A stretch of 64,000 bases of DNA, from NCBI RefSeq assembly GCF_014467015.1, contig NZ_CP058559.1, positions 2,294,001 to 2,358,000 of the forward strand. Direction: 5' to 3'. The stretch comes from Alkalicella caledoniensis (GTDB lineage Bacteria > Bacillota > Proteinivoracia > Proteinivoracales > Proteinivoracaceae). Below are positions 1-64,000 of the stretch, in pieces (position 1 is the stretch's first letter; the number at the start of each line of letters is the position of its first letter). Below the pieces are notes generated by a model. That model was given only the letters and a program-made list of their open reading frames with translations. It was not told the origin of the DNA and made no database searches. Position numbers and translations under genes: made by a program.

Positions 1-345
1 GGAATAATCAGTATACCCGTGGATTTCCCCCAAGGTTATAGCTACCTATACAATGGGGTCTTTACCATAAGAGTCGACTCGCCAAGGGCAATTATGCGCC
101 TACAAGAATCAAGGGAGTACTCTTGCAATGGAGAAAAACAACAACCATATAATTGCGTAGAAAGAACCATAGGCTCCATAACAATGGACAATATTAAATA
201 TGGTAGATACTCAGGTGAAATCCAAATTGTAAGAGAAGCCTTAGCCCAAGACGAAAGAGTAAATGTAATCGGCAACATAAAACCTGAATACCTAAGGATA
301 ATGAACTGTGTCAAAAACACCAAAAAAATAAGGTTTGTAAAATAA
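1..345 (+). CDS. MupG/DUF871-family protein, C-terminal part (5' end outside window)
   Basis: The reading frame is open from base 1 and ends at 345, so only the last 114 codons are present; the GTG at 19 is probably internal. The fragment resembles the C-terminal cyclophilin-like domain of DUF871/MupG proteins, with the run NIKYGRYSGEIQIV followed by DERVNVIG and a closing KIRFVK. Family members such as MupG are cytoplasmic 6-phospho-N-acetylmuramidases used in cell-wall recycling; the catalytic barrel would lie upstream of the window. A strong hairpin overlapping the stop ends the transcript. The family call rests on remembered motifs. Confidence 0.6.
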   Translation, partial: GIISIPVDFPQGYSYLYNGVFTIRVDSPRAIMRLQESREYSCNGEKQQPYNCVERTIGSITMDNIKYGRYSGEIQIVREALAQDERVNVIGNIKPEYLRIMNCVKNTKKIRFVK

Positions 346-370
346 ACACCCTTTGTTGGGTGTTTATTTT
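340..370 (+). terminator. Intrinsic terminator of the first gene
   Basis: AAATAAACACCC pairs with GGGTGTTTATTT around a short loop and runs into TTTT. It overlaps the stop of the upstream gene. Confidence 0.85.
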
Positions 371-371
371 C

Positions 372-398
372 GGTAGGGGCAGGGCTCCGTACCTGCCC
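372..398. repeat. Dispersed GC-rich hairpin repeat, copy 1
   Basis: GGTAGGGGCAGGGCTC followed by ACCTGCCC forms a GGGCAGG/CCTGCCC hairpin. Almost the same unit occurs at 2210-2236. GC-rich elements of this size are scattered through many clostridial genomes, and no function is claimed. Confidence 0.7.
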
Positions 399-512
399 GG
401 ACCCACGAAAATGTCAAGGATATTGATCGAAGAGTAAAATTGTATAAACTTGAATACATCTACAATTCACTGTAAAATTAAATGAATAACCTGAAAAAAC
501 GGAGTGAGTCAA

Positions 513-863
513 ATGAACAACGAAAAATACTGGAAAGCATTAGAACACTTAGTTTCCACATCAAAGATAATAATAGACAGACCCAAAGGAACCCGCCACC
601 CAACAGCAACGCAAATAATCTACCCACTAGATTACGGATACTTAGAAGGGACATCAGCAGGAGATGGAGAAGGAATAGATGTATGGCTAGGAACTCAAAA
701 AGAAAGACAAGTAGATGCCATAATATGCAGTGTAGACCTAACCAAACGAGACGCAGAAATCAAAATCCTAATAGGTTGCACAGAACAAGAAAAAGAGACA
801 ATACATAAGTTCCACAATCAGCTTGAACCAATTAGCGGGATGCTGATAAAAAGAAGCAAATAA
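513..863 (+). CDS. Small inorganic-pyrophosphatase-like protein
   Basis: This 116-residue protein contains IIIDRPKGTRHP, then IYPLDYGYLEGTSAGDGEGIDVW. That matches the core of family I soluble pyrophosphatases (YP-x-(N/D)YGY...DGD/E-x-(I/L)DV), which hydrolyse pyrophosphate with Mg2+ in the cytoplasm. It is much shorter than the usual 175 residues and lacks the N-terminal strands and the later Asp/Lys cluster, so activity is not certain. ATG at 513 is chosen because GGAG lies 8 bases upstream; a GTG at 504 overlaps that site. It stands alone, followed by a hairpin at 862-881. Confidence 0.65.
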   Translation: MNNEKYWKALEHLVSTSKIIIDRPKGTRHPTATQIIYPLDYGYLEGTSAGDGEGIDVWLGTQKERQVDAIICSVDLTKRDAEIKILIGCTEQEKETIHKFHNQLEPISGMLIKRSK

Positions 864-881
864 ACCCCTATGAAGGGGTTT
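862..881 (+). terminator. Weak hairpin terminator
   Basis: AAACCCC and GGGGTTT pair across the stop codon of the pyrophosphatase-like gene. There is no good T run after the stem, so termination may be weak. Confidence 0.5.
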
Positions 882-975
882 ACTAGGAGTTGCAAAAATT
901 TGCTTTATCTATAAGCTATAAGCTAAAAGCCAACTGCCTAATTATTAAAGAATTATTAAATCTATATAGATAATA

Positions 976-1005
976 TTGTAAAAAAATGATAATTTAGGCT
1001 ATAAT
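976..1005 (+). promoter_or_regulatory. Promoter of the GNAT leader
   Basis: TTGTAA (976-981) and TATAAT (1000-1005) are separated by 18 bases and point at the leader ORF and attenuator in front of the GNAT gene. Confidence 0.55.
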
Positions 1006-1038
1006 CTATTCATAACGTAGAATGGAAGGGGTTAAAAA

Positions 1039-1059
1039 ATGATAATTACTACTTGCTAA
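1039..1059 (+). CDS. Putative 6-codon leader peptide MIITTC
   Basis: A GGAAGGGG site at 1023-1030 precedes ATG-ATA-ATT-ACT-ACT-TGC-TAA. The end of this mini-ORF (1048-1060) is complementary to 1124-1136, GTTATGCAAGTAG. A terminator hairpin lies further down at 1221-1257. Layouts like this are typical of ribosome-mediated attenuators before antibiotic resistance genes. The peptide itself is an inference. Confidence 0.4.
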   Translation: MIITTC

Positions 1060-1257
1060 CTTTATTATCAACAGGATAATTAGTGCAAAAGTTGTACGCC
1101 TATTTGGGTCTGTACTTCTATTTGTTATGCAAGTAGAGTTAATATAGATTAAATCATTTTTAACTACCTATATCCTGGTATTCAATTACCATGATAAGAC
1201 ATGCAAATCCCAATGATTTTAACCTGTAATTAGCTTCTAATTACAGGTTTATATTTT
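1048..1257 (+). promoter_or_regulatory. Candidate attenuator leader with terminator
   Basis: The stretch between promoter and GNAT gene holds two exclusive-looking structures: the mini-ORF tail paired with 1124-1136, and a perfect 13-bp stem AACCTGTAATTAG/CTAATTACAGGTT (1221-1249) followed by TATATTTTT. The terminator sits about 60 bases before the GNAT start, so readthrough would control the gene. Confidence 0.5.
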
Positions 1258-1314
1258 TAGGCAGACTGAATAGGCCCTTTGTATGTTTTAAAAAAACTTA
1301 AGGGGGAAATGAAG

Positions 1315-2205
1315 ATGACAATTAAATTTAGAAATTATGTACAAAAAGAGCGGTTTGGGAGTGACTATCACAAGGTGATTGAATTCTTGAAACGCATAAA
1401 TCAAGAAGAAGTAGTGAGGCCAAACTTTCAATGGTCAAGATGGGCCTGGTTTATAAGTCGACCCTTAGATAATGAGGAGCAAAAGAACCTAATTGGCCTT
1501 TGGGAAGATGAAGGTAAGATTGTGGCACTTGCAACATTTGAATTATTTTTTGGAAATGTATATGTTATCGTAGATAAAGGTTATAATTTTTTACTACAAG
1601 AGATTATTTCATATTCCATAGATAACCTATCCAACGACGGAGAACTAAAGATCATAATAAATGATAACGATAAAGAATTTCAATCTATGGCAGCAAAAAA
1701 CGGATTTAGGCCTACTGAAAAAAAACAGTGTGTTGCAAAGCTGGAAATAACTGATAACTTGGACTATAACCTTCCAGAGGGATTTACCGTAACTAGCATG
1801 GCAGACAACTGGGACTTTCATCAGTACAACAGTGTAATGTGGAAAGGATTTGGATCCAAAGGAGAGCCAGACCAAAGTCCTGAAATGATTGATTGGAGAA
1901 AGACCATGTTAAGTAGTCCACACCTAACGCCTGAGATTACCATAGCAGTAGTCGCCCCAAATGGAAACTATGCTTCCCATTGTGGACTGTGGTACCACCC
2001 AGAAGAGGGCTATGCCAATGTGGAGCCAGTGGCAACAGATCCAGACTATCGCAAAATGGGTCTAGCTAAAGCTGCTATATATGAATCAGTTTTACGGGCA
2101 GCAAAATTAGGTGCAAAAGAAGCATATGTGGTATCATCACAGCAGTTTTATTATAATATCGGATTTAGACCCCACTGCACAGAAACATGGTGGGAGTTAG
2201 TTTAG
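1315..2205 (+). CDS. Tandem GNAT-type acetyltransferase
   Basis: This 296-residue protein transfers an acyl group from acyl-CoA in its C-terminal GNAT domain. That domain shows VEPVATDPDYRKMGLAKAAI, matching the (V/T)xPxxRxxGLA pyrophosphate-binding motif A. It ends in YYNIGFRP, the usual GNAT motif-B region. The N-terminal half looks like a second, degenerate GNAT fold (VALATFELFFGNVYVIV). ATG at 1315 lies 8 bases after AGGGGG and is preferred to ATG 1309 or an upstream TTG. The attenuator-like leader suggests induction by a ribosome-targeting compound, but the substrate is unknown. Confidence 0.75.
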   Translation: MTIKFRNYVQKERFGSDYHKVIEFLKRINQEEVVRPNFQWSRWAWFISRPLDNEEQKNLIGLWEDEGKIVALATFELFFGNVYVIVDKGYNFLLQEIISYSIDNLSNDGELKIIINDNDKEFQSMAAKNGFRPTEKKQCVAKLEITDNLDYNLPEGFTVTSMADNWDFHQYNSVMWKGFGSKGEPDQSPEMIDWRKTMLSSPHLTPEITIAVVAPNGNYASHCGLWYHPEEGYANVEPVATDPDYRKMGLAKAAIYESVLRAAKLGAKEAYVVSSQQFYYNIGFRPHCTETWWELV

Positions 2206-2209
2206 TGAG

Positions 2210-2236
2210 GTAGGGGCAGGGCTCGCACCTGCCCCT
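2210..2236. repeat. Dispersed GC-rich hairpin repeat, copy 2
   Basis: A second copy of the unit at 372-398 lies directly after the GNAT stop, with GGGGCAGG and CCTGCCCC as arms. Confidence 0.7.
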
Positions 2237-2338
2237 TACATTTAATGTCTAGCTTTCGACTGCTTTATAGTTATAGTGTACTAACCTGTTGATAAGGGAT
2301 AACCATTTATCAAAGGAATATTTATATTGGAGGTAGTG

Positions 2339-3829
2339 ATGAGGAAAAAATTAGCAACCCTAGGATTATTTTTAGTTTTAGCTATAATTCCCTATACTTT
2401 TACGTACAATGGGTACGTGAAAACAGAAAGCATGGATGCACTTGTTGAAAGTTTAGAAACAGAAACCCCGAATTTACTAGAAAAATATAAAATACCAGGG
2501 GCAGCAATATCAATAATAGAAAATGGGAATGTAAGATGGATCGGGACCTTCGGAAATGCCGATATTGAAGGGGAAGTGGAAGTTAGTAAAGAATCAGTGT
2601 TCCAAGTTGCTTCCATTTCTAAGTCCGTTACAGCCCTTGGAATCATGAGGTTAGTCGAGCAAGGGAAAATCAGTCTAAATGAGCCAATTGAAAGTTATAT
2701 ATCGAGATGGGAAATACCTGAATCCATATACGATAAGAATGATGTTACTATAAGACGATTATTAAGCCATACCTCGGGATTATCTGTAGGAGGAGGTTAC
2801 CCAGGTTATGAACCATCTAAAGAATTACCAACACTAGAAGAATCACTAAGTGGTATTGGAGGGGGTTCAAGGCCTGTGGAATTGGTTAGAAAATCAGGCA
2901 CACAATATAGTTACTCAGGTGGAGGGTATAACTTACTACAATTATTGATAGAAGAAGTCACTGGTAGGGAATTTGCTACCTTCATGAAAGAAGATATATT
3001 AATCCCCTTTGGTATGAACAGCAGTAGTTTTCTCTGGGAGGAAAATTTACGAGGTAACACTGCTAAGGCTTATGACGTTAACTTAGAACTACTACCTAAC
3101 TACCTATTTATTGAAAAGGCCGCCGCGGGGTTATATACAACAATTGAAGATATGAGTAAGCTTGTAATAGGAGAAATAGAGAGCTACAATGGGTCAGGAA
3201 TTTTTCAATCAGAAACTATTAGAGAAATGTACGAACCAGTTCTTGAAGTAAAGGGTCTAGAAGGATTTATATATGATAACACTGCTTTGGGCCATTTTGT
3301 AAATTTAGATAGTAATAGCAATATGATAGTATCCCATGATGGAGGAAACAACGGCTGGAGAGCAAATTTTAGTTTGGCACCAAAAGAAGGTAATGGTGTG
3401 GTCATATTAACAAATGGAAATAACGGGGATTATCTATTAACTGAAGTGTTGAACTCTTGGCATTACACAAACTTCCAAGAAGACCGTTCCTTCGATAAGT
3501 TAGAACATAGGGTTATTGCAACTATATATTCCCTGACATCTGTACTTGTACTTTGGTCAGGGCTAGTAATTATGAAAATAGCTAAGGGAGTTAAAGATGG
3601 TAGAGTAGAAGTTAAGGTATTTTCGAGAAAAATAACCTTATTTATCAAATGCTTTATATGCGCAGTTTTAATACTTGTACTTTACCTGATATATATGATT
3701 CTAGTTCCGATATTGGGTTTTATATACCCAGGCATAGGAAGTATATTATTTACAGGCATACTAATTCGAAGCATACTAATAGTTATTCAAATATTCATTA
3801 CCACAAAACCAGAAGGATTAGCCATCTAA
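2339..3829 (+). CDS. Membrane-anchored serine beta-lactamase-like hydrolase (class C / PBP4* family)
   Basis: The 496-residue protein begins with an uncleaved-type signal (LGLFLVLAIIPY). The extracellular beta-lactamase-related domain carries the catalytic SISK tetrad (SxxK) near residue 93 and a YSYSGGGYNLLQ box at the Tyr motif, then HDGGNNGW as the likely KTG equivalent. About 110 C-terminal residues form three membrane segments. Such proteins act outside the cell as D-aminopeptidases or esterases; the substrate cannot be told. ATG 2339 follows GGAGG with a 5-base gap. It is a single-gene unit ending in a strong terminator at 3832. Confidence 0.8.
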   Translation: MRKKLATLGLFLVLAIIPYTFTYNGYVKTESMDALVESLETETPNLLEKYKIPGAAISIIENGNVRWIGTFGNADIEGEVEVSKESVFQVASISKSVTALGIMRLVEQGKISLNEPIESYISRWEIPESIYDKNDVTIRRLLSHTSGLSVGGGYPGYEPSKELPTLEESLSGIGGGSRPVELVRKSGTQYSYSGGGYNLLQLLIEEVTGREFATFMKEDILIPFGMNSSSFLWEENLRGNTAKAYDVNLELLPNYLFIEKAAAGLYTTIEDMSKLVIGEIESYNGSGIFQSETIREMYEPVLEVKGLEGFIYDNTALGHFVNLDSNSNMIVSHDGGNNGWRANFSLAPKEGNGVVILTNGNNGDYLLTEVLNSWHYTNFQEDRSFDKLEHRVIATIYSLTSVLVLWSGLVIMKIAKGVKDGRVEVKVFSRKITLFIKCFICAVLILVLYLIYMILVPILGFIYPGIGSILFTGILIRSILIVIQIFITTKPEGLAI

Positions 3830-3831
3830 TA

Positions 3832-3865
3832 GAAATAACCCACAGCATAAGCTGTGGGTTATTTC
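3832..3865 (+). terminator. Intrinsic terminator after the beta-lactamase-like gene
   Basis: GAAATAACCCACAGC and GCTGTGGGTTATTTC form a 15-bp stem with a 4-base loop. The symmetry suggests it could work in both directions. Confidence 0.8.
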
Positions 3866-3947
3866 TGTGGTATTGGACTAAAGGTTTTGCATCTTACCAA
3901 TTAAATGGATATAATAAAGGTAACATCCAAATAAAGGAGCTCAAATA

Positions 3948-5300
3948 ATGCTAAAAAAAGATGATATAGTTGAAATAAAGATTGAAGATGTAACACACGA
4001 AGGAGAAGGTGTAGGAAAAATAGATGGCTTTGCCCTATTCGTACCTAAAACAGTAACGGGGGATGTGGTTAAAGCAAAGGTTATTAGCACAAAAAAAGCC
4101 TATGGCCGTGCACTAATAGAAGAGATAATAACTCCTTCACCCCATAGAGTAGAACCCAAATGTAGTGTTTATGACGACTGTGGCGGCTGTAATCTACAAC
4201 ATGCTAGCTATGAGCACCAAATGCAGATAAAAAGAAAGATAGTATCCGATGCCATAAAAAGAATAGGTGGCTTTGAAGACGTTCCTGTACATGAAACCCT
4301 TTCAGCAGACAGCGAGAACTACCGTAACAAAATGCAAGCACCTGTGGGAATAATCGAAGGTAAAACTGTGGCAGGATTCTATAAACCTCGCAGCCACGAT
4401 ATTGTAGAAACAGAAAGCTGTACCATCCAACATAGTCACAACAATCACATATTAAACAACATTGTAAAAGCTGTACGTGAGCTAGAAATTCCCCCATACG
4501 AAGAAAAGACAGGTAAAGGAACAATCCGTCATATCATGACAAGGGTGGGAGTAGCCACAAACCAAACCATGGCCGTAATAGTGGTAACAGATAAAACCTT
4601 CCACAAAAAGGGGGATCTAGTTACTAAAATAAGAAAGTTACTACCAAAGCTCACAACCCTAGTTATAAACGTAAACAACAAAAAAACCAACGTTATTCTA
4701 GGGGAAGAAAGCCAAGTAGTGTTTGGCCCAGGATATATAGAAGAGATATCACAAGACATAACCTTTAAAATCTCTCCACTATCCTTCTTCCAAGTAAACC
4801 CTAAAGGGATGGAGCTTCTATATAACAAAGCAGTGGAATACGCAAGTCTGACCGGAGAAGAAAATGTAATAGACGCTTACTGTGGACTAGGAAGTATCAG
4901 CCTATTTATGGCTAAAAAGGCAAGGGAAGTAATTGGCATAGAAGTAGTGCCCCAAGCAGTAGCTGATGCCAATGAAAACGCCAAAATTAACAAAATAGAA
5001 AACGTAAAATTCATAGAAGGAAAAGCAGAAGAAATCATGGTAGACCTAGCGGAAAAAGGAGAGTACAACGACGTAGTTGTACTAGATCCTCCAAGAAAAG
5101 GATGCGAAGAATCCTTACTTGTAGCCATCAAAAGAATGGCCCCAGAAAAAGTAGTATACGTATCCTGTAACCCTTCAACACTGGCAAGGGATCTAAAAAT
5201 ATTGTGCCAAAATGAAGACTACAAACTAGAAGAAGTACAGCCAGTAGACATGTTCCCACATACGGGACATGTAGAAGTTGTCTGTAAATTAAGCAGGTAA
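3948..5300 (+). CDS. rlmD: 23S rRNA (uracil-5-)-methyltransferase RlmD/RumA
   Basis: The 450-residue enzyme uses S-adenosylmethionine to methylate C5 of a uracil in 23S rRNA. It starts with a TRAM RNA-binding domain (residues 1-60). Then come the Fe-S ligands C-x5-C-x2-C (CSVYDDCGGC, about residue 71) and a fourth Cys in ESCTIQH. The methylase domain shows DAYCGLGSISLF, LDPPRKGCEES and the catalytic VSCNPSTLARD. The start follows AAAGGAG. The last residues, EVVCKLSR, come from the integrated element: the 15-bp core at 5258-5272 recurs at 20059 in front of the native-looking tail. The joint leaves a full-length, probably active enzyme. Confidence 0.92.
   Translation: MLKKDDIVEIKIEDVTHEGEGVGKIDGFALFVPKTVTGDVVKAKVISTKKAYGRALIEEIITPSPHRVEPKCSVYDDCGGCNLQHASYEHQMQIKRKIVSDAIKRIGGFEDVPVHETLSADSENYRNKMQAPVGIIEGKTVAGFYKPRSHDIVETESCTIQHSHNNHILNNIVKAVRELEIPPYEEKTGKGTIRHIMTRVGVATNQTMAVIVVTDKTFHKKGDLVTKIRKLLPKLTTLVINVNNKKTNVILGEESQVVFGPGYIEEISQDITFKISPLSFFQVNPKGMELLYNKAVEYASLTGEENVIDAYCGLGSISLFMAKKAREVIGIEVVPQAVADANENAKINKIENVKFIEGKAEEIMVDLAEKGEYNDVVVLDPPRKGCEESLLVAIKRMAPEKVVYVSCNPSTLARDLKILCQNEDYKLEEVQPVDMFPHTGHVEVVCKLSR
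5258..5272 (+). other. attL: attL core inside the 3' end of rlmD
   Basis: ACATACGGGACATGT is repeated exactly at 20059-20073. Upstream of the left copy is rlmD. Downstream of the right copy, the same frame continues as HVECVARLTRVKVNTMF-stop, the displaced native tail. Confidence 0.8.
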
Positions 5301-5327
5301 ATCAATGGTTTCAGGGTTTTGACAAAT

Positions 5328-5354
5328 AAAAAAGGGTGGTTTTGCCACCCTTTT
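5328..5354 (-). terminator. Terminator of the integrase gene
   Basis: AAAAGGGTGG pairs with CCACCCTTTT around TTTTG. On the minus strand it is followed by TTTTTTATTTG, just after the integrase stop. A related hairpin plus trailing CCACCC occurs near the right end (19881-19913). Confidence 0.8.
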
Positions 5355-5360
5355 GCCACC

Positions 5361-6575
5361 CTATTTTGGTTGTGGGTGGCAGACCTTTTCAAATATATCA
5401 ACAGTATCTTTGGACATCTTTTCAGTTGCATGGGTATAGGTGTCCATTGTGGTTGTAAGCCTGGAATGACCAAGCCTTGTTTGAACATCCTTCATATTAG
5501 CACCATTTTCAATAAGCAGGGTGGCATGTGTGTGCCTTAAAGCATGGAAGTTGAACTGAATTAGAAGTTCATAGTTTATGACCCTGCTGCAATATCTAAT
5601 GGTTTCAGGTGTGACCAATCCACCATCTTCCTTGGTGCAAACATATTGAAGCTGGGTGTCAGTTGTCTTGAATTCCTTTGTTCCATCAACAGAATAAATC
5701 CTTTCATTCTTGTCCACATAATACTGGTTATAATGCTTCCCATACTTCAGGCGGTTTTCCATTTGCCATTTCTTATGCTTCTTCAGAATGTCAAGCAAGG
5801 TTTTCCCAATTGGTATTTTCCTTACTGATGATTCTGTTTTGGTTGAACCAAAATACCATTGCTTTTTTTCCTTCTTCAGTAAGATTTTATTGATTTCAAT
5901 TACCTTGTTTTCCAGGTCAATATCTTCCCAAGTTAAAGCACAACATTCCCCAACCCTTGTTCCAGTGTGATAAGCAATCTGCAAAGGGATGTAAAAAGAA
6001 TTGCCCTGGGGGAAGCGGTCAATAATCCTTTGGAATTCATCCTGGGTGATAACCTTCCTGTCAGTGTCATATTTCTTGTTTTCATTCTTTGGCAGCTTTA
6101 CATATTGCATTGGGTTGTCCTTGATGAACTTGTAAGGGTGAACTGCTGCCTTGAATGAACCTGAAAGCACTGAAATAATATTGACCAAGTAATTCTTTGC
6201 AAAACCTTGGGTTGACTTTTCATTTACAAACTGCTGAAGAACAGCAGGGGTGATGGATTTCAGTTTGTACGAACCAATGGCTGGCTTGATGTGGTTAGTG
6301 ATGATTCGTGAATATCCGTCAATGGTGTTATACTTACAATTCATTTCAACATAGTTTTTCAGCCAATAATCCATGTAATCAGCAACAGAAATTTCACTTG
6401 GTTCAAATAAAAGACCTGCATTTTCATATTCCTGAAGTGCTTTTCTTAATGCAGCTTCAGCTTCCTTCTTGGTGTTCCCACCCTTCCTTTCAATCTTCTT
6501 TCTTTTCCCTTCTACCTTGCCCAAGTCAAAATAATAATACCAACTGCTTCCACGTTTCCTTACTCCACCTTTCAT
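5361..6575 (-). CDS. int: Tyrosine recombinase / phage integrase
   Basis: The 404-residue protein is a site-specific tyrosine recombinase of the Tn916/phage type. An N-terminal AP2-like arm-binding region (KRGSSWYYYFDLG) is followed by a SAM-like core-binding domain (ISVADYMDYWLKNYV). The catalytic domain has Arg in YHTGTRVGECCAL, HALRH (H-x-x-R), LGHSRLTTT and the nucleophile Tyr in MDTYTH. ATG 6575 is preferred over TTG 6581 because AAAGGTGG ends 7 bases before it. The gene points at the attL core 90 bp away, as expected for an integrase that recombines within rlmD. Confidence 0.93.
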   Translation of the reverse strand: MKGGVRKRGSSWYYYFDLGKVEGKRKKIERKGGNTKKEAEAALRKALQEYENAGLLFEPSEISVADYMDYWLKNYVEMNCKYNTIDGYSRIITNHIKPAIGSYKLKSITPAVLQQFVNEKSTQGFAKNYLVNIISVLSGSFKAAVHPYKFIKDNPMQYVKLPKNENKKYDTDRKVITQDEFQRIIDRFPQGNSFYIPLQIAYHTGTRVGECCALTWEDIDLENKVIEINKILLKKEKKQWYFGSTKTESSVRKIPIGKTLLDILKKHKKWQMENRLKYGKHYNQYYVDKNERIYSVDGTKEFKTTDTQLQYVCTKEDGGLVTPETIRYCSRVINYELLIQFNFHALRHTHATLLIENGANMKDVQTRLGHSRLTTTMDTYTHATEKMSKDTVDIFEKVCHPQPK

Positions 6576-6595
6576 ATTCAAACCACCTTTCTTAA

Positions 6596-6712
6596 TTGTT
6601 CCAAAGGTGATAAAATGCTATAATTATTATGAGTTGGTGCATTTATCCCTTTGGGTAAGTGTATCTAATAATCCCTTGGTGTTGGTAGCACCAGGGGGTT
6701 ATTTTTTTTTAT
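6596..6712 (+). ncRNA. Candidate small RNA between int and the repressor gene
   Basis: A plus-strand promoter, TTGTTC (6596-6601), 17-base spacer and TATAAT (6619-6624), is followed about 45 bases later by a 15-bp stem (6667-6705, two G-U pairs) and an unbroken run of eight or more T. Both flanking genes lie on the minus strand. This predicts an RNA of about 80 nt. A short MSWCIYPFG frame starts nearly at the expected transcript start and is unlikely to be translated. Confidence 0.45.
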
Positions 6713-7185
6713 TTCTTGCTTTCATCAGCCTTGAAAATCTCGAATTCTATGGATTTTTTTATAATATCTTGAAATTCATCAAATTCTTCTTCAGTAAATG
6801 AAATAGTCTTTTTATCCTTACTCAAACTGACAACAAAGGTTTCATTGTCCCCATCAGTCAATGATTCATCATCCCGCATATCCTTTTCAATACGAACCAG
6901 GTATTTAATTGATTCCAAGTATCTTATGAAACTGGTTAATTCTTCACTTTGTTCTGCAAGAATTATGTTTTCTTCCCTTTCCATTGGTACATCATAACCC
7001 ATTAACCAACCTTCATTTACATTCAAGGCTTTAGCAAGATGAAATATTGCATTTTGCTTTGGTTGCCTATCACCATTTTCATACTTCCTGATGCTTATTT
7101 CTGAAATGGATGATAGCTTTGACAATTCTTTTTGAGTTAAATCTCTTTCCTTTCTCAAAGACCTAATTCTTTCACCTATATTCAT
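6709..7185 (-). CDS. CI-like phage repressor (XRE family)
   Basis: The 158-residue protein has an N-terminal helix-turn-helix (IGERIRSLRKERDLTQKELSKLSSIS, then ISIRKYENGDRQPK), followed by an acidic C-terminal half with no clear peptidase motif. It probably represses the divergent early operon that starts at 7385. The space between them holds four GATACAAA half sites and a consensus promoter. ATG 7185 has GGAGGTGAT 8 bases upstream; an upstream TTG overlaps that site. Without a self-cleavage domain, induction may need an antirepressor. Confidence 0.85.
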   Translation of the reverse strand: MNIGERIRSLRKERDLTQKELSKLSSISEISIRKYENGDRQPKQNAIFHLAKALNVNEGWLMGYDVPMEREENIILAEQSEELTSFIRYLESIKYLVRIEKDMRDDESLTDGDNETFVVSLSKDKKTISFTEEEFDEFQDIIKKSIEFEIFKADESKK

Positions 7186-7227
7186 TCCTTTTATCACCTC
7201 CAAATTTAGTGTAGCACATTCAAAGTG

Positions 7228-7330
7228 AAAATAAAAGATACAAAAAGAACTATTTCAACATTGACAGATAAAAATGTATCTGATAAGATAATAACAGATA
7301 CAAAAGTTACTGTCAATGAAATTTGTATCG
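7228..7330. promoter_or_regulatory. Lysogeny switch: rightward promoter and repressor operators
   Basis: TTGACA (7261-7266), 17 bases and TAAGAT (7284-7289) form a rightward promoter. Half sites of GATACAAA/TTTGTATC lie near 7237, 7275 (TGTATC), 7297 and 7322, flanking and overlapping the promoter between two divergent XRE genes. Confidence 0.65.
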
Positions 7331-7384
7331 AAAACTGAACTTTTTATTAAGAAAAGTTCAAGAACTTATGAAAGGGGATAGAAA

Positions 7385-7591
7385 ATGATGAAATTGGATT
7401 CTCAAAAGCTTTTAATTGGAATGGCAAATGCTTGTATCACGATTACTGAACTTGCAGAAAAATCCAATGTTTCAAGACCAGCATTAACCAAGTTCACCAC
7501 TGGTAAGAGTAATCCCAAGCCTGCAACAATTGGTAAGCTGGCAAAGGCATTGGATGTCAAGGTTGAAGATTTGATTGAAAGGGGTGAATAA
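7385..7591 (+). CDS. Cro-like XRE-family regulator
   Basis: The 68-residue protein is a single helix-turn-helix domain (ITITELAEKSNVSRPALTKF) of the Cro/XRE type. It is the first gene of the rightward operon and faces the CI-like gene, so it is probably the counter-repressor of the switch. ATG 7385 follows AAAGGGG. The next gene starts 2 bases after its stop, which suggests coupled translation. Confidence 0.8.
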   Translation: MMKLDSQKLLIGMANACITITELAEKSNVSRPALTKFTTGKSNPKPATIGKLAKALDVKVEDLIERGE

Positions 7592-7593
7592 GG

Positions 7594-7830
7594 ATGCGGG
7601 AAATCAAAGATGATGACATTTTATACACAGTGGCAGAAGTTGCAAAGATAATGCGAACAAACCCCGCTTATGTTTATGAACTGATAAAAGCTAATTTGCT
7701 TCCAGTTCTTAAATTGGGCAGCTATAAGGTCAGAAAAGATGATTTGCTGGAATTCCTTGAAACGCATGTAGGGATGGATTTGAGTAACCCCCATCAAATT
7801 AAACAGCTTGAAGTAAGTAAAGGCGAATGA
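7594..7830 (+). CDS. Excisionase-like HTH protein, copy 1
   Basis: The 78-residue MerR-like winged-helix protein resembles DNA-binding excisionase-family proteins (TVAEVAKIMRTNPAYVYELI, then LKLGSYKVRKDDLLEFL). These bend DNA at attachment sites or act as small regulators. It is translationally coupled to the cro-like gene. A clear paralogue sits at 19364-19693, close to the other end of the element. Confidence 0.75.
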   Translation: MREIKDDDILYTVAEVAKIMRTNPAYVYELIKANLLPVLKLGSYKVRKDDLLEFLETHVGMDLSNPHQIKQLEVSKGE

Positions 7831-7868
7831 TGATATGGAACTTATTACTGAAAGGCAGGTGATATTGC

Positions 7869-9806
7869 TTGTTTGAATGGGATAAAACAGGATTTTTTAA
7901 AGGTTTCGTACCTAATAAGACAAAGAAAGGCAGCGAAAAAGAACCCGCTGTTGCTTATACCAAGGAAGAAAATCATATTACCCTGGAAGCTGCAAGAACG
8001 CATAAAAGCTTCAGTGGTGTTTTAGCTGATGATGCAGCTTTGATTGAATTTGATGACCAAGAGCAAGGGGAAATCTTTCTTAATATAATCAAAGGCTTGA
8101 AAATTCCCTGTTTAGTTAGTGACAGGGAAGGTGGTCAAGGTCATCACTTTCTATTTAAAGATACCTTGGGACAATTAAAAACTTGCACTGGTGTAATGTT
8201 AGCATGTGGTGTAAGAAAGGTTGATATAAAAACAGGTAAAAGAAACGGTTTAGAATGTTTAAAACTTCTAGGGAATGAAAGAACAGTGATTTACAATGAA
8301 GTACCATATTCTGAAACTGAAAAGTGGATGCTTCCCTTAGATAAGGTCATAGAGTTTTCAGAATTAGCTGATGGTGATGGTCGAAATCCCACACTGTTCA
8401 GATATATTGGAAGCCTTCAAAATGCTGGATTAACTATTGAAGAAGTCAGGCAAACCATAAGAATTATAAATAAATTTGTTCTTAAAGAACCAGTACAGGA
8501 AAAGGAAGTTGAAAGTATTTTGCGGGATGATGCTTTCTTTAGGCAATCATTCTTTAAAGGGAAAACATTCCTGCATGATAAGTTTGGGGATTACTTAAAA
8601 AACAACAATAACATCATCAAAATTGATGACAAGCTTCACATTTATCATGAAGGAACTTATATTCAAGCCCTGGACAAGATTGAAAGGGAAATGCTGAAGC
8701 TTATTCCTTTTCTAACTGATGCAAAAAGAAAAGAAGTCCTGAAATATCTGAATGTTATATGTGATGAAAAAGTAAAGGCTGATGCAAAACTGATTACCTT
8801 TAAGAACGGCATTTACAACATTGAAGATGATTCATTCATGGACTTTTCACCACAGCATGTAATTACTAACAAAATCAACTGGAATTACAACCCTGCTGCT
8901 TATTCCGAAATTGCAGATAAGACATTGAATAAGCTTGCTTGTCAAGATGAACAGGTAAGGTTGTTGCTGGAAGAACTGATTGGATACACGTTTTACAGAA
9001 GAAATGAATTAGGAAAAGCCTTTATTCTTACTGGTACTGGTGCAAATGGTAAATCAACATTCATTGCTGTTCTGAATCATATCCTGGGGGATAAGAACAT
9101 TGCAGCATTAGATTTAAAGGAACTTGGTGACAGATTTTCAACAGTCACATTATATGGGAAACTGGCAAACTTGGGTGATGACATTGGAAGTAACTTTATT
9201 CCTGACCCTTCCCTTTTCAAGAAGATTACAACAGGGGATAAGATTACAGCAGAACAGAAAGGGCAGCCAAAATTTGAATTCAACCCATACTGTAAGCTTA
9301 TATTCAGTGCTAATAATGTTCCAAGAATGAATGACAGAAGTAATGCAATAATCAGAAGGTTGGTCATCATACCCTTTGAAGCAAAATTCAGTGATAAAGA
9401 TAATGACCATGACCCTGAAATCAAGTATAAGCTGCAAAGTCAAGAATCAATTGAATACTTAATAAGCCTTGGAATAACCAGCCTGAAAAGGGTATTGAAA
9501 AACAAGAAGTTTTCAATATCAGAAAAAATCAAGAAAGAAGTGGATGAATTTGAGGTTGAAAATAACCCTGTCCTTGGATTTTTAAGGGAATGTGAAGAAG
9601 AAGATGTTCAGGTTGAAAATGAGCCTACAAAAGAAATATATCAAAGATACAAAGGATATTGTTCAAGAAATGGCTTTCAGGAAATGTCAAAGACTTCATT
9701 TTCAAGGCAGTTAAATCAAGTTGCTGGCTATACAACAGCAGTGACCAGGCTAAAAGGAAGTTTAAGCAGGGTGTATGTTAAAGCGGATAATGTAACTGTA
9801 ACGTAA
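7869..9806 (+). CDS. P4-type primase-helicase (D5 family)
   Basis: The 645-residue protein likely primes and unwinds DNA for replication of the element. An N-terminal primase-like part (residues 1-200) contains ADDAALIEFDD and DREGGQGHHFLF, resembling a primase-polymerase core. The C-terminal superfamily 3 helicase shows Walker A GTGANGKST (about residue 395), Walker B LANLGDDIG and sensor FSANNVPRM. A winged helix closes the protein. TTG 7869 follows AGGTGAT with 5 bases between; no ATG fits. The iteron-like array directly downstream is a likely origin. Confidence 0.88.
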   Translation: MFEWDKTGFFKGFVPNKTKKGSEKEPAVAYTKEENHITLEAARTHKSFSGVLADDAALIEFDDQEQGEIFLNIIKGLKIPCLVSDREGGQGHHFLFKDTLGQLKTCTGVMLACGVRKVDIKTGKRNGLECLKLLGNERTVIYNEVPYSETEKWMLPLDKVIEFSELADGDGRNPTLFRYIGSLQNAGLTIEEVRQTIRIINKFVLKEPVQEKEVESILRDDAFFRQSFFKGKTFLHDKFGDYLKNNNNIIKIDDKLHIYHEGTYIQALDKIEREMLKLIPFLTDAKRKEVLKYLNVICDEKVKADAKLITFKNGIYNIEDDSFMDFSPQHVITNKINWNYNPAAYSEIADKTLNKLACQDEQVRLLLEELIGYTFYRRNELGKAFILTGTGANGKSTFIAVLNHILGDKNIAALDLKELGDRFSTVTLYGKLANLGDDIGSNFIPDPSLFKKITTGDKITAEQKGQPKFEFNPYCKLIFSANNVPRMNDRSNAIIRRLVIIPFEAKFSDKDNDHDPEIKYKLQSQESIEYLISLGITSLKRVLKNKKFSISEKIKKEVDEFEVENNPVLGFLRECEEEDVQVENEPTKEIYQRYKGYCSRNGFQEMSKTSFSRQLNQVAGYTTAVTRLKGSLSRVYVKADNVTVT

Positions 9807-9990
9807 AATGTAACGTAAAATGTAACAGGCTTTAAGCCTTATATATAACGGGTTTTGTTAAACTGTTACACTTTGTTACAGATAGTTTTAACTTCTTTAT
9901 ATAAAAACAGTAGAAGAAAAAATTCAATTAGTAAAAATAAATATTATATATATTTACACTTAAAACTGTAACTTCTGTAACAAGTGTAAC
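9791..9990 (+). other. Iteron-like array, candidate replication origin
   Basis: The hexamer TGTAAC/GTTACA occurs nine times: plus strand at 9791, 9797, 9809, 9821, 9967, 9976 and 9985; minus strand at 9865 and 9875. Two 12-bp units GTAAAATGTAAC are in tandem, and the last three hexamers have a strict 9-bp period. Between the clusters lie the palindrome AGGCTTTAAGCCT and a very A+T-rich stretch. It is placed directly after a P4-type primase-helicase gene. Confidence 0.55.
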
Positions 9991-10021
9991 TGGAAAATAA
10001 AAAAGAAAGAAGGTAAAGAAA

Positions 10022-10159
10022 ATGACAGGAAACAATGGAAAAATGGAAACAAAGGGTGTTGACCAGGTATTTGAGGACATGCAGAAAGACCTAAATGATG
10101 TGAAGGCACTTATAAGAAGTCTATTCAACAGAAAGATTGGGGGTGTGTTTAATGGATGA
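10022..10159 (+). CDS. Small phage-like protein, 45 residues
   Basis: A 45-codon frame starts with ATG after GAAGGTAAAGAA and overlaps the next gene by 8 bases, which supports real translation. The peptide (KGVDQVFEDMQKDLNDVKALI) is a likely amphipathic helix or short coiled coil. No family is recognised. Confidence 0.5.
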   Translation: MTGNNGKMETKGVDQVFEDMQKDLNDVKALIRSLFNRKIGGVFNG

Positions 10160-10484
10160 ATTGAAGCTTATGACAGGTGAAGAATTCTTGAACAAGGTTA
10201 GAGGGATTAAGACAATCACAGATATTCAATGGCATATAGAAGGTGAAGATTGGTTTGACCCTGAGTTTGTCCAAATTATAGTAATTGCAGATGGTGAAAA
10301 AATTGAAATTACTTATCCAAGACCAAATGATTACTTTTATGATGAGTTTCGTCAATTCTGTGCAATAGCTTTGATTATCAATAAATTCATGGAACAGATA
10401 GGTAAGGATTTTAGAACAAATCATGCTAATAATTTGGCACAGGCTATAAATTATTCAAGACAAGAAATTAAAAATTTAAAATAA
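10152..10484 (+). CDS. Hypothetical phage-like protein
   Basis: This 110-residue acidic protein has no motif I recognise. ATG 10152 is used because it overlaps the upstream small gene and has GGGGGTG before it; the frame is also open from a GTG at 10137. It lies between the origin-like array and a structured non-coding stretch, so a role in replication or copy control is possible but unproven. Confidence 0.6.
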   Translation: MDELKLMTGEEFLNKVRGIKTITDIQWHIEGEDWFDPEFVQIIVIADGEKIEITYPRPNDYFYDEFRQFCAIALIINKFMEQIGKDFRTNHANNLAQAINYSRQEIKNLK

Positions 10485-10499
10485 CCCCCGCCTGATGAT

Positions 10500-10683
10500 G
10501 ACCTGCTGGTTACAGGTCGAAATCCCCTTAATGGGGATAGCGGGAACCCGCTTGGCTTAATGGGAGTTTAATGCCACCCATTTTATATAGATTGTTCTTT
10601 GAAAAGTTAATATCAAAGTCGCAATTCACGAATTGTAGGTTTTCATTTCCACCAAAGTGGCAGGTATGGGATATTTCATCCCA
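10500..10683 (+). ncRNA. Array of six short hairpins, candidate structured RNA
   Basis: In 184 bases there are consecutive stems: GACCTG/CAGGTC (10500-10518), ATCCCC/GGGGAT (10522-10538), GCGGG/CCCGC (10540-10551), TGGC/GCCA (10553-10576), CAATTC/GAATTG (10622-10635) and TGGGAT/ATCCCA (10667-10683). The first three are much more GC-rich than the surroundings. No coding frame with a good start crosses it. Possible roles are a regulatory RNA, a leader of the next gene or a single-strand origin. Confidence 0.45.
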
Positions 10684-10723
10684 ACCTAATAAAAAAAAAC
10701 GAATTGAAAGGATGGTTAAGATT

Positions 10724-11005
10724 ATGAAAAATTTAGAACAGGCTTATTATGATTTTGTGGAGGACAACAGGTTTCCAGAGGTTCAAAAACTTGATAATAA
10801 ACTGGACAAGCGGTTACAGGAATTGCTTACTGAAAAAGATTTTGATGAAATTTATGAAATTACTGCTGAATTAGGCGGGCTTAATATGGCAACAGGTTTT
10901 AAAGCGGGTTATGCAGAGGGAATGAAGGCAGCTTTGGAACTTCTTGCAACTGGTGATTTTGATAAGTTTGTCTTTTGTAGGGACAAGGATGAAGCCACTG
11001 AATAA
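10724..11005 (+). CDS. Small helical phage-like protein (DUF6809-like)
   Basis: The 93-residue protein is helical and contains ITAELGGLNMATGFKAGYAEGMKAALELL, typical of a small family frequent in clostridial phages and resembling DUF6809. Its function is unknown. The frame is open further upstream to 10571, but that part crosses the hairpin array, so ATG 10724 is preferred. The GAAAGG site is rather far away at about 13 bases, and ATG 10712 is the alternative. Confidence 0.6.
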   Translation: MKNLEQAYYDFVEDNRFPEVQKLDNKLDKRLQELLTEKDFDEIYEITAELGGLNMATGFKAGYAEGMKAALELLATGDFDKFVFCRDKDEATE

Positions 11006-11114
11006 TACTTTGGACAAGCATTAAACAATGGCTTCACCTGGTAAATATTGAATTCGCACTTTGATTTTATCATGTGAAGCCAATCTTTACAAATTTGAAA
11101 GGCTGGTGTGATTG

Positions 11115-11363
11115 ATGTCAAACGTACTAAAAATTGAAAAGTTAATATCATATATTGGTGAAGATGACTTTCAGCAATTAGTGGAAAATGAACCAGGGAT
11201 GCACGTCTATATTCCCAAAAGATTTGATGGTAGATTCCATGACATAAAGCAGCGGAATAAGCTGATAAGAGAAGATTATTATAATGGGGTAGATGTTCCT
11301 GAATTGTCGGTTAAATATGGATTAAGTGAAGCATGGGTTTATAAGATTATTGCTAAGAGATAA
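11115..11363 (+). CDS. Mor-like transcription activator
   Basis: The 82-residue protein ends with a helix-turn-helix typical of Mu Mor/C family activators (RNKLIREDYYNGVDVPELSVKY, then LSEAWVYKII), preceded by GMHVYIPK. Such proteins activate middle promoters of phages. It is followed by a strong terminator, so it is the last gene of its unit. It could switch on the hypothetical and tape-measure genes downstream, which is an inference. Confidence 0.7.
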   Translation: MSNVLKIEKLISYIGEDDFQQLVENEPGMHVYIPKRFDGRFHDIKQRNKLIREDYYNGVDVPELSVKYGLSEAWVYKIIAKR

Positions 11364-11388
11364 CCACTATATGTGGTTATCTTTTTTT
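11359..11388 (+). terminator. Intrinsic terminator after the Mor-like gene
   Basis: GATAACCAC-TATAT-GTGGTTATC is followed by TTTTTTT. A second small palindrome, ACAACACTATATGTTGT, follows at about 11392. Confidence 0.9.
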
Positions 11389-11482
11389 AGAACAACACTA
11401 TATGTTGTGGAAAATGGGGATTTTAAAGACCATACATTGTATAATTAAAGTATTAACATGGTAAAGAAAGGAAAGATGCAAA

Positions 11483-11719
11483 ATGCCAAGATTTTATGAA
11501 TTAGAAGTACCTGAAAAAGTAATTACTGAACGTGGTGAAATTCATTACTTCAAACAAGCCAAGAAGCTTCAGGTGTCCTTGGGTAAGTGGAAAACCCTTG
11601 ATGGTGAAGTTAAGCAGGGGAAAACAGTCACAATTGACCTTACACATTTCAAAGGCAATGAAGAACTGAAATCATTGTTGGAAATGGTCATTGCTGACCT
11701 TGAAGCAGAACCAGCTTAA
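11483..11719 (+). CDS. Hypothetical phage-like protein
   Basis: This 78-residue basic and acidic mixed protein (VITERGEIHYFKQAKKLQV) has no motif I recognise. ATG 11483 follows AAAGGAAAG. It opens the second rightward gene block, about 95 bp after the Mor-like terminator. Confidence 0.55.
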   Translation: MPRFYELEVPEKVITERGEIHYFKQAKKLQVSLGKWKTLDGEVKQGKTVTIDLTHFKGNEELKSLLEMVIADLEAEPA

Positions 11720-11810
11720 AGGGTAATCTGGCATATCTGACACCCTAAAAAGGGGTGATGACAATTATTGAACGAAAATGAACGATTTTTAGAAAAAAGG
11801 TGGTGTTTAC

Positions 11811-12173
11811 ATGGGAAAACCCAATAAAGAAACAATTGCTATAAACCTTCTAACTTCCCCATCCATGAAGGAAGCTGCTGAAAAGTCAGGGGTATCAGTT
11901 AGCACAATTTATAGGCTAAAAAAGCAACCATCTTTTCAGAAAATCCTGAAAAATGTAAAGGATGACATATTTCATGAAGCCATGAACAAGGCACAAGGTT
12001 ATTGTTTGGATTCACTGGAAACCTTGAAGAACATCATGCTTGATGAAGAAGCAACTGATTCTTCCAGGGTGAGTGCTGCAAGAAGCATCCTTGAATTAGG
12101 TTTGACCATGTATGAAGATGAAAACATTGTTCAAAGGTTAAAAGAACTGGAAAGAAGGCTTGGAAATGTTTAA
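11811..12173 (+). CDS. HTH protein resembling a terminase small subunit
   Basis: The 120-residue protein starts with an HTH (LTSPSMKEAAEKSGVSVSTI, then YRLKKQPSFQKIL), followed by helical repeats (SRVSAARSILELGL). This matches the layout of small terminase or phBC6A51-type DNA-recognition proteins. If it is a TerS, it would select DNA for packaging, but no large subunit is seen in the element. That would fit a satellite which redirects a helper's terminase. ATG 11811 follows AAAGGTGG. Confidence 0.55.
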   Translation: MGKPNKETIAINLLTSPSMKEAAEKSGVSVSTIYRLKKQPSFQKILKNVKDDIFHEAMNKAQGYCLDSLETLKNIMLDEEATDSSRVSAARSILELGLTMYEDENIVQRLKELERRLGNV

Positions 12174-12489
12174 GAAAAAAGTCACGTTAAGAAAACAAAT
12201 TAATAAAAGACTTGATGAAATGGATGTCAAAGTTCCAAATAACAAGCCTTCCATTGCTTTCATTGGTAAACTTCCTGATGGTAGATATGAAGTGGTAGAA
12301 CACTACAATGGGAAAAACTCAAATGGTATAGAAGTTACCCTTAAATATGTTGACAAAATCATTGACACCAAGGAAGAATATTTTTCACAAAAGCCTGATT
12401 GGAAGGTTTTTTATGGTGAAGCACCATTGGTTGAGGTTCTAAAAGACTTGCTAAAAAATCAACCATGGCAAATTGCAAAGGAATATTAA
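12166..12489 (+). CDS. Hypothetical phage-like protein
   Basis: The 107-residue protein overlaps the TerS-like gene by 8 bases, so the two are probably translated together. Its start is very basic (MFKKKVTLRKQINKRL) and the rest looks like a small beta-rich domain. No family is recognised. Confidence 0.55.
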   Translation: MFKKKVTLRKQINKRLDEMDVKVPNNKPSIAFIGKLPDGRYEVVEHYNGKNSNGIEVTLKYVDKIIDTKEEYFSQKPDWKVFYGEAPLVEVLKDLLKNQPWQIAKEY

Positions 12490-12537
12490 CCTAACAAAAC
12501 TTAACATTAAAAAAATTTGAAAGAGAGGTGTTAAATC

Positions 12538-12741
12538 ATGCCTTATTTGCAAATGTGGAATGACTTAAAGGAAACTTTGTTGGAAAAGAAATTCCAGGTG
12601 CGTAACAAAAAGGGTAAAAGAAACCTTAATGAAGTTACTTTAAGCTGGGTATTACGAGAAATGCAGAAGGTTGACCCAACCATTACAGATGCAATGCTTA
12701 CCCATCCTGGGGATGACAAGCCAATCACTGATGGATTTTAA
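12538..12741 (+). CDS. Hypothetical 67-residue phage-like protein
   Basis: A good AGAGAGGTG site precedes ATG 12538. The protein has a basic middle (KFQVRNKKGKRNLNEV). It lies in a same-strand run of small genes, and no function is recognised. Confidence 0.5.
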   Translation: MPYLQMWNDLKETLLEKKFQVRNKKGKRNLNEVTLSWVLREMQKVDPTITDAMLTHPGDDKPITDGF

Positions 12742-12768
12742 TTAGAAGAATAGGGGTGAATAAATAAT

Positions 12769-13515
12769 ATGGAATTAACATTTGAAGAAAAGCAACAAAA
12801 GATATTAGATTCTACTGGAAAGATTTTTGAAGCTTTTACTGGGATGACCAAAGATTATGTGAAGCTGATTAGGGAACATCATAAGATAATTACAGCAGAT
12901 GGTTCTGCTTCCTTACCTGGTCGCAAAATAGCAAAGGGCATGTATTCTGATGAATACATAAGTCAACACAGGGCAACTACAAAGGAAGCTGTTAAGGATT
13001 TGAAAAAGGCTTATATTGATAAAGCCAAGGAAGTTGTAAACAGCATAAAAGAAGAATATGGTGTTAAGCTGCCAAAACCACCTGTTGTTCCATCAGCAGC
13101 AGGTGAACAGATGCGTTACCAGTTGGAAAGGAATAATAATCTAATCCTTTGGCAAGCACAATTAGGATCAGCTACAATTGACGAATTAAAAGCCTTGCAC
13201 CAGGAACACCAAAGTAATCCTGATTTCATGATTCTTCTTGAAGCTGAATTGCGTAAACGTGATGACAATGCTGATTTGCAAAGATTAAGGCTTGAAATTC
13301 AAAACCCTGTAAATGATAAGGCTTTTGAAAAGCTAAATCAGATTGCGGTTGGTTTGGACAACCTGAATCAGATACCTTACTTCCCTGCAAATGTTAAAAA
13401 TGGGTTCAGTAACATATCTTACAGAAATGTTGATGATGACTTGGACAAGTTCCCAATTCCTGAAGGAACACCAGGGATTCCTTACAGACCAGTTTTTGAT
13501 ATTGTGGAAGATTAA
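12769..13515 (+). CDS. Hypothetical phage-like protein, helical
   Basis: The 248-residue protein is largely alpha-helical, with charged helices in residues 60-110 and a Pro-rich hinge (KLPKPPVVPS). It contains no catalytic motif I recognise. Size and position between TerS-like and tape-measure genes would suit a structural or scaffold role, but nothing in the sequence proves it. Confidence 0.55.
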   Translation: MELTFEEKQQKILDSTGKIFEAFTGMTKDYVKLIREHHKIITADGSASLPGRKIAKGMYSDEYISQHRATTKEAVKDLKKAYIDKAKEVVNSIKEEYGVKLPKPPVVPSAAGEQMRYQLERNNNLILWQAQLGSATIDELKALHQEHQSNPDFMILLEAELRKRDDNADLQRLRLEIQNPVNDKAFEKLNQIAVGLDNLNQIPYFPANVKNGFSNISYRNVDDDLDKFPIPEGTPGIPYRPVFDIVED

Positions 13516-13605
13516 TTGAATGGTTGAATGATGTTTGGATGCTGCACCTTTGTTGGAATACTTCACTGGTGCAGCAATTGCTTTATTCAGGGGGTGAATA
13601 GTTTG

Positions 13606-13920
13606 TTGAATGTAAATGCAATTGAAAATGATTTATATGCAAAAGTGTGTGATGGTTTTGCTGAATATGCGGAAAAAAGACTTATAAAGTATCAAAGTGT
13701 TCTTGATTTTTTAAGGGCAACTGACTTAAAAGCTATTGTAAATCTTACTACTGGACAGGTTTATGAATTATATGTTGGCTTCTGTGAATCCAGGGGATAT
13801 GAAAAGCTAGAACATACAGTATTTTCAAGGACAATTTGTGAATGTGGTTTTCAAACTCATCACCTAATTAAAACTGTAAATGGAAAGCGGAAGAAAAATA
13901 TCTATTTTACAATGTGGTAA
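13606..13920 (+). CDS. Stand-alone primase-tail winged-helix protein
   Basis: About 104 residues. The second half (YELYVGFCESRGYEKL, then HTVFSRTICECGF) matches the C-terminal winged helix of the element's own primase-helicase (YQRYKGYCSRNGFQEM, then KTSFSRQLNQVAGY). It therefore looks like a detached copy of the D5-type DNA-binding tail. TTG 13606 lies 8 bases after AGGGGGTGAA; the frame is open further upstream but has no better site. Confidence 0.6.
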   Translation: MNVNAIENDLYAKVCDGFAEYAEKRLIKYQSVLDFLRATDLKAIVNLTTGQVYELYVGFCESRGYEKLEHTVFSRTICECGFQTHHLIKTVNGKRKKNIYFTMW

Positions 13921-13936
13921 TTGGGGGAGGGCTGGA

Positions 13937-14764
13937 ATGGATGTATTACAAAGAAAAGAAGATGATAAAAGGCTGAAAAAACTAATAACCGCTTACAAGA
14001 ATGGAAATCAAATTGCATTGGTTGAAATATTTGAATTCTGTGAAGGTATGGTTGAGCGAATGTCAACTAAATATTATTCCATTGCTATCAAAAGAAGTAT
14101 GTCGATTGAAGATTTGAAACAGGAAGCATACCTGGGGTTGCTTGGGGCTGTTAATCATTTTAAGGTTTGCAAGGATAACAGTTTTATATCATATGCCTTT
14201 TCAGCAATGAATTATCAGATATTGGTATATATCAGGAACAATTCTAACCAGTTTGTTAAAACTGATGTGAAAAAAGGCTTTGCTTCTTTATCAAGCATGG
14301 ATGAAGCACTAAATGGTGAAACAGATACAACTTTAGGTGAAATGTTGCCTGATGAATGTAGTGAAGATGAATTTCATGAAATAGAAAAACTGGTTGATAA
14401 TGAAATCCTGAAAAAGGACATCCAAATGATGTTGGAAGATGTCATTGCAAGTGATGCTGAAATAGCCTTAATGAAAGATATATATGGGCTGGATGGTGAA
14501 ACATATTCCCTTAATGAAATATGTGAAAAGCACAATCTAACATTAAAGGAATTGGTCTTTAAAGAAAGACTAATGGTAATGCAAATTAGGAATTGTGGTA
14601 AGCTGGAAAATTATTTAGAAAAGTTTGATTACCACTGCAAAGAAGCTTACAAGTATGGGGTTCAAAGGTTTAAGGATACCAGGGTTTCATCAACTGAATA
14701 TGTGGCATTTATGAACATGGAAGGTCAGGAAGATTTAAGAAGAAAGGTGGTGAATGAAGAATGA
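13937..14764 (+). CDS. Sigma-70-like factor
   Basis: The 275-residue protein contains a sigma region-2-like stretch (MSIEDLKQEAYLGLLGAVNHF, FISYAFSAMNYQI) near residues 55-105 and a possible region-4-like HTH around residues 195-225 (YSLNEICEKHNLTLKEL). It may direct RNA polymerase to the element's own late promoters. ATG 13937 follows GGGGGAGG. It overlaps the next gene by 4 bases. Confidence 0.65.
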   Translation: MDVLQRKEDDKRLKKLITAYKNGNQIALVEIFEFCEGMVERMSTKYYSIAIKRSMSIEDLKQEAYLGLLGAVNHFKVCKDNSFISYAFSAMNYQILVYIRNNSNQFVKTDVKKGFASLSSMDEALNGETDTTLGEMLPDECSEDEFHEIEKLVDNEILKKDIQMMLEDVIASDAEIALMKDIYGLDGETYSLNEICEKHNLTLKELVFKERLMVMQIRNCGKLENYLEKFDYHCKEAYKYGVQRFKDTRVSSTEYVAFMNMEGQEDLRRKVVNEE

Positions 14765-15105
14765 ATCAGAACATTGAAGTAATCAATCCTAAATTATGGG
14801 CAGTTAGGTTTAACCTTATCCCATTCATCAAGGAAATTGATTATAAGCCTGATGCAGCAACACCAGCATATGAAGAACCTGCAAGAATAACCAATGATGG
14901 GAAGTTGCTTCTGAACAAAGATTGTCCAATCTATCAGCTTATGAAAGACATGTTCCCAAAGATTATGAAGAAGAAAGATGAGCAGTTGCAAAAAGAATTG
15001 AAGAATTCACAGATTAAAATGAATAAAACTGATATGGAAATTTTATATGCTTCTATGCTTCAGGTTGAAATAGAGCGTAGAGCAAAAGAAAGGGGTGAAA
15101 GTTAA
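14761..15105 (+). CDS. Hypothetical protein upstream of the tape measure
   Basis: The 114-residue protein overlaps both neighbours (ATGA with the sigma-like gene, one base with the tape-measure gene). The C-terminal half is helical and charged. Tail-assembly chaperones are usually encoded here in siphoviruses, but no frameshift pair is seen, so the role is open. Confidence 0.5.
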   Translation: MNQNIEVINPKLWAVRFNLIPFIKEIDYKPDAATPAYEEPARITNDGKLLLNKDCPIYQLMKDMFPKIMKKKDEQLQKELKNSQIKMNKTDMEILYASMLQVEIERRAKERGES

Positions 15106-17192
15106 TGGCAACAATACAAACATCTTTAAGATTGCATGATGGTATGACAGCAGGTATGAAGTCAATAAAAAATGCCTTGGATATTACAATAGGCAGCTTT
15201 GAAACCCTTCAGAATGTATCCAGCAATGCAATTGATAGCAACAGCATCAAGACAGCAAGGGAAGAATTAAACAAAGCACAATATGCTTTTGATAATGTGG
15301 AAAGAGAAATCAAGGAAGCTGATGCAGCACAAAGGAACTTCAATGATAATATCAGGAATGGTCAAGTGGCTGCTGATGGCTTATCAAGAAAAATTAAAAT
15401 GATAGCTGGAACATTGATTGGTATTGCTGGAATAAGAAAAGGAATCAGTGCCATTGGTGATTGGTTGGGGCTTGCGGATGTGCAAATTGCTTCAGAAAGA
15501 CAATTGGCAACTGTAATGGCAAATATGGGTGCAACAAAAGATGAATTTGAATCCATAAAGAAAACAGCTTCCAATATACAACTTGATACAACCTTTGGTG
15601 ATGAAGCATTACTTGGCGGTGCTGCTGAACTTGCCACTTATCTAAACTCAGGGGATGCAGTTGAAGCCATGATGGGAACACTTGCTAACTATGCAGCAGG
15701 TATGGGTGGAATGGATGTCAACAAGGCAGGAATGGTTGAATATGCAACACAGCTTGGAAAAGCTTTAGATGGTCAATTTGATGGTTTAAGAAAGAAAGGT
15801 TTTGATGTTACTGATGCACAGAAAGCCATAATTGAACATGGTACTGAAATGGAAAGAGTTGCAGTCATAACAGATATTATAGACCAGTCATGGGCAGGGC
15901 TTTCTGAAACATTGGCAAAAACACCACAGGGGCAAATTTTACAAATGAAAAACACCTGGGGTGATATTAAAGAAACTGTTGGAAATCACTTGTATCCTGC
16001 TGTTCTGCGGTTCTTCCAAACATTGAATTCAAACTTACCACAGGCTGAATCAATGATGATGGGGCTTGCTGGGGCACTAATAGTTGTAATTGACTTCATG
16101 ACCAATGCACTGAATGTGGCAACCGCTGTTTCAGGCTTCTTTGTTGATAATTGGTCACTAATAGCACCAATCATTTATGGTATTGCTGGGGCATTGTCGG
16201 TTTATTATGGGGCTGCATTGATGGGTGCTGCTGCAACTGGAATACTGAAGGCTGCCAAGATGCTTGCTGTTCCTGTCTATGCTGCTTTAACAGGGGCAAC
16301 AATGGCAAACACTGCTGCCCAATGGGGGTTGAATAAAGCCATGTATGCAAACCCCATTGTTTGGGTGATTATCCTTGTGGTGGCACTGATAGCAATATTC
16401 TATGCAGCAGTAGCAGCGGTGAATAAGTTTGCTGGAACATCAGTAAGTGCAACAGGTATCATCATGGGTGCTTTTGCAGTAGCAGGGGCATTTCTCTATA
16501 ATAGTTTTGTTGTTCCTCTTTGGAATGGCTTTGCAACCCTGGCAAACTTCTTTGCAAATGTGTTCAATGACCCTGTTGCATCCATCAAGATACTGTTCTT
16601 GGATATGGCTAAAACAGTAATTGGGTATATCAGCACAATGGCAAGTGCAATTGAAAAAGTCATCAACAAAATACCAGGTGTAACAGTTGACATGACCAGT
16701 GGACTTGATAACATTTACAGCAAGATTGAAGCAGCTTCCCAAAAGATTAAAAATGAATCTGAATGGGTTGAAGTTGTTGGAAGGTTGGATTATAAGCAAT
16801 ATGATAAAGCCTTTCAAGCTGGATACAGTGCTGGTGAAAACTTTGATAGTAGGTTCAGCCTTGGGAACATCCTTGATAGTGCTTCTAACTCATTAAGTGC
16901 CTATGAAATGGGTAACACTCTTGATGGAATTTATAATGGTGTTGATGATACTGCAATGAATACAGCATCTATGAAAGATTCCATGCAAGGAAGTGAAGAA
17001 ACCCTGAAATATATGAGGGATATAGCAGAAAAAGAAGCTGTCAACAGGTTCACTACTGCTGAATTAACACTAAACTTAAACAACACTTTTGGTGATATTC
17101 ATGAAAAAGCTGACCTTGATGGCATAGTAACCTATCTTGAAGAAAAGTTCATGGAAGCATTAGAAGTAGGTGCTGAAGGTGTCCATAAATAA
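15105..17192 (+). CDS. Phage tail tape-measure-like protein
   Basis: The 695-residue protein has a coiled-coil N-terminus (EELNKAQYAFDNVEREI) and a conserved tape-measure core (ASERQLATVMANMG, ALLGGAAELATYL). A long glycine/alanine-rich hydrophobic stretch with several membrane-like segments (residues 320-480) follows. Tape-measure proteins set siphophage tail length and help DNA entry; 695 residues would suit a tail of roughly 100 nm. No capsid, portal, major tail or large-terminase gene was recognised in the element, which is odd. ATG 15105 follows AGGGGTGAA. Confidence 0.75.
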   Translation: MATIQTSLRLHDGMTAGMKSIKNALDITIGSFETLQNVSSNAIDSNSIKTAREELNKAQYAFDNVEREIKEADAAQRNFNDNIRNGQVAADGLSRKIKMIAGTLIGIAGIRKGISAIGDWLGLADVQIASERQLATVMANMGATKDEFESIKKTASNIQLDTTFGDEALLGGAAELATYLNSGDAVEAMMGTLANYAAGMGGMDVNKAGMVEYATQLGKALDGQFDGLRKKGFDVTDAQKAIIEHGTEMERVAVITDIIDQSWAGLSETLAKTPQGQILQMKNTWGDIKETVGNHLYPAVLRFFQTLNSNLPQAESMMMGLAGALIVVIDFMTNALNVATAVSGFFVDNWSLIAPIIYGIAGALSVYYGAALMGAAATGILKAAKMLAVPVYAALTGATMANTAAQWGLNKAMYANPIVWVIILVVALIAIFYAAVAAVNKFAGTSVSATGIIMGAFAVAGAFLYNSFVVPLWNGFATLANFFANVFNDPVASIKILFLDMAKTVIGYISTMASAIEKVINKIPGVTVDMTSGLDNIYSKIEAASQKIKNESEWVEVVGRLDYKQYDKAFQAGYSAGENFDSRFSLGNILDSASNSLSAYEMGNTLDGIYNGVDDTAMNTASMKDSMQGSEETLKYMRDIAEKEAVNRFTTAELTLNLNNTFGDIHEKADLDGIVTYLEEKFMEALEVGAEGVHK

Positions 17193-17205
17193 GTATTAGT
17201 AATAC

Positions 17206-17237
17206 ACCCCCTGGGCTTCGGTTCAGGGGCTTTTTTT
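17206..17237 (+). terminator. Intrinsic terminator after the tape-measure gene
   Basis: CCCCTG pairs with CAGGGG around a GGCTTCGG-containing loop and is followed by TTTTTTT. Confidence 0.85.
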
Positions 17238-17352
17238 ATGCCCAATGACAGAACTTCCAAAGAAGTAACATCCTTCCCCATAATGTGACAACCCCATTTA
17301 TAATATAAGTAGGGCAGTTCTACTGCCAAATATTATTTTGGGAGGGTTCAGG

Positions 17353-19194
17353 ATGAACAGAAAACAAAGAAAAAGCATTGCAATTCTAATTATGGGGGTG
17401 TTCCTGCTTGCATTGGTGGCTGGTCATTCAATTCAACCAGTGGCAATGGCTTCTGATGAAATAACAAGGGAAGTCGATACAATACAAGAATTACTTTCAG
17501 CAATATATCATGCTTCAGATGGTGATGTTATTGGGATTACAGGAAGAATTGCAGTGCATTATGATGATTTGGTAATTGGGGGAAATGGTAAGCGTGTAAC
17601 CATAAAAAGAATGAATTCTGAAAGCCGAATAACTATGAATTCCAGCAATTACGTTGTGACCTTTCAGAACATTACCTTTGATGGTGCGGAAATTGTTTCA
17701 TCCCATCCATTTGTCTATTCGCAAGGTGATGTGCTTTTTGAGAATGTTAATTTTGTAAATTGTTATTCGTCAACTGAAGGTGGTGCGGTAAGGGTATTAA
17801 TGGGAAGTGCATACTTTGACAATTGCATTTTTGACAATAACAGAGCAGTTCAAGGTGGTCACATTTATGTATCTCAATACCCACCTTTCACAAATGTTGA
17901 AATTCATAACAGCACCTTTATAAATGGACATGCTACAAGTGATGGTGGCGCAATAAGGGTTGACAGGTCACCAACCACTTGCAACATATATTCCAGTATC
18001 ATAAAAGACAATTCAGCAGATAGTTATGGTGGTGGTATTTCCAATTATGGGCGAATGATAATTGAGGACACCAAACTTTATGATAACACTGCAACTTATG
18101 GCGGGGCAGATATTGCAAATGCTACTTATGGGAACTTAAACCTATTAGGAATGACTTTAGAAATCATGACAGACCTGTTTGAAGAAGATGGTATTGTTCC
18201 TTTAGGTTGGGTAAATGATTATGATTTTGAATCAGGTGTGGAATTCTTTGACATAGACCCTGAAGCAGATAATTCCCTTTTCAAGCTTGAATATGAAGTT
18301 CCACCAACAGAAGTGATTCTTGACCCTGAATCATTGGGTGTGGCTGGTGATGAAAAAATTACAGGGCTTGAATCAGGGAAGTATTATAAAGTCACAATGG
18401 ATGATGTTATAAGCTATACCAAGGCAGATGGAACACTGACCACAGATGAAGCAGAAGCTGAACCGCTTCTTGGAACTGAAATCATTGGTTTGACCAATGG
18501 GATGACATACAGGGTTGAAGAATACACCCGACCAGTTGAAGAAGAACCTGAAGAACCTGGTGATGATGAAGAACCCCTAGACCCCATTGATGATGAAGAA
18601 CCAAATGATGAAGAACCTGGTGAAGAAGATGAAACCCCTGGTGATGAAGAACAGGAAAATAATGACCAAGAAGAACAAGAGCAGGAAGAAACTGACCAGG
18701 ATGAAACTGAAGAAACTGAAACCCCTTCAGAATCAAATGCTGACCAGGTGAGTTCCCAAGAACAAAGTTCAACATCATCTTCTTCATCAAGGTCAACCAC
18801 AGATATTGCAGAAATCAATCCAAGTTCCAGTTCAACAGTCAATAATTATTTTTATGGTGATGACCGTTCCAGCAGCAACCACCAAACCCCATCAGATGCC
18901 CCTTACAGCTTACCAGTGGCACAATCAGGTGCAACCAATCCCCAAACACCAGTGACCCAAGAACAGACCATCAAAATTGATGCTGCAAGCCTTATTCCTG
19001 ATGGTGTGAAGGTTCAGGAAGATGGAAATGGGCTGACCATCAATGTCAATGTGAATGTTGGTTCTGAAGGTAATGGTGGAACTGTTCAGGCACAGGTTCA
19101 GCCTGATAATGGTATCCCTTTGGTTGATGTGGTGAAGATTTGCCTGTTGTTTGGTATCTTCATTTGTGTTTTCAAAAGACCTGGAAGCAATTAA
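17353..19194 (+). CDS. Secreted beta-helix protein with acidic stalk and C-terminal membrane anchor
   Basis: The 613-residue protein begins with a Sec signal (KSIAILIMGVFLLALVAG, likely cut after MAS). Residues 30-260 are a right-handed parallel beta-helix of the Pmp/pectate-lyase-like kind, with repeated N-x-x-F/I-x-N-(N/G)-x-A and GGA steps (FDNNRAVQGGHI, DNSADSYGGGI). An acidic Glu/Pro-rich stalk (about residues 390-460) and a Ser-rich zone follow. The end is a hydrophobic segment closed by KRPGSN. It is probably displayed on the cell surface as an adhesin or receptor-like decoy. It has its own transcription unit in the element and no sortase motif. ATG 17353 follows GGAGGG. Confidence 0.7.
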   Translation: MNRKQRKSIAILIMGVFLLALVAGHSIQPVAMASDEITREVDTIQELLSAIYHASDGDVIGITGRIAVHYDDLVIGGNGKRVTIKRMNSESRITMNSSNYVVTFQNITFDGAEIVSSHPFVYSQGDVLFENVNFVNCYSSTEGGAVRVLMGSAYFDNCIFDNNRAVQGGHIYVSQYPPFTNVEIHNSTFINGHATSDGGAIRVDRSPTTCNIYSSIIKDNSADSYGGGISNYGRMIIEDTKLYDNTATYGGADIANATYGNLNLLGMTLEIMTDLFEEDGIVPLGWVNDYDFESGVEFFDIDPEADNSLFKLEYEVPPTEVILDPESLGVAGDEKITGLESGKYYKVTMDDVISYTKADGTLTTDEAEAEPLLGTEIIGLTNGMTYRVEEYTRPVEEEPEEPGDDEEPLDPIDDEEPNDEEPGEEDETPGDEEQENNDQEEQEQEETDQDETEETETPSESNADQVSSQEQSSTSSSSSRSTTDIAEINPSSSSTVNNYFYGDDRSSSNHQTPSDAPYSLPVAQSGATNPQTPVTQEQTIKIDAASLIPDGVKVQEDGNGLTINVNVNVGSEGNGGTVQAQVQPDNGIPLVDVVKICLLFGIFICVFKRPGSN

Positions 19195-19363
19195 GCCTTT
19201 ATTTTGCCTTCTAAGGGGCTTTTAATACCTGGGGGATATAACCCCTTACCCATGCCCTGAAAGAAGCACAGGGGCAACCTGGCAGGGCAGGACAAGCAGA
19301 ATAAGGGGTGTCGTTGTAATCGACCCCCTTTTTAAGATATAATCAAGAAAGGGGTGTATATTC

Positions 19364-19693
19364 ATGGAAATAAAGATTGATGAAAAGCAAATTGCAGAAG
19401 CAATAATAAGTGAACTGAAAAGACATAACTTCATTGGTGAAAAGCAGAATGTTACTGTTGTTTATAATGCTGAATCAAATGATGTGCTTCATACAGTTTC
19501 AGAAGTTGCAAAACTATTGAAAACCAATCCTTCTTATGTATATGACCTAATTCGGGCAGGACTACTTCCAGGCTTGAAGCTTGGTTCAATGAAGGTGGCA
19601 CGTTCTTCCTTGATGGAATTCCTTGAAAAATATCAGAACCATGACCTGACAGACCCATTCAATATAAAGCCATTGGAACAAATTAATGCTTGA
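19364..19693 (+). CDS. Excisionase-like HTH protein, copy 2
   Basis: The 109-residue protein carries a winged helix (TVSEVAKLLKTNPSYVYDLI, then LKLGSMKVARSSLMEFL) that is a clear paralogue of the protein at 7594-7830, including the tail D-L-(S/T)-(N/D)-P. It has 40 extra N-terminal residues. ATG 19364 follows AAAGGGGTG. Its position close to attR, mirrored by copy 1 on the left side, suggests a role in excision or in controlling the right-end genes. Confidence 0.7.
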   Translation: MEIKIDEKQIAEAIISELKRHNFIGEKQNVTVVYNAESNDVLHTVSEVAKLLKTNPSYVYDLIRAGLLPGLKLGSMKVARSSLMEFLEKYQNHDLTDPFNIKPLEQINA

Positions 19694-19952
19694 ATTAGCC
19701 TTATTACTTGAACCACTAATTCAAGCACAGGCGAAGGAGAATAAATCTTCAAATGGTGGAGATAGATAATCGGAGTGTCAGAAATCTGACAAAGCGATAA
19801 TTAAAAAAATCGACACTAAAAAAGAAATCGCAAAACTTGCAGGTGTATCCCATGATACTGTGAACAAGTATAAAAATAACAAACAGGGTGGAATTGCCAC
19901 CCTGTTTCCACCCTTGAGGACAATTTATTCAAATATGTCAAAATGGATTTAG
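19692..19952 (+). pseudogene. Broken HTH fragment of a phage DNA-binding protein
   Basis: Read in one frame, the sequence gives ELALLLEPLIQAQAKEN, then an in-frame TAA at 19767, then IDTKKEIAKLAGVSHDTVNKYK. The IDTKKEIAK-AGVSHDT motif is typical of HTH regions in phage ParB-like proteins. Loss of the start and the internal stop mark it as a remnant at the right end of the element. Confidence 0.6.
19881..19913 (+). repeat. Right-end hairpin resembling the left-end integrase terminator
   Basis: AAACAGGGTGG-AATTG-CCACCCTGTTT is followed by CCACCC. The left end (5330-5361) has AGGGTGG-TTTTG-CCACCCTTTTGCCACCCT. The similarity includes the trailing CCACCC, which a plain terminator would not need. 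Confidence 0.6.
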
Positions 19953-19967
19953 TAAAGAATAATAAAA
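19947..19967 (+). repeat. 21-bp direct repeat near attR, copy 1
   Basis: ATTTAGTAAAGAATAATAAA plus one A is repeated exactly at 20020-20040, 73 bp further on and 18 bp before attR. This is a likely arm-type site for integrase or Xis. Confidence 0.65.
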
Positions 19968-20019
19968 CAGTTTCCGAAAAATGCCCATGTTATAAGGGTT
20001 ACAGGATGCAGGTAAATGT

Positions 20020-20040
20020 ATTTAGTAAAGAATAATAAAA
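20020..20040 (+). repeat. 21-bp direct repeat near attR, copy 2
   Basis: This is the second exact copy of the 21-bp repeat at 19947-19967, placed immediately inside the attR core. Confidence 0.65.
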
Positions 20041-20058
20041 GTGTTTTTGTTACTCTCA

Positions 20059-20122
20059 ACATACGGGACATGTGGAGTGTGTGGCAAGGCTTACTAGGGT
20101 AAAAGTTAATACGATGTTTTAG
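20059..20122 (+). other. attR: attR core followed by the displaced native rlmD 3' tail
   Basis: ACATACGGGACATGT (20059-20073) is identical to attL. Read in the rlmD frame it continues HTGHVECVARLTRVKVNTMF-TAG, a normal RlmD C-terminus. Recombining it with attL would restore the pre-insertion gene. The native terminator follows at 20134. Confidence 0.8.
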
Positions 20123-20133
20123 AGGGTAAAGGA

Positions 20134-20168
20134 CCTCTAGGCAACATGTGCCTAGAGGTTTATTTTTT
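20134..20168 (+). terminator. Original rlmD terminator
   Basis: CCTCTAGGCA-ACATG-TGCCTAGAGG is followed by TTTATTTTTT, directly after the displaced rlmD tail. Confidence 0.85.
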
Positions 20169-20235
20169 GTAGCAGAGCTCAATTATTTGTTAGAATAGTA
20201 ATAAATCATTACTTTAGTGCCTTCACCTTACTTTA

Positions 20236-20293
20236 TTGACAAACTAGATTAAAGAGCATATTCTAAAGGTATAGCCCACCCTAGGGGGGATTA
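20236..20293 (+). promoter_or_regulatory. csoR promoter with CsoR-type operator
   Basis: TTGACA (20236-20241), 17 bases and TATTCT (20259-20264) form the promoter. TAGCCCACCCTAGGGGGGAT at 20272-20291 has the C-run/TA/G-run pattern of copper-responsive CsoR operators and covers the expected transcription start. Confidence 0.65.
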
Positions 20294-20326
20294 TAATAAG
20301 AAGAAATGTATGTGGGAGGGATAAAA

Positions 20327-20596
20327 ATGAAATCAGAAAAAGAAAAAGAAAAAGTCACAAGACTTTTAAAAACTGCTAGAGGACAGCTTGATGGACTACT
20401 TAAAATGGTCGAGGATGATCGTTATTGTATTGATATATCAAATCAGCTTATGGCAACAATGGCTATTTTGCGAAACGTTAATAGAGAAGTGCTACACTCT
20501 CACTTGGGTAACTGCGTTGAAGCAGCTTTTGAAAAAGGCGACTCTCACGTGAAGATACAAGAAATTATGCAAGTTATGGATAAGCTTTCTAAATAG
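20327..20596 (+). CDS. csoR: Copper-sensing repressor CsoR
   Basis: The 89-residue all-helical protein keeps the Cu(I) ligand set C-H-C: Cys in DRYCIDIS, then His and Cys in LHSHLGNC. The apo-protein binds GC-rich operators and lets go when Cu(I) binds. ATG 20327 follows GGGAGGG; an upstream ATG overlaps the promoter side. Operator-like sequences lie in front of this gene and in front of copA (20804-20832), so it probably controls itself and copA. Confidence 0.88.
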   Translation: MKSEKEKEKVTRLLKTARGQLDGLLKMVEDDRYCIDISNQLMATMAILRNVNREVLHSHLGNCVEAAFEKGDSHVKIQEIMQVMDKLSK

Positions 20597-20697
20597 CCTT
20601 AAACATTGGGTATGCTAAGGCGTTTCGTTGATGGATAAAAATAGATAAATTAAGGTTACGGAAAAGTTTAATTTATGTTAATATCGTGTACTTATAA

Positions 20698-20735
20698 GGA
20701 ACCCCCCTCAGATTATCATAGTCTGAGGGGGGTTC
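20698..20735. terminator. Strong symmetric hairpin between csoR and copA
   Basis: GGAACCCCCCTCAGA pairs with TCTGAGGGGGGTTC over an 8-base loop. It separates the csoR and copA units. There is no clear T run directly after the stem. Confidence 0.7.
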
Positions 20736-20765
20736 TGAGTTACGGCAAATTTTTATGAGACACTA

Positions 20766-20832
20766 TTGACAATGACAATGCAATATGTTAAATTGGTATT
20801 AACTAATACCCCACGGGGGGAGGGGGGTATCA
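20766..20832 (+). promoter_or_regulatory. copA promoter with CsoR-type operator
   Basis: TTGACA (20766-20771) and TTAAAT 16 bases later are followed by ATACCCC...GGGGTAT (20806-20830), an inverted repeat with C and G runs like the csoR operator. Confidence 0.65.
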
Positions 20833-20918
20833 GTTAAGGTTTGCATTGTCCTTTAGATTTAAAATAAGTTTGTAAATAATTAAAGCAGACACCCAAAAGG
20901 GGAGGAAGGAGAAAAGTT

Positions 20919-23363
20919 ATGGCAGATAAAAAAACAGTATTTAAAGTAGAAGGTATGAATTGTGCTGCATGTTCAAGCAAAATTGAGAGAGCATTACAGA
21001 AGTTGGAAGGAGTGGATTCAGTTCAGGTTAACCTTACAACTGAAAAAGCTTATATAAGCTATAATGATAAAATTATGTTAGCTGACATTAAGAAGCAAAT
21101 TCAAAAAGTAGGTTATAAGGTTGTAGAGGAAACGGAAAAGCTGACTATTGAGATAGAAGGTATGCATTGCGCTTCATGCTCTAGTAAGATAGAGAGAGCT
21201 CTAAATAAAAAGGAGGGGATTATAGAGGCGTCTGTTAATTTAGCCTTGAACAATGCCGCTGTTTCATTCAATAAAGATATGATATCCCAAGATGAAATAA
21301 TTTCAGCTATAAATAAGCAGGGATACAAAGCAAGGATTAAAACGGAGCAAAAAGAGGATGAAATAGATAAAGACGAAAAGAGATTAAAGGATTCAAAAGG
21401 CAGAATGATTTGCGCTTGGGCTTTTACGGGCCCGGCGGCTATTTGGATGCTCATAGCAATGTCTATCGGAGGTCACGCCCATGGAGAATCAGCACTTTTC
21501 GATATTGGTATGCTTGTTCTAGCTGCACCTGTACTCTTTTGGGTAGGTAGAGATGTTTTTACATCCGCATTCAATTCTGTAAGACATGGTAGTGCAAATA
21601 TGGATGTTCTGATAGCAATTGGGACTTTAGCAGCCTTCGTTACGGGAATTTTAGTGTTCGTAGTTCCTGTGGAAAACTATGCAGGTGTAGCCGGTATGAT
21701 AATGGCCTTCCACCTTACTGGCCGCTACATTGAAACTAAGGCCAAGGGAAGAGCTTCCCAGGCTATAAAAAAACTCCTTGAACTAGGTGCAAAAACCGCA
21801 ATTGTTCTTGTTGATAATAAAGAAAAGGAAATTCCAGTGGAAGAAATTCAACTGGGCGACATTATGGTTGTGAAACCTGGTCAAAAAGTTCCCACTGATG
21901 GACTGGTAACATGGGGCGAAAGTTCTGTGGATGAGTCCATGGCAACTGGTGAATCAATGCCTGTAACTAAAAAGACCGGTGATGAAGTCATCGGATCCAC
22001 AGTAAACAGTCATGGTGTGCTTCATGTGAAAGCAACGAAAGTAGGCAAGGACACATTCTTATCTCAGGTTATTAAGATGGTTGAGGAAGCACAAGGAACT
22101 AAGGTGCCGATCCAGGAATTCGCAGATAGAGTAACTGGATTCTTCGTACCAGCAGTTCTAGTTATAGCAGCGGTTACTTTTTTCGCTTGGGTAGTATTCC
22201 CTAGTCAAATGTCAAGTGCACTTATGAGTGTGGGGCATTATATACCTTGGGTAAACCATCATCTCTCAGGGCCTATGCTAGCTCTTTATTCTACGATAGC
22301 GGTTCTTGTCATCGCGTGTCCCTGTGCACTAGGTTTAGCTACACCAACTGCTTTGATGGTTGGGAGTGGATTAGGGGCAGAAAATGGTATTTTAATTAGA
22401 AAAGGTGAAGCTATTCAAACAATGAAAGAAGCAAAAGTAATTGTTTTTGATAAAACGGGAACAATTACAAAAGGGAAACCAGAGTTAACAGATATCATAA
22501 CAGTAAATGGAGATGAAGGGGTGCTACTGAGCTATGCCACCACCCTAGAAAAAAGTTCTGAGCATCCAATAGCTAAAGCTATCGTAGAGGCTGGAGAGAA
22601 AAGAGAAGTTCCTCTATACCAGGTTGAAAAGTTTAACAGTATAACAGGTAAGGGTGTAACAGGTAACATTGATGGAAAACTAATTTTCGCTGGTAACCGT
22701 AAGCTAATGAATGAACATGATGTTGACTTAGAAAATCATGAGCAAAAAATAATTGACCTGGAAAACGAAGGTAAAACTGTAATCATGGTAGCTGAGAAAG
22801 GAAAACTACTTGGGATTATGGCTGTTGCAGATACTCTTAAAGAAGATTCCTTTCAGGCACTAGAGGAACTTAGAAAGATGGGTATTAAAACCTATATGAT
22901 AACAGGTGATAACCATAGAACTGCCCAAGCAATTGCTAAAAAGGTTGGAATAAGTGAAGTGTTAGCAGATGTTTTACCAGATGGCAAAGTGGACAAAATC
23001 AAGGAATTGCAGGGTATGGGTTACAAGGTAGCCATGGTTGGAGACGGTATAAATGATGCACCTGCTCTAACTCAAAGTGATGTAGGTATTGCTATAGGAA
23101 CGGGAACTGACATAGCCATTGAAGCTGCAGACATTACAGTGGTAAGGGGTAACTTAACTGCGGTGGTTTCAGCTGTTAAATTATCCAAGGCTACATTTAC
23201 TAAGATTGAACAAAACCTTTTCTGGGCGTTTTTCTACAACACAGTTGCCATACCCTTAGCTATATTAGGTTTACTTCACCCGGTGATAGCAGAAGCGGCA
23301 ATGGCAATTAGCTCTATAAGTGTTGTTGCAAATGCAAACCTGTTAAGAAGGACTAAGATTTAA
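20919..23363 (+). CDS. copA: Copper-exporting P1B-type ATPase CopA
   Basis: The 814-residue ATP-driven pump exports Cu(I) across the membrane. Two N-terminal heavy-metal-associated domains have GMNCAAC (near residue 14) and GMHCASC (near residue 88). The membrane CPC ligand is in [13 protein letters not shown] (about residue 467), the phosphorylation site in DKTGT (about 511) and the hinge in GDGINDAP (about 707). ATG 20919 follows GGGGAGGAAGGAG. It forms a unit with an unknown 98-residue gene and copZ. Confidence 0.95.
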
Positions 23364-23425
23364 GGAAGCTTTAATAGCAGAAATAGCAGATTAAAAACGG
23401 GTTAATGTGGTTAGGAGGTTAAGTT

Positions 23426-23722
23426 GTGAAACAAGAAAAATTTATATCACTATCTTCAAAGGCTAAATATACTTTTGTGAATGGATTAAATGAGTTATTG
23501 AGCTTTTTGAAAGACGATAATCCCAAAATACTATCATCTGAAGAAAAAGAAGCCATAATGGATAGGTTAATTAGCATAAATATACAAATTGATGAAATTA
23601 AGTCCATGGTTGAAAATGATGACGACTATTCAGATATCATTAAGCAAATTGAATATTCACGAAGAGCGTTAACCGCCACAGAAATGCTGTTACTAGAAAG
23701 TCATTCTGTACCATTGCAGTAG
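23426..23722 (+). CDS. Unknown 98-residue protein in the copper operon
   Basis: GTG 23426 follows AGGAGG with a good gap. The protein is helical and highly charged with no cysteine, so it is not a metal chaperone of known type. It lies between copA and copZ, 62 bp after copA and 51 bp before copZ, and is probably cotranscribed. Its length and helical nature loosely recall CsoR-like helical proteins, but the C-H-C ligands are missing. I do not recognise a family. Confidence 0.6.
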   Translation: MKQEKFISLSSKAKYTFVNGLNELLSFLKDDNPKILSSEEKEAIMDRLISINIQIDEIKSMVENDDDYSDIIKQIEYSRRALTATEMLLLESHSVPLQ

Positions 23723-23773
23723 CAGGGCGAGAGCATAAAAAATAAGATTTTATCTAATCGAAAGGGAGAGAAT

Positions 23774-23992
23774 ATGATGACAAAAAAAATACTGGTTGAA
23801 GGAATGAAGTGTGGAAACTGTATTAAACATGTGGAAATATCCTTAAGAGGTATAAGCGGAGTAAACAGTGTAGATGTAAATTTAGGGAAAAAGGAAATTT
23901 TAGTAGGAATAAGCTGTGAAGTTAGCAATGAAGTTATAGAGAATGCTATTAATTCAGAAAAGTACAATGTAGTGCAAATAGAAACGTTATAG
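23774..23992 (+). CDS. copZ: Copper chaperone CopZ
   Basis: This single 72-residue heavy-metal-associated domain has the Cu(I) site GMKCGNC near residue 11 and a ferredoxin-like fold pattern. It carries Cu(I) in the cytoplasm to CopA. ATG 23774 follows GGGAGAG. It is the last gene of the copA unit and is followed by a strong terminator. Confidence 0.85.
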   Translation: MMTKKILVEGMKCGNCIKHVEISLRGISGVNSVDVNLGKKEILVGISCEVSNEVIENAINSEKYNVVQIETL

Positions 23993-24004
23993 TGATAGAT
24001 AGCA

Positions 24005-24040
24005 TGAGCCTTGGCAAATTTGACCAAGGCTCTTATTTTT
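24005..24040 (+). terminator. Terminator after copZ
   Basis: GAGCCTTGG and CCAAGGCTC pair over an AT-rich loop and are followed by TTATTTTT. Confidence 0.85.
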
Positions 24041-24214
24041 GTATTTCTTTAATTGAACAGTGAAAACAAATACTTAATACTTGAGAAATGACAACTCCTT
24101 TGAATAATCGCAAATTAGGGAGCTCCCCTAATATTATTAAAGGTGTTAAGCATCTCAAGGAACTTGAGAGCAAGTGCTATCCATTTAGTATTTTTGTTTA
24201 CACTATCAACTCCA

Positions 24215-24270
24215 GACATGTGGAGTGTGTAGCAAGGCTTACGAGGGTAAAAATTAATACAATGTTTTAA
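24215..24270 (+). repeat. rlmD-tail scar 2
   Basis: In the rlmD frame the sequence reads RHVECVARLTRVKINTMF-TAA, nearly identical to the tail at 20059. About 55 bases upstream of it (AGAGCAAGTGCTATCCA and CACTATCAACTC) are shared with scar 3. A weak copy of the terminator follows. From 24271 to 24576 I see only promoter-like AT-rich DNA for the next gene. Confidence 0.75.
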
Positions 24271-24576
24271 GAGTGAAAGACAAACATATCATGGTTGCCT
24301 AGAGGTTTATAGAGTCTATGACTATTTATTCCAATTAGTGAGGGATAGAGAACACACATTTCAAGGCTCATAGCGTAAGTGATGGGTGGTTCAGAAAGAA
24401 TAGTCTGAGTACAAAGTAAAGAGGTAAAAAGGTTATGGGAAGAACTTTCGCAGAGTAAAACTGACCAAATTTGAGTATTTGACCATACAAAATATAAAAG
24501 GCTGCTGTTATAATTAACTTATGAACCACGGTCATATTAAATAAGTAATAATTATGATCATTTAGGAGGAGTACTA

Positions 24577-25155
24577 ATGAAAACTAAAAAAGGTGAAGAA
24601 ACATATAATAATATCCTTGAAGCGGCAGAACAATTATTTGCTGAGAAGAGTGTTAGCAAAGTAACGATAAATGATATTGTTCAACGCACTGGTATTGCAA
24701 AGGGGACATTTTACTTATATTTTGAATCTAAAGAAACATTGATTTGGGAGTTCATGGATAAAAAATTTGGATACGCTGACCAATGGATGAAAGAAATTGT
24801 ATTGAAAGGCTACAATGATGATGAACTTCATGAAATCATTGACTTTATCGTGTCGTTCGTCAAAAAGCACATTAGAATATTAAGAATAATGCACAACGTT
24901 AGATTTCATGGATTTCTAGGAATTAGACGTCTAGAGGATAGGTACATGAAAAAATGGATTACACCATTTTCACTTTGGCTCGAGAGAGGTCGTCTTGAAG
25001 GAACTCTTAGTATTAATGATTCTCAATTTATGGCGAACTATTTGATTGTAACGTTACATGAAATATTAGACCGTGTAATAATGGATGATTTTCCAGTTTC
25101 TATAGAAGAAGTAAGAGATGAGCTTAAAGTTCTCATAGTGAAATTATTGAAATAA
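24577..25155 (+). CDS. TetR-family transcriptional regulator
   Basis: The 192-residue protein has the TetR N-terminal HTH (ILEAAEQLFAEKSVSKVTI, then IVQRTGIAKGTFYLYFESKE) and a helical ligand domain. It is followed after 14 bases by an alpha/beta hydrolase gene, which it probably controls together with itself. ATG 24577 follows TTTAGGAGGAG. An imperfect inverted repeat around 24522-24560 (ATGAACCACGGTCAT) could be its operator. Confidence 0.85.
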   Translation: MKTKKGEETYNNILEAAEQLFAEKSVSKVTINDIVQRTGIAKGTFYLYFESKETLIWEFMDKKFGYADQWMKEIVLKGYNDDELHEIIDFIVSFVKKHIRILRIMHNVRFHGFLGIRRLEDRYMKKWITPFSLWLERGRLEGTLSINDSQFMANYLIVTLHEILDRVIMDDFPVSIEEVRDELKVLIVKLLK

Positions 25156-25169
25156 GGAGAGTGTAGAAT

Positions 25170-26087
25170 ATGATAGATAAAAGTATCCAAATAGAAAAGA
25201 AGAACGGGAGCAATTTGTATGTAAATATATTAGAAAAAAGTCCAGAAGCACCTAATGTAATATATATCATGACCCCTATGGGTGATGTGAATAAATTTAA
25301 AGAGTGTTACTCTCCATTAGTAAAGTATGGCTGTAATGTATTTGCTTTAAGTTTTTCGGGCATAGGAAAAAGCGAGGGGCTAATGGAAGATTTTTCAATG
25401 GATTCCGTAACAGATGATATTGATACCCTTGTCCGCTATATTATAGAAAACTACTCTGAAGATTTACATATGTTTGGAGCAACTGGGATGGGTGGTATAA
25501 TAGCTCAAGCATATTTAGGGAAATCAAGCGAGATTACTGATAGAATCAAGAGTTTTGCACAGACTGGTGTAGCAATACATGGAGATATGTCTATAATGCC
25601 AAATTCTAGAATATATAAGGTACTCAATATAATAATCCCTTTTATCTCTAAAGCATTTCCAAGGTTTACCATCAAATTTAAAGTCCCTAAGTTTAACGGT
25701 GTAAATGCTGAAAAGGAAATGGAGTGGTATTTAAAATTCCAAGAAGAAAATCCAAGAGCATTAGATATGCATATAGCTTTTGTTCAGACACTTTTAGGCT
25801 TATTTTTTAATTCCAAAAGTCCTATAAGGAATAAAGTAAGTTGCCCAACCTTAGTGATTATTCCAGAACATGACCGTTATTATAATCCGTCATATGTTAA
25901 TCGTTATTATGAATCACTAGACAATCCTAAAAAAATTTACACGATGGATGATAGCCATCTTGTATTTACTTGGAACTCACAAGAGATCTGTAGAGAAGTA
26001 GGTAAGTGGGTAGACTCATACTCTAAGGAACAAACAAGTATTAATGAGTGCAGAGTATCTCCTTATGATGCATCCTGTTCCTATTGA
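25170..26087 (+). CDS. Alpha/beta-hydrolase-fold protein, C-terminus fused to HEPN remnant
   Basis: The 305-residue protein has the alpha/beta hydrolase order: oxyanion-type HGMTPMG-like loop (IMTPMGDV), elbow GATGMGGI (about residue 107), Asp in IIPEHDRYY and His in MDDSHLVF. The elbow has Gly where the usual Ser nucleophile sits, so catalysis is doubtful or differently arranged. From about base 26041 the frame runs through an out-of-frame HEPN gene remnant, so the last 15 residues are foreign and the native end was lost. Cotranscribed with the tetR gene. Confidence 0.7.
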   Translation: MIDKSIQIEKKNGSNLYVNILEKSPEAPNVIYIMTPMGDVNKFKECYSPLVKYGCNVFALSFSGIGKSEGLMEDFSMDSVTDDIDTLVRYIIENYSEDLHMFGATGMGGIIAQAYLGKSSEITDRIKSFAQTGVAIHGDMSIMPNSRIYKVLNIIIPFISKAFPRFTIKFKVPKFNGVNAEKEMEWYLKFQEENPRALDMHIAFVQTLLGLFFNSKSPIRNKVSCPTLVIIPEHDRYYNPSYVNRYYESLDNPKKIYTMDDSHLVFTWNSQEICREVGKWVDSYSKEQTSINECRVSPYDASCSY

Positions 26088-26390
26088 AATAATCTGTTAT
26101 CACTGTCAATAGTCTGCTGAAAAATATCTAAAAGGATATTTAATACTACATGGGATGAACCCCCAAAAGACCCATGACTTAAATCAATTACTAAAAATGC
26201 ATTCTAATATATCTGACAACTTTGCTGAGATATCAGATCAATGTTCTGACATAACAGCTTATGGAGTACAACCAAGGTATCCAATGCAGTTCGTGTTAGA
26301 GGAAGAGATATGAAAGAGGGATTAGAAAGTGCAAAAGTAATTAGACACTTTATTCCAAAAGTAGCTCCAGAAATCATGAAAGAAAAATAA
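26041..26390 (+). pseudogene. HEPN-domain protein remnant
   Basis: One frame reads LMSAEYLLMMHPVPIEIICYHCQ, then a stop, then SAEKYLKGYLILHGMNPPKTHDLNQLL and a further tail out of frame. This is a HEPN-domain protein of the MNT/HEPN pair type. The start is missing and there are at least one stop and one frameshift. The same gene begins intact-looking at 27677. Confidence 0.7.
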
Positions 26391-26479
26391 GTTTTTATGC
26401 CTAATTTAAAAGATCCCTGAAAGGCGATCTTAGAGCAAGTGCTATCCAATTGTTGTTTTTGATTATACTATCAACTCAA

Positions 26480-26535
26480 GACATGTGGAGTCGGTTGCAA
26501 GGCTGACGCGGGTAAAAGTAAATACGATGTTTTAA
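26480..26535 (+). repeat. rlmD-tail scar 3
   Basis: The rlmD frame reads RHVESVARLTRVKVNTMF-TAA. The left flank matches scar 2, and the right flank (to 26707) is duplicated around scar 5 at 38174-38364. Confidence 0.75.
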
Positions 26536-26707
26536 AGAATTATGAGCGTATACCCACAGAAGTGTGGTGGTTATACGCTCTATTTTTTAATGTGCAACCA
26601 CAGGTTGCGAAAAATTAAAAGTCTAGTTGGTTGAGTTTTTAGCCCCAAACATATAGTATTAAGATATAAACTATGTTATTAATTGTAAAAGGGGTGGTCC
26701 TGTGAAT
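26521..26707 (+). repeat. Duplicated terminator-promoter-RBS cassette, copy 1
   Basis: The stretch from AATACGATGTTT to GTGAAT contains the hairpin terminator GAGCGTATA...TATACGCTC (26544-26580), a conserved spacer with GTGCAACCAC and the site AAAAGGGGTGGTCCT-GTG. It is about 80-90% identical to 38174-38364, which leads into chrA. Confidence 0.75.
26544..26590 (+). terminator. Terminator after scar 3
   Basis: GAGCGTATA pairs with TATACGCTC, with an inner CCACA/TGTGG stem, and is followed by TATTTTTT. Confidence 0.8.
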
Positions 26708-27319
26708 CTTGGGGAGAAAATTCTAGATTTAAAAACTAAAAGTAATATGTCTCAGGGTGATTTAGCTGATACTTTAAATGTATCCAGACAATCAGTTTCG
26801 AAATGGGAAACGAATACGTCGGTTCCTGAACTTGATAAACTACTGAAAATGAGTGATATATTTAATGTCTCACTTGATGAATTAGCCCGAGGAAGAAAAA
26901 CAATTTCTGAATCAAATAATGTGGTCAATAAAGAGCAAACCTCTGGATTCCCCCTGCGGAAAATCATTGGACTGGGCTTGCTTGGGGTTGGGTTTATAAT
27001 TTTTGCTGTACTGCTTGTGGTAGACCTATTAATGGCGTCGATTCTTGCATTACCATTTATTATTACAGGGCTCATCACTTCATTAGTCAGAAGACACGCA
27101 GCCTTATACTGTGGCTGGGCACTATATATTATGCTTTACTGGTATTTCAGATCGTTTACAGCGGTGCGTATATTAGATATATTCAACATACTGATGTATC
27201 TAACGGGTAACATCTCACTTATTATTATTGATTGGATCATGGCAATAGCTCTTGTAGCATTACTTACTCGAACATCTAGGTTAATAAAGCGCTCAGAGAA
27301 TGGAAAGTCATATAGTTAG
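26702..27319 (+). CDS. XRE-family regulator with membrane domain
   Basis: The 205-residue protein has an N-terminal HTH (MSQGDLADTLNVSRQSVSKW) followed by four or five hydrophobic segments (residues 85-190). Membrane-linked XRE proteins of this kind are common in Firmicutes and regulate nearby transport or stress genes. GTG 26702 follows AAAAGGGGTGGTCC, and this whole leader is shared with chrA. No target gene is obvious next to it. Confidence 0.75.
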   Translation: MNLGEKILDLKTKSNMSQGDLADTLNVSRQSVSKWETNTSVPELDKLLKMSDIFNVSLDELARGRKTISESNNVVNKEQTSGFPLRKIIGLGLLGVGFIIFAVLLVVDLLMASILALPFIITGLITSLVRRHAALYCGWALYIMLYWYFRSFTAVRILDIFNILMYLTGNISLIIIDWIMAIALVALLTRTSRLIKRSENGKSYS

Positions 27320-27632
27320 AATAAGATAAATTTCGTATTGTATATAAGGGTTAGATGGAAAACTTAATGAAGTTTGCAATACAGATAGCAATGTTTTCAG
27401 TCTGCTTGATGAGAAGATGGTTTCTAAAAAGGAGTTATCAAGATCAAAGCTGATTTGGAAAGAAAATACATAATAAGGCAAGGTTTATATGACACTAAAT
27501 TATCTACTGCGATAAAATTAAACTGATAATTAGGAAGATTCAATGTTGAACTATCCAAAATTACCGGATAGTTCACTAAAAAAACGTCAGACAGTGTCTG
27601 ATGATTTAAAAGATAGTAAGGGATAAAATAAT
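27320..27632. other. Non-coding stretch with degraded sequence
   Basis: No intact gene is visible. A hairpin ACTATCC/GGATAGT around 27548-27573 is present, and the rest looks like decayed coding DNA upstream of the MNT/HEPN remnant. Confidence 0.4.
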
Positions 27633-27674
27633 ATTCCATCCATAGAGCGCCAAATAGCCCAGGATGAATGGTGA
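27633..27674 (+). pseudogene. MNT-type nucleotidyltransferase C-terminal remnant
   Basis: The frame reads IPSIERQIAQDEW-stop, the C-terminus of an MNT-like nucleotidyltransferase that normally precedes HEPN. A second copy of the same end lies at 63893-63934 (IPAIERQIAQEDD). Confidence 0.55.
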
Positions 27675-27676
27675 AT

Positions 27677-27841
27677 ATGGATAATTTAACTAGTGCAAAA
27701 GAATGGCTAAGGTTAGCAAAAATGGATCTAATGAGTGCAGAGTATCTCCTTAAGAAGAATCCTGTGCCTATTGAAGTAATCTGTTATCATTGTCAGCAGT
27801 CCGCTGAGAAATATAAAAGGGTATCTAATACGATGTTTTAA
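27677..27841 (+). pseudogene. Truncated HEPN gene fused in frame to the rlmD tail
   Basis: A 54-codon frame begins MDNLTSAKEWLRLAKMDLM and continues through the HEPN start to QQSAEKY. It then switches in frame to KRVSNTMF-TAA, the end of the rlmD tail. HEPN proteins are usually over 120 residues, so this is a deletion product with its breakpoint in the rlmD-tail repeat (scar 4, 27815-27841). Confidence 0.65.
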
Positions 27842-27868
27842 TAAAAAATAGATGAACTGGTGTTTGCT

Positions 27869-27899
27869 AAGATACTCTTGTTATGAGGGTATCTTTTTT
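27869..27899 (+). terminator. Terminator after scar 4
   Basis: AAGATACTC and GAGGGTATCTT pair over TTGTTAT and are followed by TTTTC. Confidence 0.75.
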
Positions 27900-27958
27900 C
27901 TAATTGATATTAGTAAGTATATTTTTGATTCACTGAATAAAATTCTTTTATAATATTG

Positions 27959-28016
27959 TTGTAATTAAGAAAACATAAGAGTATAATCTTAATATCCCCT
28001 ATGGGGGGATATTAAG
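27959..28016 (+). promoter_or_regulatory. Promoter and CsoR-type palindrome of the MATE gene
   Basis: TTGTAA (27959-27964), 17 bases and TATAAT (27982-27987) are followed at once by CTTAATATCCCC-TATGG-GGGGATATTAAG (27988-28016). This is a perfect 12-bp inverted repeat with C and G runs, as in CsoR-family operators, and it covers the transcription start. Confidence 0.65.
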
Positions 28017-28036
28017 AGGGTGAGGCGAATGTTTAT

Positions 28037-29410
28037 ATGAAGCAGGAGCAGATGTTAGCAGTAAAGAAACAGAAGTCAGACTATGTTAGTATTAAGACAA
28101 TCCTTTTATTAGCTGTTCCGGCAATGATTGAAAACATATTACAAGTATTTATAGGCGTAGTAGATACATATTTTGTTGGCAGGCTTGGTGCAGAAGCTAT
28201 TGCCGGAGTTGGAGTTACTAATTTAACTATGAATGTATATATTGCATTCTTTCTGGCATTAGGGATAGGGACAACAACTGTTGTATCAAGGTATATAGGG
28301 GCAGAAGATAATGAAAAAGCTAATCATGCAGTTAAACAGTCATTAATAATGGCTTTATTGATAGGATTACTGTTCGGTAGTATTAATCTAATTTTTTCAA
28401 GGAGAATTTTGCTACTACTAGGAGCTGAGTATGGGATAATTGAATATGCTTTGCCATACTTTCTAACTGTTGCTGTTCCCTCTGTTTTTTTATGTGTAAA
28501 TATGGTTTTATCTAGTGCTCTACGAGGAGCTGGGGATACTAAAACACCCATGAAAGTTGCAATTGTATCAAATATAATCAATGCAATACTTGACTACATA
28601 TTAATCTTTGGAGTATTTAGTTTTAGTGGCTTTGGAATTTTAGGAGCGGGACTGGCTACTACCACTTCTCGACTAATAAGTGTTTTTCTACTAATAAAAA
28701 AAATCAATAGCAATGGCACTAAAATTAATATACTTATATTTGAACAATGGAGAATTGATTTTGAAATGTTGACTTCTATTACCAAGATTAGTATACCTGC
28801 TGCAGTGGAAAGGTTAATTATGAGATCAGGTCAGCTTATTTATGGAGGCATGATTATAAAAATTGGAACAGAAGCCTACGCTGCCCATAATATTGCAGGC
28901 ACAATAGAAACCTTTTCTTATTTGCCTGGCATGGGCTTTGGCGTGGCAGCGGCTACCCTAGTAGGTCAGAGCCTTGGTAAAAAGAAAGAAAATGAAGCTC
29001 AAAGGCTTGGTTTAATGTCATATCTATTATCTACAGGATTTATGATTGTTGTGGGAGCTATTTTTTATATTTTCGCACCATTTCTTGCTAGCTTATTTAC
29101 AAAAGATGAAAGTGTTATTAACCAAGTCGTTCAAGTACTAAGGATAATTGCTTTGTTTCAACCCTTTTTATGTATTACACTAGTTATAACATCAGCACTC
29201 CAAGGAGCAGGAGATACGAAGTTTCCCATGTATTCATCTTTGATAGGTATTTGGGGAATTCGAGTATTAGGAGTATATATATTATGTATGAAATTAGGAT
29301 ATGGCTTAGTAGGCGTCTGGATTGCTTATGCTATGGATATAACTGTTAGAGGAGTAATTCTGATGATACGATACATAAAGGGCAGATGGAAAAATGTAAG
29401 TATATCTTAG
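28037..29410 (+). CDS. MATE-family multidrug efflux transporter
   Basis: The 457-residue protein has the usual 12 membrane segments in two homologous halves, with the MATE signatures MIENILQVFIGVVDTYFVGRLG near the start and GAGDTKTPM / GAGDTKFPM in the two halves. It would export cationic drugs or metabolites in exchange for Na+ or H+. A CsoR-family gene follows 24 bases later, and a CsoR-type palindrome covers the promoter, so expression is probably tied to a metal or reactive sulfur signal. Confidence 0.9.
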   Translation: MKQEQMLAVKKQKSDYVSIKTILLLAVPAMIENILQVFIGVVDTYFVGRLGAEAIAGVGVTNLTMNVYIAFFLALGIGTTTVVSRYIGAEDNEKANHAVKQSLIMALLIGLLFGSINLIFSRRILLLLGAEYGIIEYALPYFLTVAVPSVFLCVNMVLSSALRGAGDTKTPMKVAIVSNIINAILDYILIFGVFSFSGFGILGAGLATTTSRLISVFLLIKKINSNGTKINILIFEQWRIDFEMLTSITKISIPAAVERLIMRSGQLIYGGMIIKIGTEAYAAHNIAGTIETFSYLPGMGFGVAAATLVGQSLGKKKENEAQRLGLMSYLLSTGFMIVVGAIFYIFAPFLASLFTKDESVINQVVQVLRIIALFQPFLCITLVITSALQGAGDTKFPMYSSLIGIWGIRVLGVYILCMKLGYGLVGVWIAYAMDITVRGVILMIRYIKGRWKNVSIS

Positions 29411-29434
29411 TTTTTACAAAGGAGGATTGAGAAT

Positions 29435-29707
29435 ATGAAAGAACACAAGCACCCTAATCAAAAACAAATAATAAATAGAATGGCTAGGGTAATTGGTCAC
29501 TCTGAAGCAATAAAAAGAATGCTAGAAGAAGAAAAGGAATGTGGTGAAATATTGATACAAATTGCTGCTGTTAAATCAGCTTTAAATAATGTGGGGAAAT
29601 TAATCTTAAAAGACCATATCAATCACTGTATTATAGAAGCAGCACAGAATGAAGATGATAAAGCATTAGAAAAATTGGGTGAAGCTATAGACAAGTTTAT
29701 TAAGTAG
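29435..29707 (+). CDS. CsoR/FrmR-family regulator
   Basis: The 90-residue all-helical protein keeps Cys in KECGEIL, His in KDHINHC and the final Cys, the C-H-C pattern of CsoR-like sensors (copper, persulfide or formaldehyde subtypes). The exact ligand cannot be told from these residues. It is cotranscribed with the MATE gene and is the natural candidate to bind the palindrome at 27988. The start follows AAAGGAGG. Confidence 0.8.
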   Translation: MKEHKHPNQKQIINRMARVIGHSEAIKRMLEEEKECGEILIQIAAVKSALNNVGKLILKDHINHCIIEAAQNEDDKALEKLGEAIDKFIK

Positions 29708-29837
29708 AGAATTTATAACAATTTCTTTTGATAAATAGAATAAACTCATTTAATTGGTATAGTTTTTCTAGAATTGCTTTAGGATTAGTACATAATTTTA
29801 CATCATTAAGAAGTAACATACAAAAGGGGAGAGTAAA

Positions 29838-30521
29838 ATGATTGAAGCGATAAATCTCGTAAAAAAGTATGGGGAAGGCAATACAGAAGTAAATGCTTTA
29901 AATGGTATTAATTTGAGTGTTAAAAAAGGGGAGTTCGTGTCCATACAGGGCCCATCTGGTTGTGGGAAGTCTACACTTTTAAATATAATAAGCTGCCTTG
30001 AAAAACCAACAAAGGGAGAAATTTTGATTGATAATATAGATATTTCAGAAGAAAATGACGGCAAGCTGGCTGAAATAAGACGAGATAAAATTGGTTTTAT
30101 ATTTCAAAGCTACAACTTGATTCCAACTATGAATGCCATTGAAAATGTAATGCTTCCTATGATGTTTGCAGGTAAAGACGATAAACTAATAGCCCAGAGA
30201 GCAAGTATGTTACTTGAAATGGTGGGAATGGAAAAGAGAATGAATCATAAGCCAAACCAGCTAAGCGGTGGTGAGCAACAAAGAGTCGCTGTTGCTCGAT
30301 CATTAATTAATGATCCACTACTTATTATCGGCGACGAACCAACGGGTAATCTTGATAGCAAGACAGGCAGTGCTGTCATGGAAATGTTGAAAAAACTTAA
30401 CGAAGAAGGTAGGACGATTGTTTTAGTAACCCATGACACTGTGGTGGCAAATATGGCTCATAGAGTGTTACATATAAAAGACGGACAGTTTATTGATAAC
30501 CAACCTGGGCAGGAGGTATAG
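29838..30521 (+). CDS. MacB/LolD-type ABC transporter ATPase
   Basis: The 227-residue ATPase has Walker A GPSGCGKST (about residue 39), Q-loop FQSYNLIP, signature LSGGEQQRVAVARSL, Walker B LLIIGDEPTGNLDS and H-loop THD. The PTGNLDS form is typical of the MacB/LolD class. It pairs with the FtsX-type permease that starts 3 bases after its stop. ATG follows AAAGGGGAGAG. Confidence 0.9.
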   Translation: MIEAINLVKKYGEGNTEVNALNGINLSVKKGEFVSIQGPSGCGKSTLLNIISCLEKPTKGEILIDNIDISEENDGKLAEIRRDKIGFIFQSYNLIPTMNAIENVMLPMMFAGKDDKLIAQRASMLLEMVGMEKRMNHKPNQLSGGEQQRVAVARSLINDPLLIIGDEPTGNLDSKTGSAVMEMLKKLNEEGRTIVLVTHDTVVANMAHRVLHIKDGQFIDNQPGQEV

Positions 30522-30524
30522 ATT

Positions 30525-31727
30525 ATGACAGCAAAAAACAGAATAAAAAATGCTTTTAAGAATCTAAAAGAGTATAAGCTTCGTTCTTTTTTAACCCTTA
30601 TGAGTATAGCGGTGGGTATTGCAACTTTAATATCTTTAGTTATTATTAGTCAAAGTATGGAGCGTGCGGTAGGTGAGAGGCTTGGAGGTACTGTAGATGT
30701 TATCAGGGTACTTCCAGGACATGTAGTTCCCGGTAGAGACTTTGTTCCTTATGGTTCTTTTACAGAGGAATCTGCAAAGGAAGTGGAAAAAATTAGAGGG
30801 GTAGAAGCCACATCAACCTGGATGGTTGAAATAGCCATAGCAGAATATGAAGGGATGTCTGCCCCAGTTGAGGTAATGGGAGGTAACCCATCTGAAATTG
30901 AAGAATTTTTAGGAGGAAGTGTTGAACTTAAAGAAGGAAGATTGATCCAAGAGGGAGCTAATAATGAAGCAATACTTAGCACTTCTACATTGGAACATAT
31001 AAACAGGTGGCTTAATGCGGACCTGAAAGTTAATGATGTACTGAAAATAAATGGTGTTAAGATTACCATTGTTGGGGTCATGGCTTATGATCTTGCTGGG
31101 GTAGAAGTTAGCCATCGACTATTGATGAACAAAGATATTGTAAAAGAAATTACCAATTCTGAAGATGTCATGCTTATGCTGGTGAAGGTTAATAATTTGA
31201 ATCGAGTTTATGAGATCAAAGAAGAGATTGAAGACACATTAGATGAAGTACATGGTGTAAGCGGATTAACTACGGCTGTTGCGGCCCAAAGTGTAGTAGA
31301 TCAGGTAGGGATGGTAACCCTCATGATTCAAGCTGTTGTTATTAGTATTGCCCTTATTGCCCTTATTGTGGGATGCTTGGGAATTATTAATGTTATGTTG
31401 ATGTCAGTTTTGGAAAGAACACGACAAATAGGAATTATGAAGGCCATAGGAGCTAAAAATAAAGATATTCTTGCTCTTTTCTTAGTAGAAGCAAGTGCTA
31501 TCAGCTTGATTGGGGGCATACTGGGGGTTTTGGGTGGTGTAGCAATTAGTATGATTGCCAATTATGTTATTTCCAGATTTATTATTGTCAACATGTCACT
31601 TATCATTGCTCCAGAAGTTTTGTTTGGAGGTATAGTAATTGCAGTTATAACAGGAATTATTGGAGGACTGTATCCTGCCAGAAGGGCAGCAAAAATGAGA
31701 CCAGTTGAAGCTTTAAGGCATGAGTAA
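30525..31727 (+). CDS. MacB-like ABC transporter permease (FtsX domain)
   Basis: The 400-residue protein has an N-terminal membrane segment, a large extracellular MacB-PCD domain (residues 45-270), then three C-terminal membrane segments ending in GLYPARRAAKMRPVEALRHE, the hallmark tail of the family. Together with the ATPase it may act by mechanotransmission on antimicrobial peptides or lipoproteins outside the membrane. No membrane-fusion partner is present. The short 31728-31930 gap holds no gene. Confidence 0.9.
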   Translation: MTAKNRIKNAFKNLKEYKLRSFLTLMSIAVGIATLISLVIISQSMERAVGERLGGTVDVIRVLPGHVVPGRDFVPYGSFTEESAKEVEKIRGVEATSTWMVEIAIAEYEGMSAPVEVMGGNPSEIEEFLGGSVELKEGRLIQEGANNEAILSTSTLEHINRWLNADLKVNDVLKINGVKITIVGVMAYDLAGVEVSHRLLMNKDIVKEITNSEDVMLMLVKVNNLNRVYEIKEEIEDTLDEVHGVSGLTTAVAAQSVVDQVGMVTLMIQAVVISIALIALIVGCLGIINVMLMSVLERTRQIGIMKAIGAKNKDILALFLVEASAISLIGGILGVLGGVAISMIANYVISRFIIVNMSLIIAPEVLFGGIVIAVITGIIGGLYPARRAAKMRPVEALRHE

Positions 31728-31934
31728 TACTTTATTGGAGATATCATGGGGAAATAGTATAGGAACAATTTTTTTGAAGATGCCTCCCACAATTGTAATC
31801 TCTTTTATAAAAATTGAGAAGATTACTGTCTTTGATATAATGTCAATATTGAACTCAAGTTGGGTGTTGCAATAGAAATACATTATAAGTAACACCGTGT
31901 ATTTCTTAAACCTATTTTCTAATATTATAGTTTT

Positions 31935-31983
31935 TGATCAACAGTAGATATGCTAGATATGCTACTGTTGATCATTTTTTTTA
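31935..31983. terminator. Bidirectional terminator between converging units
   Basis: TGATCAACAGTAG and CTACTGTTGATCA form a perfect 13-bp stem followed by TTTTTTTT on the plus strand. It overlaps the stop of the minus-strand gene that ends at 31962. Confidence 0.85.
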
Positions 31984-32234
31984 GTGGCGGAGAGCATGGC
32001 GTGTTTTTTCAATAACAATATTCCAAGTATCGCAACTGGAACTGTTGTTAAATAAGGGAAATATGGAACTAGGCCATAGATGAAATTTTTATAAGATTTG
32101 AATCCTTGAATTATAGGAATTCCGGTAAGCATGTAATAAGACACATATAGCAATCCTATCATAATAATTATTACAAAAGGAGAAATTGTAAGAATTATAC
32201 CAGATGAAACTATCTTGAATATTCTAGTCCTCAT
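31962..32234 (-). CDS. Small membrane protein
   Basis: The 90-residue protein has two predicted membrane segments (ILTISPFVIIIMIGLLYVSY and LTTVPVAILGILLL) with a charged tail. It overlaps the MFS gene by 11 bases, so it is the third gene of the glycosyltransferase-MFS operon. I do not recognise a family. Confidence 0.6.
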   Translation of the reverse strand: MRTRIFKIVSSGIILTISPFVIIIMIGLLYVSYYMLTGIPIIQGFKSYKNFIYGLVPYFPYLTTVPVAILGILLLKKHAMLSATKKNDQQ

Positions 32235-33462
32235 ATATCATGTCCTCACGATCTAACTTGATATCAAATTCTTTTGTTGAAACATAGCTTATTATTCCAA
32301 CTACAATCATTAGAATTCCAGATATTACCATCCAATTGTTAACTCCCATGGTTTCAGCTATTGGGCCCGCAATAAACATCCCAATTGGAGCTGCAAAACT
32401 CATAACGCTTGTAATAAGTGATAGGACTTTTCCTAAATTTTGTGGAGGGATAGAGTTCTGGATATACGCTGTAAATGGAATATTGAATCCTGAACCTGTT
32501 GAACCCATTAGAAAAACTAAGATGCAAAATAACCAAAGTAAGTTTGCAGGTATTAGACCTGCAATTATGGATGTAAGACCAAGTAAACTCGTAAAAAGAG
32601 ATATCATTAGAAAATGTTTTTTAAATCCTCCGAAGACACTAATTAACATTGCAGCAATCAGCATACCTAATGAAAATAACGTTTGAATCAAACCATTATG
32701 CCATGCGCTTCCAAAAAAATAATTACGAACCATCAAAGGAAGCAGAATTCCTAATGGGACAAAAACAATGGTAGATATAAGCATTGGAATTGAAAGCCTC
32801 AATAATGCTTTGTTTGATTTGATTGCAAGTATCCCTTGTTTCATATCTTGAAAGACATAGATTTTACCTGTTCGGTTTGAGTTTAACTGTGGAGTTTTTA
32901 TAGTCGTGAGTGTAACAATTGCTAAGAAAGCACCGAGAACATCTAGCAACATTATCCACTGAAGATTTGTGATGCTCATTAATAGTGCGCCAAGCATTGG
33001 GCCTAGCATTGTACATGCAGTATTTATCATCTGCCCAAAGCCTCCTGCTTTAGTCAACTCATCCTGAGGCACGATTTGTGGGATAAGTGCTTGTAACGCA
33101 GGCTTATGGAATGTTTCCCCTAAAGCTCTTACAAACAGAACTACATACACTAGCGTTAATGAACGTATACCTAAAAAAAATAAAATACCTAAAAGTAAAC
33201 TAGATGCGGCTACAATACCATCAGCAAGGATAATTATTTTTTTTCGGTTAAACCTATCAATCCAAACTCCAGCGAATAGGCCTATAATTGCTTGTGGTAA
33301 TAACCCCGCTACACTTGCAATAGTAAGTGCAAGCGCAGATCCAGTTTCAATAGTAATCCACCAAATAATCGAAAACTGAACGGCACTAGAACTTAATAGT
33401 GAAAATGATTGACCAAAATATAATGCAAAGAATGGCTTCTTCCAGGTAGTTAACTGATTCAT
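32224..33462 (-). CDS. MFS efflux pump, Mef-like
   Basis: The 412-residue protein has 12 membrane segments and typical MFS loops (GVWIDRFNRKKIIILAD after helix 2). The start FFALYFGQSFSLLSSSAVQFSIIWW resembles macrolide-efflux (Mef/MFS_3) proteins. It probably exports a drug or a modified drug. It is the middle gene of an operon with a glycosyltransferase, controlled by the divergent and now broken tetR. Confidence 0.85.
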   Translation of the reverse strand: MNQLTTWKKPFFALYFGQSFSLLSSSAVQFSIIWWITIETGSALALTIASVAGLLPQAIIGLFAGVWIDRFNRKKIIILADGIVAASSLLLGILFFLGIRSLTLVYVVLFVRALGETFHKPALQALIPQIVPQDELTKAGGFGQMINTACTMLGPMLGALLMSITNLQWIMLLDVLGAFLAIVTLTTIKTPQLNSNRTGKIYVFQDMKQGILAIKSNKALLRLSIPMLISTIVFVPLGILLPLMVRNYFFGSAWHNGLIQTLFSLGMLIAAMLISVFGGFKKHFLMISLFTSLLGLTSIIAGLIPANLLWLFCILVFLMGSTGSGFNIPFTAYIQNSIPPQNLGKVLSLITSVMSFAAPIGMFIAGPIAETMGVNNWMVISGILMIVVGIISYVSTKEFDIKLDREDMIYED

Positions 33463-33466
33463 TTAA

Positions 33467-34714
33467 TTACCTCCGAAGACATTCCATTATGACATTGGCG
33501 CAATCACTTGCACCATTTTCGGATGCAATCTTACTTCCAAGGTGTTTTGCATTCTTTACAATATCATCACTCAGTGCATACTGAATTGCATTGGCAAGAA
33601 TATTAGACGTGACTGATTTTTTAGGAAGTGGCTTTGCAGCAACACCAAGATCGTATGCACGATGCGCCCAAGCAAATTGATCATTTGAAAAGGGGACTAT
33701 CACGCTAGGAACTCCTGCTTTGAAGCCAGCTGCAGTAGTACCTGCCCCACCATGATGACATACAGCTGATACTTTATCGAATAACCATGAATGAGGGATA
33801 CTATCTATAACTAATATGTTATCAGTTATGTTTGGAGGAGTACCCATTCCGCAGATAATTCCTCGCTTACCAGTTTTGTTGATTGCATCTACTGCAAGCT
33901 CAGCTAATTCTTTATGTTTTCCTAATGATGTCATGCTACCAAAACCAATATAAACAGGTTTCTCACCTTTGTCCAGGAACTTAGTTAGCTTAGTATCAGG
34001 TATATACTCACTCGGTTCCTCGACAAACCAATAGCCATATTGATGTATGTTTTTATTCCAATCGTTAGGTCGCTCAAACACAAAGTTACTGCATGATACT
34101 ATAGCTGGATGCATTAAGTCATTGTGTTTTTCAAAAGGACAACCAAAATTTTCTGGTAGTTTTCCGAATTTTTCTTTCCAGAAGCCTTTAACAGAATCTT
34201 TAGATGCCATCCATAACATTCCTTGAAGCATAGTGTAACTAATCGATTTAGTTATAGGATTTGAAGGTGATTTTCCATACATAACAACTGACAAGTACTC
34301 ACTTGTTTTGTGCATAGGAAATGGCGATGCTATGACTGATGGGATTCCAAATTTTTGAGCTGCAAAATATCCAATTGAACACCCGGGATGATAGATAATC
34401 AACTCACTTCCCTCACAAGCTGAGTAGTAGTCGTTTACCATATGGACTCCATATTCCTTCATTTTGTTAAAAGTCAAAAGCATCTTTAGGGGATTATCTG
34501 ATGATCCTGCTGCTTCAAGAAGCTTCGGATCCACATTAAGGGTTTCAATATCAGCCTCAATTGGGTAAACATCTATCCCATAATTTTGAATAAAGCCCTT
34601 AAAGCTCTTACTTGCTGTGATGCGTACATCCTTTCCCATTTTCTTAAGTTCCTGCGCAAGTGCTACATATGGCTGAAAATCTCCTCGTGAACCTGAACAA
34701 AGAATAGTAATCAT
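33467..34714 (-). CDS. GT1-family UDP-glycosyltransferase
   Basis: The 415-residue enzyme has the GT-B fold of GT1 enzymes such as macrolide and sterol glucosyltransferases. The N-terminus is CSGSRGDFQPYVALA and the donor site is CHHGGAGTTAAGFKAGVP with the later PFSNDQFAWAHRA. It would transfer a sugar from UDP-sugar to a small hydrophobic molecule in the cytoplasm. Next to Mef-like efflux this suggests inactivation plus export of a drug. The start follows AAGGGGGTT. The operon promoter faces tetR. Confidence 0.85.
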   Translation of the reverse strand: MITILCSGSRGDFQPYVALAQELKKMGKDVRITASKSFKGFIQNYGIDVYPIEADIETLNVDPKLLEAAGSSDNPLKMLLTFNKMKEYGVHMVNDYYSACEGSELIIYHPGCSIGYFAAQKFGIPSVIASPFPMHKTSEYLSVVMYGKSPSNPITKSISYTMLQGMLWMASKDSVKGFWKEKFGKLPENFGCPFEKHNDLMHPAIVSCSNFVFERPNDWNKNIHQYGYWFVEEPSEYIPDTKLTKFLDKGEKPVYIGFGSMTSLGKHKELAELAVDAINKTGKRGIICGMGTPPNITDNILVIDSIPHSWLFDKVSAVCHHGGAGTTAAGFKAGVPSVIVPFSNDQFAWAHRAYDLGVAAKPLPKKSVTSNILANAIQYALSDDIVKNAKHLGSKIASENGASDCANVIMECLRR

Positions 34715-34736
34715 ATATTAACCCCCTTGAATAATC

Positions 34737-34749
34737 CAACATCATGTTG
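34737..34749. promoter_or_regulatory. Likely TetR operator
   Basis: CAACAT-C-ATGTTG is a perfect 6-bp inverted repeat in the divergent region between the glycosyltransferase operon and the tetR gene. Confidence 0.5.
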
Positions 34750-34836
34750 TATGATATAATTATAAAATCTTATACAAAAATCATCAACCAACAATATTGT
34801 GCTATTTGTCGGATTTAAAAAGGAGGTAAATTAATC

Positions 34837-35054
34837 ATGAATAAAAGAACGGAAATTACTGCACAGACAAAACAAAATCTCATGGATGCCTTTTGGAACT
34901 TATATTGTGAAAAAAGAATTGAAAAAATTACTGTTAAAGAAATCACAAATAAAGCGGGATATAATCGGGGAACTTTCTATGAGTACTTCACAGATGTTTA
35001 TAATGTACTGGATGAAATTGAAAACTCACTAATTCCTTCTCTTGATGAGTTGCC
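34837..35054 (+). pseudogene. tetR gene, 5' half, interrupted by IS21-family element
   Basis: The frame encodes a TetR HTH (KQNLMDAFWNLYCEKRIEKI, then ITNKAGYNRGTFYEYFTDVY) and reaches DELP at the insertion point; reading on into the IS gives a stop at 35070. Joining 34837-35054 to 37561-37906 gives an uninterrupted frame of 187 codons plus stop. The insertion probably destroys the regulator and derepresses the divergent glycosyltransferase-MFS operon. Part of the DNA-binding domain is still encoded. Confidence 0.9.
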
Positions 35055-35118
35055 TGTAATTGTCAACTGAAAATTCCTCTAAATAGTAATTTAATTTTCC
35101 CCTAGAGGAGCAAAAAAA

Positions 35119-35880
35119 TTATTGCTGATTTAGCCAGTCTTGAGTTTCTTTTAAGCGATAGGAGTTACCGTTCATATTTACAATGTAAGACTTGTGAGTT
35201 AAGCGATCTACCATTGCAGCAGTCATAACTGGATCTTTGAAAATCTCTTCCCAGCGATCAAAAGAAAGATTGGTTGTTATGATAGTCGACTTTCTCCCCG
35301 CTCTTAAAGATAAGTAAGTAAAAAGTAGTTCGGATGCTTCTTTATCAAAGGATATATATCCAAGCTCGTCTGCTATGATCAAATCATATTTTTCAAAACG
35401 GTTCTCAAAGCTTCTAAGAGTCTTCTGTGAGCGGCATTCTTTAAGCTCATTAACTAGTAGAGGTATTGTTGTAAACAAAACCTTGTAGCCCGCATTACAG
35501 GCTTTTATGCCTAGTCCGATGGCCATGTGACTCTTACCAGTCCCTGGGTTTCCAGCTAGTATTATGTTTTGACCTGTCTCTATGAATTTTAGGGTGGAGA
35601 AGATTTTAACTTTTTCCCCTGCATCAGCAGGTAGGTCTTTAATGGAAAGGTCTTCTAGGTACTTTTTGTAGGGGAATTTAGCGTTTCTTATGCGGTTTTT
35701 ACGACCATTTTCTTTCCGCAAATCATATTCTTTTTCTAAAAGGTCAATTAAAAAGTCCTCATAAGATAAACTTCCTCTGTAGGCTTCATCTATCCTTTCT
35801 TGATAATCTTTGCTAGTTCCTGGCAGCTTCAATTCTTTACAAAGTTCATTAATTCTTTTAATGGTCTCTTTCTGCATCAT
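35119..35880 (-). CDS. istB: IS21 ATP-binding protein IstB
   Basis: The 253-residue AAA+ ATPase (DnaC-like) has Walker A GNPGTGKSHMA, Walker B LIIADELGYIS and TTNLSFDRW. It helps the transposase choose and bind the target. The start overlaps the istA stop by 4 bases (ATGA). Full length, so the element may still be active. Confidence 0.93.
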   Translation of the reverse strand: MMQKETIKRINELCKELKLPGTSKDYQERIDEAYRGSLSYEDFLIDLLEKEYDLRKENGRKNRIRNAKFPYKKYLEDLSIKDLPADAGEKVKIFSTLKFIETGQNIILAGNPGTGKSHMAIGLGIKACNAGYKVLFTTIPLLVNELKECRSQKTLRSFENRFEKYDLIIADELGYISFDKEASELLFTYLSLRAGRKSTIITTNLSFDRWEEIFKDPVMTAAMVDRLTHKSYIVNMNGNSYRLKETQDWLNQQ

Positions 35881-37445
35881 ATTATCGTAGCCTCCTTTTG
35901 AAAGGCTGCTTGATTATTGCCTAAGAGTTTTCCATAGTGATTTAATATGAACTTTGAGTTTGCAATAATATCAGTAGTCCTTTCAATAATCTTTGTTTGT
36001 GGTTCCTCTTCTCTGTTAATCAGCAGTTTTATCTTCTCTGTGCTAACACTGGTTATGCTGATTCTTTCAAGTCTTTCTATGATTTTTAATGTTGGATATA
36101 GACCTTTTTCGCCAATAATTTCAAGAAGCTCTATGAATTCTCTAGGATTTTCGGTATAATAGTTATGATATATTTTTTGGAGCTTGGTATCCATTTGGCG
36201 TATGGCGGCGCTTGAATGAAGGGACCCAGGCTTCTTTTTTATTGTATTAACGTAGTGCTCAATATTAAGTGTCCAAGTAAAGTTGCCATAACTTCTTTTA
36301 TGTTCTGCAATTTTCTGTTGGTCATAATAAATCTGGATTTGGTGAGGATATATCTTAACGAAAACGAACTTTCCTACCAAGTGATCAGGTACAGAATATT
36401 TATTTTCATCAATGCTTATTGTTGAGTATTTACTAACTCTATACTCTGCTGTTCTTGCAGTATCATAATCAGGCATTAGGGAAAGGAGGTGCTTTTGTTC
36501 TTCCTCTAAAACCTCCCTAGGGCTTTTCCCGCCATTTGCTTTTGTGGGCTTTGAGTTAAGTTTATCTAGTTCTTTTTCTAAATACTCATTAGCTTCTTCT
36601 AAGCTATCAAAGGTGTCCCTTTTACTAAATGCCTTTCTTCTAATGTACTCAACACTTCGCTCAACTCGACCTTTTTCATTCCCTTTGGCTATATTGCAAA
36701 ATCGATATCTAAATCCATAATAAAGAGATAGTTTTAGTAAGTCATCAGTTGGTTCCTTTTCATTCTTAGCAGCAAAGCTTTTTACTGCTACTTTCATGTT
36801 ATCGTATACTACTGTCCGATGGACACCATTCATTTTTTTGAAAAAACGCACATGAACGTCAAGGAAACTCTCCATTTTCTGATTGTGATAAAGGTGAGCA
36901 TACCGGTGGTTCCCCATGGCATTTGCAAATGCTCCCATCTGAAAAGTCTTTGGCTTTCCTCCAATTATTAACTTTACATAACCCCAATCAAACTCAGTAC
37001 TATCTCCATATGAGTATTCTTGACGAATGTAGGCTTCCTTACTTTCTTTTTCAACCTTTCTAATATAGCTACAGACAGTTGAATAGCTTATGTCATAGCC
37101 TTTCTCGGATAGGCACTCAAATATATCAATCTTCTTCTTTTGCTGCTTTCTTCTACCTGTATTTTGTTTCTCTTCATTTTCTTTTAGGTAGTTATTGATC
37201 TCGCCAATAATTTCATCAGTCAATTTTCTCTTCACTGGCTTTCTTGCCTTATACTTTGGTGGTGATACTAAATCTTCGATTAGAGTAGTATCTTCTATTT
37301 CATTTCCTACTAATTCTGCCTTCTTTGCCTCATACTCTCTGATATACTTTCTAATTGTCTTACGGTCAATGCCTGTCCTTCTATGGATTTCCCATTGAGA
37401 AACCCCATCTCTTAAATTTGATAAAATAATTTCTTGTTTATTCAT
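35877..37445 (-). CDS. istA: IS21 transposase IstA
   Basis: The 522-residue DDE transposase has an N-terminal HTH (WEIHRRTGIDRKTIRKYIRE) and an integrase core with Asp in STEFDWGYVKL, Asp in VYDNMKVAVK and Glu in GRVERSVEYIRR. A Mu-type C-terminal domain follows. ATG 37445 is preferred; a GTG at 37457 overlaps the GGGGAG site. The frame is complete. Confidence 0.93.
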   Translation of the reverse strand: MNKQEIILSNLRDGVSQWEIHRRTGIDRKTIRKYIREYEAKKAELVGNEIEDTTLIEDLVSPPKYKARKPVKRKLTDEIIGEINNYLKENEEKQNTGRRKQQKKKIDIFECLSEKGYDISYSTVCSYIRKVEKESKEAYIRQEYSYGDSTEFDWGYVKLIIGGKPKTFQMGAFANAMGNHRYAHLYHNQKMESFLDVHVRFFKKMNGVHRTVVYDNMKVAVKSFAAKNEKEPTDDLLKLSLYYGFRYRFCNIAKGNEKGRVERSVEYIRRKAFSKRDTFDSLEEANEYLEKELDKLNSKPTKANGGKSPREVLEEEQKHLLSLMPDYDTARTAEYRVSKYSTISIDENKYSVPDHLVGKFVFVKIYPHQIQIYYDQQKIAEHKRSYGNFTWTLNIEHYVNTIKKKPGSLHSSAAIRQMDTKLQKIYHNYYTENPREFIELLEIIGEKGLYPTLKIIERLERISITSVSTEKIKLLINREEEPQTKIIERTTDIIANSKFILNHYGKLLGNNQAAFQKEATII

Positions 37446-37560
37446 TAAAGTAATCACTCCCCTGTCCTCCCCTATGATGTCATAGGGATATTATATATTT
37501 CCTCTAGGGGAATTTTCAACTGTTACACTAGGGTAATTTTAGGTTACCATAAACATTGCC

Positions 37561-37906
37561 CCCGATTTCAACACTAACAGGAACAATTGGGATGCCATTA
37601 GATGTATTTCTTAATGTATGGGAACAAAATGCTAAGTACTATTCAGTCTTGCTTGGAGATAAAGGTGATCCGGCTTTTGCAAGAAAGTTAAAGAATTCCA
37701 TTAAACCGACAATTATGAAAGTGCTTGAAGATAAGCCTGACATCGATTTAAGAGAAATAGATTATATTCTTGAATATACACTTACTGCTATGATTGGCAT
37801 TATGAGTTATTGGTTTATAAAAGAAAAGACTCTTTCAAGGGAAAGTCTGTTTAGTCTTATGCACAGGTTGATGGAGGATGGGATAATGAAGCACTTGCCA
37901 CTATAA
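37561..37906 (+). pseudogene. tetR gene, 3' half
   Basis: The frame continues the interrupted TetR from PPISTLTG through a helical ligand-binding domain to KHLPL-stop. It resumes directly after the second TTGCC target copy. A TTG within that copy could allow a fragment without the HTH to be made, but no ribosome site precedes it. Confidence 0.88.
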
Positions 37907-37974
37907 TTTCATACCTAGAATTCTATGAAATCTAAGGTCATTTATTTTAAGCAAAATGCAATCGTGAAGTAGAA

Positions 37975-38085
37975 CAACTTCCTTTTAAGGGTGACACAGT
38001 GATTGGCAATGATGTGTGGGTAGGTCAAAATGTAACCATAATGCCAGGTGTTAAAATTGGATATGTTCCCGAGAACGTCTTTTGA
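37975..38085 (+). pseudogene. Vat/CatB-type acetyltransferase remnant
   Basis: The frame reads [20 protein letters not shown] and TIMPGVKIG. This is the hexapeptide-repeat core of xenobiotic acetyltransferases such as Vat (streptogramin A) and CatB. It is cut after the GVKIG step and has no start. Only about 29 codons survive next to scar 5. Confidence 0.7.
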
Positions 38086-38134
38086 TAAAAAAAGGGCTTG
38101 GAAGATTTTTTTTGACAGCTATCCTGTCCTCTTA

Positions 38135-38188
38135 ACACATGTGGAGTGTTGCAAGGTTTGCTATAGTAAAAATAATACGATGTTTGAA
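38135..38188 (+). repeat. rlmD-tail scar 5 (degenerate)
   Basis: ACACATGTGGAGTGTTGCAAGG, then TAGTAAAAATAATACGATGTTT, is the rlmD tail with several small deletions, so its frame is lost. It is followed by the same cassette as scar 3. Confidence 0.65.
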
Positions 38189-38364
38189 GAATGATGAGCG
38201 TATACCCACAGAAGTGTGGTGGTTATACGCTCTATTTTTAATGTGCAACCACGGGTTGTGAAAAATTAAAGCTAGTTTGATTGAGTTTTTAGTCCTGTTC
38301 ATATAGTATTATGGTATAAATATAGATTATAGATATTATTTGTAAAAGGAGTGGTCCTGTGAAT
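38174..38364 (+). repeat. Duplicated terminator-promoter-RBS cassette, copy 2
   Basis: This matches 26521-26707, including the terminator GAGCGTATA...TATACGCTC (38196-38232), GTGCAACCAC and AAAAGGAGTGGTCCT-GTG. Here it supplies the start signals of chrA. Confidence 0.75.
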
Positions 38365-39516
38365 ACTTTTTTAAAGGATGTATTTATCTGTTCCTTGGGG
38401 GCTTATGGAGGACCTGAAGCTCATTATGGTGTTTTTACAGATCAAATGGTCATAAAGAAAAAATATTTAACCGAAGAGGAGTTAGTGGAACTTATAGCTT
38501 TAACGGGTATTTTGCCTGGTCCAAGTAGTACACAAACTATTGTGGCTATAGGACATAAAATTGGAGGACCAGTATTGGCTTTTCTCACTATGTTGGTATG
38601 GGCTTTGCCTGTGCTTTCAGTGATGACTTTATTGTCGTTTTTAAGTCATTTTTTAAGTGGTTTGAACATATCTGAAGATGGGCTACGTTATATTGGTCCC
38701 ATGGCTGTAGGGTTCATAATTGTTGCTGCATATCGTATCGGACGGAAAGTTGTAAAGGATAAGCTGACTCTAGGATTATTATTCTTTGGAGCTATAACCA
38801 CTTACTTTATAAGAGAAGCTTGGATATTTCCGTTGGTCCTTGTTACCGGTGGAGTGGTTAGTATTTATACTTCACAAGAGAAGAATTTATGGAATAGCGT
38901 AAAGTTAAATCCACCTTGGCCATATTTGTTTGCCTTTGGATTTTTTGCCCTTGGTAGCATTCTTCTTACGGTCGTATGGGATAATGGAACGTTAAACCTA
39001 TTTGAGAGTTTCTATCGCTATGGTTATTTGGTAATTGGAGGTGGGCAAGTAGTAGTACCACTTATGTATAGTGAATTAGTAGAGGTTAATCAATATATGA
39101 CTAATCAGGAGTTTTTAACTGGATTTGGCCTTGTTCAAGGTTTACCTGGCCCGATGTTTAGCTTCAGTGCATATGCTGGTGGACTGGCAGCTCGGGGCGG
39201 GAGTGCATTTACTCAAGTTATAGGTGCAATTACAGGGGGTATTGCAATATTTTTACCAGGCTTGCTTTTAATCTACTTTATTTATCCAATATGGGAAAAT
39301 CTAAAGAAGATTAAAGGAATCAAGGTATCATTGAGAGGAATCACAGCCGTTGCAGGAGGCTTAATCACTATAGCTGCAGTAATTTTAATGCAAAACAGTG
39401 GATTTTTAATTGACAATATTATCGTTATGCTATGTACAGTGGCTCTGTTGCTTACAAAAAAGGTTCCTGCGCCATTTATTGTAATGGGAGTTATAGCTGC
39501 AGGATTCATTATCTAA
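38359..39516 (+). CDS. chrA: Chromate transporter ChrA
   Basis: The 385-residue membrane protein has the two homologous halves of long-chain ChrA proteins: GAYGGPEAHYGVF with LTGILPGPSSTQT in the N-half and GGGQVVVPLM with GLVQGLPGPMFSFSAY in the C-half. ChrA exports chromate and possibly other oxyanions using the membrane potential. GTG 38359 follows AAAAGGAGTGG, shared word for word with the XRE gene at 26702. No chrB-type regulator is nearby. Confidence 0.88.
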   Translation: MNTFLKDVFICSLGAYGGPEAHYGVFTDQMVIKKKYLTEEELVELIALTGILPGPSSTQTIVAIGHKIGGPVLAFLTMLVWALPVLSVMTLLSFLSHFLSGLNISEDGLRYIGPMAVGFIIVAAYRIGRKVVKDKLTLGLLFFGAITTYFIREAWIFPLVLVTGGVVSIYTSQEKNLWNSVKLNPPWPYLFAFGFFALGSILLTVVWDNGTLNLFESFYRYGYLVIGGGQVVVPLMYSELVEVNQYMTNQEFLTGFGLVQGLPGPMFSFSAYAGGLAARGGSAFTQVIGAITGGIAIFLPGLLLIYFIYPIWENLKKIKGIKVSLRGITAVAGGLITIAAVILMQNSGFLIDNIIVMLCTVALLLTKKVPAPFIVMGVIAAGFII

Positions 39517-39605
39517 TGTATTTGTTAAACAGCAAGTGTTCTCCTACGTTTACCTAATTCCTTTTTACAAGTTTATCGAACCACCAAGAGTGCTAAGCTC
39601 TTTTT

Positions 39606-39649
39606 AATACTTAATTAGAATTTTTTTAAGAATTCTCTAATTAAGTATT
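39606..39649 (+). terminator. Hairpin after chrA
   Basis: AATACTTAATTAGA and TCTAATTAAGTATT form a long AT-rich stem between chrA and dps. Confidence 0.55.
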
Positions 39650-39684
39650 GAAATAAACATATAATTATGGTAATATTAGAATAA

Positions 39685-39699
39685 TGATAATAATTACTA
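39685..39699. promoter_or_regulatory. PerR/Fur-type box before dps
   Basis: TGATAAT-A-ATTACTA is close to the 7-1-7 PerR/Fur consensus (TTATAAT-x-ATTATAA) and lies 40 bases before the dps start. Dps genes are classic PerR targets. Confidence 0.45.
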
Positions 39700-39738
39700 T
39701 TTAAGTAATTAAATTTAACTTGAAAGGATGAAGATATA

Positions 39739-40173
39739 ATGAAAGATCACAAAAAATTAAACGAGTATTTATCAAACTTAGCAGTTATTAATGTTAAGCT
39801 ACATAACTTACATTGGAATGTAGTTGGAAAGCAATTTGTTCAAATCCATGAGTTTACTGAGTCTATGTATAATGACGCCTTCGGCAAATTTGATGATGTG
39901 GCAGAGCTTATCAAGATTCAAGGCGGAAAGCCTTTGGTGAAACTATCTGATTACCTTCAAAATTCTTCTATTAAAGAATTAGATAAAGACATATTTACAA
40001 CAGATGAGGTACTTGAGATAGTACAAGATGATTTAAGAAAAATGAAAGATCTAGCAATTGAAATTAGAAATGCAGCTGATGAAGAAGGGGATTTTGAGAC
40101 TGTGGCACAGTTTGAAGAATACGTTGCAGGCTATAACAAGACACTGTGGTTTATTAGGTCTATGATGGCTTAA
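39739..40173 (+). CDS. dps: Dps-family DNA-binding ferritin
   Basis: The 144-residue four-helix protein has the Dps ferroxidase signature KLHNLHWNVVGKQFVQIHEFTE, with His and the later Asp/Glu (DAFGKFDDVAE) that form the intersubunit iron site. It oxidises Fe(II) with H2O2 and stores iron in a 12-mer cage. ATG follows AAAGGATGAAG. Single-gene unit with its own terminator. Confidence 0.9.
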   Translation: MKDHKKLNEYLSNLAVINVKLHNLHWNVVGKQFVQIHEFTESMYNDAFGKFDDVAELIKIQGGKPLVKLSDYLQNSSIKELDKDIFTTDEVLEIVQDDLRKMKDLAIEIRNAADEEGDFETVAQFEEYVAGYNKTLWFIRSMMA

Positions 40174-40184
40174 ACCAATCAATG

Positions 40185-40226
40185 AAGAGACATGGGAATA
40201 ATTTAGTTTCCATGTCTCTTTTTTTG
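40185..40226 (+). terminator. Terminator after dps
   Basis: AAGAGACATGG and CCATGTCTCTT pair and are followed by a run of T. Confidence 0.9.
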
Positions 40227-40307
40227 TTGGGATTTGGTTGGAAGAATGACTAATAGCAGAAGTGTTTTTTTTGATTTCATTCATAATATACATATTTTTC
40301 TTGCTTA

Positions 40308-40352
40308 AATGCAATATATATATTACAATTATAATGTAATATATATTGCATT
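40308..40352. promoter_or_regulatory. Near-perfect palindrome before the XRE gene
   Basis: AATGCAATATATATATTACA and TGTAATATATATTGCATT face each other over an AT loop, with two extra bases in the left arm. It lies 20-60 bases before a small XRE gene and is probably its operator. Confidence 0.55.
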
Positions 40353-40370
40353 ATTTAAATTAAAATCGAG

Positions 40371-40592
40371 GTGATTTATATAATTAAGAACAGTATTAAG
40401 CTAAGCCGTATTGAGAGACAACTCACTCAAGAAGAACTTGCTGAAAAAGTAGGTGTAACAAGACAAACAATTGGTCTAATAGAGAAAGAGAAATATAATC
40501 CCACCATAGCCTTAGGGCTTAATTTATGCAAAGTTCTAAATAAGTCTCTTGATCAATTATTTTGGTTAGAGGAGGATGTAAATGAAAAATGA
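40371..40592 (+). CDS. Small XRE-family regulator (YgzD-like)
   Basis: The roughly 70-residue protein is one HTH domain (RQLTQEELAEKVGVTRQTIG, then LIEKEKYNPT), typical of YgzD-like repressors that sit in front of a membrane protein gene. The start is unusual: the only standard codon, GTG 40371, lies inside the GAGGTGAT ribosome site, and homologues begin near IKN, at ATA 40380 or ATT 40383. The next gene overlaps it by 11 bases. Confidence 0.75.
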   Translation: MIYIIKNSIKLSRIERQLTQEELAEKVGVTRQTIGLIEKEKYNPTIALGLNLCKVLNKSLDQLFWLEEDVNEK

Positions 40593-41004
40593 TGAGAGAG
40601 TAAATGCAGAAGTTAAAATAGCGAAAAGTATTGGTTATACGATTTTTTGGTTTGGTATATTTGCAGTGTTAGTGTATCGATGGTTTGTCTTGAACCAAAC
40701 CCTTATGGATACACTTGACTTCTTTTTAGTTTGGTTTATTGGATCGTTAGCACATTTTTTTGCTTTAGCAATTAAAGGGATTCCCATTACCTATCCTGTT
40801 TCAATGAACAAAAAAGAGCAACGGTACTTTGTACTTCTAGTTCCATTATTAACAGGTATACTATCAGCTATTAGTGTTTTCTTAAAGATAGGGATGGATA
40901 TTAGACGTATACTAGGCGGTTTTACAGTGAGCTTTTTGGGGACTCTTTTTCTATTTTTTCTATATAAGATCATTATTCATTTGTGGGAAAAAAGAAATAC
41001 GTAG
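40582..41004 (+). CDS. Membrane protein paired with the XRE regulator (DUF6773-like)
   Basis: The 140-residue protein has four membrane segments (for example IGYTIFWFGIFAVLVYRWFV and FTVSFLGTLFLFFLYKIII) and resembles DUF6773 proteins, which are regularly coded with YgzD-like regulators. Its function is unknown. ATG follows GAGGAGG and overlaps the regulator gene. Confidence 0.7.
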   Translation: MKNDERVNAEVKIAKSIGYTIFWFGIFAVLVYRWFVLNQTLMDTLDFFLVWFIGSLAHFFALAIKGIPITYPVSMNKKEQRYFVLLVPLLTGILSAISVFLKIGMDIRRILGGFTVSFLGTLFLFFLYKIIIHLWEKRNT

Positions 41005-41065
41005 AGCACCATGATCAATATATCTATTGTAAGACTGTTTAAGGTAGGAATTAAGGAGAGGGGTA

Positions 41066-41809
41066 ATGTTTATGTTAGAAGTGAACAATCTTGTGAAAAA
41101 TTATGGAAAAAAGGAAGCGGTTAAGAATATTAGTCTTAAGATAAAACCAGGAGAGATATATGGTTTTCTAGGACATAATGGCGCAGGTAAGACAACAACA
41201 ATAAAAGCATGTACTGGACTTGTAAAACCAACCTCGGGAGTTGTCAAAATATGTGGTTATGATATTGTGAGTCAGCCACTAGAAGCCAAGAAGAACTTTG
41301 GCTATGTCCCTGAAAATCCATATCTATATAATAAACTCACAGGTATGGAATTTCTAAATGTGGTATCAGATGTTTATATGAAAAGAAAAAATAATGATAC
41401 AGTAAGAAAGATTAATTCATTACTAGAAGAGCTTCAGTTGACCAATGATGCTGATAAGCTCATCGGAACATATTCACATGGTATGCGTAGGAAAATTACT
41501 ATTTGCGCTGCACTTTTGCACAATCCTTCAGTTGTTTTTCTTGATGAACCTACAACTGGTCTCGATGCTTCAAGCGCAAGAGCTGCCAAAGATTTGTTTA
41601 GAAAGTACGCTGATGAAGGCTCAGCAGTTTTGTTCACAACTCATGTACTAGAAATTGCTGAAAAAATATGTGACAGGATAGGTATAATATATCAGGGAGA
41701 ATTGTTGGCAGAAGGTTCATTTGAGGAACTAAAAAGAAAGTACAAAGCCTATGGTTCAACTCTTGAAGACATTTTTTTGGGTATAACTGATATTAAGAAG
41801 GAGGGTTAA
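41066..41809 (+). CDS. ABC transporter ATPase (ABC-2 type)
   Basis: The 247-residue ATPase has Walker A GHNGAGKTT (about residue 37), signature YSHGMRRKITICAALLHNP, Walker B VVFLDEPTTGLD and the H-loop in TTHV. It pairs with the permease 6 bases downstream. The unit follows a YgzD-like regulator and membrane protein, a common layout for peptide- or drug-exporting ABC-2 systems. Confidence 0.9.
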   Translation: MFMLEVNNLVKNYGKKEAVKNISLKIKPGEIYGFLGHNGAGKTTTIKACTGLVKPTSGVVKICGYDIVSQPLEAKKNFGYVPENPYLYNKLTGMEFLNVVSDVYMKRKNNDTVRKINSLLEELQLTNDADKLIGTYSHGMRRKITICAALLHNPSVVFLDEPTTGLDASSARAAKDLFRKYADEGSAVLFTTHVLEIAEKICDRIGIIYQGELLAEGSFEELKRKYKAYGSTLEDIFLGITDIKKEG

Positions 41810-41815
41810 GGTAAC

Positions 41816-43462
41816 ATGAATTATATCAAGTGGTATATACAATTGCTTTTTCTAGTCTTGAAAAATAGTTTGTGGAAAGATACAAAAGCAATTATGAAGG
41901 CATTATCAACGGCAGCAGCAATCATAATTGGACAGATAGTATTAACTAATATACTTTATAGAAATGTCTTTGCTAACATAGACACTTTGGATGAGATGGT
42001 TAAAGGATTGCTAAATGTATTCTTTTTTGTTGCTGTTATCTGGATTTACCTTACCTCTTTCGTTCAGAGCATTAGTACCTTTATGCAAAAATTTTATAAA
42101 TCACCTGATATGAATTATTTAATTTCAATTCCTCTTCCATTGAACTATGTCTTTTTGTTTAAGTTTTTTGAACACATAATAAGTAGTACTAAATCTATGC
42201 TTTTTTTGTTTTTCCCTTTTCTTGCGGCATTAGGAATATGGGTAAATGCACCATTGATTTATTACATTTCAATAATACCGTTATTTACTGTTATCTCGAT
42301 TATACCTTGTGCCATGGGTGTTATGGTTGCCATGATAGGATTAAGATTAGTTCCAGCAAAAACATTTAACATAGTAACACCGATTTTTACTTTTAGTATA
42401 AATGTAACTTTCGCAGTGCTTTTTACTCGAGTACAAGATATATCTACTACTTATATTGTAAGGTTAATAGAATTTCTGGAAAAACCATGGATATCTGATA
42501 TAATTCCAGTGACAGGGGGTATAAAACTTTTTTATTCTGCGGTTATTGGAGAGTGGTCTTCATATGCTACACTGTTTTTATTGATTACATCTTTACTATT
42601 TGTATACATTGCATTTATTAGCTCAAGAAAGCTATTTTTCGAGGGGTGGGCAAAAAACCAGCATATTGAATCCCAAATTAAGAAGAGAGAGGCTGAATCT
42701 GATAACTACAAAGATTCCAGCAGTAATGAAATAATCCAGTGGGTAAAAGCTGAATGGAAGATGGCACTTAGAAATTATGAAATGCTTGTGGGTTCAGCTT
42801 TTATGCTTTTTTTCTATTTGCTCGCTGTGTTTACTTTTATATATGGTGGTCTATTTTCGAACAATCCCTTGATAGGCGTGTCTTTACTAATAACTATCGC
42901 ATCAATATTTAACATTATTGCTGTTTCAATACTCTTTATACCCGCTGACATAACGAAGGATAAAAATCTTTGGAAAAACCGTTACTGGCTTCTCAAGATT
43001 ATGCCATTAGAAGGGAAAAAAGTATTTAATATACAGTGTAATATGTTTTTTATTCCCGGTTACATCATAAGCCTCGGGGGTATTATTGCTTATTCAGCAG
43101 TAAATGGTCTTAGTATGCATTTGATATTACTATCAATTTTGAGTATGTTTTTTATACTTTATGGAAGTTCAGCAATATATACTTCATCTGAACTATTATC
43201 ATTAAGTGACTTTTTCGAAAATAATACTTTCTTAGGGAATCTTATCACTATAATATTTCCTGTGCTTTATGGTTTTGCATCTGCTGGAGGTATAACATTG
43301 CTTCTGGCTAAAGATTTTGTGTCTGGGATTCCAATAATATCCAATATTAGTGCTATCTTAAATTCTACTATTGTGAGTATTTTTTCAGGTGCCACAGTAG
43401 CCACAACATTTTTGATTTCAAGATTGCTTTTTATAAGGGTGTGGAAGAAGTTAGAAATCTAA
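41816..43462 (+). CDS. ABC-2-type permease
   Basis: The 548-residue membrane protein has about 12 segments and is the partner of the ATPase just upstream. It belongs with the large putative ABC exporter permeases of Firmicutes; the substrate is unknown. It ends just before a nested palindromic terminator. Confidence 0.8.
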   Translation: MNYIKWYIQLLFLVLKNSLWKDTKAIMKALSTAAAIIIGQIVLTNILYRNVFANIDTLDEMVKGLLNVFFFVAVIWIYLTSFVQSISTFMQKFYKSPDMNYLISIPLPLNYVFLFKFFEHIISSTKSMLFLFFPFLAALGIWVNAPLIYYISIIPLFTVISIIPCAMGVMVAMIGLRLVPAKTFNIVTPIFTFSINVTFAVLFTRVQDISTTYIVRLIEFLEKPWISDIIPVTGGIKLFYSAVIGEWSSYATLFLLITSLLFVYIAFISSRKLFFEGWAKNQHIESQIKKREAESDNYKDSSSNEIIQWVKAEWKMALRNYEMLVGSAFMLFFYLLAVFTFIYGGLFSNNPLIGVSLLITIASIFNIIAVSILFIPADITKDKNLWKNRYWLLKIMPLEGKKVFNIQCNMFFIPGYIISLGGIIAYSAVNGLSMHLILLSILSMFFILYGSSAIYTSSELLSLSDFFENNTFLGNLITIIFPVLYGFASAGGITLLLAKDFVSGIPIISNISAILNSTIVSIFSGATVATTFLISRLLFIRVWKKLEI

Positions 43463-43605
43463 AAAAATTGTTCACTTGTTTCCTTCTGTCTATGTACAAT
43501 AATAATGAAAATGTGTTAAGAACTATGGAAGGTATTAAAATCATTATCTCAAAGGGGTATAGGTTAGTTACATTTAATGAGTCGAAGAACATGGAGTTTA
43601 GCTTA

Positions 43606-43648
43606 GTAAAACCCATAAGTACTTTTAAAAGTACATATGGGTTTTATT
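43606..43648. terminator. Nested palindromic terminator
   Basis: AAACCCATA-(AGTACTTTTAAAAGTACA)-TATGGGTTT, with the perfect inner palindrome GTACTTTTAAAAGTAC, followed by TATTA. It ends the permease unit and faces the minus-strand remnant. Confidence 0.7.
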
Positions 43649-43649
43649 A

Positions 43650-43805
43650 CATTATTTATAGTATCTTGCCTGCTCAGTCCAAAGTCTATGATACAGTCCT
43701 TCAGGGGCCTCCATCAGATTTTCGTGGCTACCTTTTTGACTATCTCCCCCTTGTCAAATACTAAGATATTATCACAGAATCTGCAACTGGACATTCAATG
43801 GGATA
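43650..43805 (-). pseudogene. ABC exporter C-terminal remnant
   Basis: On the minus strand one frame reads CDNILVFDKGEIVK and, after a frameshift, GLYHRLWTEQARYYK-like residues. These are the last 35-40 residues of an MsbA/LmrA-type exporter ATPase. No start or Walker motifs remain. Confidence 0.5.
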
Positions 43806-43899
43806 TATATATTGAGGTTTTGTAGATACCATGTGATCAAATCGTTCATAGACCTCGTACTTTAATACATAATTAACAATATTAAATTTTACAAATTGT

Positions 43900-43928
43900 T
43901 TGACTGTAATAAAAATATGTAGTATTAT
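43900..43928 (+). promoter_or_regulatory. Promoter of the paired ABC exporters
   Basis: TTGACT (43900-43905), 17 bases and TATTAT (43923-43928) point to the exporter genes at 44098. The rest of the 43806-44097 gap holds no gene that I can see. Confidence 0.55.
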
Positions 43929-44097
43929 GGTTTTTGCGTGCAAGCGGTTGCGTTGACCAGTGGGAAAGTATTTTATTAGGATGGTTTTGATGCTGAAATG
44001 TTTAAAACGTAGATGATTTTGTGGCGTATTTTAAGTAAAAATTACAACGTAAATTGACTGCAGAATATTGAAAGTTTGTGAGGGAGAGTGCCTTGCC

Positions 44098-45855
44098 TTG
44101 GGAAAACAATTTGAAAAAAAAGAAATGCTGAAGTTGTATTTATGGACTTTAAGTTATTTTAAACCATTTATGTTGCTGACATTCGTATATGTTCTATGCG
44201 GAGGTGCAATGATTTTCGGGGAAGTGCTGATCCCGCGGCGTATGGGATATCTGATTGATCATGTTCTTCCAATGAAAAGTACGAACATCCTAATCAATCA
44301 AATTTTCATTTTAGGTGGGATTGTTTTATTGATTTTGCTTGCAAAAGGGAGTTTTTATTTTTTAGAGCAGATCATATCTAATAAAATCATTAAGAATCAA
44401 CAAACAGACTTAATGCTAAAGCTTCAAAAACTAGGCTTTTCGTATTATGAGAAAGTGCCCACAGGGCAAATTCTGTCTTTATTTGAGAATGCCGTAAGAG
44501 AGACACAACAAACCTATACGTTTCTGTTTCCACAATTTATTTATTGTTTAGCTCAATTTGCTGTGCCGTCGATTATTTTGATCATAGAGGAACCAATATT
44601 TTTTGTTGCTGCAATGATTGGAAATATTATTTATGTATTTCTCAATCAAAGGGCAAATAAGAAAATCCATCACTATTTAGGAGTGGAAACAAAAGCGGCA
44701 CATGTATCTCAGCAGTCGTTATATGATGCAATTGTAGCTACAAATGAACTAAAGGCCATGGGGAGCAAAGAATGGTTTATAAAAAAGACAATAGAAGATT
44801 TCAATCAATTTAGGATACCTAGAATGTGGTCGACATTTTGGAGACATTTTCGATTTACAACCGTCGGATTGACATTGACAATTTCTATTGTGCTGTTTTA
44901 TTTATTTGGATTGGACTTGGTGAAAAATGGTGAACTTTTACTTGGTGAATTCATTGGATACGGTTTCCTTATGGGGCTTGTTTCACGGGGATTTTCGGTG
45001 TTCTTTTATATTATTCCTGCTCAGTATCATGCATTAAACTATGCAAAGCAGCTCTATGAATTCATGAATTTAGAACCTGATGTTTCAGAAGATAAGAACA
45101 GTTTAGATGCTCAACTTGATTCCTTTGATGTTGAGTTCAAGAATGTCTCATTCTCTTATAAAAGGGATCAGCCAATTCTCAATAATATATCTTTTAAGAT
45201 TACGTCAGGAAAAAAGACTGCAATTGTAGGGGAAAGTGGTAGTGGAAAATCGACACTATTAAAATTGATAGGAAGATTCTACGATGTTACAGAAGGTGAA
45301 ATTGCAGTTGGAGGACATGATATTAAACAATTGAAGCTGAAGAATCTAAGACAAAATTTTGGCTATGTTTTTCAAGATACATATCTGTTTCACTTATCCA
45401 TAAAGGACAATATTAAGTTTGGAAAGCCAGATGCATCGGATGATGAAGTGATGCAGGCTGCAAAACGTGCAAATGCCCATCAGTTTATCATGGAAACCGA
45501 ATGTGGATATGATACAGTGGTTGGGGAACGGGGTATCCGATTGTCTGGAGGTCAAAAACAACGTATTTCAATTGCACGAATGTTGTTAAAGGAACCTCAG
45601 ATTATTTTACTAGATGAAGCGACATCTGCACTGGACAATGTTACTGAAGCGGCTATAAAACAATCGTTAAATGAATTGTCCGAAGGTAGGACTTTGATTA
45701 CAGTTGCCCATAGGCTTTCTACAATTATGGAATACGATTCAATCATAGTTCTGGAAGCAGGCGAAATTGTTGAACAGGGCACTTATCAAAGCTTGATAGA
45801 TAACCAAGGGGTATTTTATAGATTAGCAATGAGAGGTGTTGAAAATGAGATCTAG
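44098..45855 (+). CDS. Heterodimeric ABC exporter, subunit 1
   Basis: The 585-residue protein fuses a six-helix membrane domain (residues 25-310) to an ATPase with Walker A GESGSGKST, Q-loop FQDTYLFHL, signature LSGGQKQRISIARMLL, Walker B IILLDEATSALD and H-loop AHR. With the next gene it probably forms a BmrCD-like exporter. TTG 44098 lies 9 bases after GAGGGAGAG; an upstream TTG at 44068 is less likely and the choice is uncertain. It overlaps the second subunit by 11 bases. Confidence 0.85.
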   Translation: MGKQFEKKEMLKLYLWTLSYFKPFMLLTFVYVLCGGAMIFGEVLIPRRMGYLIDHVLPMKSTNILINQIFILGGIVLLILLAKGSFYFLEQIISNKIIKNQQTDLMLKLQKLGFSYYEKVPTGQILSLFENAVRETQQTYTFLFPQFIYCLAQFAVPSIILIIEEPIFFVAAMIGNIIYVFLNQRANKKIHHYLGVETKAAHVSQQSLYDAIVATNELKAMGSKEWFIKKTIEDFNQFRIPRMWSTFWRHFRFTTVGLTLTISIVLFYLFGLDLVKNGELLLGEFIGYGFLMGLVSRGFSVFFYIIPAQYHALNYAKQLYEFMNLEPDVSEDKNSLDAQLDSFDVEFKNVSFSYKRDQPILNNISFKITSGKKTAIVGESGSGKSTLLKLIGRFYDVTEGEIAVGGHDIKQLKLKNLRQNFGYVFQDTYLFHLSIKDNIKFGKPDASDDEVMQAAKRANAHQFIMETECGYDTVVGERGIRLSGGQKQRISIARMLLKEPQIILLDEATSALDNVTEAAIKQSLNELSEGRTLITVAHRLSTIMEYDSIIVLEAGEIVEQGTYQSLIDNQGVFYRLAMRGVENEI

Positions 45856-47557
45856 TATGTCATTTATACTTAAATATATCAATAAGAAACCATGGTTTCT
45901 ATTAGGATATGCTACTCTTTTTTTGGAAAGTTTAACACCGATTATAGCTATTTTGCTTCAACGAGATTTAATAGATAGAGTATTTATTGATAGACAATAC
46001 CAGGAATTTTCTATGCTAATTTTACTTTATTCGATTTTCTTTTTTGCTCCCAAATTATTGTTTACTGTTAGAAGAGTTACCTTTTATCACATTGGTTATC
46101 ATCTTCAAATGTCTTTAACAAAAGAGTTCTTATTGAAAGTTTATGAGTTACCAGCGGAGATTTTTAATAAAGAGCATGTAGGTAAACTATTAAACAATAT
46201 TCGAAATGATATTTCTGATGCCAGTGATGTAGCTGTTAATCAACTGATGTCAGAATCAGTGAAGATTTTACTGACCATTATATTTTTATCTTACTCCATA
46301 GCGTACATTAGTTTCACAATGTTTCTAGTTGTAATAGCTGTATCTGTTATCTATTATTTTTTACTACACAAGTTCGGAGAAAAAACCAAACAATATTCCC
46401 AACGTGTGAGGGAAGAAAAATCAAATGTTTCTGTTACCATTGAAGAAAGCATATCAGCAGTAAGAGAAATTGTAGCATATAATCGTCAGGATTGGCAGAT
46501 GAAAAACTTTGAGAATAAATTCCACTGTTATTTTAAGGCAATTCTTAGGGAAGGGCTGTATAAAACAAAAATATTGTTTGTAAGTGAACCCTTTTTATAT
46601 GGAACTAAAATCATTGTTATTCTATTTGGCGGTATGAGAGCAATTTCCAATAATGTTTCATTGGGGGCATTTGTTGTGAGTTTCACCTTGGTTGATCAAT
46701 TGGTAACAGAACTTGGGCACCTATTTCAGCAAGGCCTGATGGGCAAACGGTTAGTGGCGTCTGTTAATTGCATTCAATCCGTAATGGGTGAAGAAAGTAC
46801 TGAATTTGGAACCCTTGAGTTTGATAGTCAAATTGATTCCATACAGTTTAGAAATGTAACATTTAGATATTCGCCAGATTCAGAACCAATACTGAACAAT
46901 TTATCAATTGATTTTCCAATTGGAAAAAAAGTTGCTCTTGTTGGTGAAAGCGGAAGTGGAAAGTCGACCATTATACAACTGTTGCTTAGAGCTTATTCAC
47001 CAGAAAAAGGAGACATTTCTATCAATGGTGTTCCTGTTCATAATTATGGTGAGCAATATTCGGATAAAATTTCAGTTGTTTTTCAGCAACCTCATTTTAT
47101 TCCATCATCTATAAAGGAAAATCTGGTGTTTGATAAAGTGTACCAACAAGGGGAGATTGAAACAATTTGTAAAGAAATGTTGTGTCATGATTTTATTCAA
47201 GGATTTCCCAAACAGTATGGAACAGAAGTCGGGGAACGGGGTACTACCTTGTCTGGTGGGCAAAAGCAACGTCTGGCATTATCGAGAGCAATTTTGAAAA
47301 ACACAGAAATACTTATTTTAGATGAGGCAACGTCAGCCCTAGATACTGAAACTGAGTATCGTGTTCAACAAAATATAGATAAATTGAGACAAGGAAAAAC
47401 GACGATTATTATAGCACATAGAATGTCTACGATTCAAAATGCAGATTTCATATATGTCTTAGATAAAGGGCGTGTTGTTGCTCAAGGAACTCATGAAACA
47501 TTGATGACTGAAAGTCTGATATATAAGGAATTATATACTTTTCAACAAGTTTGTTGA
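45845..47557 (+). CDS. Heterodimeric ABC exporter, subunit 2
   Basis: The 570-residue protein has a six-helix membrane domain and an ATPase with Walker A GESGSGKST, signature LSGGQKQRLALSRAIL, Walker B ILILDEATSALD and H-loop AHR. Both subunits keep the Glu after Walker B. ATG 45845 lies inside the end of subunit 1 and follows GAGAGGTG. A 180-bp gap without a clear gene follows. Confidence 0.87.
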   Translation: MRSSMSFILKYINKKPWFLLGYATLFLESLTPIIAILLQRDLIDRVFIDRQYQEFSMLILLYSIFFFAPKLLFTVRRVTFYHIGYHLQMSLTKEFLLKVYELPAEIFNKEHVGKLLNNIRNDISDASDVAVNQLMSESVKILLTIIFLSYSIAYISFTMFLVVIAVSVIYYFLLHKFGEKTKQYSQRVREEKSNVSVTIEESISAVREIVAYNRQDWQMKNFENKFHCYFKAILREGLYKTKILFVSEPFLYGTKIIVILFGGMRAISNNVSLGAFVVSFTLVDQLVTELGHLFQQGLMGKRLVASVNCIQSVMGEESTEFGTLEFDSQIDSIQFRNVTFRYSPDSEPILNNLSIDFPIGKKVALVGESGSGKSTIIQLLLRAYSPEKGDISINGVPVHNYGEQYSDKISVVFQQPHFIPSSIKENLVFDKVYQQGEIETICKEMLCHDFIQGFPKQYGTEVGERGTTLSGGQKQRLALSRAILKNTEILILDEATSALDTETEYRVQQNIDKLRQGKTTIIIAHRMSTIQNADFIYVLDKGRVVAQGTHETLMTESLIYKELYTFQQVC

Positions 47558-47740
47558 TGATTTTGAAATGTATGATTAAAATTATGGAGGAATAGTTGTG
47601 AGCAAAGTTAAAGCATTGTAACAATAGCAGGATGAAACCAGTTTAGATAAAAAGAAAATTGAACGTAGGTGTAGAATTAAAGCCTTTACTTAAAAAGTTG
47701 AAAATGATAAATTTAAAGGGTATTGAGAGGAGGAGTAATC

Positions 47741-48262
47741 ATGGAATTAATGTTTGAAATAACAGAAGAGGATTATATTAAATTTAATATGCACCATCTT
47801 GAAAATTCACCATCACAGAAAAAGACATTCAATTTATTAAGATATATAATCCCGTTATTATTTTCTCTGCCCATATATGTAATAGGGACAAGTTTGCTTA
47901 AACAGCCAGAAACTTATTGGATTATTATCGCAGTTTTATTTTCAGCAGGATGGATAATAATGTATCCAAACCAATATAAAAGACTTATAAAACAGCAAAC
48001 TAAGAAACTATTGCAGGAGGGTGACAATTCATCTATATTTGGTAAAAAAGTTATGACAATTAATGAGAAGGATATAATAGTTGTTAGTGAAAATTCTTCC
48101 GAGATAACTTCAAAGGAAAACATAAAAGAGGTTAAAATTTATGATGATATGATACTTATTTATTTAAGTGGAATTACCGCTCATATCATACCATCAAGAT
48201 ACCTGGACGAGGAAACTAAAAAAGAGCTTTTGGAGGAATTGAGCTATAGTAATAAATTCTAA
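47741..48262 (+). CDS. YcxB-like membrane protein
   Basis: The 173-residue protein starts with EITEEDYIKFNMHHLENS, two membrane segments (LLRYIIPLLFSLPIYVIGTS and WIIIAVLFSAGWIIMYP) and a soluble C-terminus with IVVSENSSEI and HIIPSRYL. This is the layout of YcxB-family proteins of unknown function. ATG 47741 follows GAGGAGGAG. Confidence 0.7.
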   Translation: MELMFEITEEDYIKFNMHHLENSPSQKKTFNLLRYIIPLLFSLPIYVIGTSLLKQPETYWIIIAVLFSAGWIIMYPNQYKRLIKQQTKKLLQEGDNSSIFGKKVMTINEKDIIVVSENSSEITSKENIKEVKIYDDMILIYLSGITAHIIPSRYLDEETKKELLEELSYSNKF

Positions 48263-48449
48263 TTGGGCTGTCTAGTATGCTTGGACGATGTGGAATATTA
48301 TATATTGGTGGACTACTGCACTAGATTGGAATTTTTAAGATGGCACATTAAATAAAGAAGACCATGTTGGGTGAGGGGAAGCCAAGGGGATGTTTAGTTT
48401 ACCATGGCATGAGACGTACACTACAAATAATTGTATTAGGAGGTTTTTT

Positions 48450-48818
48450 ATGAAAACTGAAGTCATGTTTCACTGCGGAAACGCGCCAAAAATGGAACGA
48501 GTTATTGAATTGACCATTGCTCTTGCGAAAAAAGACGTTAACTTGGTGAAATCCCATGTGCGCGAGGATTTTGTTTGGAAGACTGTTGGTGAGGATGATG
48601 TAATTTTATTCGAAGATTTAACTCAAAAGCTAGCAAGGAGACCTACCGTAACCAAATTAAATGTCGAAAACGCCCTTAGTCATGGCAACGGGGCCATGTG
48701 CGAGGGGACCCTTTCATTTGAAGACGGAAGCCTACTGTATTTCTGTAATGTGGTTAAATTTGTAAATACCGCTAAAGACGCTTTGGTCAAAGAAGCCCAT
48801 ACCTATTTTGTTAAGTAA
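48450..48818 (+). CDS. SnoaL/NTF2-like protein
   Basis: The 122-residue protein (ELTIALAKKDVNLVKSHVRE, DFVWKTVGEDDVILFEDL) looks like a small NTF2/SnoaL cone-fold protein, which binds or isomerises small molecules. No catalytic set can be assigned. ATG 48450 follows TTAGGAGG. The gene stands alone before scar 6. Confidence 0.55.
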   Translation: MKTEVMFHCGNAPKMERVIELTIALAKKDVNLVKSHVREDFVWKTVGEDDVILFEDLTQKLARRPTVTKLNVENALSHGNGAMCEGTLSFEDGSLLYFCNVVKFVNTAKDALVKEAHTYFVK

Positions 48819-48936
48819 GTATTGCTGAGAAAAAAGGTGCGAACATTCCGCTGTAACCTAAAATAACCTTAAGTATATATATGATTATAATTAAGGGCAA
48901 ACCCAGCTAGGTGTTACTATGGTGAAAGAAGTAGTA

Positions 48937-48977
48937 TTGTAGTAAGGCTACGAGGGTAATATTAATACGAAATTTTG
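48937..48977 (+). repeat. rlmD-tail scar 6 (degenerate)
   Basis: TTGTAGTAAGGCTACGAGGG and AATATTAATACGAAATTTT follow the rlmD-tail pattern with several changes. A terminator of the same form as the native one (CTAGGCA...TGCCTAG) follows at once. Confidence 0.6.
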
Positions 48978-48987
48978 GGTAGAAAAA

Positions 48988-49029
48988 GACCACTAGGCAA
49001 ATATAGATGCCTAGTGGTCTGATTTTTTG
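48988..49029 (+). terminator. Terminator after scar 6
   Basis: GACCACTAGGCA and TGCCTAGTGGTC form a 12-bp stem followed by TGATTTTTT. The inner CTAGGCA/TGCCTAG is shared with the terminator at 20134. Confidence 0.88.
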
Positions 49030-49159
49030 TACAGTTTATACTACATTACCTTTTATCCCATCTTAATTATAGCATATAAAAAACTCTAAAAATAGACTAT
49101 TTGTTCATACTTGTTAGTGCTATAATGCTATAACAAGTATACTTGCTGAAAATATAAAC

Positions 49160-49192
49160 ATACTAAAGCAATACTCAGAGTTGCTTTAGTAT
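49160..49192 (+). promoter_or_regulatory. Leader hairpin upstream of rph
   Basis: ATACTAAAGCAA-TACTCAGAG-TTGCTTTAGTAT is a perfect 12-bp stem 50 bases before the rph start. It has no T run, so it is more likely a regulatory or stabilising leader structure than a terminator. Confidence 0.45.
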
Positions 49193-49227
49193 ATGGGTCT
49201 GAGGAATATATAGAATGAATTTCATAA

Positions 49228-51858
<2,631 letters not shown>

Positions 51859-51898
51859 AGGGGAAGATGTGGTCTACTAAGTTTTAAAGAAATAACAA

Positions 51899-51940
51899 GA
51901 GCGTATGGCCACTGAATGTGTTCATACGCCCTAGTTTTTT
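51899..51940. terminator. Terminator between rph and the ABC-F gene
   Basis: GAGCGTATG and CATACGCCC pair and run into TAGTTTTTT. It lies between converging genes. Confidence 0.75.
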
Positions 51941-53687
51941 AATGAGAGATGGTGTTGATTATTCTTTCTAGCTCTTCAAACAAAACTTTTGCAAGCTCAA
52001 AATTTGAGTCTTTTAAAGCAGATTCTATTTGCGTTTCCACAGATTTTTTCTTTTGCTCTATTTCTAAATAGTCTTTATCAAAATGCTTAGCATAAATCAT
52101 CTTTCTAAACTTCTTCATGTTCATTTTTCTAATGGTCTTATCTTCAATGATTAAAACAAAATCCATACAGTTTACTATAAAATAGAAATCATGAGAAATC
52201 ATTAAAACAGCACCGTTATAGTTTTTTATGGCTTTCTCAAGTGCTATTTGTGAATAGGTGTCTAAATGACTTGTGGGTTCATCAAGAAGCAACATGTTTG
52301 CATTACTAGCAGAAATTTTGGCTAATTGAAGTAAGTTTTTTTCTCCACCAGATAAAGATCCTATCTTTTGACTTAGGATTTCTTCGTCAAAGCCATAATC
52401 TGAAATATAAGAACTAATCTCTTGATAGGTTTTGAATCCTAATTCATAGAACTCTTCAAGTATGGTACGGGACTCATTTAGTATCTCATCTTGATTTTGA
52501 GAGAAATAAGCCATATTAACGTCTTTATTTACTTCAATAGAAGGATGATTATTATTAAAGATTTCTCGGAGCAAAGTAGTTTTTCCTGTGCCGTTTGAAC
52601 CAATAAGTGCCACTTTATCCGTGGATTTAATCTCGAAGTTAGCATCTTCTAGAAGTATCTCATTAAAGGAAACACTGTAATCAGTAACACTTAAAGCAGT
52701 AGCTTCTTCGCTAATTTCATGCTCAGCAATTAAACGGATCTTTGGCTGTTTAATATCTACAAATGGCCCTTTGATTCTACGGGCTTCTAATCTTTCTTGA
52801 AATTTCACCCTAGCTTTTAATGTTCTCCCTTTAGCAGCATCAGCATTATCGGTTGCTATATCTCTTAGTTTATCGATTAAGAGCTCATTTCTCAGAATTT
52901 CTTCATCATCAGCTATAGCTTGCTCTTGGGTATCAATTTTACTTTGAAGCAATGATAGGTTGTAATCAATGTAGCTGCCATCAAACTCTTGGAGTTCCAT
53001 GTTTTCAAGGTGTATAATTTTATTAAAACAATGGTTCAACAGATATCTGTTGTGTGTAATAACTAACAATGTGCCCTTGTGTGAATTAATTAGGCTTTTA
53101 AGAGCATTTAGGTTTTCGAAATCTAAGAACACGTCGGGTTCATCCATAATGATTAAATCTGGACTATTAAGCATCTCCTTAATGACCTGAATAAGTTTAA
53201 ATTCCCCACCACTAAGCTCAGTTACCATGAGGTTTTTCAGCTTGGTGAGGTTTGCTAGATATAGCTGCTTATCAATATTACTTTCAAAATCACTTCCACC
53301 AATTGCATCAAAGGTGTCCAGAGCTTGTTGGTACTGTTCCAGTAAAGCATCCATATCCTCAGATGACTCCATTTGAGCACAAAGAGACTCTATCTCATTT
53401 TGTAGCTCAATGAATTCTTCACCTATGTATTGGAAAACTGTATTTTCTTTTGTTTTGTCTATTTGAGGAAACTGACTTACATATCCAATTCTACAATTTG
53501 GGTCAATCTTTAATATTCCATCGAACAGATATCTTTCTGGATCCATGATTATATCTACTAATGTACTTTTTCCACTGCCACTTGATCCTATGAAAGCGCA
53601 ATGTTGACCATCTTCCAGTGTAAATGAAATTTTATTATATAGATCCTTCTGGGGAAATGAGTAAGACAAATCTTCAATTGTTATCAT
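51939..53687 (-). CDS. ABC-F protein, probable ribosomal protection type
   Basis: The 582-residue protein has two ATPase domains and no membrane segments: Walker A GSSGSGKST and signature ELSGGEFKL in the first, GSNGTGKTT and LSGGEKNLL in the second. Both Walker B ends keep Glu (MDEPDVFLD, LDEPTSHLD). The inter-domain linker is long (residues 215-300), and a charged coiled C-terminal tail follows. ABC-F proteins of this kind displace antibiotics from the ribosome. An upstream terminator with an overlapping mini-ORF supports antibiotic induction. Confidence 0.8.
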   Translation of the reverse strand: MITIEDLSYSFPQKDLYNKISFTLEDGQHCAFIGSSGSGKSTLVDIIMDPERYLFDGILKIDPNCRIGYVSQFPQIDKTKENTVFQYIGEEFIELQNEIESLCAQMESSEDMDALLEQYQQALDTFDAIGGSDFESNIDKQLYLANLTKLKNLMVTELSGGEFKLIQVIKEMLNSPDLIIMDEPDVFLDFENLNALKSLINSHKGTLLVITHNRYLLNHCFNKIIHLENMELQEFDGSYIDYNLSLLQSKIDTQEQAIADDEEILRNELLIDKLRDIATDNADAAKGRTLKARVKFQERLEARRIKGPFVDIKQPKIRLIAEHEISEEATALSVTDYSVSFNEILLEDANFEIKSTDKVALIGSNGTGKTTLLREIFNNNHPSIEVNKDVNMAYFSQNQDEILNESRTILEEFYELGFKTYQEISSYISDYGFDEEILSQKIGSLSGGEKNLLQLAKISASNANMLLLDEPTSHLDTYSQIALEKAIKNYNGAVLMISHDFYFIVNCMDFVLIIEDKTIRKMNMKKFRKMIYAKHFDKDYLEIEQKKKSVETQIESALKDSNFELAKVLFEELERIINTISH

Positions 53688-53699
53688 ATTATTACCTCT

Positions 53700-53765
53700 C
53701 TATATCACTAAAATAATTAAAAAAGAGCTTATAAGATTAAGCTCTTCTATATGTAATATTCCCAT
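53700..53765 (-). CDS. Candidate leader peptide upstream of the ABC-F gene
   Basis: A 21-codon frame starts with ATG at 53765 (MGILHIEELNLISSF and five further hydrophobic residues) and runs through the attenuator stem, ending 12 bases before the ABC-F start. It has no clear ribosome site, so translation is uncertain. Confidence 0.3.
   Translation of the reverse strand: MGILHIEELNLISSFLIILVI
53711..53746 (-). promoter_or_regulatory. Attenuator terminator before the ABC-F gene
   Basis: On the minus strand AAGAGCTTA-ATCTTA-TAAGCTCTT is followed by TTTAATTATTTT and lies between the likely promoter and the ABC-F start, about 35-60 bases upstream of it. A terminator here must be bypassed for expression. 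Confidence 0.6.
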
Positions 53766-53925
53766 GTAAATTAATTATTATTTTAGTTGCAAGGCTTAGT
53801 AAGGAATCTCAGTTAATCGGATTACTTTCTTTGGGTTTCCTATGTATATCTACGGCTTTTTTGGTTAGATACTGTACAATGTATCAGTAGTTATGATATA
53901 TTAAGGTTAAAATTAAATATTACCG

Positions 53926-54029
53926 TTAAAGGGGAGTAACTACCTATAATAGGGAGATAAAGTCAACAACCGATGGCTAAATAAGCTGTCTGGCTTTATC
54001 CTTTGGACTTTCAAAGCAGTAAGACCTTT
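53926..54029 (+). promoter_or_regulatory. yybP-ykoY (manganese) riboswitch
   Basis: The leader has the hallmark 5' strand AAAGGGGAGTA (53928-53938), the internal GTCAACA (53971-53977), the CTTTGGACTTTCAAAG stem and the 3' strand GTAAGACCTTT, which pairs with the 5' AAAGG. This order is diagnostic for the yybP-ykoY class, which senses Mn2+. The 3' strand of P1 overlaps the 5' arm of the downstream terminator, as expected for an ON switch. Confidence 0.82.
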
Positions 54030-54076
54030 AGCATAGTTTTATCTACAGGATAAAATTGTGCTAAAGGTTTTTTTAA
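54024..54076 (+). terminator. Expression-platform terminator of the Mn riboswitch
   Basis: ACCTTTAGCA-TAGTTTTATC and GATAAAATTGTGCTAAAGGT form a long stem followed by TTTTTTTAATTTT, 50 bases before the transporter start. Confidence 0.85.
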
Positions 54077-54126
54077 TTTTACAAAATAACGAATTAATAG
54101 TTTTATCAAAGAAAGTGAGGTAGGTT

Positions 54127-55083
54127 ATGGAATATTTATTATTAGTTATTGGATTCGGGTTACTTATTAAGGGAGCAGATTATTTTGTGGTAGGTGCATC
54201 TAATATAGCTAGACTACTAAGAATACCTCCTATCCTTATTGGACTTACTGTAGTAGCATTTGGGACAAGTGCACCAGAAGCAGCAGTAAGCATATCTGCG
54301 GCTTTGAATGGGAGTGGAAGTATTACGCTAGGAAACGTAATTGGGAGCAATATCTTTAATGTTTCATTAATTGTTGGAATAGCAGCTATGATTTATCCCC
54401 TTAAAGTAGAAAAACTGACAATATTAAAGGAGATTCCCCTTGCATTATTGTCAGCAACTGTTTTGTTGGTAATGATGGCAGATAGGAAACTTCAAAATTT
54501 AGATCAAAACCTTCTAACTAGGTCTGACGGACTTATTCTCCTAGGGTTTCTCTGCGTTTTTGTATACTACATTATAGAGATTGCTCTTAATAGTCGAGAG
54601 AAAACAAAATCAGAAGATCATATGTTGGACAAGAAGAATGCTAGTAAAAGTGTGATATTCACATTTTTAGGTCTTGTAGGAGTAGTTCTTGGAGGAGATA
54701 TAGTAGTCAAAAATGGTATTAGAATTGCCTTGACACTAGGGTTAAGTGAAACCTTAGTAGGATTAACCATAGTTGCTATAGGAACATCTTTGCCTGAATT
54801 GATCACTTCTATTACTGCTGCTTTGAGAAAAGAGAGTGAGATTGCATTAGGAAATATCGTAGGAAGCAATATATTTAATACCTTATTTGTATTAGGCACT
54901 TCTTCTACCATATCTCCTGTGCTGGTAGCCAATGAAATGTTTTTGGATGCCATTGTAATGATATTAGTAACCTTAGTTCTACTCCTATTAGCATCTAGCA
55001 ATAGAAGAATATCGAAAGTTGAAGGGTTATCCCTTACGATAGCATACGTAATCTATACTATTTATATTATTATAAGAAATTAG
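54127..55083 (+). CDS. CaCA-superfamily cation exchanger (YrbG-like), likely Mn-controlled
   Basis: The 318-residue membrane protein has two inverted repeats with the alpha motifs VVAFGTSAPEAAVS/ITLGNVIGSNIFN and VVAIGTSLPELITS/IALGNIVGSNIFN. The family exchanges Ca2+ for Na+ or H+. Because a yybP-ykoY riboswitch controls it, Mn2+ export is a reasonable inference. ATG follows AAAGTGAGG. Single-gene unit. Confidence 0.9.
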   Translation: MEYLLLVIGFGLLIKGADYFVVGASNIARLLRIPPILIGLTVVAFGTSAPEAAVSISAALNGSGSITLGNVIGSNIFNVSLIVGIAAMIYPLKVEKLTILKEIPLALLSATVLLVMMADRKLQNLDQNLLTRSDGLILLGFLCVFVYYIIEIALNSREKTKSEDHMLDKKNASKSVIFTFLGLVGVVLGGDIVVKNGIRIALTLGLSETLVGLTIVAIGTSLPELITSITAALRKESEIALGNIVGSNIFNTLFVLGTSSTISPVLVANEMFLDAIVMILVTLVLLLLASSNRRISKVEGLSLTIAYVIYTIYIIIRN

Positions 55084-55148
55084 TTAAGGGGTATTAACTT
55101 AAATTGCCTACTCCATGAGACAGGTGAAGAGATTTCTTCCTGAGAAAG

Positions 55149-55176
55149 AAGGGTTAGAGGTAATACTATGTTTTAA
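55149..55176 (+). repeat. rlmD-tail scar 7 (short)
   Basis: GAAGGGTTAGAGGTAATACT and ATGTTTTAA give the rlmD frame RRVRGNTMF-stop, compared with TRVKVNTMF in the native tail. A terminator follows, as after the other copies. Confidence 0.5.
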
Positions 55177-55190
55177 TATATATAATAAAT

Positions 55191-55230
55191 GAGCCTATAG
55201 GTTATGTAAGTACCCATAGGCTTTATTTTA
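55191..55230 (+). terminator. Terminator after scar 7
   Basis: GAGCCTATAGG pairs with CCCATAGGCTT and is followed by TATTTTA. The remaining gap to 55383 shows no gene. Confidence 0.7.
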
Positions 55231-55383
55231 AAACTGTTAAAGCGTTAAATACCTATTATATTAGAGAGTGATTGTTATCATACTTAGTATAGCCTCCTTT
55301 AGTTTAGACATGGGAGTTTTGGGTTATAGAATAAAAGGAACTGGGTTGAAAAATGCAGGAAAAATGACAGTACTTAGATCGGA

Positions 55384-55422
55384 AAAAACTATACACCACA
55401 ATTCTGTGGTGTATAGTTTTTT
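55384..55422. terminator. Terminator of the ric unit
   Basis: AAAAACTATACACCACA-ATTC-TGTGGTGTATAGTTTTTT is a perfect long stem with T runs on both strands, directly after the minus-strand ric stop. Confidence 0.9.
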
Positions 55423-55426
55423 GATT

Positions 55427-56206
55427 CTAAGATAAAATTGCCTTTTCTAAATGTACAAGTACTTCTTTATATTTTAGGGAAGTATCCGCCAACTCTTGAT
55501 TAACTTTACTAAATTGAGTGAACAGCTGACCTACTTGCTTACTGGAAAGTTTTCTATCTATCCAAGGGAATAAGATTTCATCTTCTTTTTTAATGTGCTC
55601 TGTTAGCATGTCTTTAAATGCATTTAGATGTTTAATAGCTTTTTGTGCATCCTTTTCCTCAGCGGCCTCTAGGATAAGCGCGACATTCTCTCTTCCAAAA
55701 ACATGGTCATCTAACATGATCTTGATAATCTCCGACTCTTGCTCCACCAGTCCAAACAATATATTTTCTTCCTTGCCATGGTGGAGTTCGTCAGCATAGT
55801 GTCTACAAAAAAGTGCTCCTTGTTTAACTTCAGCCCAGATATCTCTTTTGCCATCCTGTAGTATTTCGACTACCTTCGGAACTAGGGCGAGCCATCTTTT
55901 AATCAGTACATGCTCATCTACTAATTCCTTTACAGGAGGAGAATAGACTATTTCAGTGACTTGGGGTGAATTAACTTCTACTTTTGCTTTAACAACTTCT
56001 CTATGGGAATATATTTCTTTTTCTATCTGATACATCATTTCAGCTTCATCTTCTGGTTGTAGATTGTGAATTCCCACAACATCCCCTAGGATACATGTTC
56101 CCGGGTTACATGTGGTGCAGCCTATATTAAAGTTATTTAAAATATCTCCAACCTTGGGGTATTGTTTTATGACTTCCTGTATTCCTGTGTTAAGCCATTT
56201 TTCCAT
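55427..56206 (-). CDS. Ric/ScdA-type di-iron protein (DUF542 plus hemerythrin)
   Basis: The 259-residue cytoplasmic protein has an N-terminal DUF542-type domain with CTTCNPGTC and a C-terminal hemerythrin-like domain. The di-iron ligands are in DEHVLIKRW, CRHYADELHHGKEENILF, DDHVFGREN and EHIKKEDEILFPW. Ric proteins repair iron-sulfur clusters damaged by nitric oxide or peroxide. It is cotranscribed with the Cys-rich gene 12 bases upstream, and an FNR-like box precedes the pair. Confidence 0.85.
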   Translation of the reverse strand: MEKWLNTGIQEVIKQYPKVGDILNNFNIGCTTCNPGTCILGDVVGIHNLQPEDEAEMMYQIEKEIYSHREVVKAKVEVNSPQVTEIVYSPPVKELVDEHVLIKRWLALVPKVVEILQDGKRDIWAEVKQGALFCRHYADELHHGKEENILFGLVEQESEIIKIMLDDHVFGRENVALILEAAEEKDAQKAIKHLNAFKDMLTEHIKKEDEILFPWIDRKLSSKQVGQLFTQFSKVNQELADTSLKYKEVLVHLEKAILS

Positions 56207-56218
56207 AGTTTACACCTC

Positions 56219-56674
56219 TTATAACCATTCTTCTCTAAGGATTTCACCTTGAAGAGAAACTACAATAGTTTTTACAGGTACCTTGCGACTGGACTTTTCA
56301 AGTGCTTGTTTTGCGATTTGCACTAGACCCATACAGCATGGTACTTGCATGATTATTACAGTGATTGTATTTGCATCGGAAACTTCCATAAAGTTTTTGA
56401 TTTTTTCAACATAGATCTCTTGATTACTATCTAGCTTTGGACAAGCAATAGCAAGACTGTGATCTTTAAGGTGATCCTTATGGAAATCTGCAACTGTATA
56501 AGCTACACAGTCAGCACTTATTAGAATATCTGCTTCTTTATAGTAAGGGGCCTCAGGTGACACTAAGTGTAACTGAACTGGCCATTGTCTTAACTGGGAT
56601 TCTCTTTTACCTTCTTCTTTAACTACCTTTTTATTAAACTCTTGCATTTGTGATCCTGGACAACATCCTGACAT
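56219..56674 (-). CDS. Small Cys-rich protein, probable Fe-S protein
   Basis: The 151-residue protein has Cys in SGCCPGS, SADCVAYT, IACPKLD and VPCCMGLVQ, enough to hold an iron-sulfur cluster. The fold recalls small ferredoxin-like proteins coded next to Ric and hybrid-cluster proteins. The function is not established. ATG 56674 follows AAGGAGG. It is the first gene of the ric unit. Confidence 0.6.
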   Translation of the reverse strand: MSGCCPGSQMQEFNKKVVKEEGKRESQLRQWPVQLHLVSPEAPYYKEADILISADCVAYTVADFHKDHLKDHSLAIACPKLDSNQEIYVEKIKNFMEVSDANTITVIIMQVPCCMGLVQIAKQALEKSSRKVPVKTIVVSLQGEILREEWL

Positions 56675-56749
56675 TTTTATATTCCTCCTTAAATTCCTTT
56701 AGTTGAGTTTCTATACTTATACTATAAGGGAACTAAGGAAAGGCTTCAG

Positions 56750-56761
56750 TGATTTAAATCA
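56750..56761. promoter_or_regulatory. FNR/CRP-type box
   Basis: TGATTTAAATCA is a perfect palindrome of the FNR half-site type (TTGAT-N4-ATCAA), 76 bases before the start of the Cys-rich gene. It is set in a longer imperfect repeat with CACTGAA. Confidence 0.5.
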
Positions 56762-56784
56762 TATTCAGTGCCAATTATTACTTG

Positions 56785-56949
56785 CTCATTTCTAGTGGGA
56801 TGCTGAGTTCTTTTTTTAAAAATTTGTGGGTTTTCCATTAAAAGAGACAGAACACGCCGTTGCCCACGGAAAACTCCGCCACCCGGCAAATTGAGTTTCA
56901 AATAGCTTTTTAATAAGACTGCTGTCTTTAAAAGTTGAGTGTGTACCAT
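56785..56949 (-). pseudogene. MarR-like regulator remnant
   Basis: On the minus strand the frame reads HTQLLKTAVLLKSYLKLNLP, then FRGQRRVLSLLMENPQI. After a frameshift it continues KELSIPLEMSK-stop. This is the N-terminal third of a MarR-type regulator; the recognition helix and the rest are missing. Confidence 0.55.
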
Positions 56950-57104
56950 TGGAGTCGGAGTAGGTATGTCATAAGTTTATGTTATACTGCATTAGATAAA
57001 ACTTTCACAAGGTGATGACTATACCCTATGTGTTAGGATAGTTGTCGTATAGAAATTGATGTATAATAGAAAAAATACGACAATGAACCTAAGGAGAGAG
57101 AATA

Positions 57105-57599
57105 ATGCCTAGAACTAGCAAGTATAGTCAAGATTTTATAGATACAGTTTTAAAGAGGCTTGAGCCCCCTTCATCAGAGACAGTGAATGATTTATCAGAA
57201 GAGTTAGGGATACCAAGCTCAACTATCTATACATGGGTAAAAAGGAGCAATGGTAGTTTAAGAAAGCAAAAACCAAAGGATAAGTGGACATCTAAGGATA
57301 AGTTTCATGTTGTTTTAGAGACAGCCACTCTATCGGAACTGCAACTAGCAGAGTATTGTAGGAGAAAAGGTCTTTATGTAGAGGAAGTTAAAGCTTGGAA
57401 AGAGCAATGTCTTAATGCAAATAATGAACCTGTAGAAGATACTAAGAAGATAAAGAGTGAGCTTAAAGAAGAGAAAATAAAAGCTAAAGAGCTAGAAAAA
57501 GAGCTTCGGATGAAAGAAAAGGCATTAGCTGAAACGGCTGCCTTATTGGTACTTAGAAAAAAGGCAAACGCGATTTGGGGGGACCCCGAGGAAGACTGA
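57105..57599 (+). CDS. IS3-like OrfA
   Basis: The 164-residue protein has an N-terminal HTH (VNDLSEELGIPSSTIYTWVK) and a Leu/Lys/Glu-rich coiled coil (residues 115-155), typical of IS3-family OrfA DNA-binding proteins. The 3' end overlaps orfB by 25 bases. ATG follows AAGGAGAGAG. Confidence 0.85.
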   Translation: MPRTSKYSQDFIDTVLKRLEPPSSETVNDLSEELGIPSSTIYTWVKRSNGSLRKQKPKDKWTSKDKFHVVLETATLSELQLAEYCRRKGLYVEEVKAWKEQCLNANNEPVEDTKKIKSELKEEKIKAKELEKELRMKEKALAETAALLVLRKKANAIWGDPEED

Positions 57600-58663
57600 T
57601 CAGTGACTCAGATCGTGTTGAAGCAGTAAAGCTGATCAAAGAGGCCGTAGATAGTGGTGCTAGATTAAGACCAGCCTGTGCAGAGCTTAATATAAGCGAT
57701 AGAACCTATCAGCGTTGGTCTAAGGGAAATGAAGTGAAAAAGGATCAACGTCCGTTGGCGCAAAGGCCTGTTCCCAAAAACAAGTTAAGCGATGAAGAAC
57801 GCTCCATAATACTAGATACGGTAAATAGCCCCGAGTACGCTGACCTACCTCCCTCTCAGATTGTACCGAAGTTAGCTAACGAGGGTAAATATCTTGCTTC
57901 CGAATCGACAATTTACCGAATATTGAGAGAAGAAAAAATGAATGCACATAGATCTAAAACTAAAGAGCCTATAAAAAAGGAAGCTCCTACACATATTGCG
58001 ACAGCTCCAAATAAGGTATGGACATGGGACATAACCTGGTTGAATGCTTCTGTAAAAGGTGCTTACTTTAAGCTATATTTAATCTTGGATATGTTTAGTA
58101 GAATGATAGTGGCGTACGAAGTTTGGGAGTCAGAAAAAGCAGAATATGCAGAGCAACTAGTAAGAAAAGCAACCTTGTCACAAGGCATAGCTGGAAGACC
58201 CCTGGTCCTTCATTCTGATAACGGTAGCCCAATGAAAGCTGCTACATTTCAAGCAACCCTAGAAAAGCTTGGTATCCAAAGCTCATTTTCTAGACCTAGG
58301 GTAAGTAATGATAATCCGTACTCTGAATCACTATTTAAAACGATGAAGTATGTTCCGAAGTACCCTACTATAGGGTTTCAATCAATAGATGAAGCAAGGA
58401 AATGGGTAAGAAAATTTGTAAGTTGGTACAACAACGAGCATTTGCATAGTGGTATTAAGTTTATAACACCCTATCAGAGACATTACGGTCTCGATAAGGC
58501 AATAATGGCTAAACGTATCGAAGCTTATAAACTAGCTCAACGAAAGCATCCTGAAAGGTGGGCTAGACATATCAGAAATTGGGAGTTGCCAGAGTTTGTG
58601 GCACTAAATCCTATTAAGGATGAAGAAGCCGTGGAACTTATTAGTCAGGAAGAGCAAGTGTAA
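57575..58663 (+). CDS. IS3-like OrfB transposase (rve domain)
   Basis: The roughly 362-residue frame has an HTH_21-like region and an integrase core with Asp in TWDITWL, Asp in LHSDNGSP and Glu in NPYSESLFK. It lies in -1 register relative to orfA. The overlap contains TTTGGGGGGACC and an upstream A6G run, either of which could be the slippage site for an OrfAB fusion. No own start with a ribosome site is evident. Confidence 0.85.
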   Translation: MGGPRGRLISDSDRVEAVKLIKEAVDSGARLRPACAELNISDRTYQRWSKGNEVKKDQRPLAQRPVPKNKLSDEERSIILDTVNSPEYADLPPSQIVPKLANEGKYLASESTIYRILREEKMNAHRSKTKEPIKKEAPTHIATAPNKVWTWDITWLNASVKGAYFKLYLILDMFSRMIVAYEVWESEKAEYAEQLVRKATLSQGIAGRPLVLHSDNGSPMKAATFQATLEKLGIQSSFSRPRVSNDNPYSESLFKTMKYVPKYPTIGFQSIDEARKWVRKFVSWYNNEHLHSGIKFITPYQRHYGLDKAIMAKRIEAYKLAQRKHPERWARHIRNWELPEFVALNPIKDEEAVELISQEEQV

Positions 58664-58842
58664 TCACAAGACTAGATTTGGCGAAGCGTATCATTTACTT
58701 GGAGAGGCCCACATGGTAGCCTGTTGAAAAGGCAGGACTTATTATTTATGGGCATGCCTTTAAGGACCGGGCAGAGGCTCCATGTCAATGACAAATCGGG
58801 TCCAGAACTCATAATTATTTTTATTAAAATGCGACAACTTTA

Positions 58843-58871
58843 TTGACAAACACCGCTATATATGTTATTAT
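58843..58871 (+). promoter_or_regulatory. Hybrid promoter: -35 in the IS end, -10 outside
   Basis: TTGACA (58843-58848) is the last hexamer of the right inverted repeat; TATTAT lies exactly 17 bases on (58866-58871). It points at the selenoprotein gene 30 bases downstream. Confidence 0.65.
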
Positions 58872-58902
58872 ATTCACAAGTAAATTTTAAGGAGGTATCT
58901 AA

Positions 58903-59547
58903 ATGCGAGAAGAAAATCAAATTTCAAGGAAAAAGTTTCTTAAAGGGGTAGGGGCTACAGTTGCAAGTGTAGCAGTAGTGGGAACTATTGGGTCTGTACT
59001 AGCAGGATGCTCATCAGAAGCATCAGCGGATGTTGAAAAAGCGCAATGGCCATATCCTTACCAAAAGGTTGACTCCGCCGAGGCAGAGAAAATTGCTTAT
59101 AAAGGATACAAAGAAAAGGGTGGCTGAGGCATCGGCGTAGCCGACGGTCTGTTCGGCTTAATGGCAAAGGAAGTAGGATATCCTTACAATCAAGTACCTA
59201 TAGAAGCTTTTCAAAATGCAGGGGGAGGATATGGTCAAGGGACTCTTTGTGGTGCCTTAGGAGCAGCTTTTGCCTTTGTAGGTGCAGTTTGTGATCAGGA
59301 AACAGCAAAGAAGATAGTTTCAGAGCTTTCAAGGTGGTATAAAGTAGCAGAATTCCCTATTTATCAACCAGGTACACAGAATCCAACGACAGTAGCTGAG
59401 TCTGTTTTATGCTCAGAATCAGTTCTCAAGTTTATGGACGTAGCTGGAGTTGAGCACGGTTCAGATGAAAGGAAGGAACGTTGTGCAGGTCTTACAGCGG
59501 ATGTAGCTAAAAAGACAATAGAATTATTAAATGCCGAGATTGGATAG
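58903..59547 (+). CDS. Tat-exported selenoprotein of the C_GCAxxG_C_C family (UGA = Sec at residue 75)
   Basis: Translation of 58903-59547 gives 214 residues if the in-frame TGA at 59125-59127 is read as selenocysteine; there is no other stop. Residues 1-36 form a Tat-like signal (SRKKFLKG, then a hydrophobic stretch) ending in the lipobox LAGC. The joint reads KEKGG-U-GIGVADGLFGLMAKEVG, the place where homologues have Cys, followed by TLCGALGAA (the GCAxxG part) and two later Cys (VLCSES, ERCAGL). A SECIS-like hairpin follows the UGA. RK replaces the usual RR. tatA and tatC follow. ATG lies after AAGGAGG. The redox substrate is unknown. Confidence 0.9.
59128..59160 (+). promoter_or_regulatory. 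Bacterial SECIS element
   Basis: Twelve bases after the UGA begins GCCGA-CGGTCTGT-TCGGC (59140-59157), a perfect 5-bp GC stem whose loop contains GGTCTG, as in the E. coli fdhF SECIS. The stretch is strikingly GC-rich for this genome. Confidence 0.8.
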
Positions 59548-59581
59548 TTATCATTACTTACTAGGTTAAGAAGGATGGAGA

Positions 59582-59645
59582 GCATTTGGTTGATATCTCA
59601 TTTGATAATTAACCCTCCCAAATAGGTATCACCAAATGCATTTTC
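59582..59645 (+). terminator. Long hairpin after the selenoprotein gene
   Basis: GCATTTGGTTGATA pairs with TATCACCAAATGC (one bulge) over about 30 bases and is followed by ATTTTCTT. Confidence 0.6.
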
Positions 59646-59731
59646 TTATCCTTACTTCAGGAAAATTAGAATGATTTTTTAGTTAGTGATTTATATGAGT
59701 GCAAATTTACTCGTTCTTACCCTTGAAAATA

Positions 59732-59762
59732 AGTACTTCTATAGGTAGCCTATAGAAGTACT
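59732..59762 (+). terminator. Perfect 14-bp hairpin before tatA
   Basis: AGTACTTCTATAGG-TAG-CCTATAGAAGTACT. There is no T run after it, so it may be a processing or stabilising structure that sets the relative levels of the selenoprotein and TatAC. Confidence 0.55.
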
Positions 59763-59813
59763 ATAAATAATTAGATATTCTTTGATAGGATAGAAAAGAT
59801 AGGAGGAAAATCT

Positions 59814-59999
59814 ATGTTCGGGAAAATTGGTGTGTCAGAACTTATTTTGATACTGGCTATAGCCCTTGTAATTTTTGGTCCCTCCAAACTGCCTGAAGTT
59901 GGTAAATCAATTGGAAAGGCTATAAAAGAATTCAAATCCCATGCAAATAAAGTAACAGAAGATTTACAGGTGGATTCTGATGTTCAAGAAAAGAAGTAA
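59814..59999 (+). CDS. tatA: Sec-independent translocase TatA
   Basis: The 61-residue protein has one N-terminal membrane helix ([24 protein letters not shown]) with the conserved FGPSKLP hinge, an amphipathic helix and a charged tail. It forms the pore-like part of the Tat exporter. ATG follows AGGAGG. It overlaps tatC by 20 bases. Its place right after a gene for a Tat-signal protein suggests a dedicated TatAC pair. Confidence 0.93.
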
Positions 60000-60714
60000 T
60001 CAAGTACAAGAAAAAGAAATGACATTAGTAGGACATCTAGCTGAATTGAGAAAGAGGATAATATATTCTGCTATCTTCTTTCTTTTGTCTGCAGTCTTTT
60101 GCTATAATTTTTCCACAAGGATAATTAACGAAATAGTGGATATAGCAAAGGATGTAGAATTTATTTTCATTGCCCCCGCTGAACTATTTATGTCCCATAT
60201 TAAGCTCGCACTAACGGGAGGTTTAATTATTTCTTTACCCTTTTTAACATTTCAAATATGGTTGTTTGTTGTACCTGGGATGAAAAAGAGAGAGAAAAGG
60301 TATATTCTATTATCATTATTTATGGGAGGCATGTTTTTTGTTGCTGGTGCTGTATTTGCGTATATGATCGTTATACCAATAATACTGAAATTCTTTATAG
60401 GATTTCAGACAGACGCAATTAAACCCATGATTACTTTTAGTAATTATCTAAACTTTATATTTAGTACCATTCTTTCATTTGGAGCTGTTTTTGAACTACC
60501 CATTGTAATGATTCTATTAACTCGCTTTGGGATTCTTAAAGTAAGTTTCTTGAAAAAAAGCAGAAAGTATATCATATTGATAATAATCGTATTATCAGCT
60601 CTATTAACACCACCGGATATCATTTCTCAAATACTTCTGTCCGGTCCTATGATATTACTTGCTGAATTTGGGATACTATTATCTAGCTTAGTAGAAAAGA
60701 AAAAGAAAGAATAG
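59980..60714 (+). CDS. tatC: Sec-independent translocase TatC
   Basis: The 244-residue protein has six membrane segments and the TatC hallmarks HLAELRKRI at the N-terminus, [16 protein letters not shown], the loop [12 protein letters not shown] and [15 protein letters not shown]. It recognises twin-arginine signals. ATG lies inside tatA after AGGTGG. With tatA it makes a minimal two-component system of the Gram-positive type. Confidence 0.95.
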
Positions 60715-60777
60715 TTTAAGTAGAATTTATAACATAAAAGCCAAAAAAATATAGTGAATTTGAGAGGAGATTTTAAA

Positions 60778-61188
60778 ATGAAGAAAATATTAGTTTTAAT
60801 GTTAATTGCACTTATGTTCATGACATTAACTGGATGTGGAGCTAGTGATTCTCAAGAATCAAATGGAGAAAATCCTCCTGTGAGTGAAAATAACGACTCG
60901 GGCTCTGATGAAGTGGTAGAATATATTGATGGGGTGTATGAAGGGGAAAGTTACGGCTACAAAGCTCAAATAAAGGTTAGTGTAGAGGTAACTGATGGAA
61001 AAATAAGCAAAGTAGAGATTTTAGAGCAAGATGAAACTGAATCAATCGCTGGCCCTGCCCTAGAGCAAACACCTTCTGCCATTGTTGAAAAAAACTCAAC
61101 TGACGTTGAGGTAGTATCTGGAGCGACGTTAACCAGTGAGGGAATAATCAATGCTGTTAAAAATGCCTTAGAAAATGCCAAAAAATAA
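60778..61188 (+). CDS. FMN-binding lipoprotein
   Basis: The 136-residue protein has a lipoprotein signal (LMLIALMFMTLTGCG, Cys at about residue 18), a short Ser/Glu/Asn-rich linker and one FMN-bind domain. The motif SGATLTS near residue 118 matches the D/S-G-A-T-x-T/S site where ApbE attaches FMN to Thr. It would sit outside the membrane and pass electrons. ATG 60778 follows GAGAGGAG. Its position between tatC and the YedE genes suggests it serves the selenoprotein or the imported sulfur/selenium compound. Confidence 0.82.
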   Translation: MKKILVLMLIALMFMTLTGCGASDSQESNGENPPVSENNDSGSDEVVEYIDGVYEGESYGYKAQIKVSVEVTDGKISKVEILEQDETESIAGPALEQTPSAIVEKNSTDVEVVSGATLTSEGIINAVKNALENAKK

Positions 61189-61200
61189 GTTTATTAGCAT

Positions 61201-61238
61201 AAAACTGAATCCCCTAGCTGGGGTTCAGTTTTCTTTAA
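61201..61238 (+). terminator. Terminator after the FMN-binding gene
   Basis: AAAACTGAATCCCC-TAGCT-GGGGTTCAGTTTT is a perfect 14-bp stem followed by CTTTAAT. The next genes may have their own promoter in the 61240-61360 gap. Confidence 0.88.
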
Positions 61239-61360
61239 TCGTCTTTCCATATTTTCACAGAGGAGATTTTTCAGGATTTGTCGAATATAAAGTTTAACTG
61301 GTGAATTATTTCACACTAGTTTATTTAGAAAATATTTCAGTAAGCTCAGGGGGTGGTACT

Positions 61361-62065
61361 ATGTCTTCTAGTAGAATTGAAGAATTAAAAAGGCAAAGGC
61401 AAGCTAAAGTCACCAAAAGAGGATCTCAATCACCATATGCAATTGTAGTGACAGTGGTAGTTAGTACAATATATTTGGTTCTTATTAAACATAACATATA
61501 CCTAAGTACTTTTTGGATTATTGGAATTTTGATTGGTATTACTTTACAAAGATCTCGATTCTGTTTTGCAGCTAGCTTTAGAGATCCAATTATGGTGGGA
61601 AACTCATCACTTTTCAAAACAATTATTTTATCATTTATCATTTCAACAATAGCGTTTTTTATGATCCAATATCGAACTGCGGTAATAAACCCTGATTATT
61701 TGCTCACTGACATCCCTGGACAGCTAAAACCCGTGGGTTTGCATACTGCACTTGGAGCTATATTGTTTGGAGGGGGAATGGTCGTCGCCGGGGGATGTGC
61801 TTCAGGGACATTGGTACGAATAGGGGAAGGATATATAATGCAGGTGGTAGTTTTAGTAGGGTTTATCATAGGTACTGTCATGGGAGCCATGCACTTTCCC
61901 TTTTGGGATAGTATTCTTATTTCTAAAGCACCAACTATCTATATACCGAAATATTTAGGTTTTTTTCCAGCATTAATTTTTCAGTTAATACTACTTGGTA
62001 TTTTGTATTTAGTTGCACACTGGTATGATAAAAAAAATAATATTATGACCATGCAGGAGGAATAG
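61361..62065 (+). CDS. YeeE/YedE-family membrane protein, half 1
   Basis: The 234-residue protein has a basic N-terminus and about six membrane segments. The conserved Cys-containing motif of the family is in RSRFCFAASFRDPIM and in VVAGGCASGTLVRIGEGY. YeeE/YedE proteins such as TsuA import thiosulfate; others are linked to selenium metabolism. ATG 61361 follows AGGGGGTGG. The TusA-like gene starts 1 base after its stop, so the pair is translationally coupled. Confidence 0.82.
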   Translation: MSSSRIEELKRQRQAKVTKRGSQSPYAIVVTVVVSTIYLVLIKHNIYLSTFWIIGILIGITLQRSRFCFAASFRDPIMVGNSSLFKTIILSFIISTIAFFMIQYRTAVINPDYLLTDIPGQLKPVGLHTALGAILFGGGMVVAGGCASGTLVRIGEGYIMQVVVLVGFIIGTVMGAMHFPFWDSILISKAPTIYIPKYLGFFPALIFQLILLGILYLVAHWYDKKNNIMTMQEE

Positions 62066-62066
62066 T

Positions 62067-62294
62067 ATGGCTGAGTACACGTTAGATTGTTTATATGAGG
62101 CATGTCCGATACCTTTGTTAAAGGCCCTAAAGCAACTTAATAAAATGAATATTGGTGATATTTTAATCATGCATACTGACCATAATTGTTCTATTATTCA
62201 TGTTGTAGAATGGACAAAAAAGGAAGGACACTATATTGACTATATAGAAATAGCAGAAGGTGAATGGGAAATCTATATTGAAAAAGCAAAATAA
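62067..62294 (+). CDS. TusA/YedF-like sulfur-carrier protein
   Basis: The 75-residue protein has the TusA fold signature with the active Cys in EACPIPLLKALKQL (CPxP motif, about residue 13). TusA-type proteins carry a persulfide or a selenium equivalent on this Cys. It lies between two YeeE/YedE halves, which suggests it takes the imported group directly from the membrane protein, as TsuB is thought to do for TsuA. Confidence 0.85.
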   Translation: MAEYTLDCLYEACPIPLLKALKQLNKMNIGDILIMHTDHNCSIIHVVEWTKKEGHYIDYIEIAEGEWEIYIEKAK

Positions 62295-62314
62295 GTATAA
62301 TAAGGGGGAGGAAA

Positions 62315-62833
62315 TTGGAGATTTATAAAAAAGTTTTCAAAGAACCATGGCCCTATTGGGTAGGAGCAATTATTTTGGCATTACTAAATATTATTCTATT
62401 AACTACTACGGGCTCCTCATGGCGGATAACCGCAGGTTTTTTAAATTGGGGCTCATTATTTTTAGAAAAAATAGGATTTGACCCTGCCAGCTGGTACTAT
62501 TTTCAGGTGTATGATCACGGTTTAAAAGATGGAGAAACTTTTTTCATGAATTATTATACAATTATTAATATAGCAATTATAATAGGTGGGCTTTTATCAG
62601 TATTATGGGCAAATGAATTTAAGTGGAAAAAAATTAAGAGCCTAAAGCAATTCCTATTTGCTTTAGGTGGCGGAATTATTATGGGGTATGGTACACGGCT
62701 AAGTTTTGGTTGCAATATAGGAGCTTACTTCTCCGCTATACCTTCCTTTTCTTTGCATGGATGGGTGTTCGCTATCTTTATGTTTGTTGGTGCTTGGATA
62801 GGTGTGAAAATACTCCTAAAATATATTATATAA
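62315..62833 (+). CDS. YeeE/YedE-family membrane protein, half 2
   Basis: The 172-residue protein has four or five membrane segments and the family motif GYGTRLSFGCNIGAYFSAI, with the conserved Cys in FGCNIG. Together with the first half it would make the full set of helices of a long YedE protein, so this is probably a split transporter. TTG 62315 follows GGGGGAGGA. It ends the operon before a two-way terminator. Confidence 0.8.
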   Translation: MEIYKKVFKEPWPYWVGAIILALLNIILLTTTGSSWRITAGFLNWGSLFLEKIGFDPASWYYFQVYDHGLKDGETFFMNYYTIINIAIIIGGLLSVLWANEFKWKKIKSLKQFLFALGGGIIMGYGTRLSFGCNIGAYFSAIPSFSLHGWVFAIFMFVGAWIGVKILLKYII

Positions 62834-62835
62834 GT

Positions 62836-62868
62836 AAAAGGTAGCCAATAATTTAGGCTACCTTTTTA
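62836..62868. terminator. Bidirectional terminator
   Basis: AAAAGGTAGCC and GGCTACCTTTTT form an 11-bp stem with T runs on both strands, between the YedE half and the convergent lysR. Confidence 0.88.
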
Positions 62869-63756
62869 ACAAAATCCTCGTTTGCCAGACTTAATAAAAT
62901 TGATAAAATCCTTTTCATAGCTTGTTAATAGATGACCTTTACGATAGGCCACATAGAAATCACTTTGTAAGTTAAGGTTTTCAACTTCTATTTCCCGTAA
63001 AACACTATCCTTAAGCTCTCGCTTTATAGTTAATTCAGGGACAAAAGAGATTCCCTTTCCTGAGATAATTGAGGACTTGATTGCCTCCATAGAGTTCAAT
63101 TGATAGATAATGTTTAAGTTCTCTAAACCTATGTTATATTTTGATAAACATTCAGAGATTGTTCTTCTTGCGCCAGATCCAGTTTCTCTGAAGATCAGCG
63201 GCAATTTACACAATTCCTTCAATGTAATCTTGCTTCTTAACATAGGCAGAGATGTTACTAAGAGCAACTTATCAGAAGTTATTTTCTCCATTATAATATC
63301 CTTTTGTTCTACGAAGTTTTGAATAATCCCGAGGTTAATAGTCCTATCAGATAGTTTCTTTAGTACATCCTCTGTATTAGCAATATCATAATCTATATAA
63401 ACTTCAGGATGAGCCTGTTTGTAAACATATATACTACAAGGAAGAGCATATTCACCGATTGCTTTACATGACCCGATAATCAGTTCTTTTTTGCTAGTTT
63501 TTAGATTCTCTAAGTCTCGCTCAATATTATGTTGCATTGAAAGCATAGTATCAGCATAATCAAAAACTACTTTCCCAGCTTCCGTAAGTTCAACACCTTT
63601 ATTACTTCTAATAAGTAACATGACCTCCAATTCCTTTTCCAATGATTGTATCTGCATACTAAGACCTGGTTGAGTCAAATGTAGTTCTTTGGCTGCTTTA
63701 GAGATACTATTTAGTTTAACAGTAATATAAAAAGCCTTTAAATATTGTAGATTCAT
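62866..63756 (-). CDS. LysR-family regulator (selenium/sulfur-associated type)
   Basis: The 296-residue protein has an N-terminal winged HTH (NSISKAAKELHLTQPGLSMQ, then IQSLEKELEVMLLIRSNKGV) and a periplasmic-binding-like effector domain. Close relatives in selenium-using anaerobes sit next to yedE/yedF and are annotated as selenium-metabolism LysR regulators; this is from memory. It converges on the YedE-TusA operon. A perfect 21-bp inverted repeat lies 40 bases upstream. Confidence 0.85.
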   Translation of the reverse strand: MNLQYLKAFYITVKLNSISKAAKELHLTQPGLSMQIQSLEKELEVMLLIRSNKGVELTEAGKVVFDYADTMLSMQHNIERDLENLKTSKKELIIGSCKAIGEYALPCSIYVYKQAHPEVYIDYDIANTEDVLKKLSDRTINLGIIQNFVEQKDIIMEKITSDKLLLVTSLPMLRSKITLKELCKLPLIFRETGSGARRTISECLSKYNIGLENLNIIYQLNSMEAIKSSIISGKGISFVPELTIKRELKDSVLREIEVENLNLQSDFYVAYRKGHLLTSYEKDFINFIKSGKRGFC

Positions 63757-63795
63757 TGTGTATGCTCCTTTGAAAACAATGATATATGAAATTAT

Positions 63796-63843
63796 CTATA
63801 AAGTTATTTCATGTTAATATTATAACATGAAATAACTTTATAG
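63796..63843. promoter_or_regulatory. Perfect 21-bp inverted repeat upstream of lysR
   Basis: CTATAAAGTTATTTCATGTT(A) and (T)AACATGAAATAACTTTATAG face each other over ATATTA. It may be a regulator site or a two-way terminator for the upstream gene; the absence of a T run favours an operator. Confidence 0.55.
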
Positions 63844-63877
63844 AGTCGTCATTAATTTCTATATATTGAGATTTAAT

Positions 63878-63934
63878 TCAACCTCTGAACTTATTCCAGC
63901 CATAGAGCGACAAATAGCACAGGAGGATGATTGA
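63878..63934 (+). pseudogene. MNT nucleotidyltransferase C-terminal remnant, copy 2
   Basis: The frame reads LIPAIERQIAQEDD-stop, matching the remnant at 27633. No HEPN gene follows in the remaining 66 bases. Confidence 0.5.
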
Positions 63935-64000
63935 ATTGTATAGTATGGTTAAGTAAACCTATTGTATCTAGGGGTTATATGGGATTGAAAAAAATGGATA

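Follow-up and report, generated by a model that had tools for sequence, protein, structure and literature searches.

A predicted selenoprotein gene of the C_GCAxxG_C_C family, with kinship to split-Soret cytochrome c, beside the Tat genes of Alkalicella caledoniensis

The window, by which I mean the whole 64,000-nucleotide stretch of Alkalicella caledoniensis DNA that was analysed, carries at 58903-59547 a single open frame on the forward strand (as are all features below unless the reverse strand is named), and the sole interruption of this frame is a TGA at 59125-59127, the codon of residue 75. The read-through frame runs from 58903 to 59544, ends at a TAG terminator (59545-59547) and gives a product of 214 aa, a haem-less split-Soret-like / C_GCAxxG_C_C protein as judged by its frame, its match to PF09719, its homologues and the fold of PDB entry 1h21. 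Conventional ORF calling splits the gene into two ORFs, 58903-59127 and 59161-59547, and the proposal of the initial annotation that these are one gene divided by a TGA is borne out, the rest of the frame being open. Upstream, a consensus scan locates a sigma-70-like promoter (58843-58871; TTGACA-17-TATTAT, 11 of 12 consensus positions), and a ribosome-binding site, AGGAGG (58890-58895), can be read 7 nt 5' of the ATG. When the 64-kb window was scanned mechanically for TGA-joined frames, the result was this gene plus a single further frame, at 45-512 on the reverse strand and 156 codons long. An insertion sequence (57105-58663, with HTH_Tnp_1 and rve integrase ORFs) sits directly 5' of the promoter, and in several related genomes a LysR gene occupies its place.

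Downstream lie tatA (59814-59999; Pfam PF02416 and NCBIfam), tatC (59980-60714; TIGR00945 with 203 bits against a cut-off of 132.7), which is the genome's only one by a single match and starts 0.4 kb beyond the gene, and a lipoprotein with an FMN-binding domain (60754-61188; PF04205) that weakly resembles PplA, a protein of extracellular electron transfer. These are followed by the C-terminal half of a YedE/YeeE protein (61301-62065; NF033796 positions 178-383, below cut-off), a TusA-type sulfurtransferase (62067-62294; PF01206), the N-terminal YedE/YeeE half (62315-62833; NF033796 positions 2-159, below cut-off) and, on the reverse strand, a regulator whose nearest match is the selenium-metabolism LysR family (62866-63756; NF040786 at 237 bits, cut-off 250). 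The order within this split YedE (61301-62833), in which TusA separates a leading C-terminal half from a trailing N-terminal half, is shared by relatives; a split YedE has been reported in archaea, and YedE and a LysR subfamily have been linked to selenium (PMC5322559). The cluster resembles the published YedE/YedF/LysR_Se genes (PMC5322559) in bringing YedE halves, TusA and such a LysR together; however, the LysR and YedE proteins of the window score below the selenium-specific cut-offs, the YedE halves and TusA match selenium and thiosulfate models alike and weakly, and YedF is defined by an additional DsrE half, which the 75-aa TusA does not have. The same downstream genes stand, in other orders, beside relatives in many genomes, and YedE/Tat genes are absent near many relatives: Tat or YedE is nearby in 13 of the 19 loci (those with 4-kb flanks) that encode haem-less UGA proteins, in 5 of 16 haem-bearing UGA loci and in 3 of 15 haem-bearing Cys loci.

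How the TGA is read can be approached through the homologues, and in a first sample drawn from 398 genomes of the phylum the codon at site 75, the first Cys of C_GCAxxG_C_C, is TGA in 22 of 60 aligned sequences and Cys in the other 38, with no other residue, so the cysteine that had been predicted for this position in homologues is indeed there, and a site confined to TGA or Cys is the signature of selenocysteine (Sec). In a second collection, retrieved with an 8-row alignment as query (a 21-row alignment was too diverse, and a first scan of genome contigs with one protein as query gave no match), 34 of 35 loci carry the TGA, five of the 35 coming from genomes already in the first sample; the carriers include Sedimentibacter hydroxybenzoicus, S. 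saalensis, Alkaliphilus peptidifermentans, Tissierella sp. P1 and Anoxynatronum buryatiense. Proteins about 55% identical with the same TGA occur in two genomes from another genus of the same family of organisms, and dN/dS 3' of the TGA is 0.04-0.23 in ten pairs, which is purifying selection. A pseudogene or a sequencing error, in which the TGA would be a genuine early stop with decaying sequence behind it, might be suspected from the way ordinary annotation splits the frame and from the insertion sequence directly upstream, but dozens of genomes share the TGA at this very codon, and this together with strong selection beyond it and an intact promoter and ribosome-binding site leaves the reading with practically no credence, and it was rejected on the conservation of the TGA together with a downstream dN/dS far below 1.

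The machinery for Sec is present as well, since selA, selB, selD and tRNA-Sec (selC), for which the initial annotation had advised a check, were all found in the genome, and one stretch of about 5.4 kb carries selA, selB, a selenium-type LysR, selD and tRNA-Sec. The selD gene (L012:9441-10478) itself has an in-frame UGA at L012:9486 in the context STAAG-U-GAK, and grdA (L155) has one TGA within its family match, so the genome very probably decodes UGA as Sec elsewhere too; both genes are truncated by ordinary ORF calling. Among 18 sampled genomes with UGA at site 75, 17 have SelB and the one without it is a 110-contig draft whose congener has SelB, while the SelB-less genomes G306, G372 and G386 hold the Cys form only, a comparison that discriminates weakly because 51 of 55 comparison genomes have SelB. 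Any Sec codon could in principle give a short and a long product, and one may ask whether some other amino acid is inserted at the UGA, or whether a regulated truncation leaves a 74-residue peptide as the functional product; I consider this very improbable, given that the site holds TGA and Cys codons only, that the first 74 codons comprise just a signal peptide, a linker and one helix, and that the Sec machinery is complete.

A hairpin (59139-59158), supported by folding, by the bacterial SECIS (bSECIS) model and by covariation, begins 11-12 nt after the TGA and pairs AGCCGA (59139-59144) with UCGGCU (59153-59158) around the loop CGGUCUGU. The published model calls for a loop of 3-9 nt with G in loop positions 1-2, a stem of 4-16 bp, a spacing of 16-37 nt and an MFE of -7.5 or lower (PMC13188914), and the window hairpin satisfies all four constraints of that model with an 8-nt loop opening on CG, a 6-bp stem, 17 nt from UGA to loop and -7.8 kcal/mol. 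It had previously been drawn as a 5-bp GC hairpin with loop GGTCTG starting 12 bases after the UGA; the hairpin is real, but that 6-nt loop would require a closing C-U mismatch, and the strict loop has eight nucleotides. When strength is expressed as a z relative to synonymous recodings, the mean is -2.1 in UGA sequences (n=22) versus -0.3 in Cys sequences (n=38; Mann-Whitney p 2e-7), that is, hairpins after UGA beat their recodings and hairpins after Cys codons do not, although taken alone the window hairpin is modest (z -1.46, with 7% of synonymous recodings equally good). Across 41 sequences of the window's clade the stem is 95.8% paired, with changes on both sides at three pairs (the fourth pair, for example, turns from G-C to C-G in 5 of the 41), whereas slid controls are only 29-59% paired and none of 500 shuffles attains the observed pairing or covariation score; covariation was also run in a 13-sequence version. 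The full RNA of 42-51 nt has a more stable competing fold, which uses bases just 3' of the UGA that a decoding ribosome with the UGA in its A site would be expected to cover. A search of Rfam at the hairpin site returned no RNA family, and none is expected because bacterial SECIS elements vary between genes. Taken with the TGA/Cys-only site, the selection beyond the TGA and the sel genes, the hairpin strongly supports the original proposal that this UGA is read as Sec, and I hold it very probable, on evidence drawn from sequence, that UGA 59125-59127 encodes selenocysteine and that 58903-59547 is a selenoprotein gene.

The joint product scores 47.2 bits against PF09719 (C_GCAxxG_C_C), whose Pfam gathering cut-off is 27, in agreement with the family first assigned to it, and the four conserved cysteines of PF09719 are present with Sec in place of the first. 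By sequence, the closest solved structure is the split-Soret cytochrome c of Desulfovibrio desulfuricans (1h21, E 4e-30). A model of the structure, computed with the window protein and 31 relatives as input (mean pLDDT 84.9, above 90 in the core), superposes on 1h21 with a TM of 0.74 and an rmsd of 1.2 A over 172 columns at 38% identity, and comparison of this model with solved structures found nothing significant besides 1h21. Invariant in the 60 homologues are position 75 (Cys or Sec) and the cysteines 116 (59248-59250), 170 (59410-59412) and 194 (59482-59484), while Cys36 and Cys130 are not. Split-Soret cytochrome c has two c-type haem motifs, CxxCH, and a search of the window protein for this motif found none; the C-terminal pair is likewise absent from 27 UGA relatives, and most relatives beyond the window's own subgroup, whether Sec or Cys, possess both. 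The residue following Cys170 is Ser here, His in all 49 readable haem-bearing relatives and variable in the haem-less ones, so that loss of the haems went along with loss of a probable haem ligand. The score against NF047622, the split-Soret equivalog, is 142.7 bits against a curated cut-off of 400. The window protein thus shares with split-Soret cytochrome c (1h21, NF047622) the fold, the four Cys positions and a Tat-type signal, and differs in having neither C-terminal CxxCH motif, no His behind Cys170, and Sec for Cys; it belongs to the split-Soret cytochrome c / C_GCAxxG_C_C group as a member that carries no haem and consists of an all-helical domain.

In a tree of 90 sequences the haem-less UGA group falls in a clade where 42 rows have UGA and 3 have Cys; a second clade is made up of Cys proteins, among which 9 UGA rows are scattered, and at least six changes between Sec and Cys have to be placed on the tree. 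Many split-Soret-like relatives are of the dihaem type and have Sec in place of the first Cys, and such genes with UGA at the same site fall in separate lineages (L050, L051, L052, L053-L055, L057, L058); the hairpins of L050-L055, L057 and L058 differ from the window type in place and sequence. In Alkaliphilus sp. NP8 a paralogue (L099:5114-5653) beside the UGA gene is cleanly missing about 35-40 residues that include the Sec site.

At its N-terminus the protein carries a Tat-type motif, SRKKFLK (58924-58944, residues 8-14), and a lipobox, LAGC (58999-59010, residues 33-36), with Cys36 the presumed lipidation site, both being read from the sequence and its relatives. The Tat-like signal with lipobox claimed by the initial annotation stands as to the lipobox, but the Tat motif departs from the consensus S/T-R-R-x-F-L-K in having R-K for R-R. 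Of 26 readable haem-less UGA relatives 24 keep this R-K, haem-bearing relatives having mostly R-R, and none of the 28 haem-less UGA proteins lacks a lipobox. A natural R-K variant of the twin arginines is conserved across a whole clade whose genes often lie beside tatAC. With R-K conserved, the lipobox universal in the group and the sole tatC adjacent, these sequence features make export by Tat as a lipoprotein likely. Yet the Sec reading could be right and the protein leave the cytoplasm by general secretion, or stay there, with tatAC serving other substrates, as R-K instead of twin arginines, several relatives having no tat genes nearby and a TatC that is unique in the genome and so may serve other proteins would allow; I find this unlikely, because R-K is kept in a group whose haem-bearing relatives mostly have R-R, tat genes lie near 10 of the 19 haem-less UGA loci, and a selenolate or a preassembled metal centre would favour export in the folded state. 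The view that a Tat-exported, lipid-anchored selenoprotein would be rare is not supported, since the family already figures in published lists of predicted selenoproteins, dozens of relatives have the same layout and Tat-exported selenoproteins are known from Escherichia coli. These proteins, FdnG and FdoG, resemble the window protein in being selenoproteins exported folded by Tat and differ from it in being large molybdenum enzymes that are not lipoproteins and are unrelated to it in sequence.

What I infer of the function, cofactor and substrate can be put as a sequence of steps. SelB would bind the hairpin after the UGA so that the codon is decoded as selenocysteine, and the 214-residue product would most likely fold in the cytoplasm, where a metal centre would probably be loaded; TatAC, encoded next door, would then carry the folded selenoprotein across the membrane, and a lipid attached to Cys36 would anchor it on the outer side. 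In that position it may carry out redox chemistry with a sulfur or selenium compound, or may supply the electrons for a reaction of this kind, its gene lying beside those for YedE/TusA uptake, and the FMN-domain lipoprotein is a possible electron partner. I consider this sulfur or selenium redox role, suggested by fold and gene context, to be evenly poised between right and wrong. The title of PDB entry 1h21 names an iron centre in split-Soret cytochrome c, and because of this centre and the four invariant positions I conjecture that Sec75 is a candidate metal ligand. A metal-free enzyme of thiol type, in which Sec75 and a Cys form a selenenylsulfide and a sulfur or selenium compound or a peroxide is reduced directly, is a competing reading that I would put at rather less than an even chance: in other selenoproteins Sec is usually the attacking redox residue and the YedE/TusA neighbours indicate sulfur or selenium chemistry, but a UxxC or CxxU motif is absent and the four invariant Cys/Sec are widely spaced, as in split-Soret cytochrome c with its reported iron centre. 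In its fullest form the metal-centre reading has a haem-less split-Soret core with Sec as a natural iron-sulfur ligand, which its own Tat system would export as a lipoprotein by way of the conserved R-K signal and which would reduce extracellular sulfur or selenium compounds that YedE/TusA then take up; this is speculative and, as a whole, doubtful.

The gene had been presented as an undeclared selenoprotein, which is not so for the family: C-GCAxxG-C-C (PF09719) is listed as a predicted selenoprotein in two reviews, in forms 1 and 2, with WP_012158890.1 as an example of form 2, in lists that give no Sec motif, site, SECIS, export signal or context (PMC9312934, PMC13188914). The listed selenoprotein and the window protein share the Pfam family, and each has a predicted Sec residue. 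Relatives of the window protein occur in Alkaliphilus (L092, L095, L099), and WP_012158890.1 belongs to Alkaliphilus oremlandii. A search of the literature library found no paper joining selenoproteins with split-Soret cytochromes, and what is new here is the split-Soret kinship, the covarying SECIS, the repeated exchange of Sec and Cys, and the linkage to Tat and an uptake locus. The gene is also a clear example of how ordinary gene calling yields two false ORFs. A family that previously stood in lists without motif, partner or role now has evidence that, of the four invariant, ligand-type residues in a split-Soret fold, Sec is the first, and the Sec site, the SECIS and the Tat/uptake locus together make an extracytoplasmic role in sulfur or selenium metabolism directly testable.
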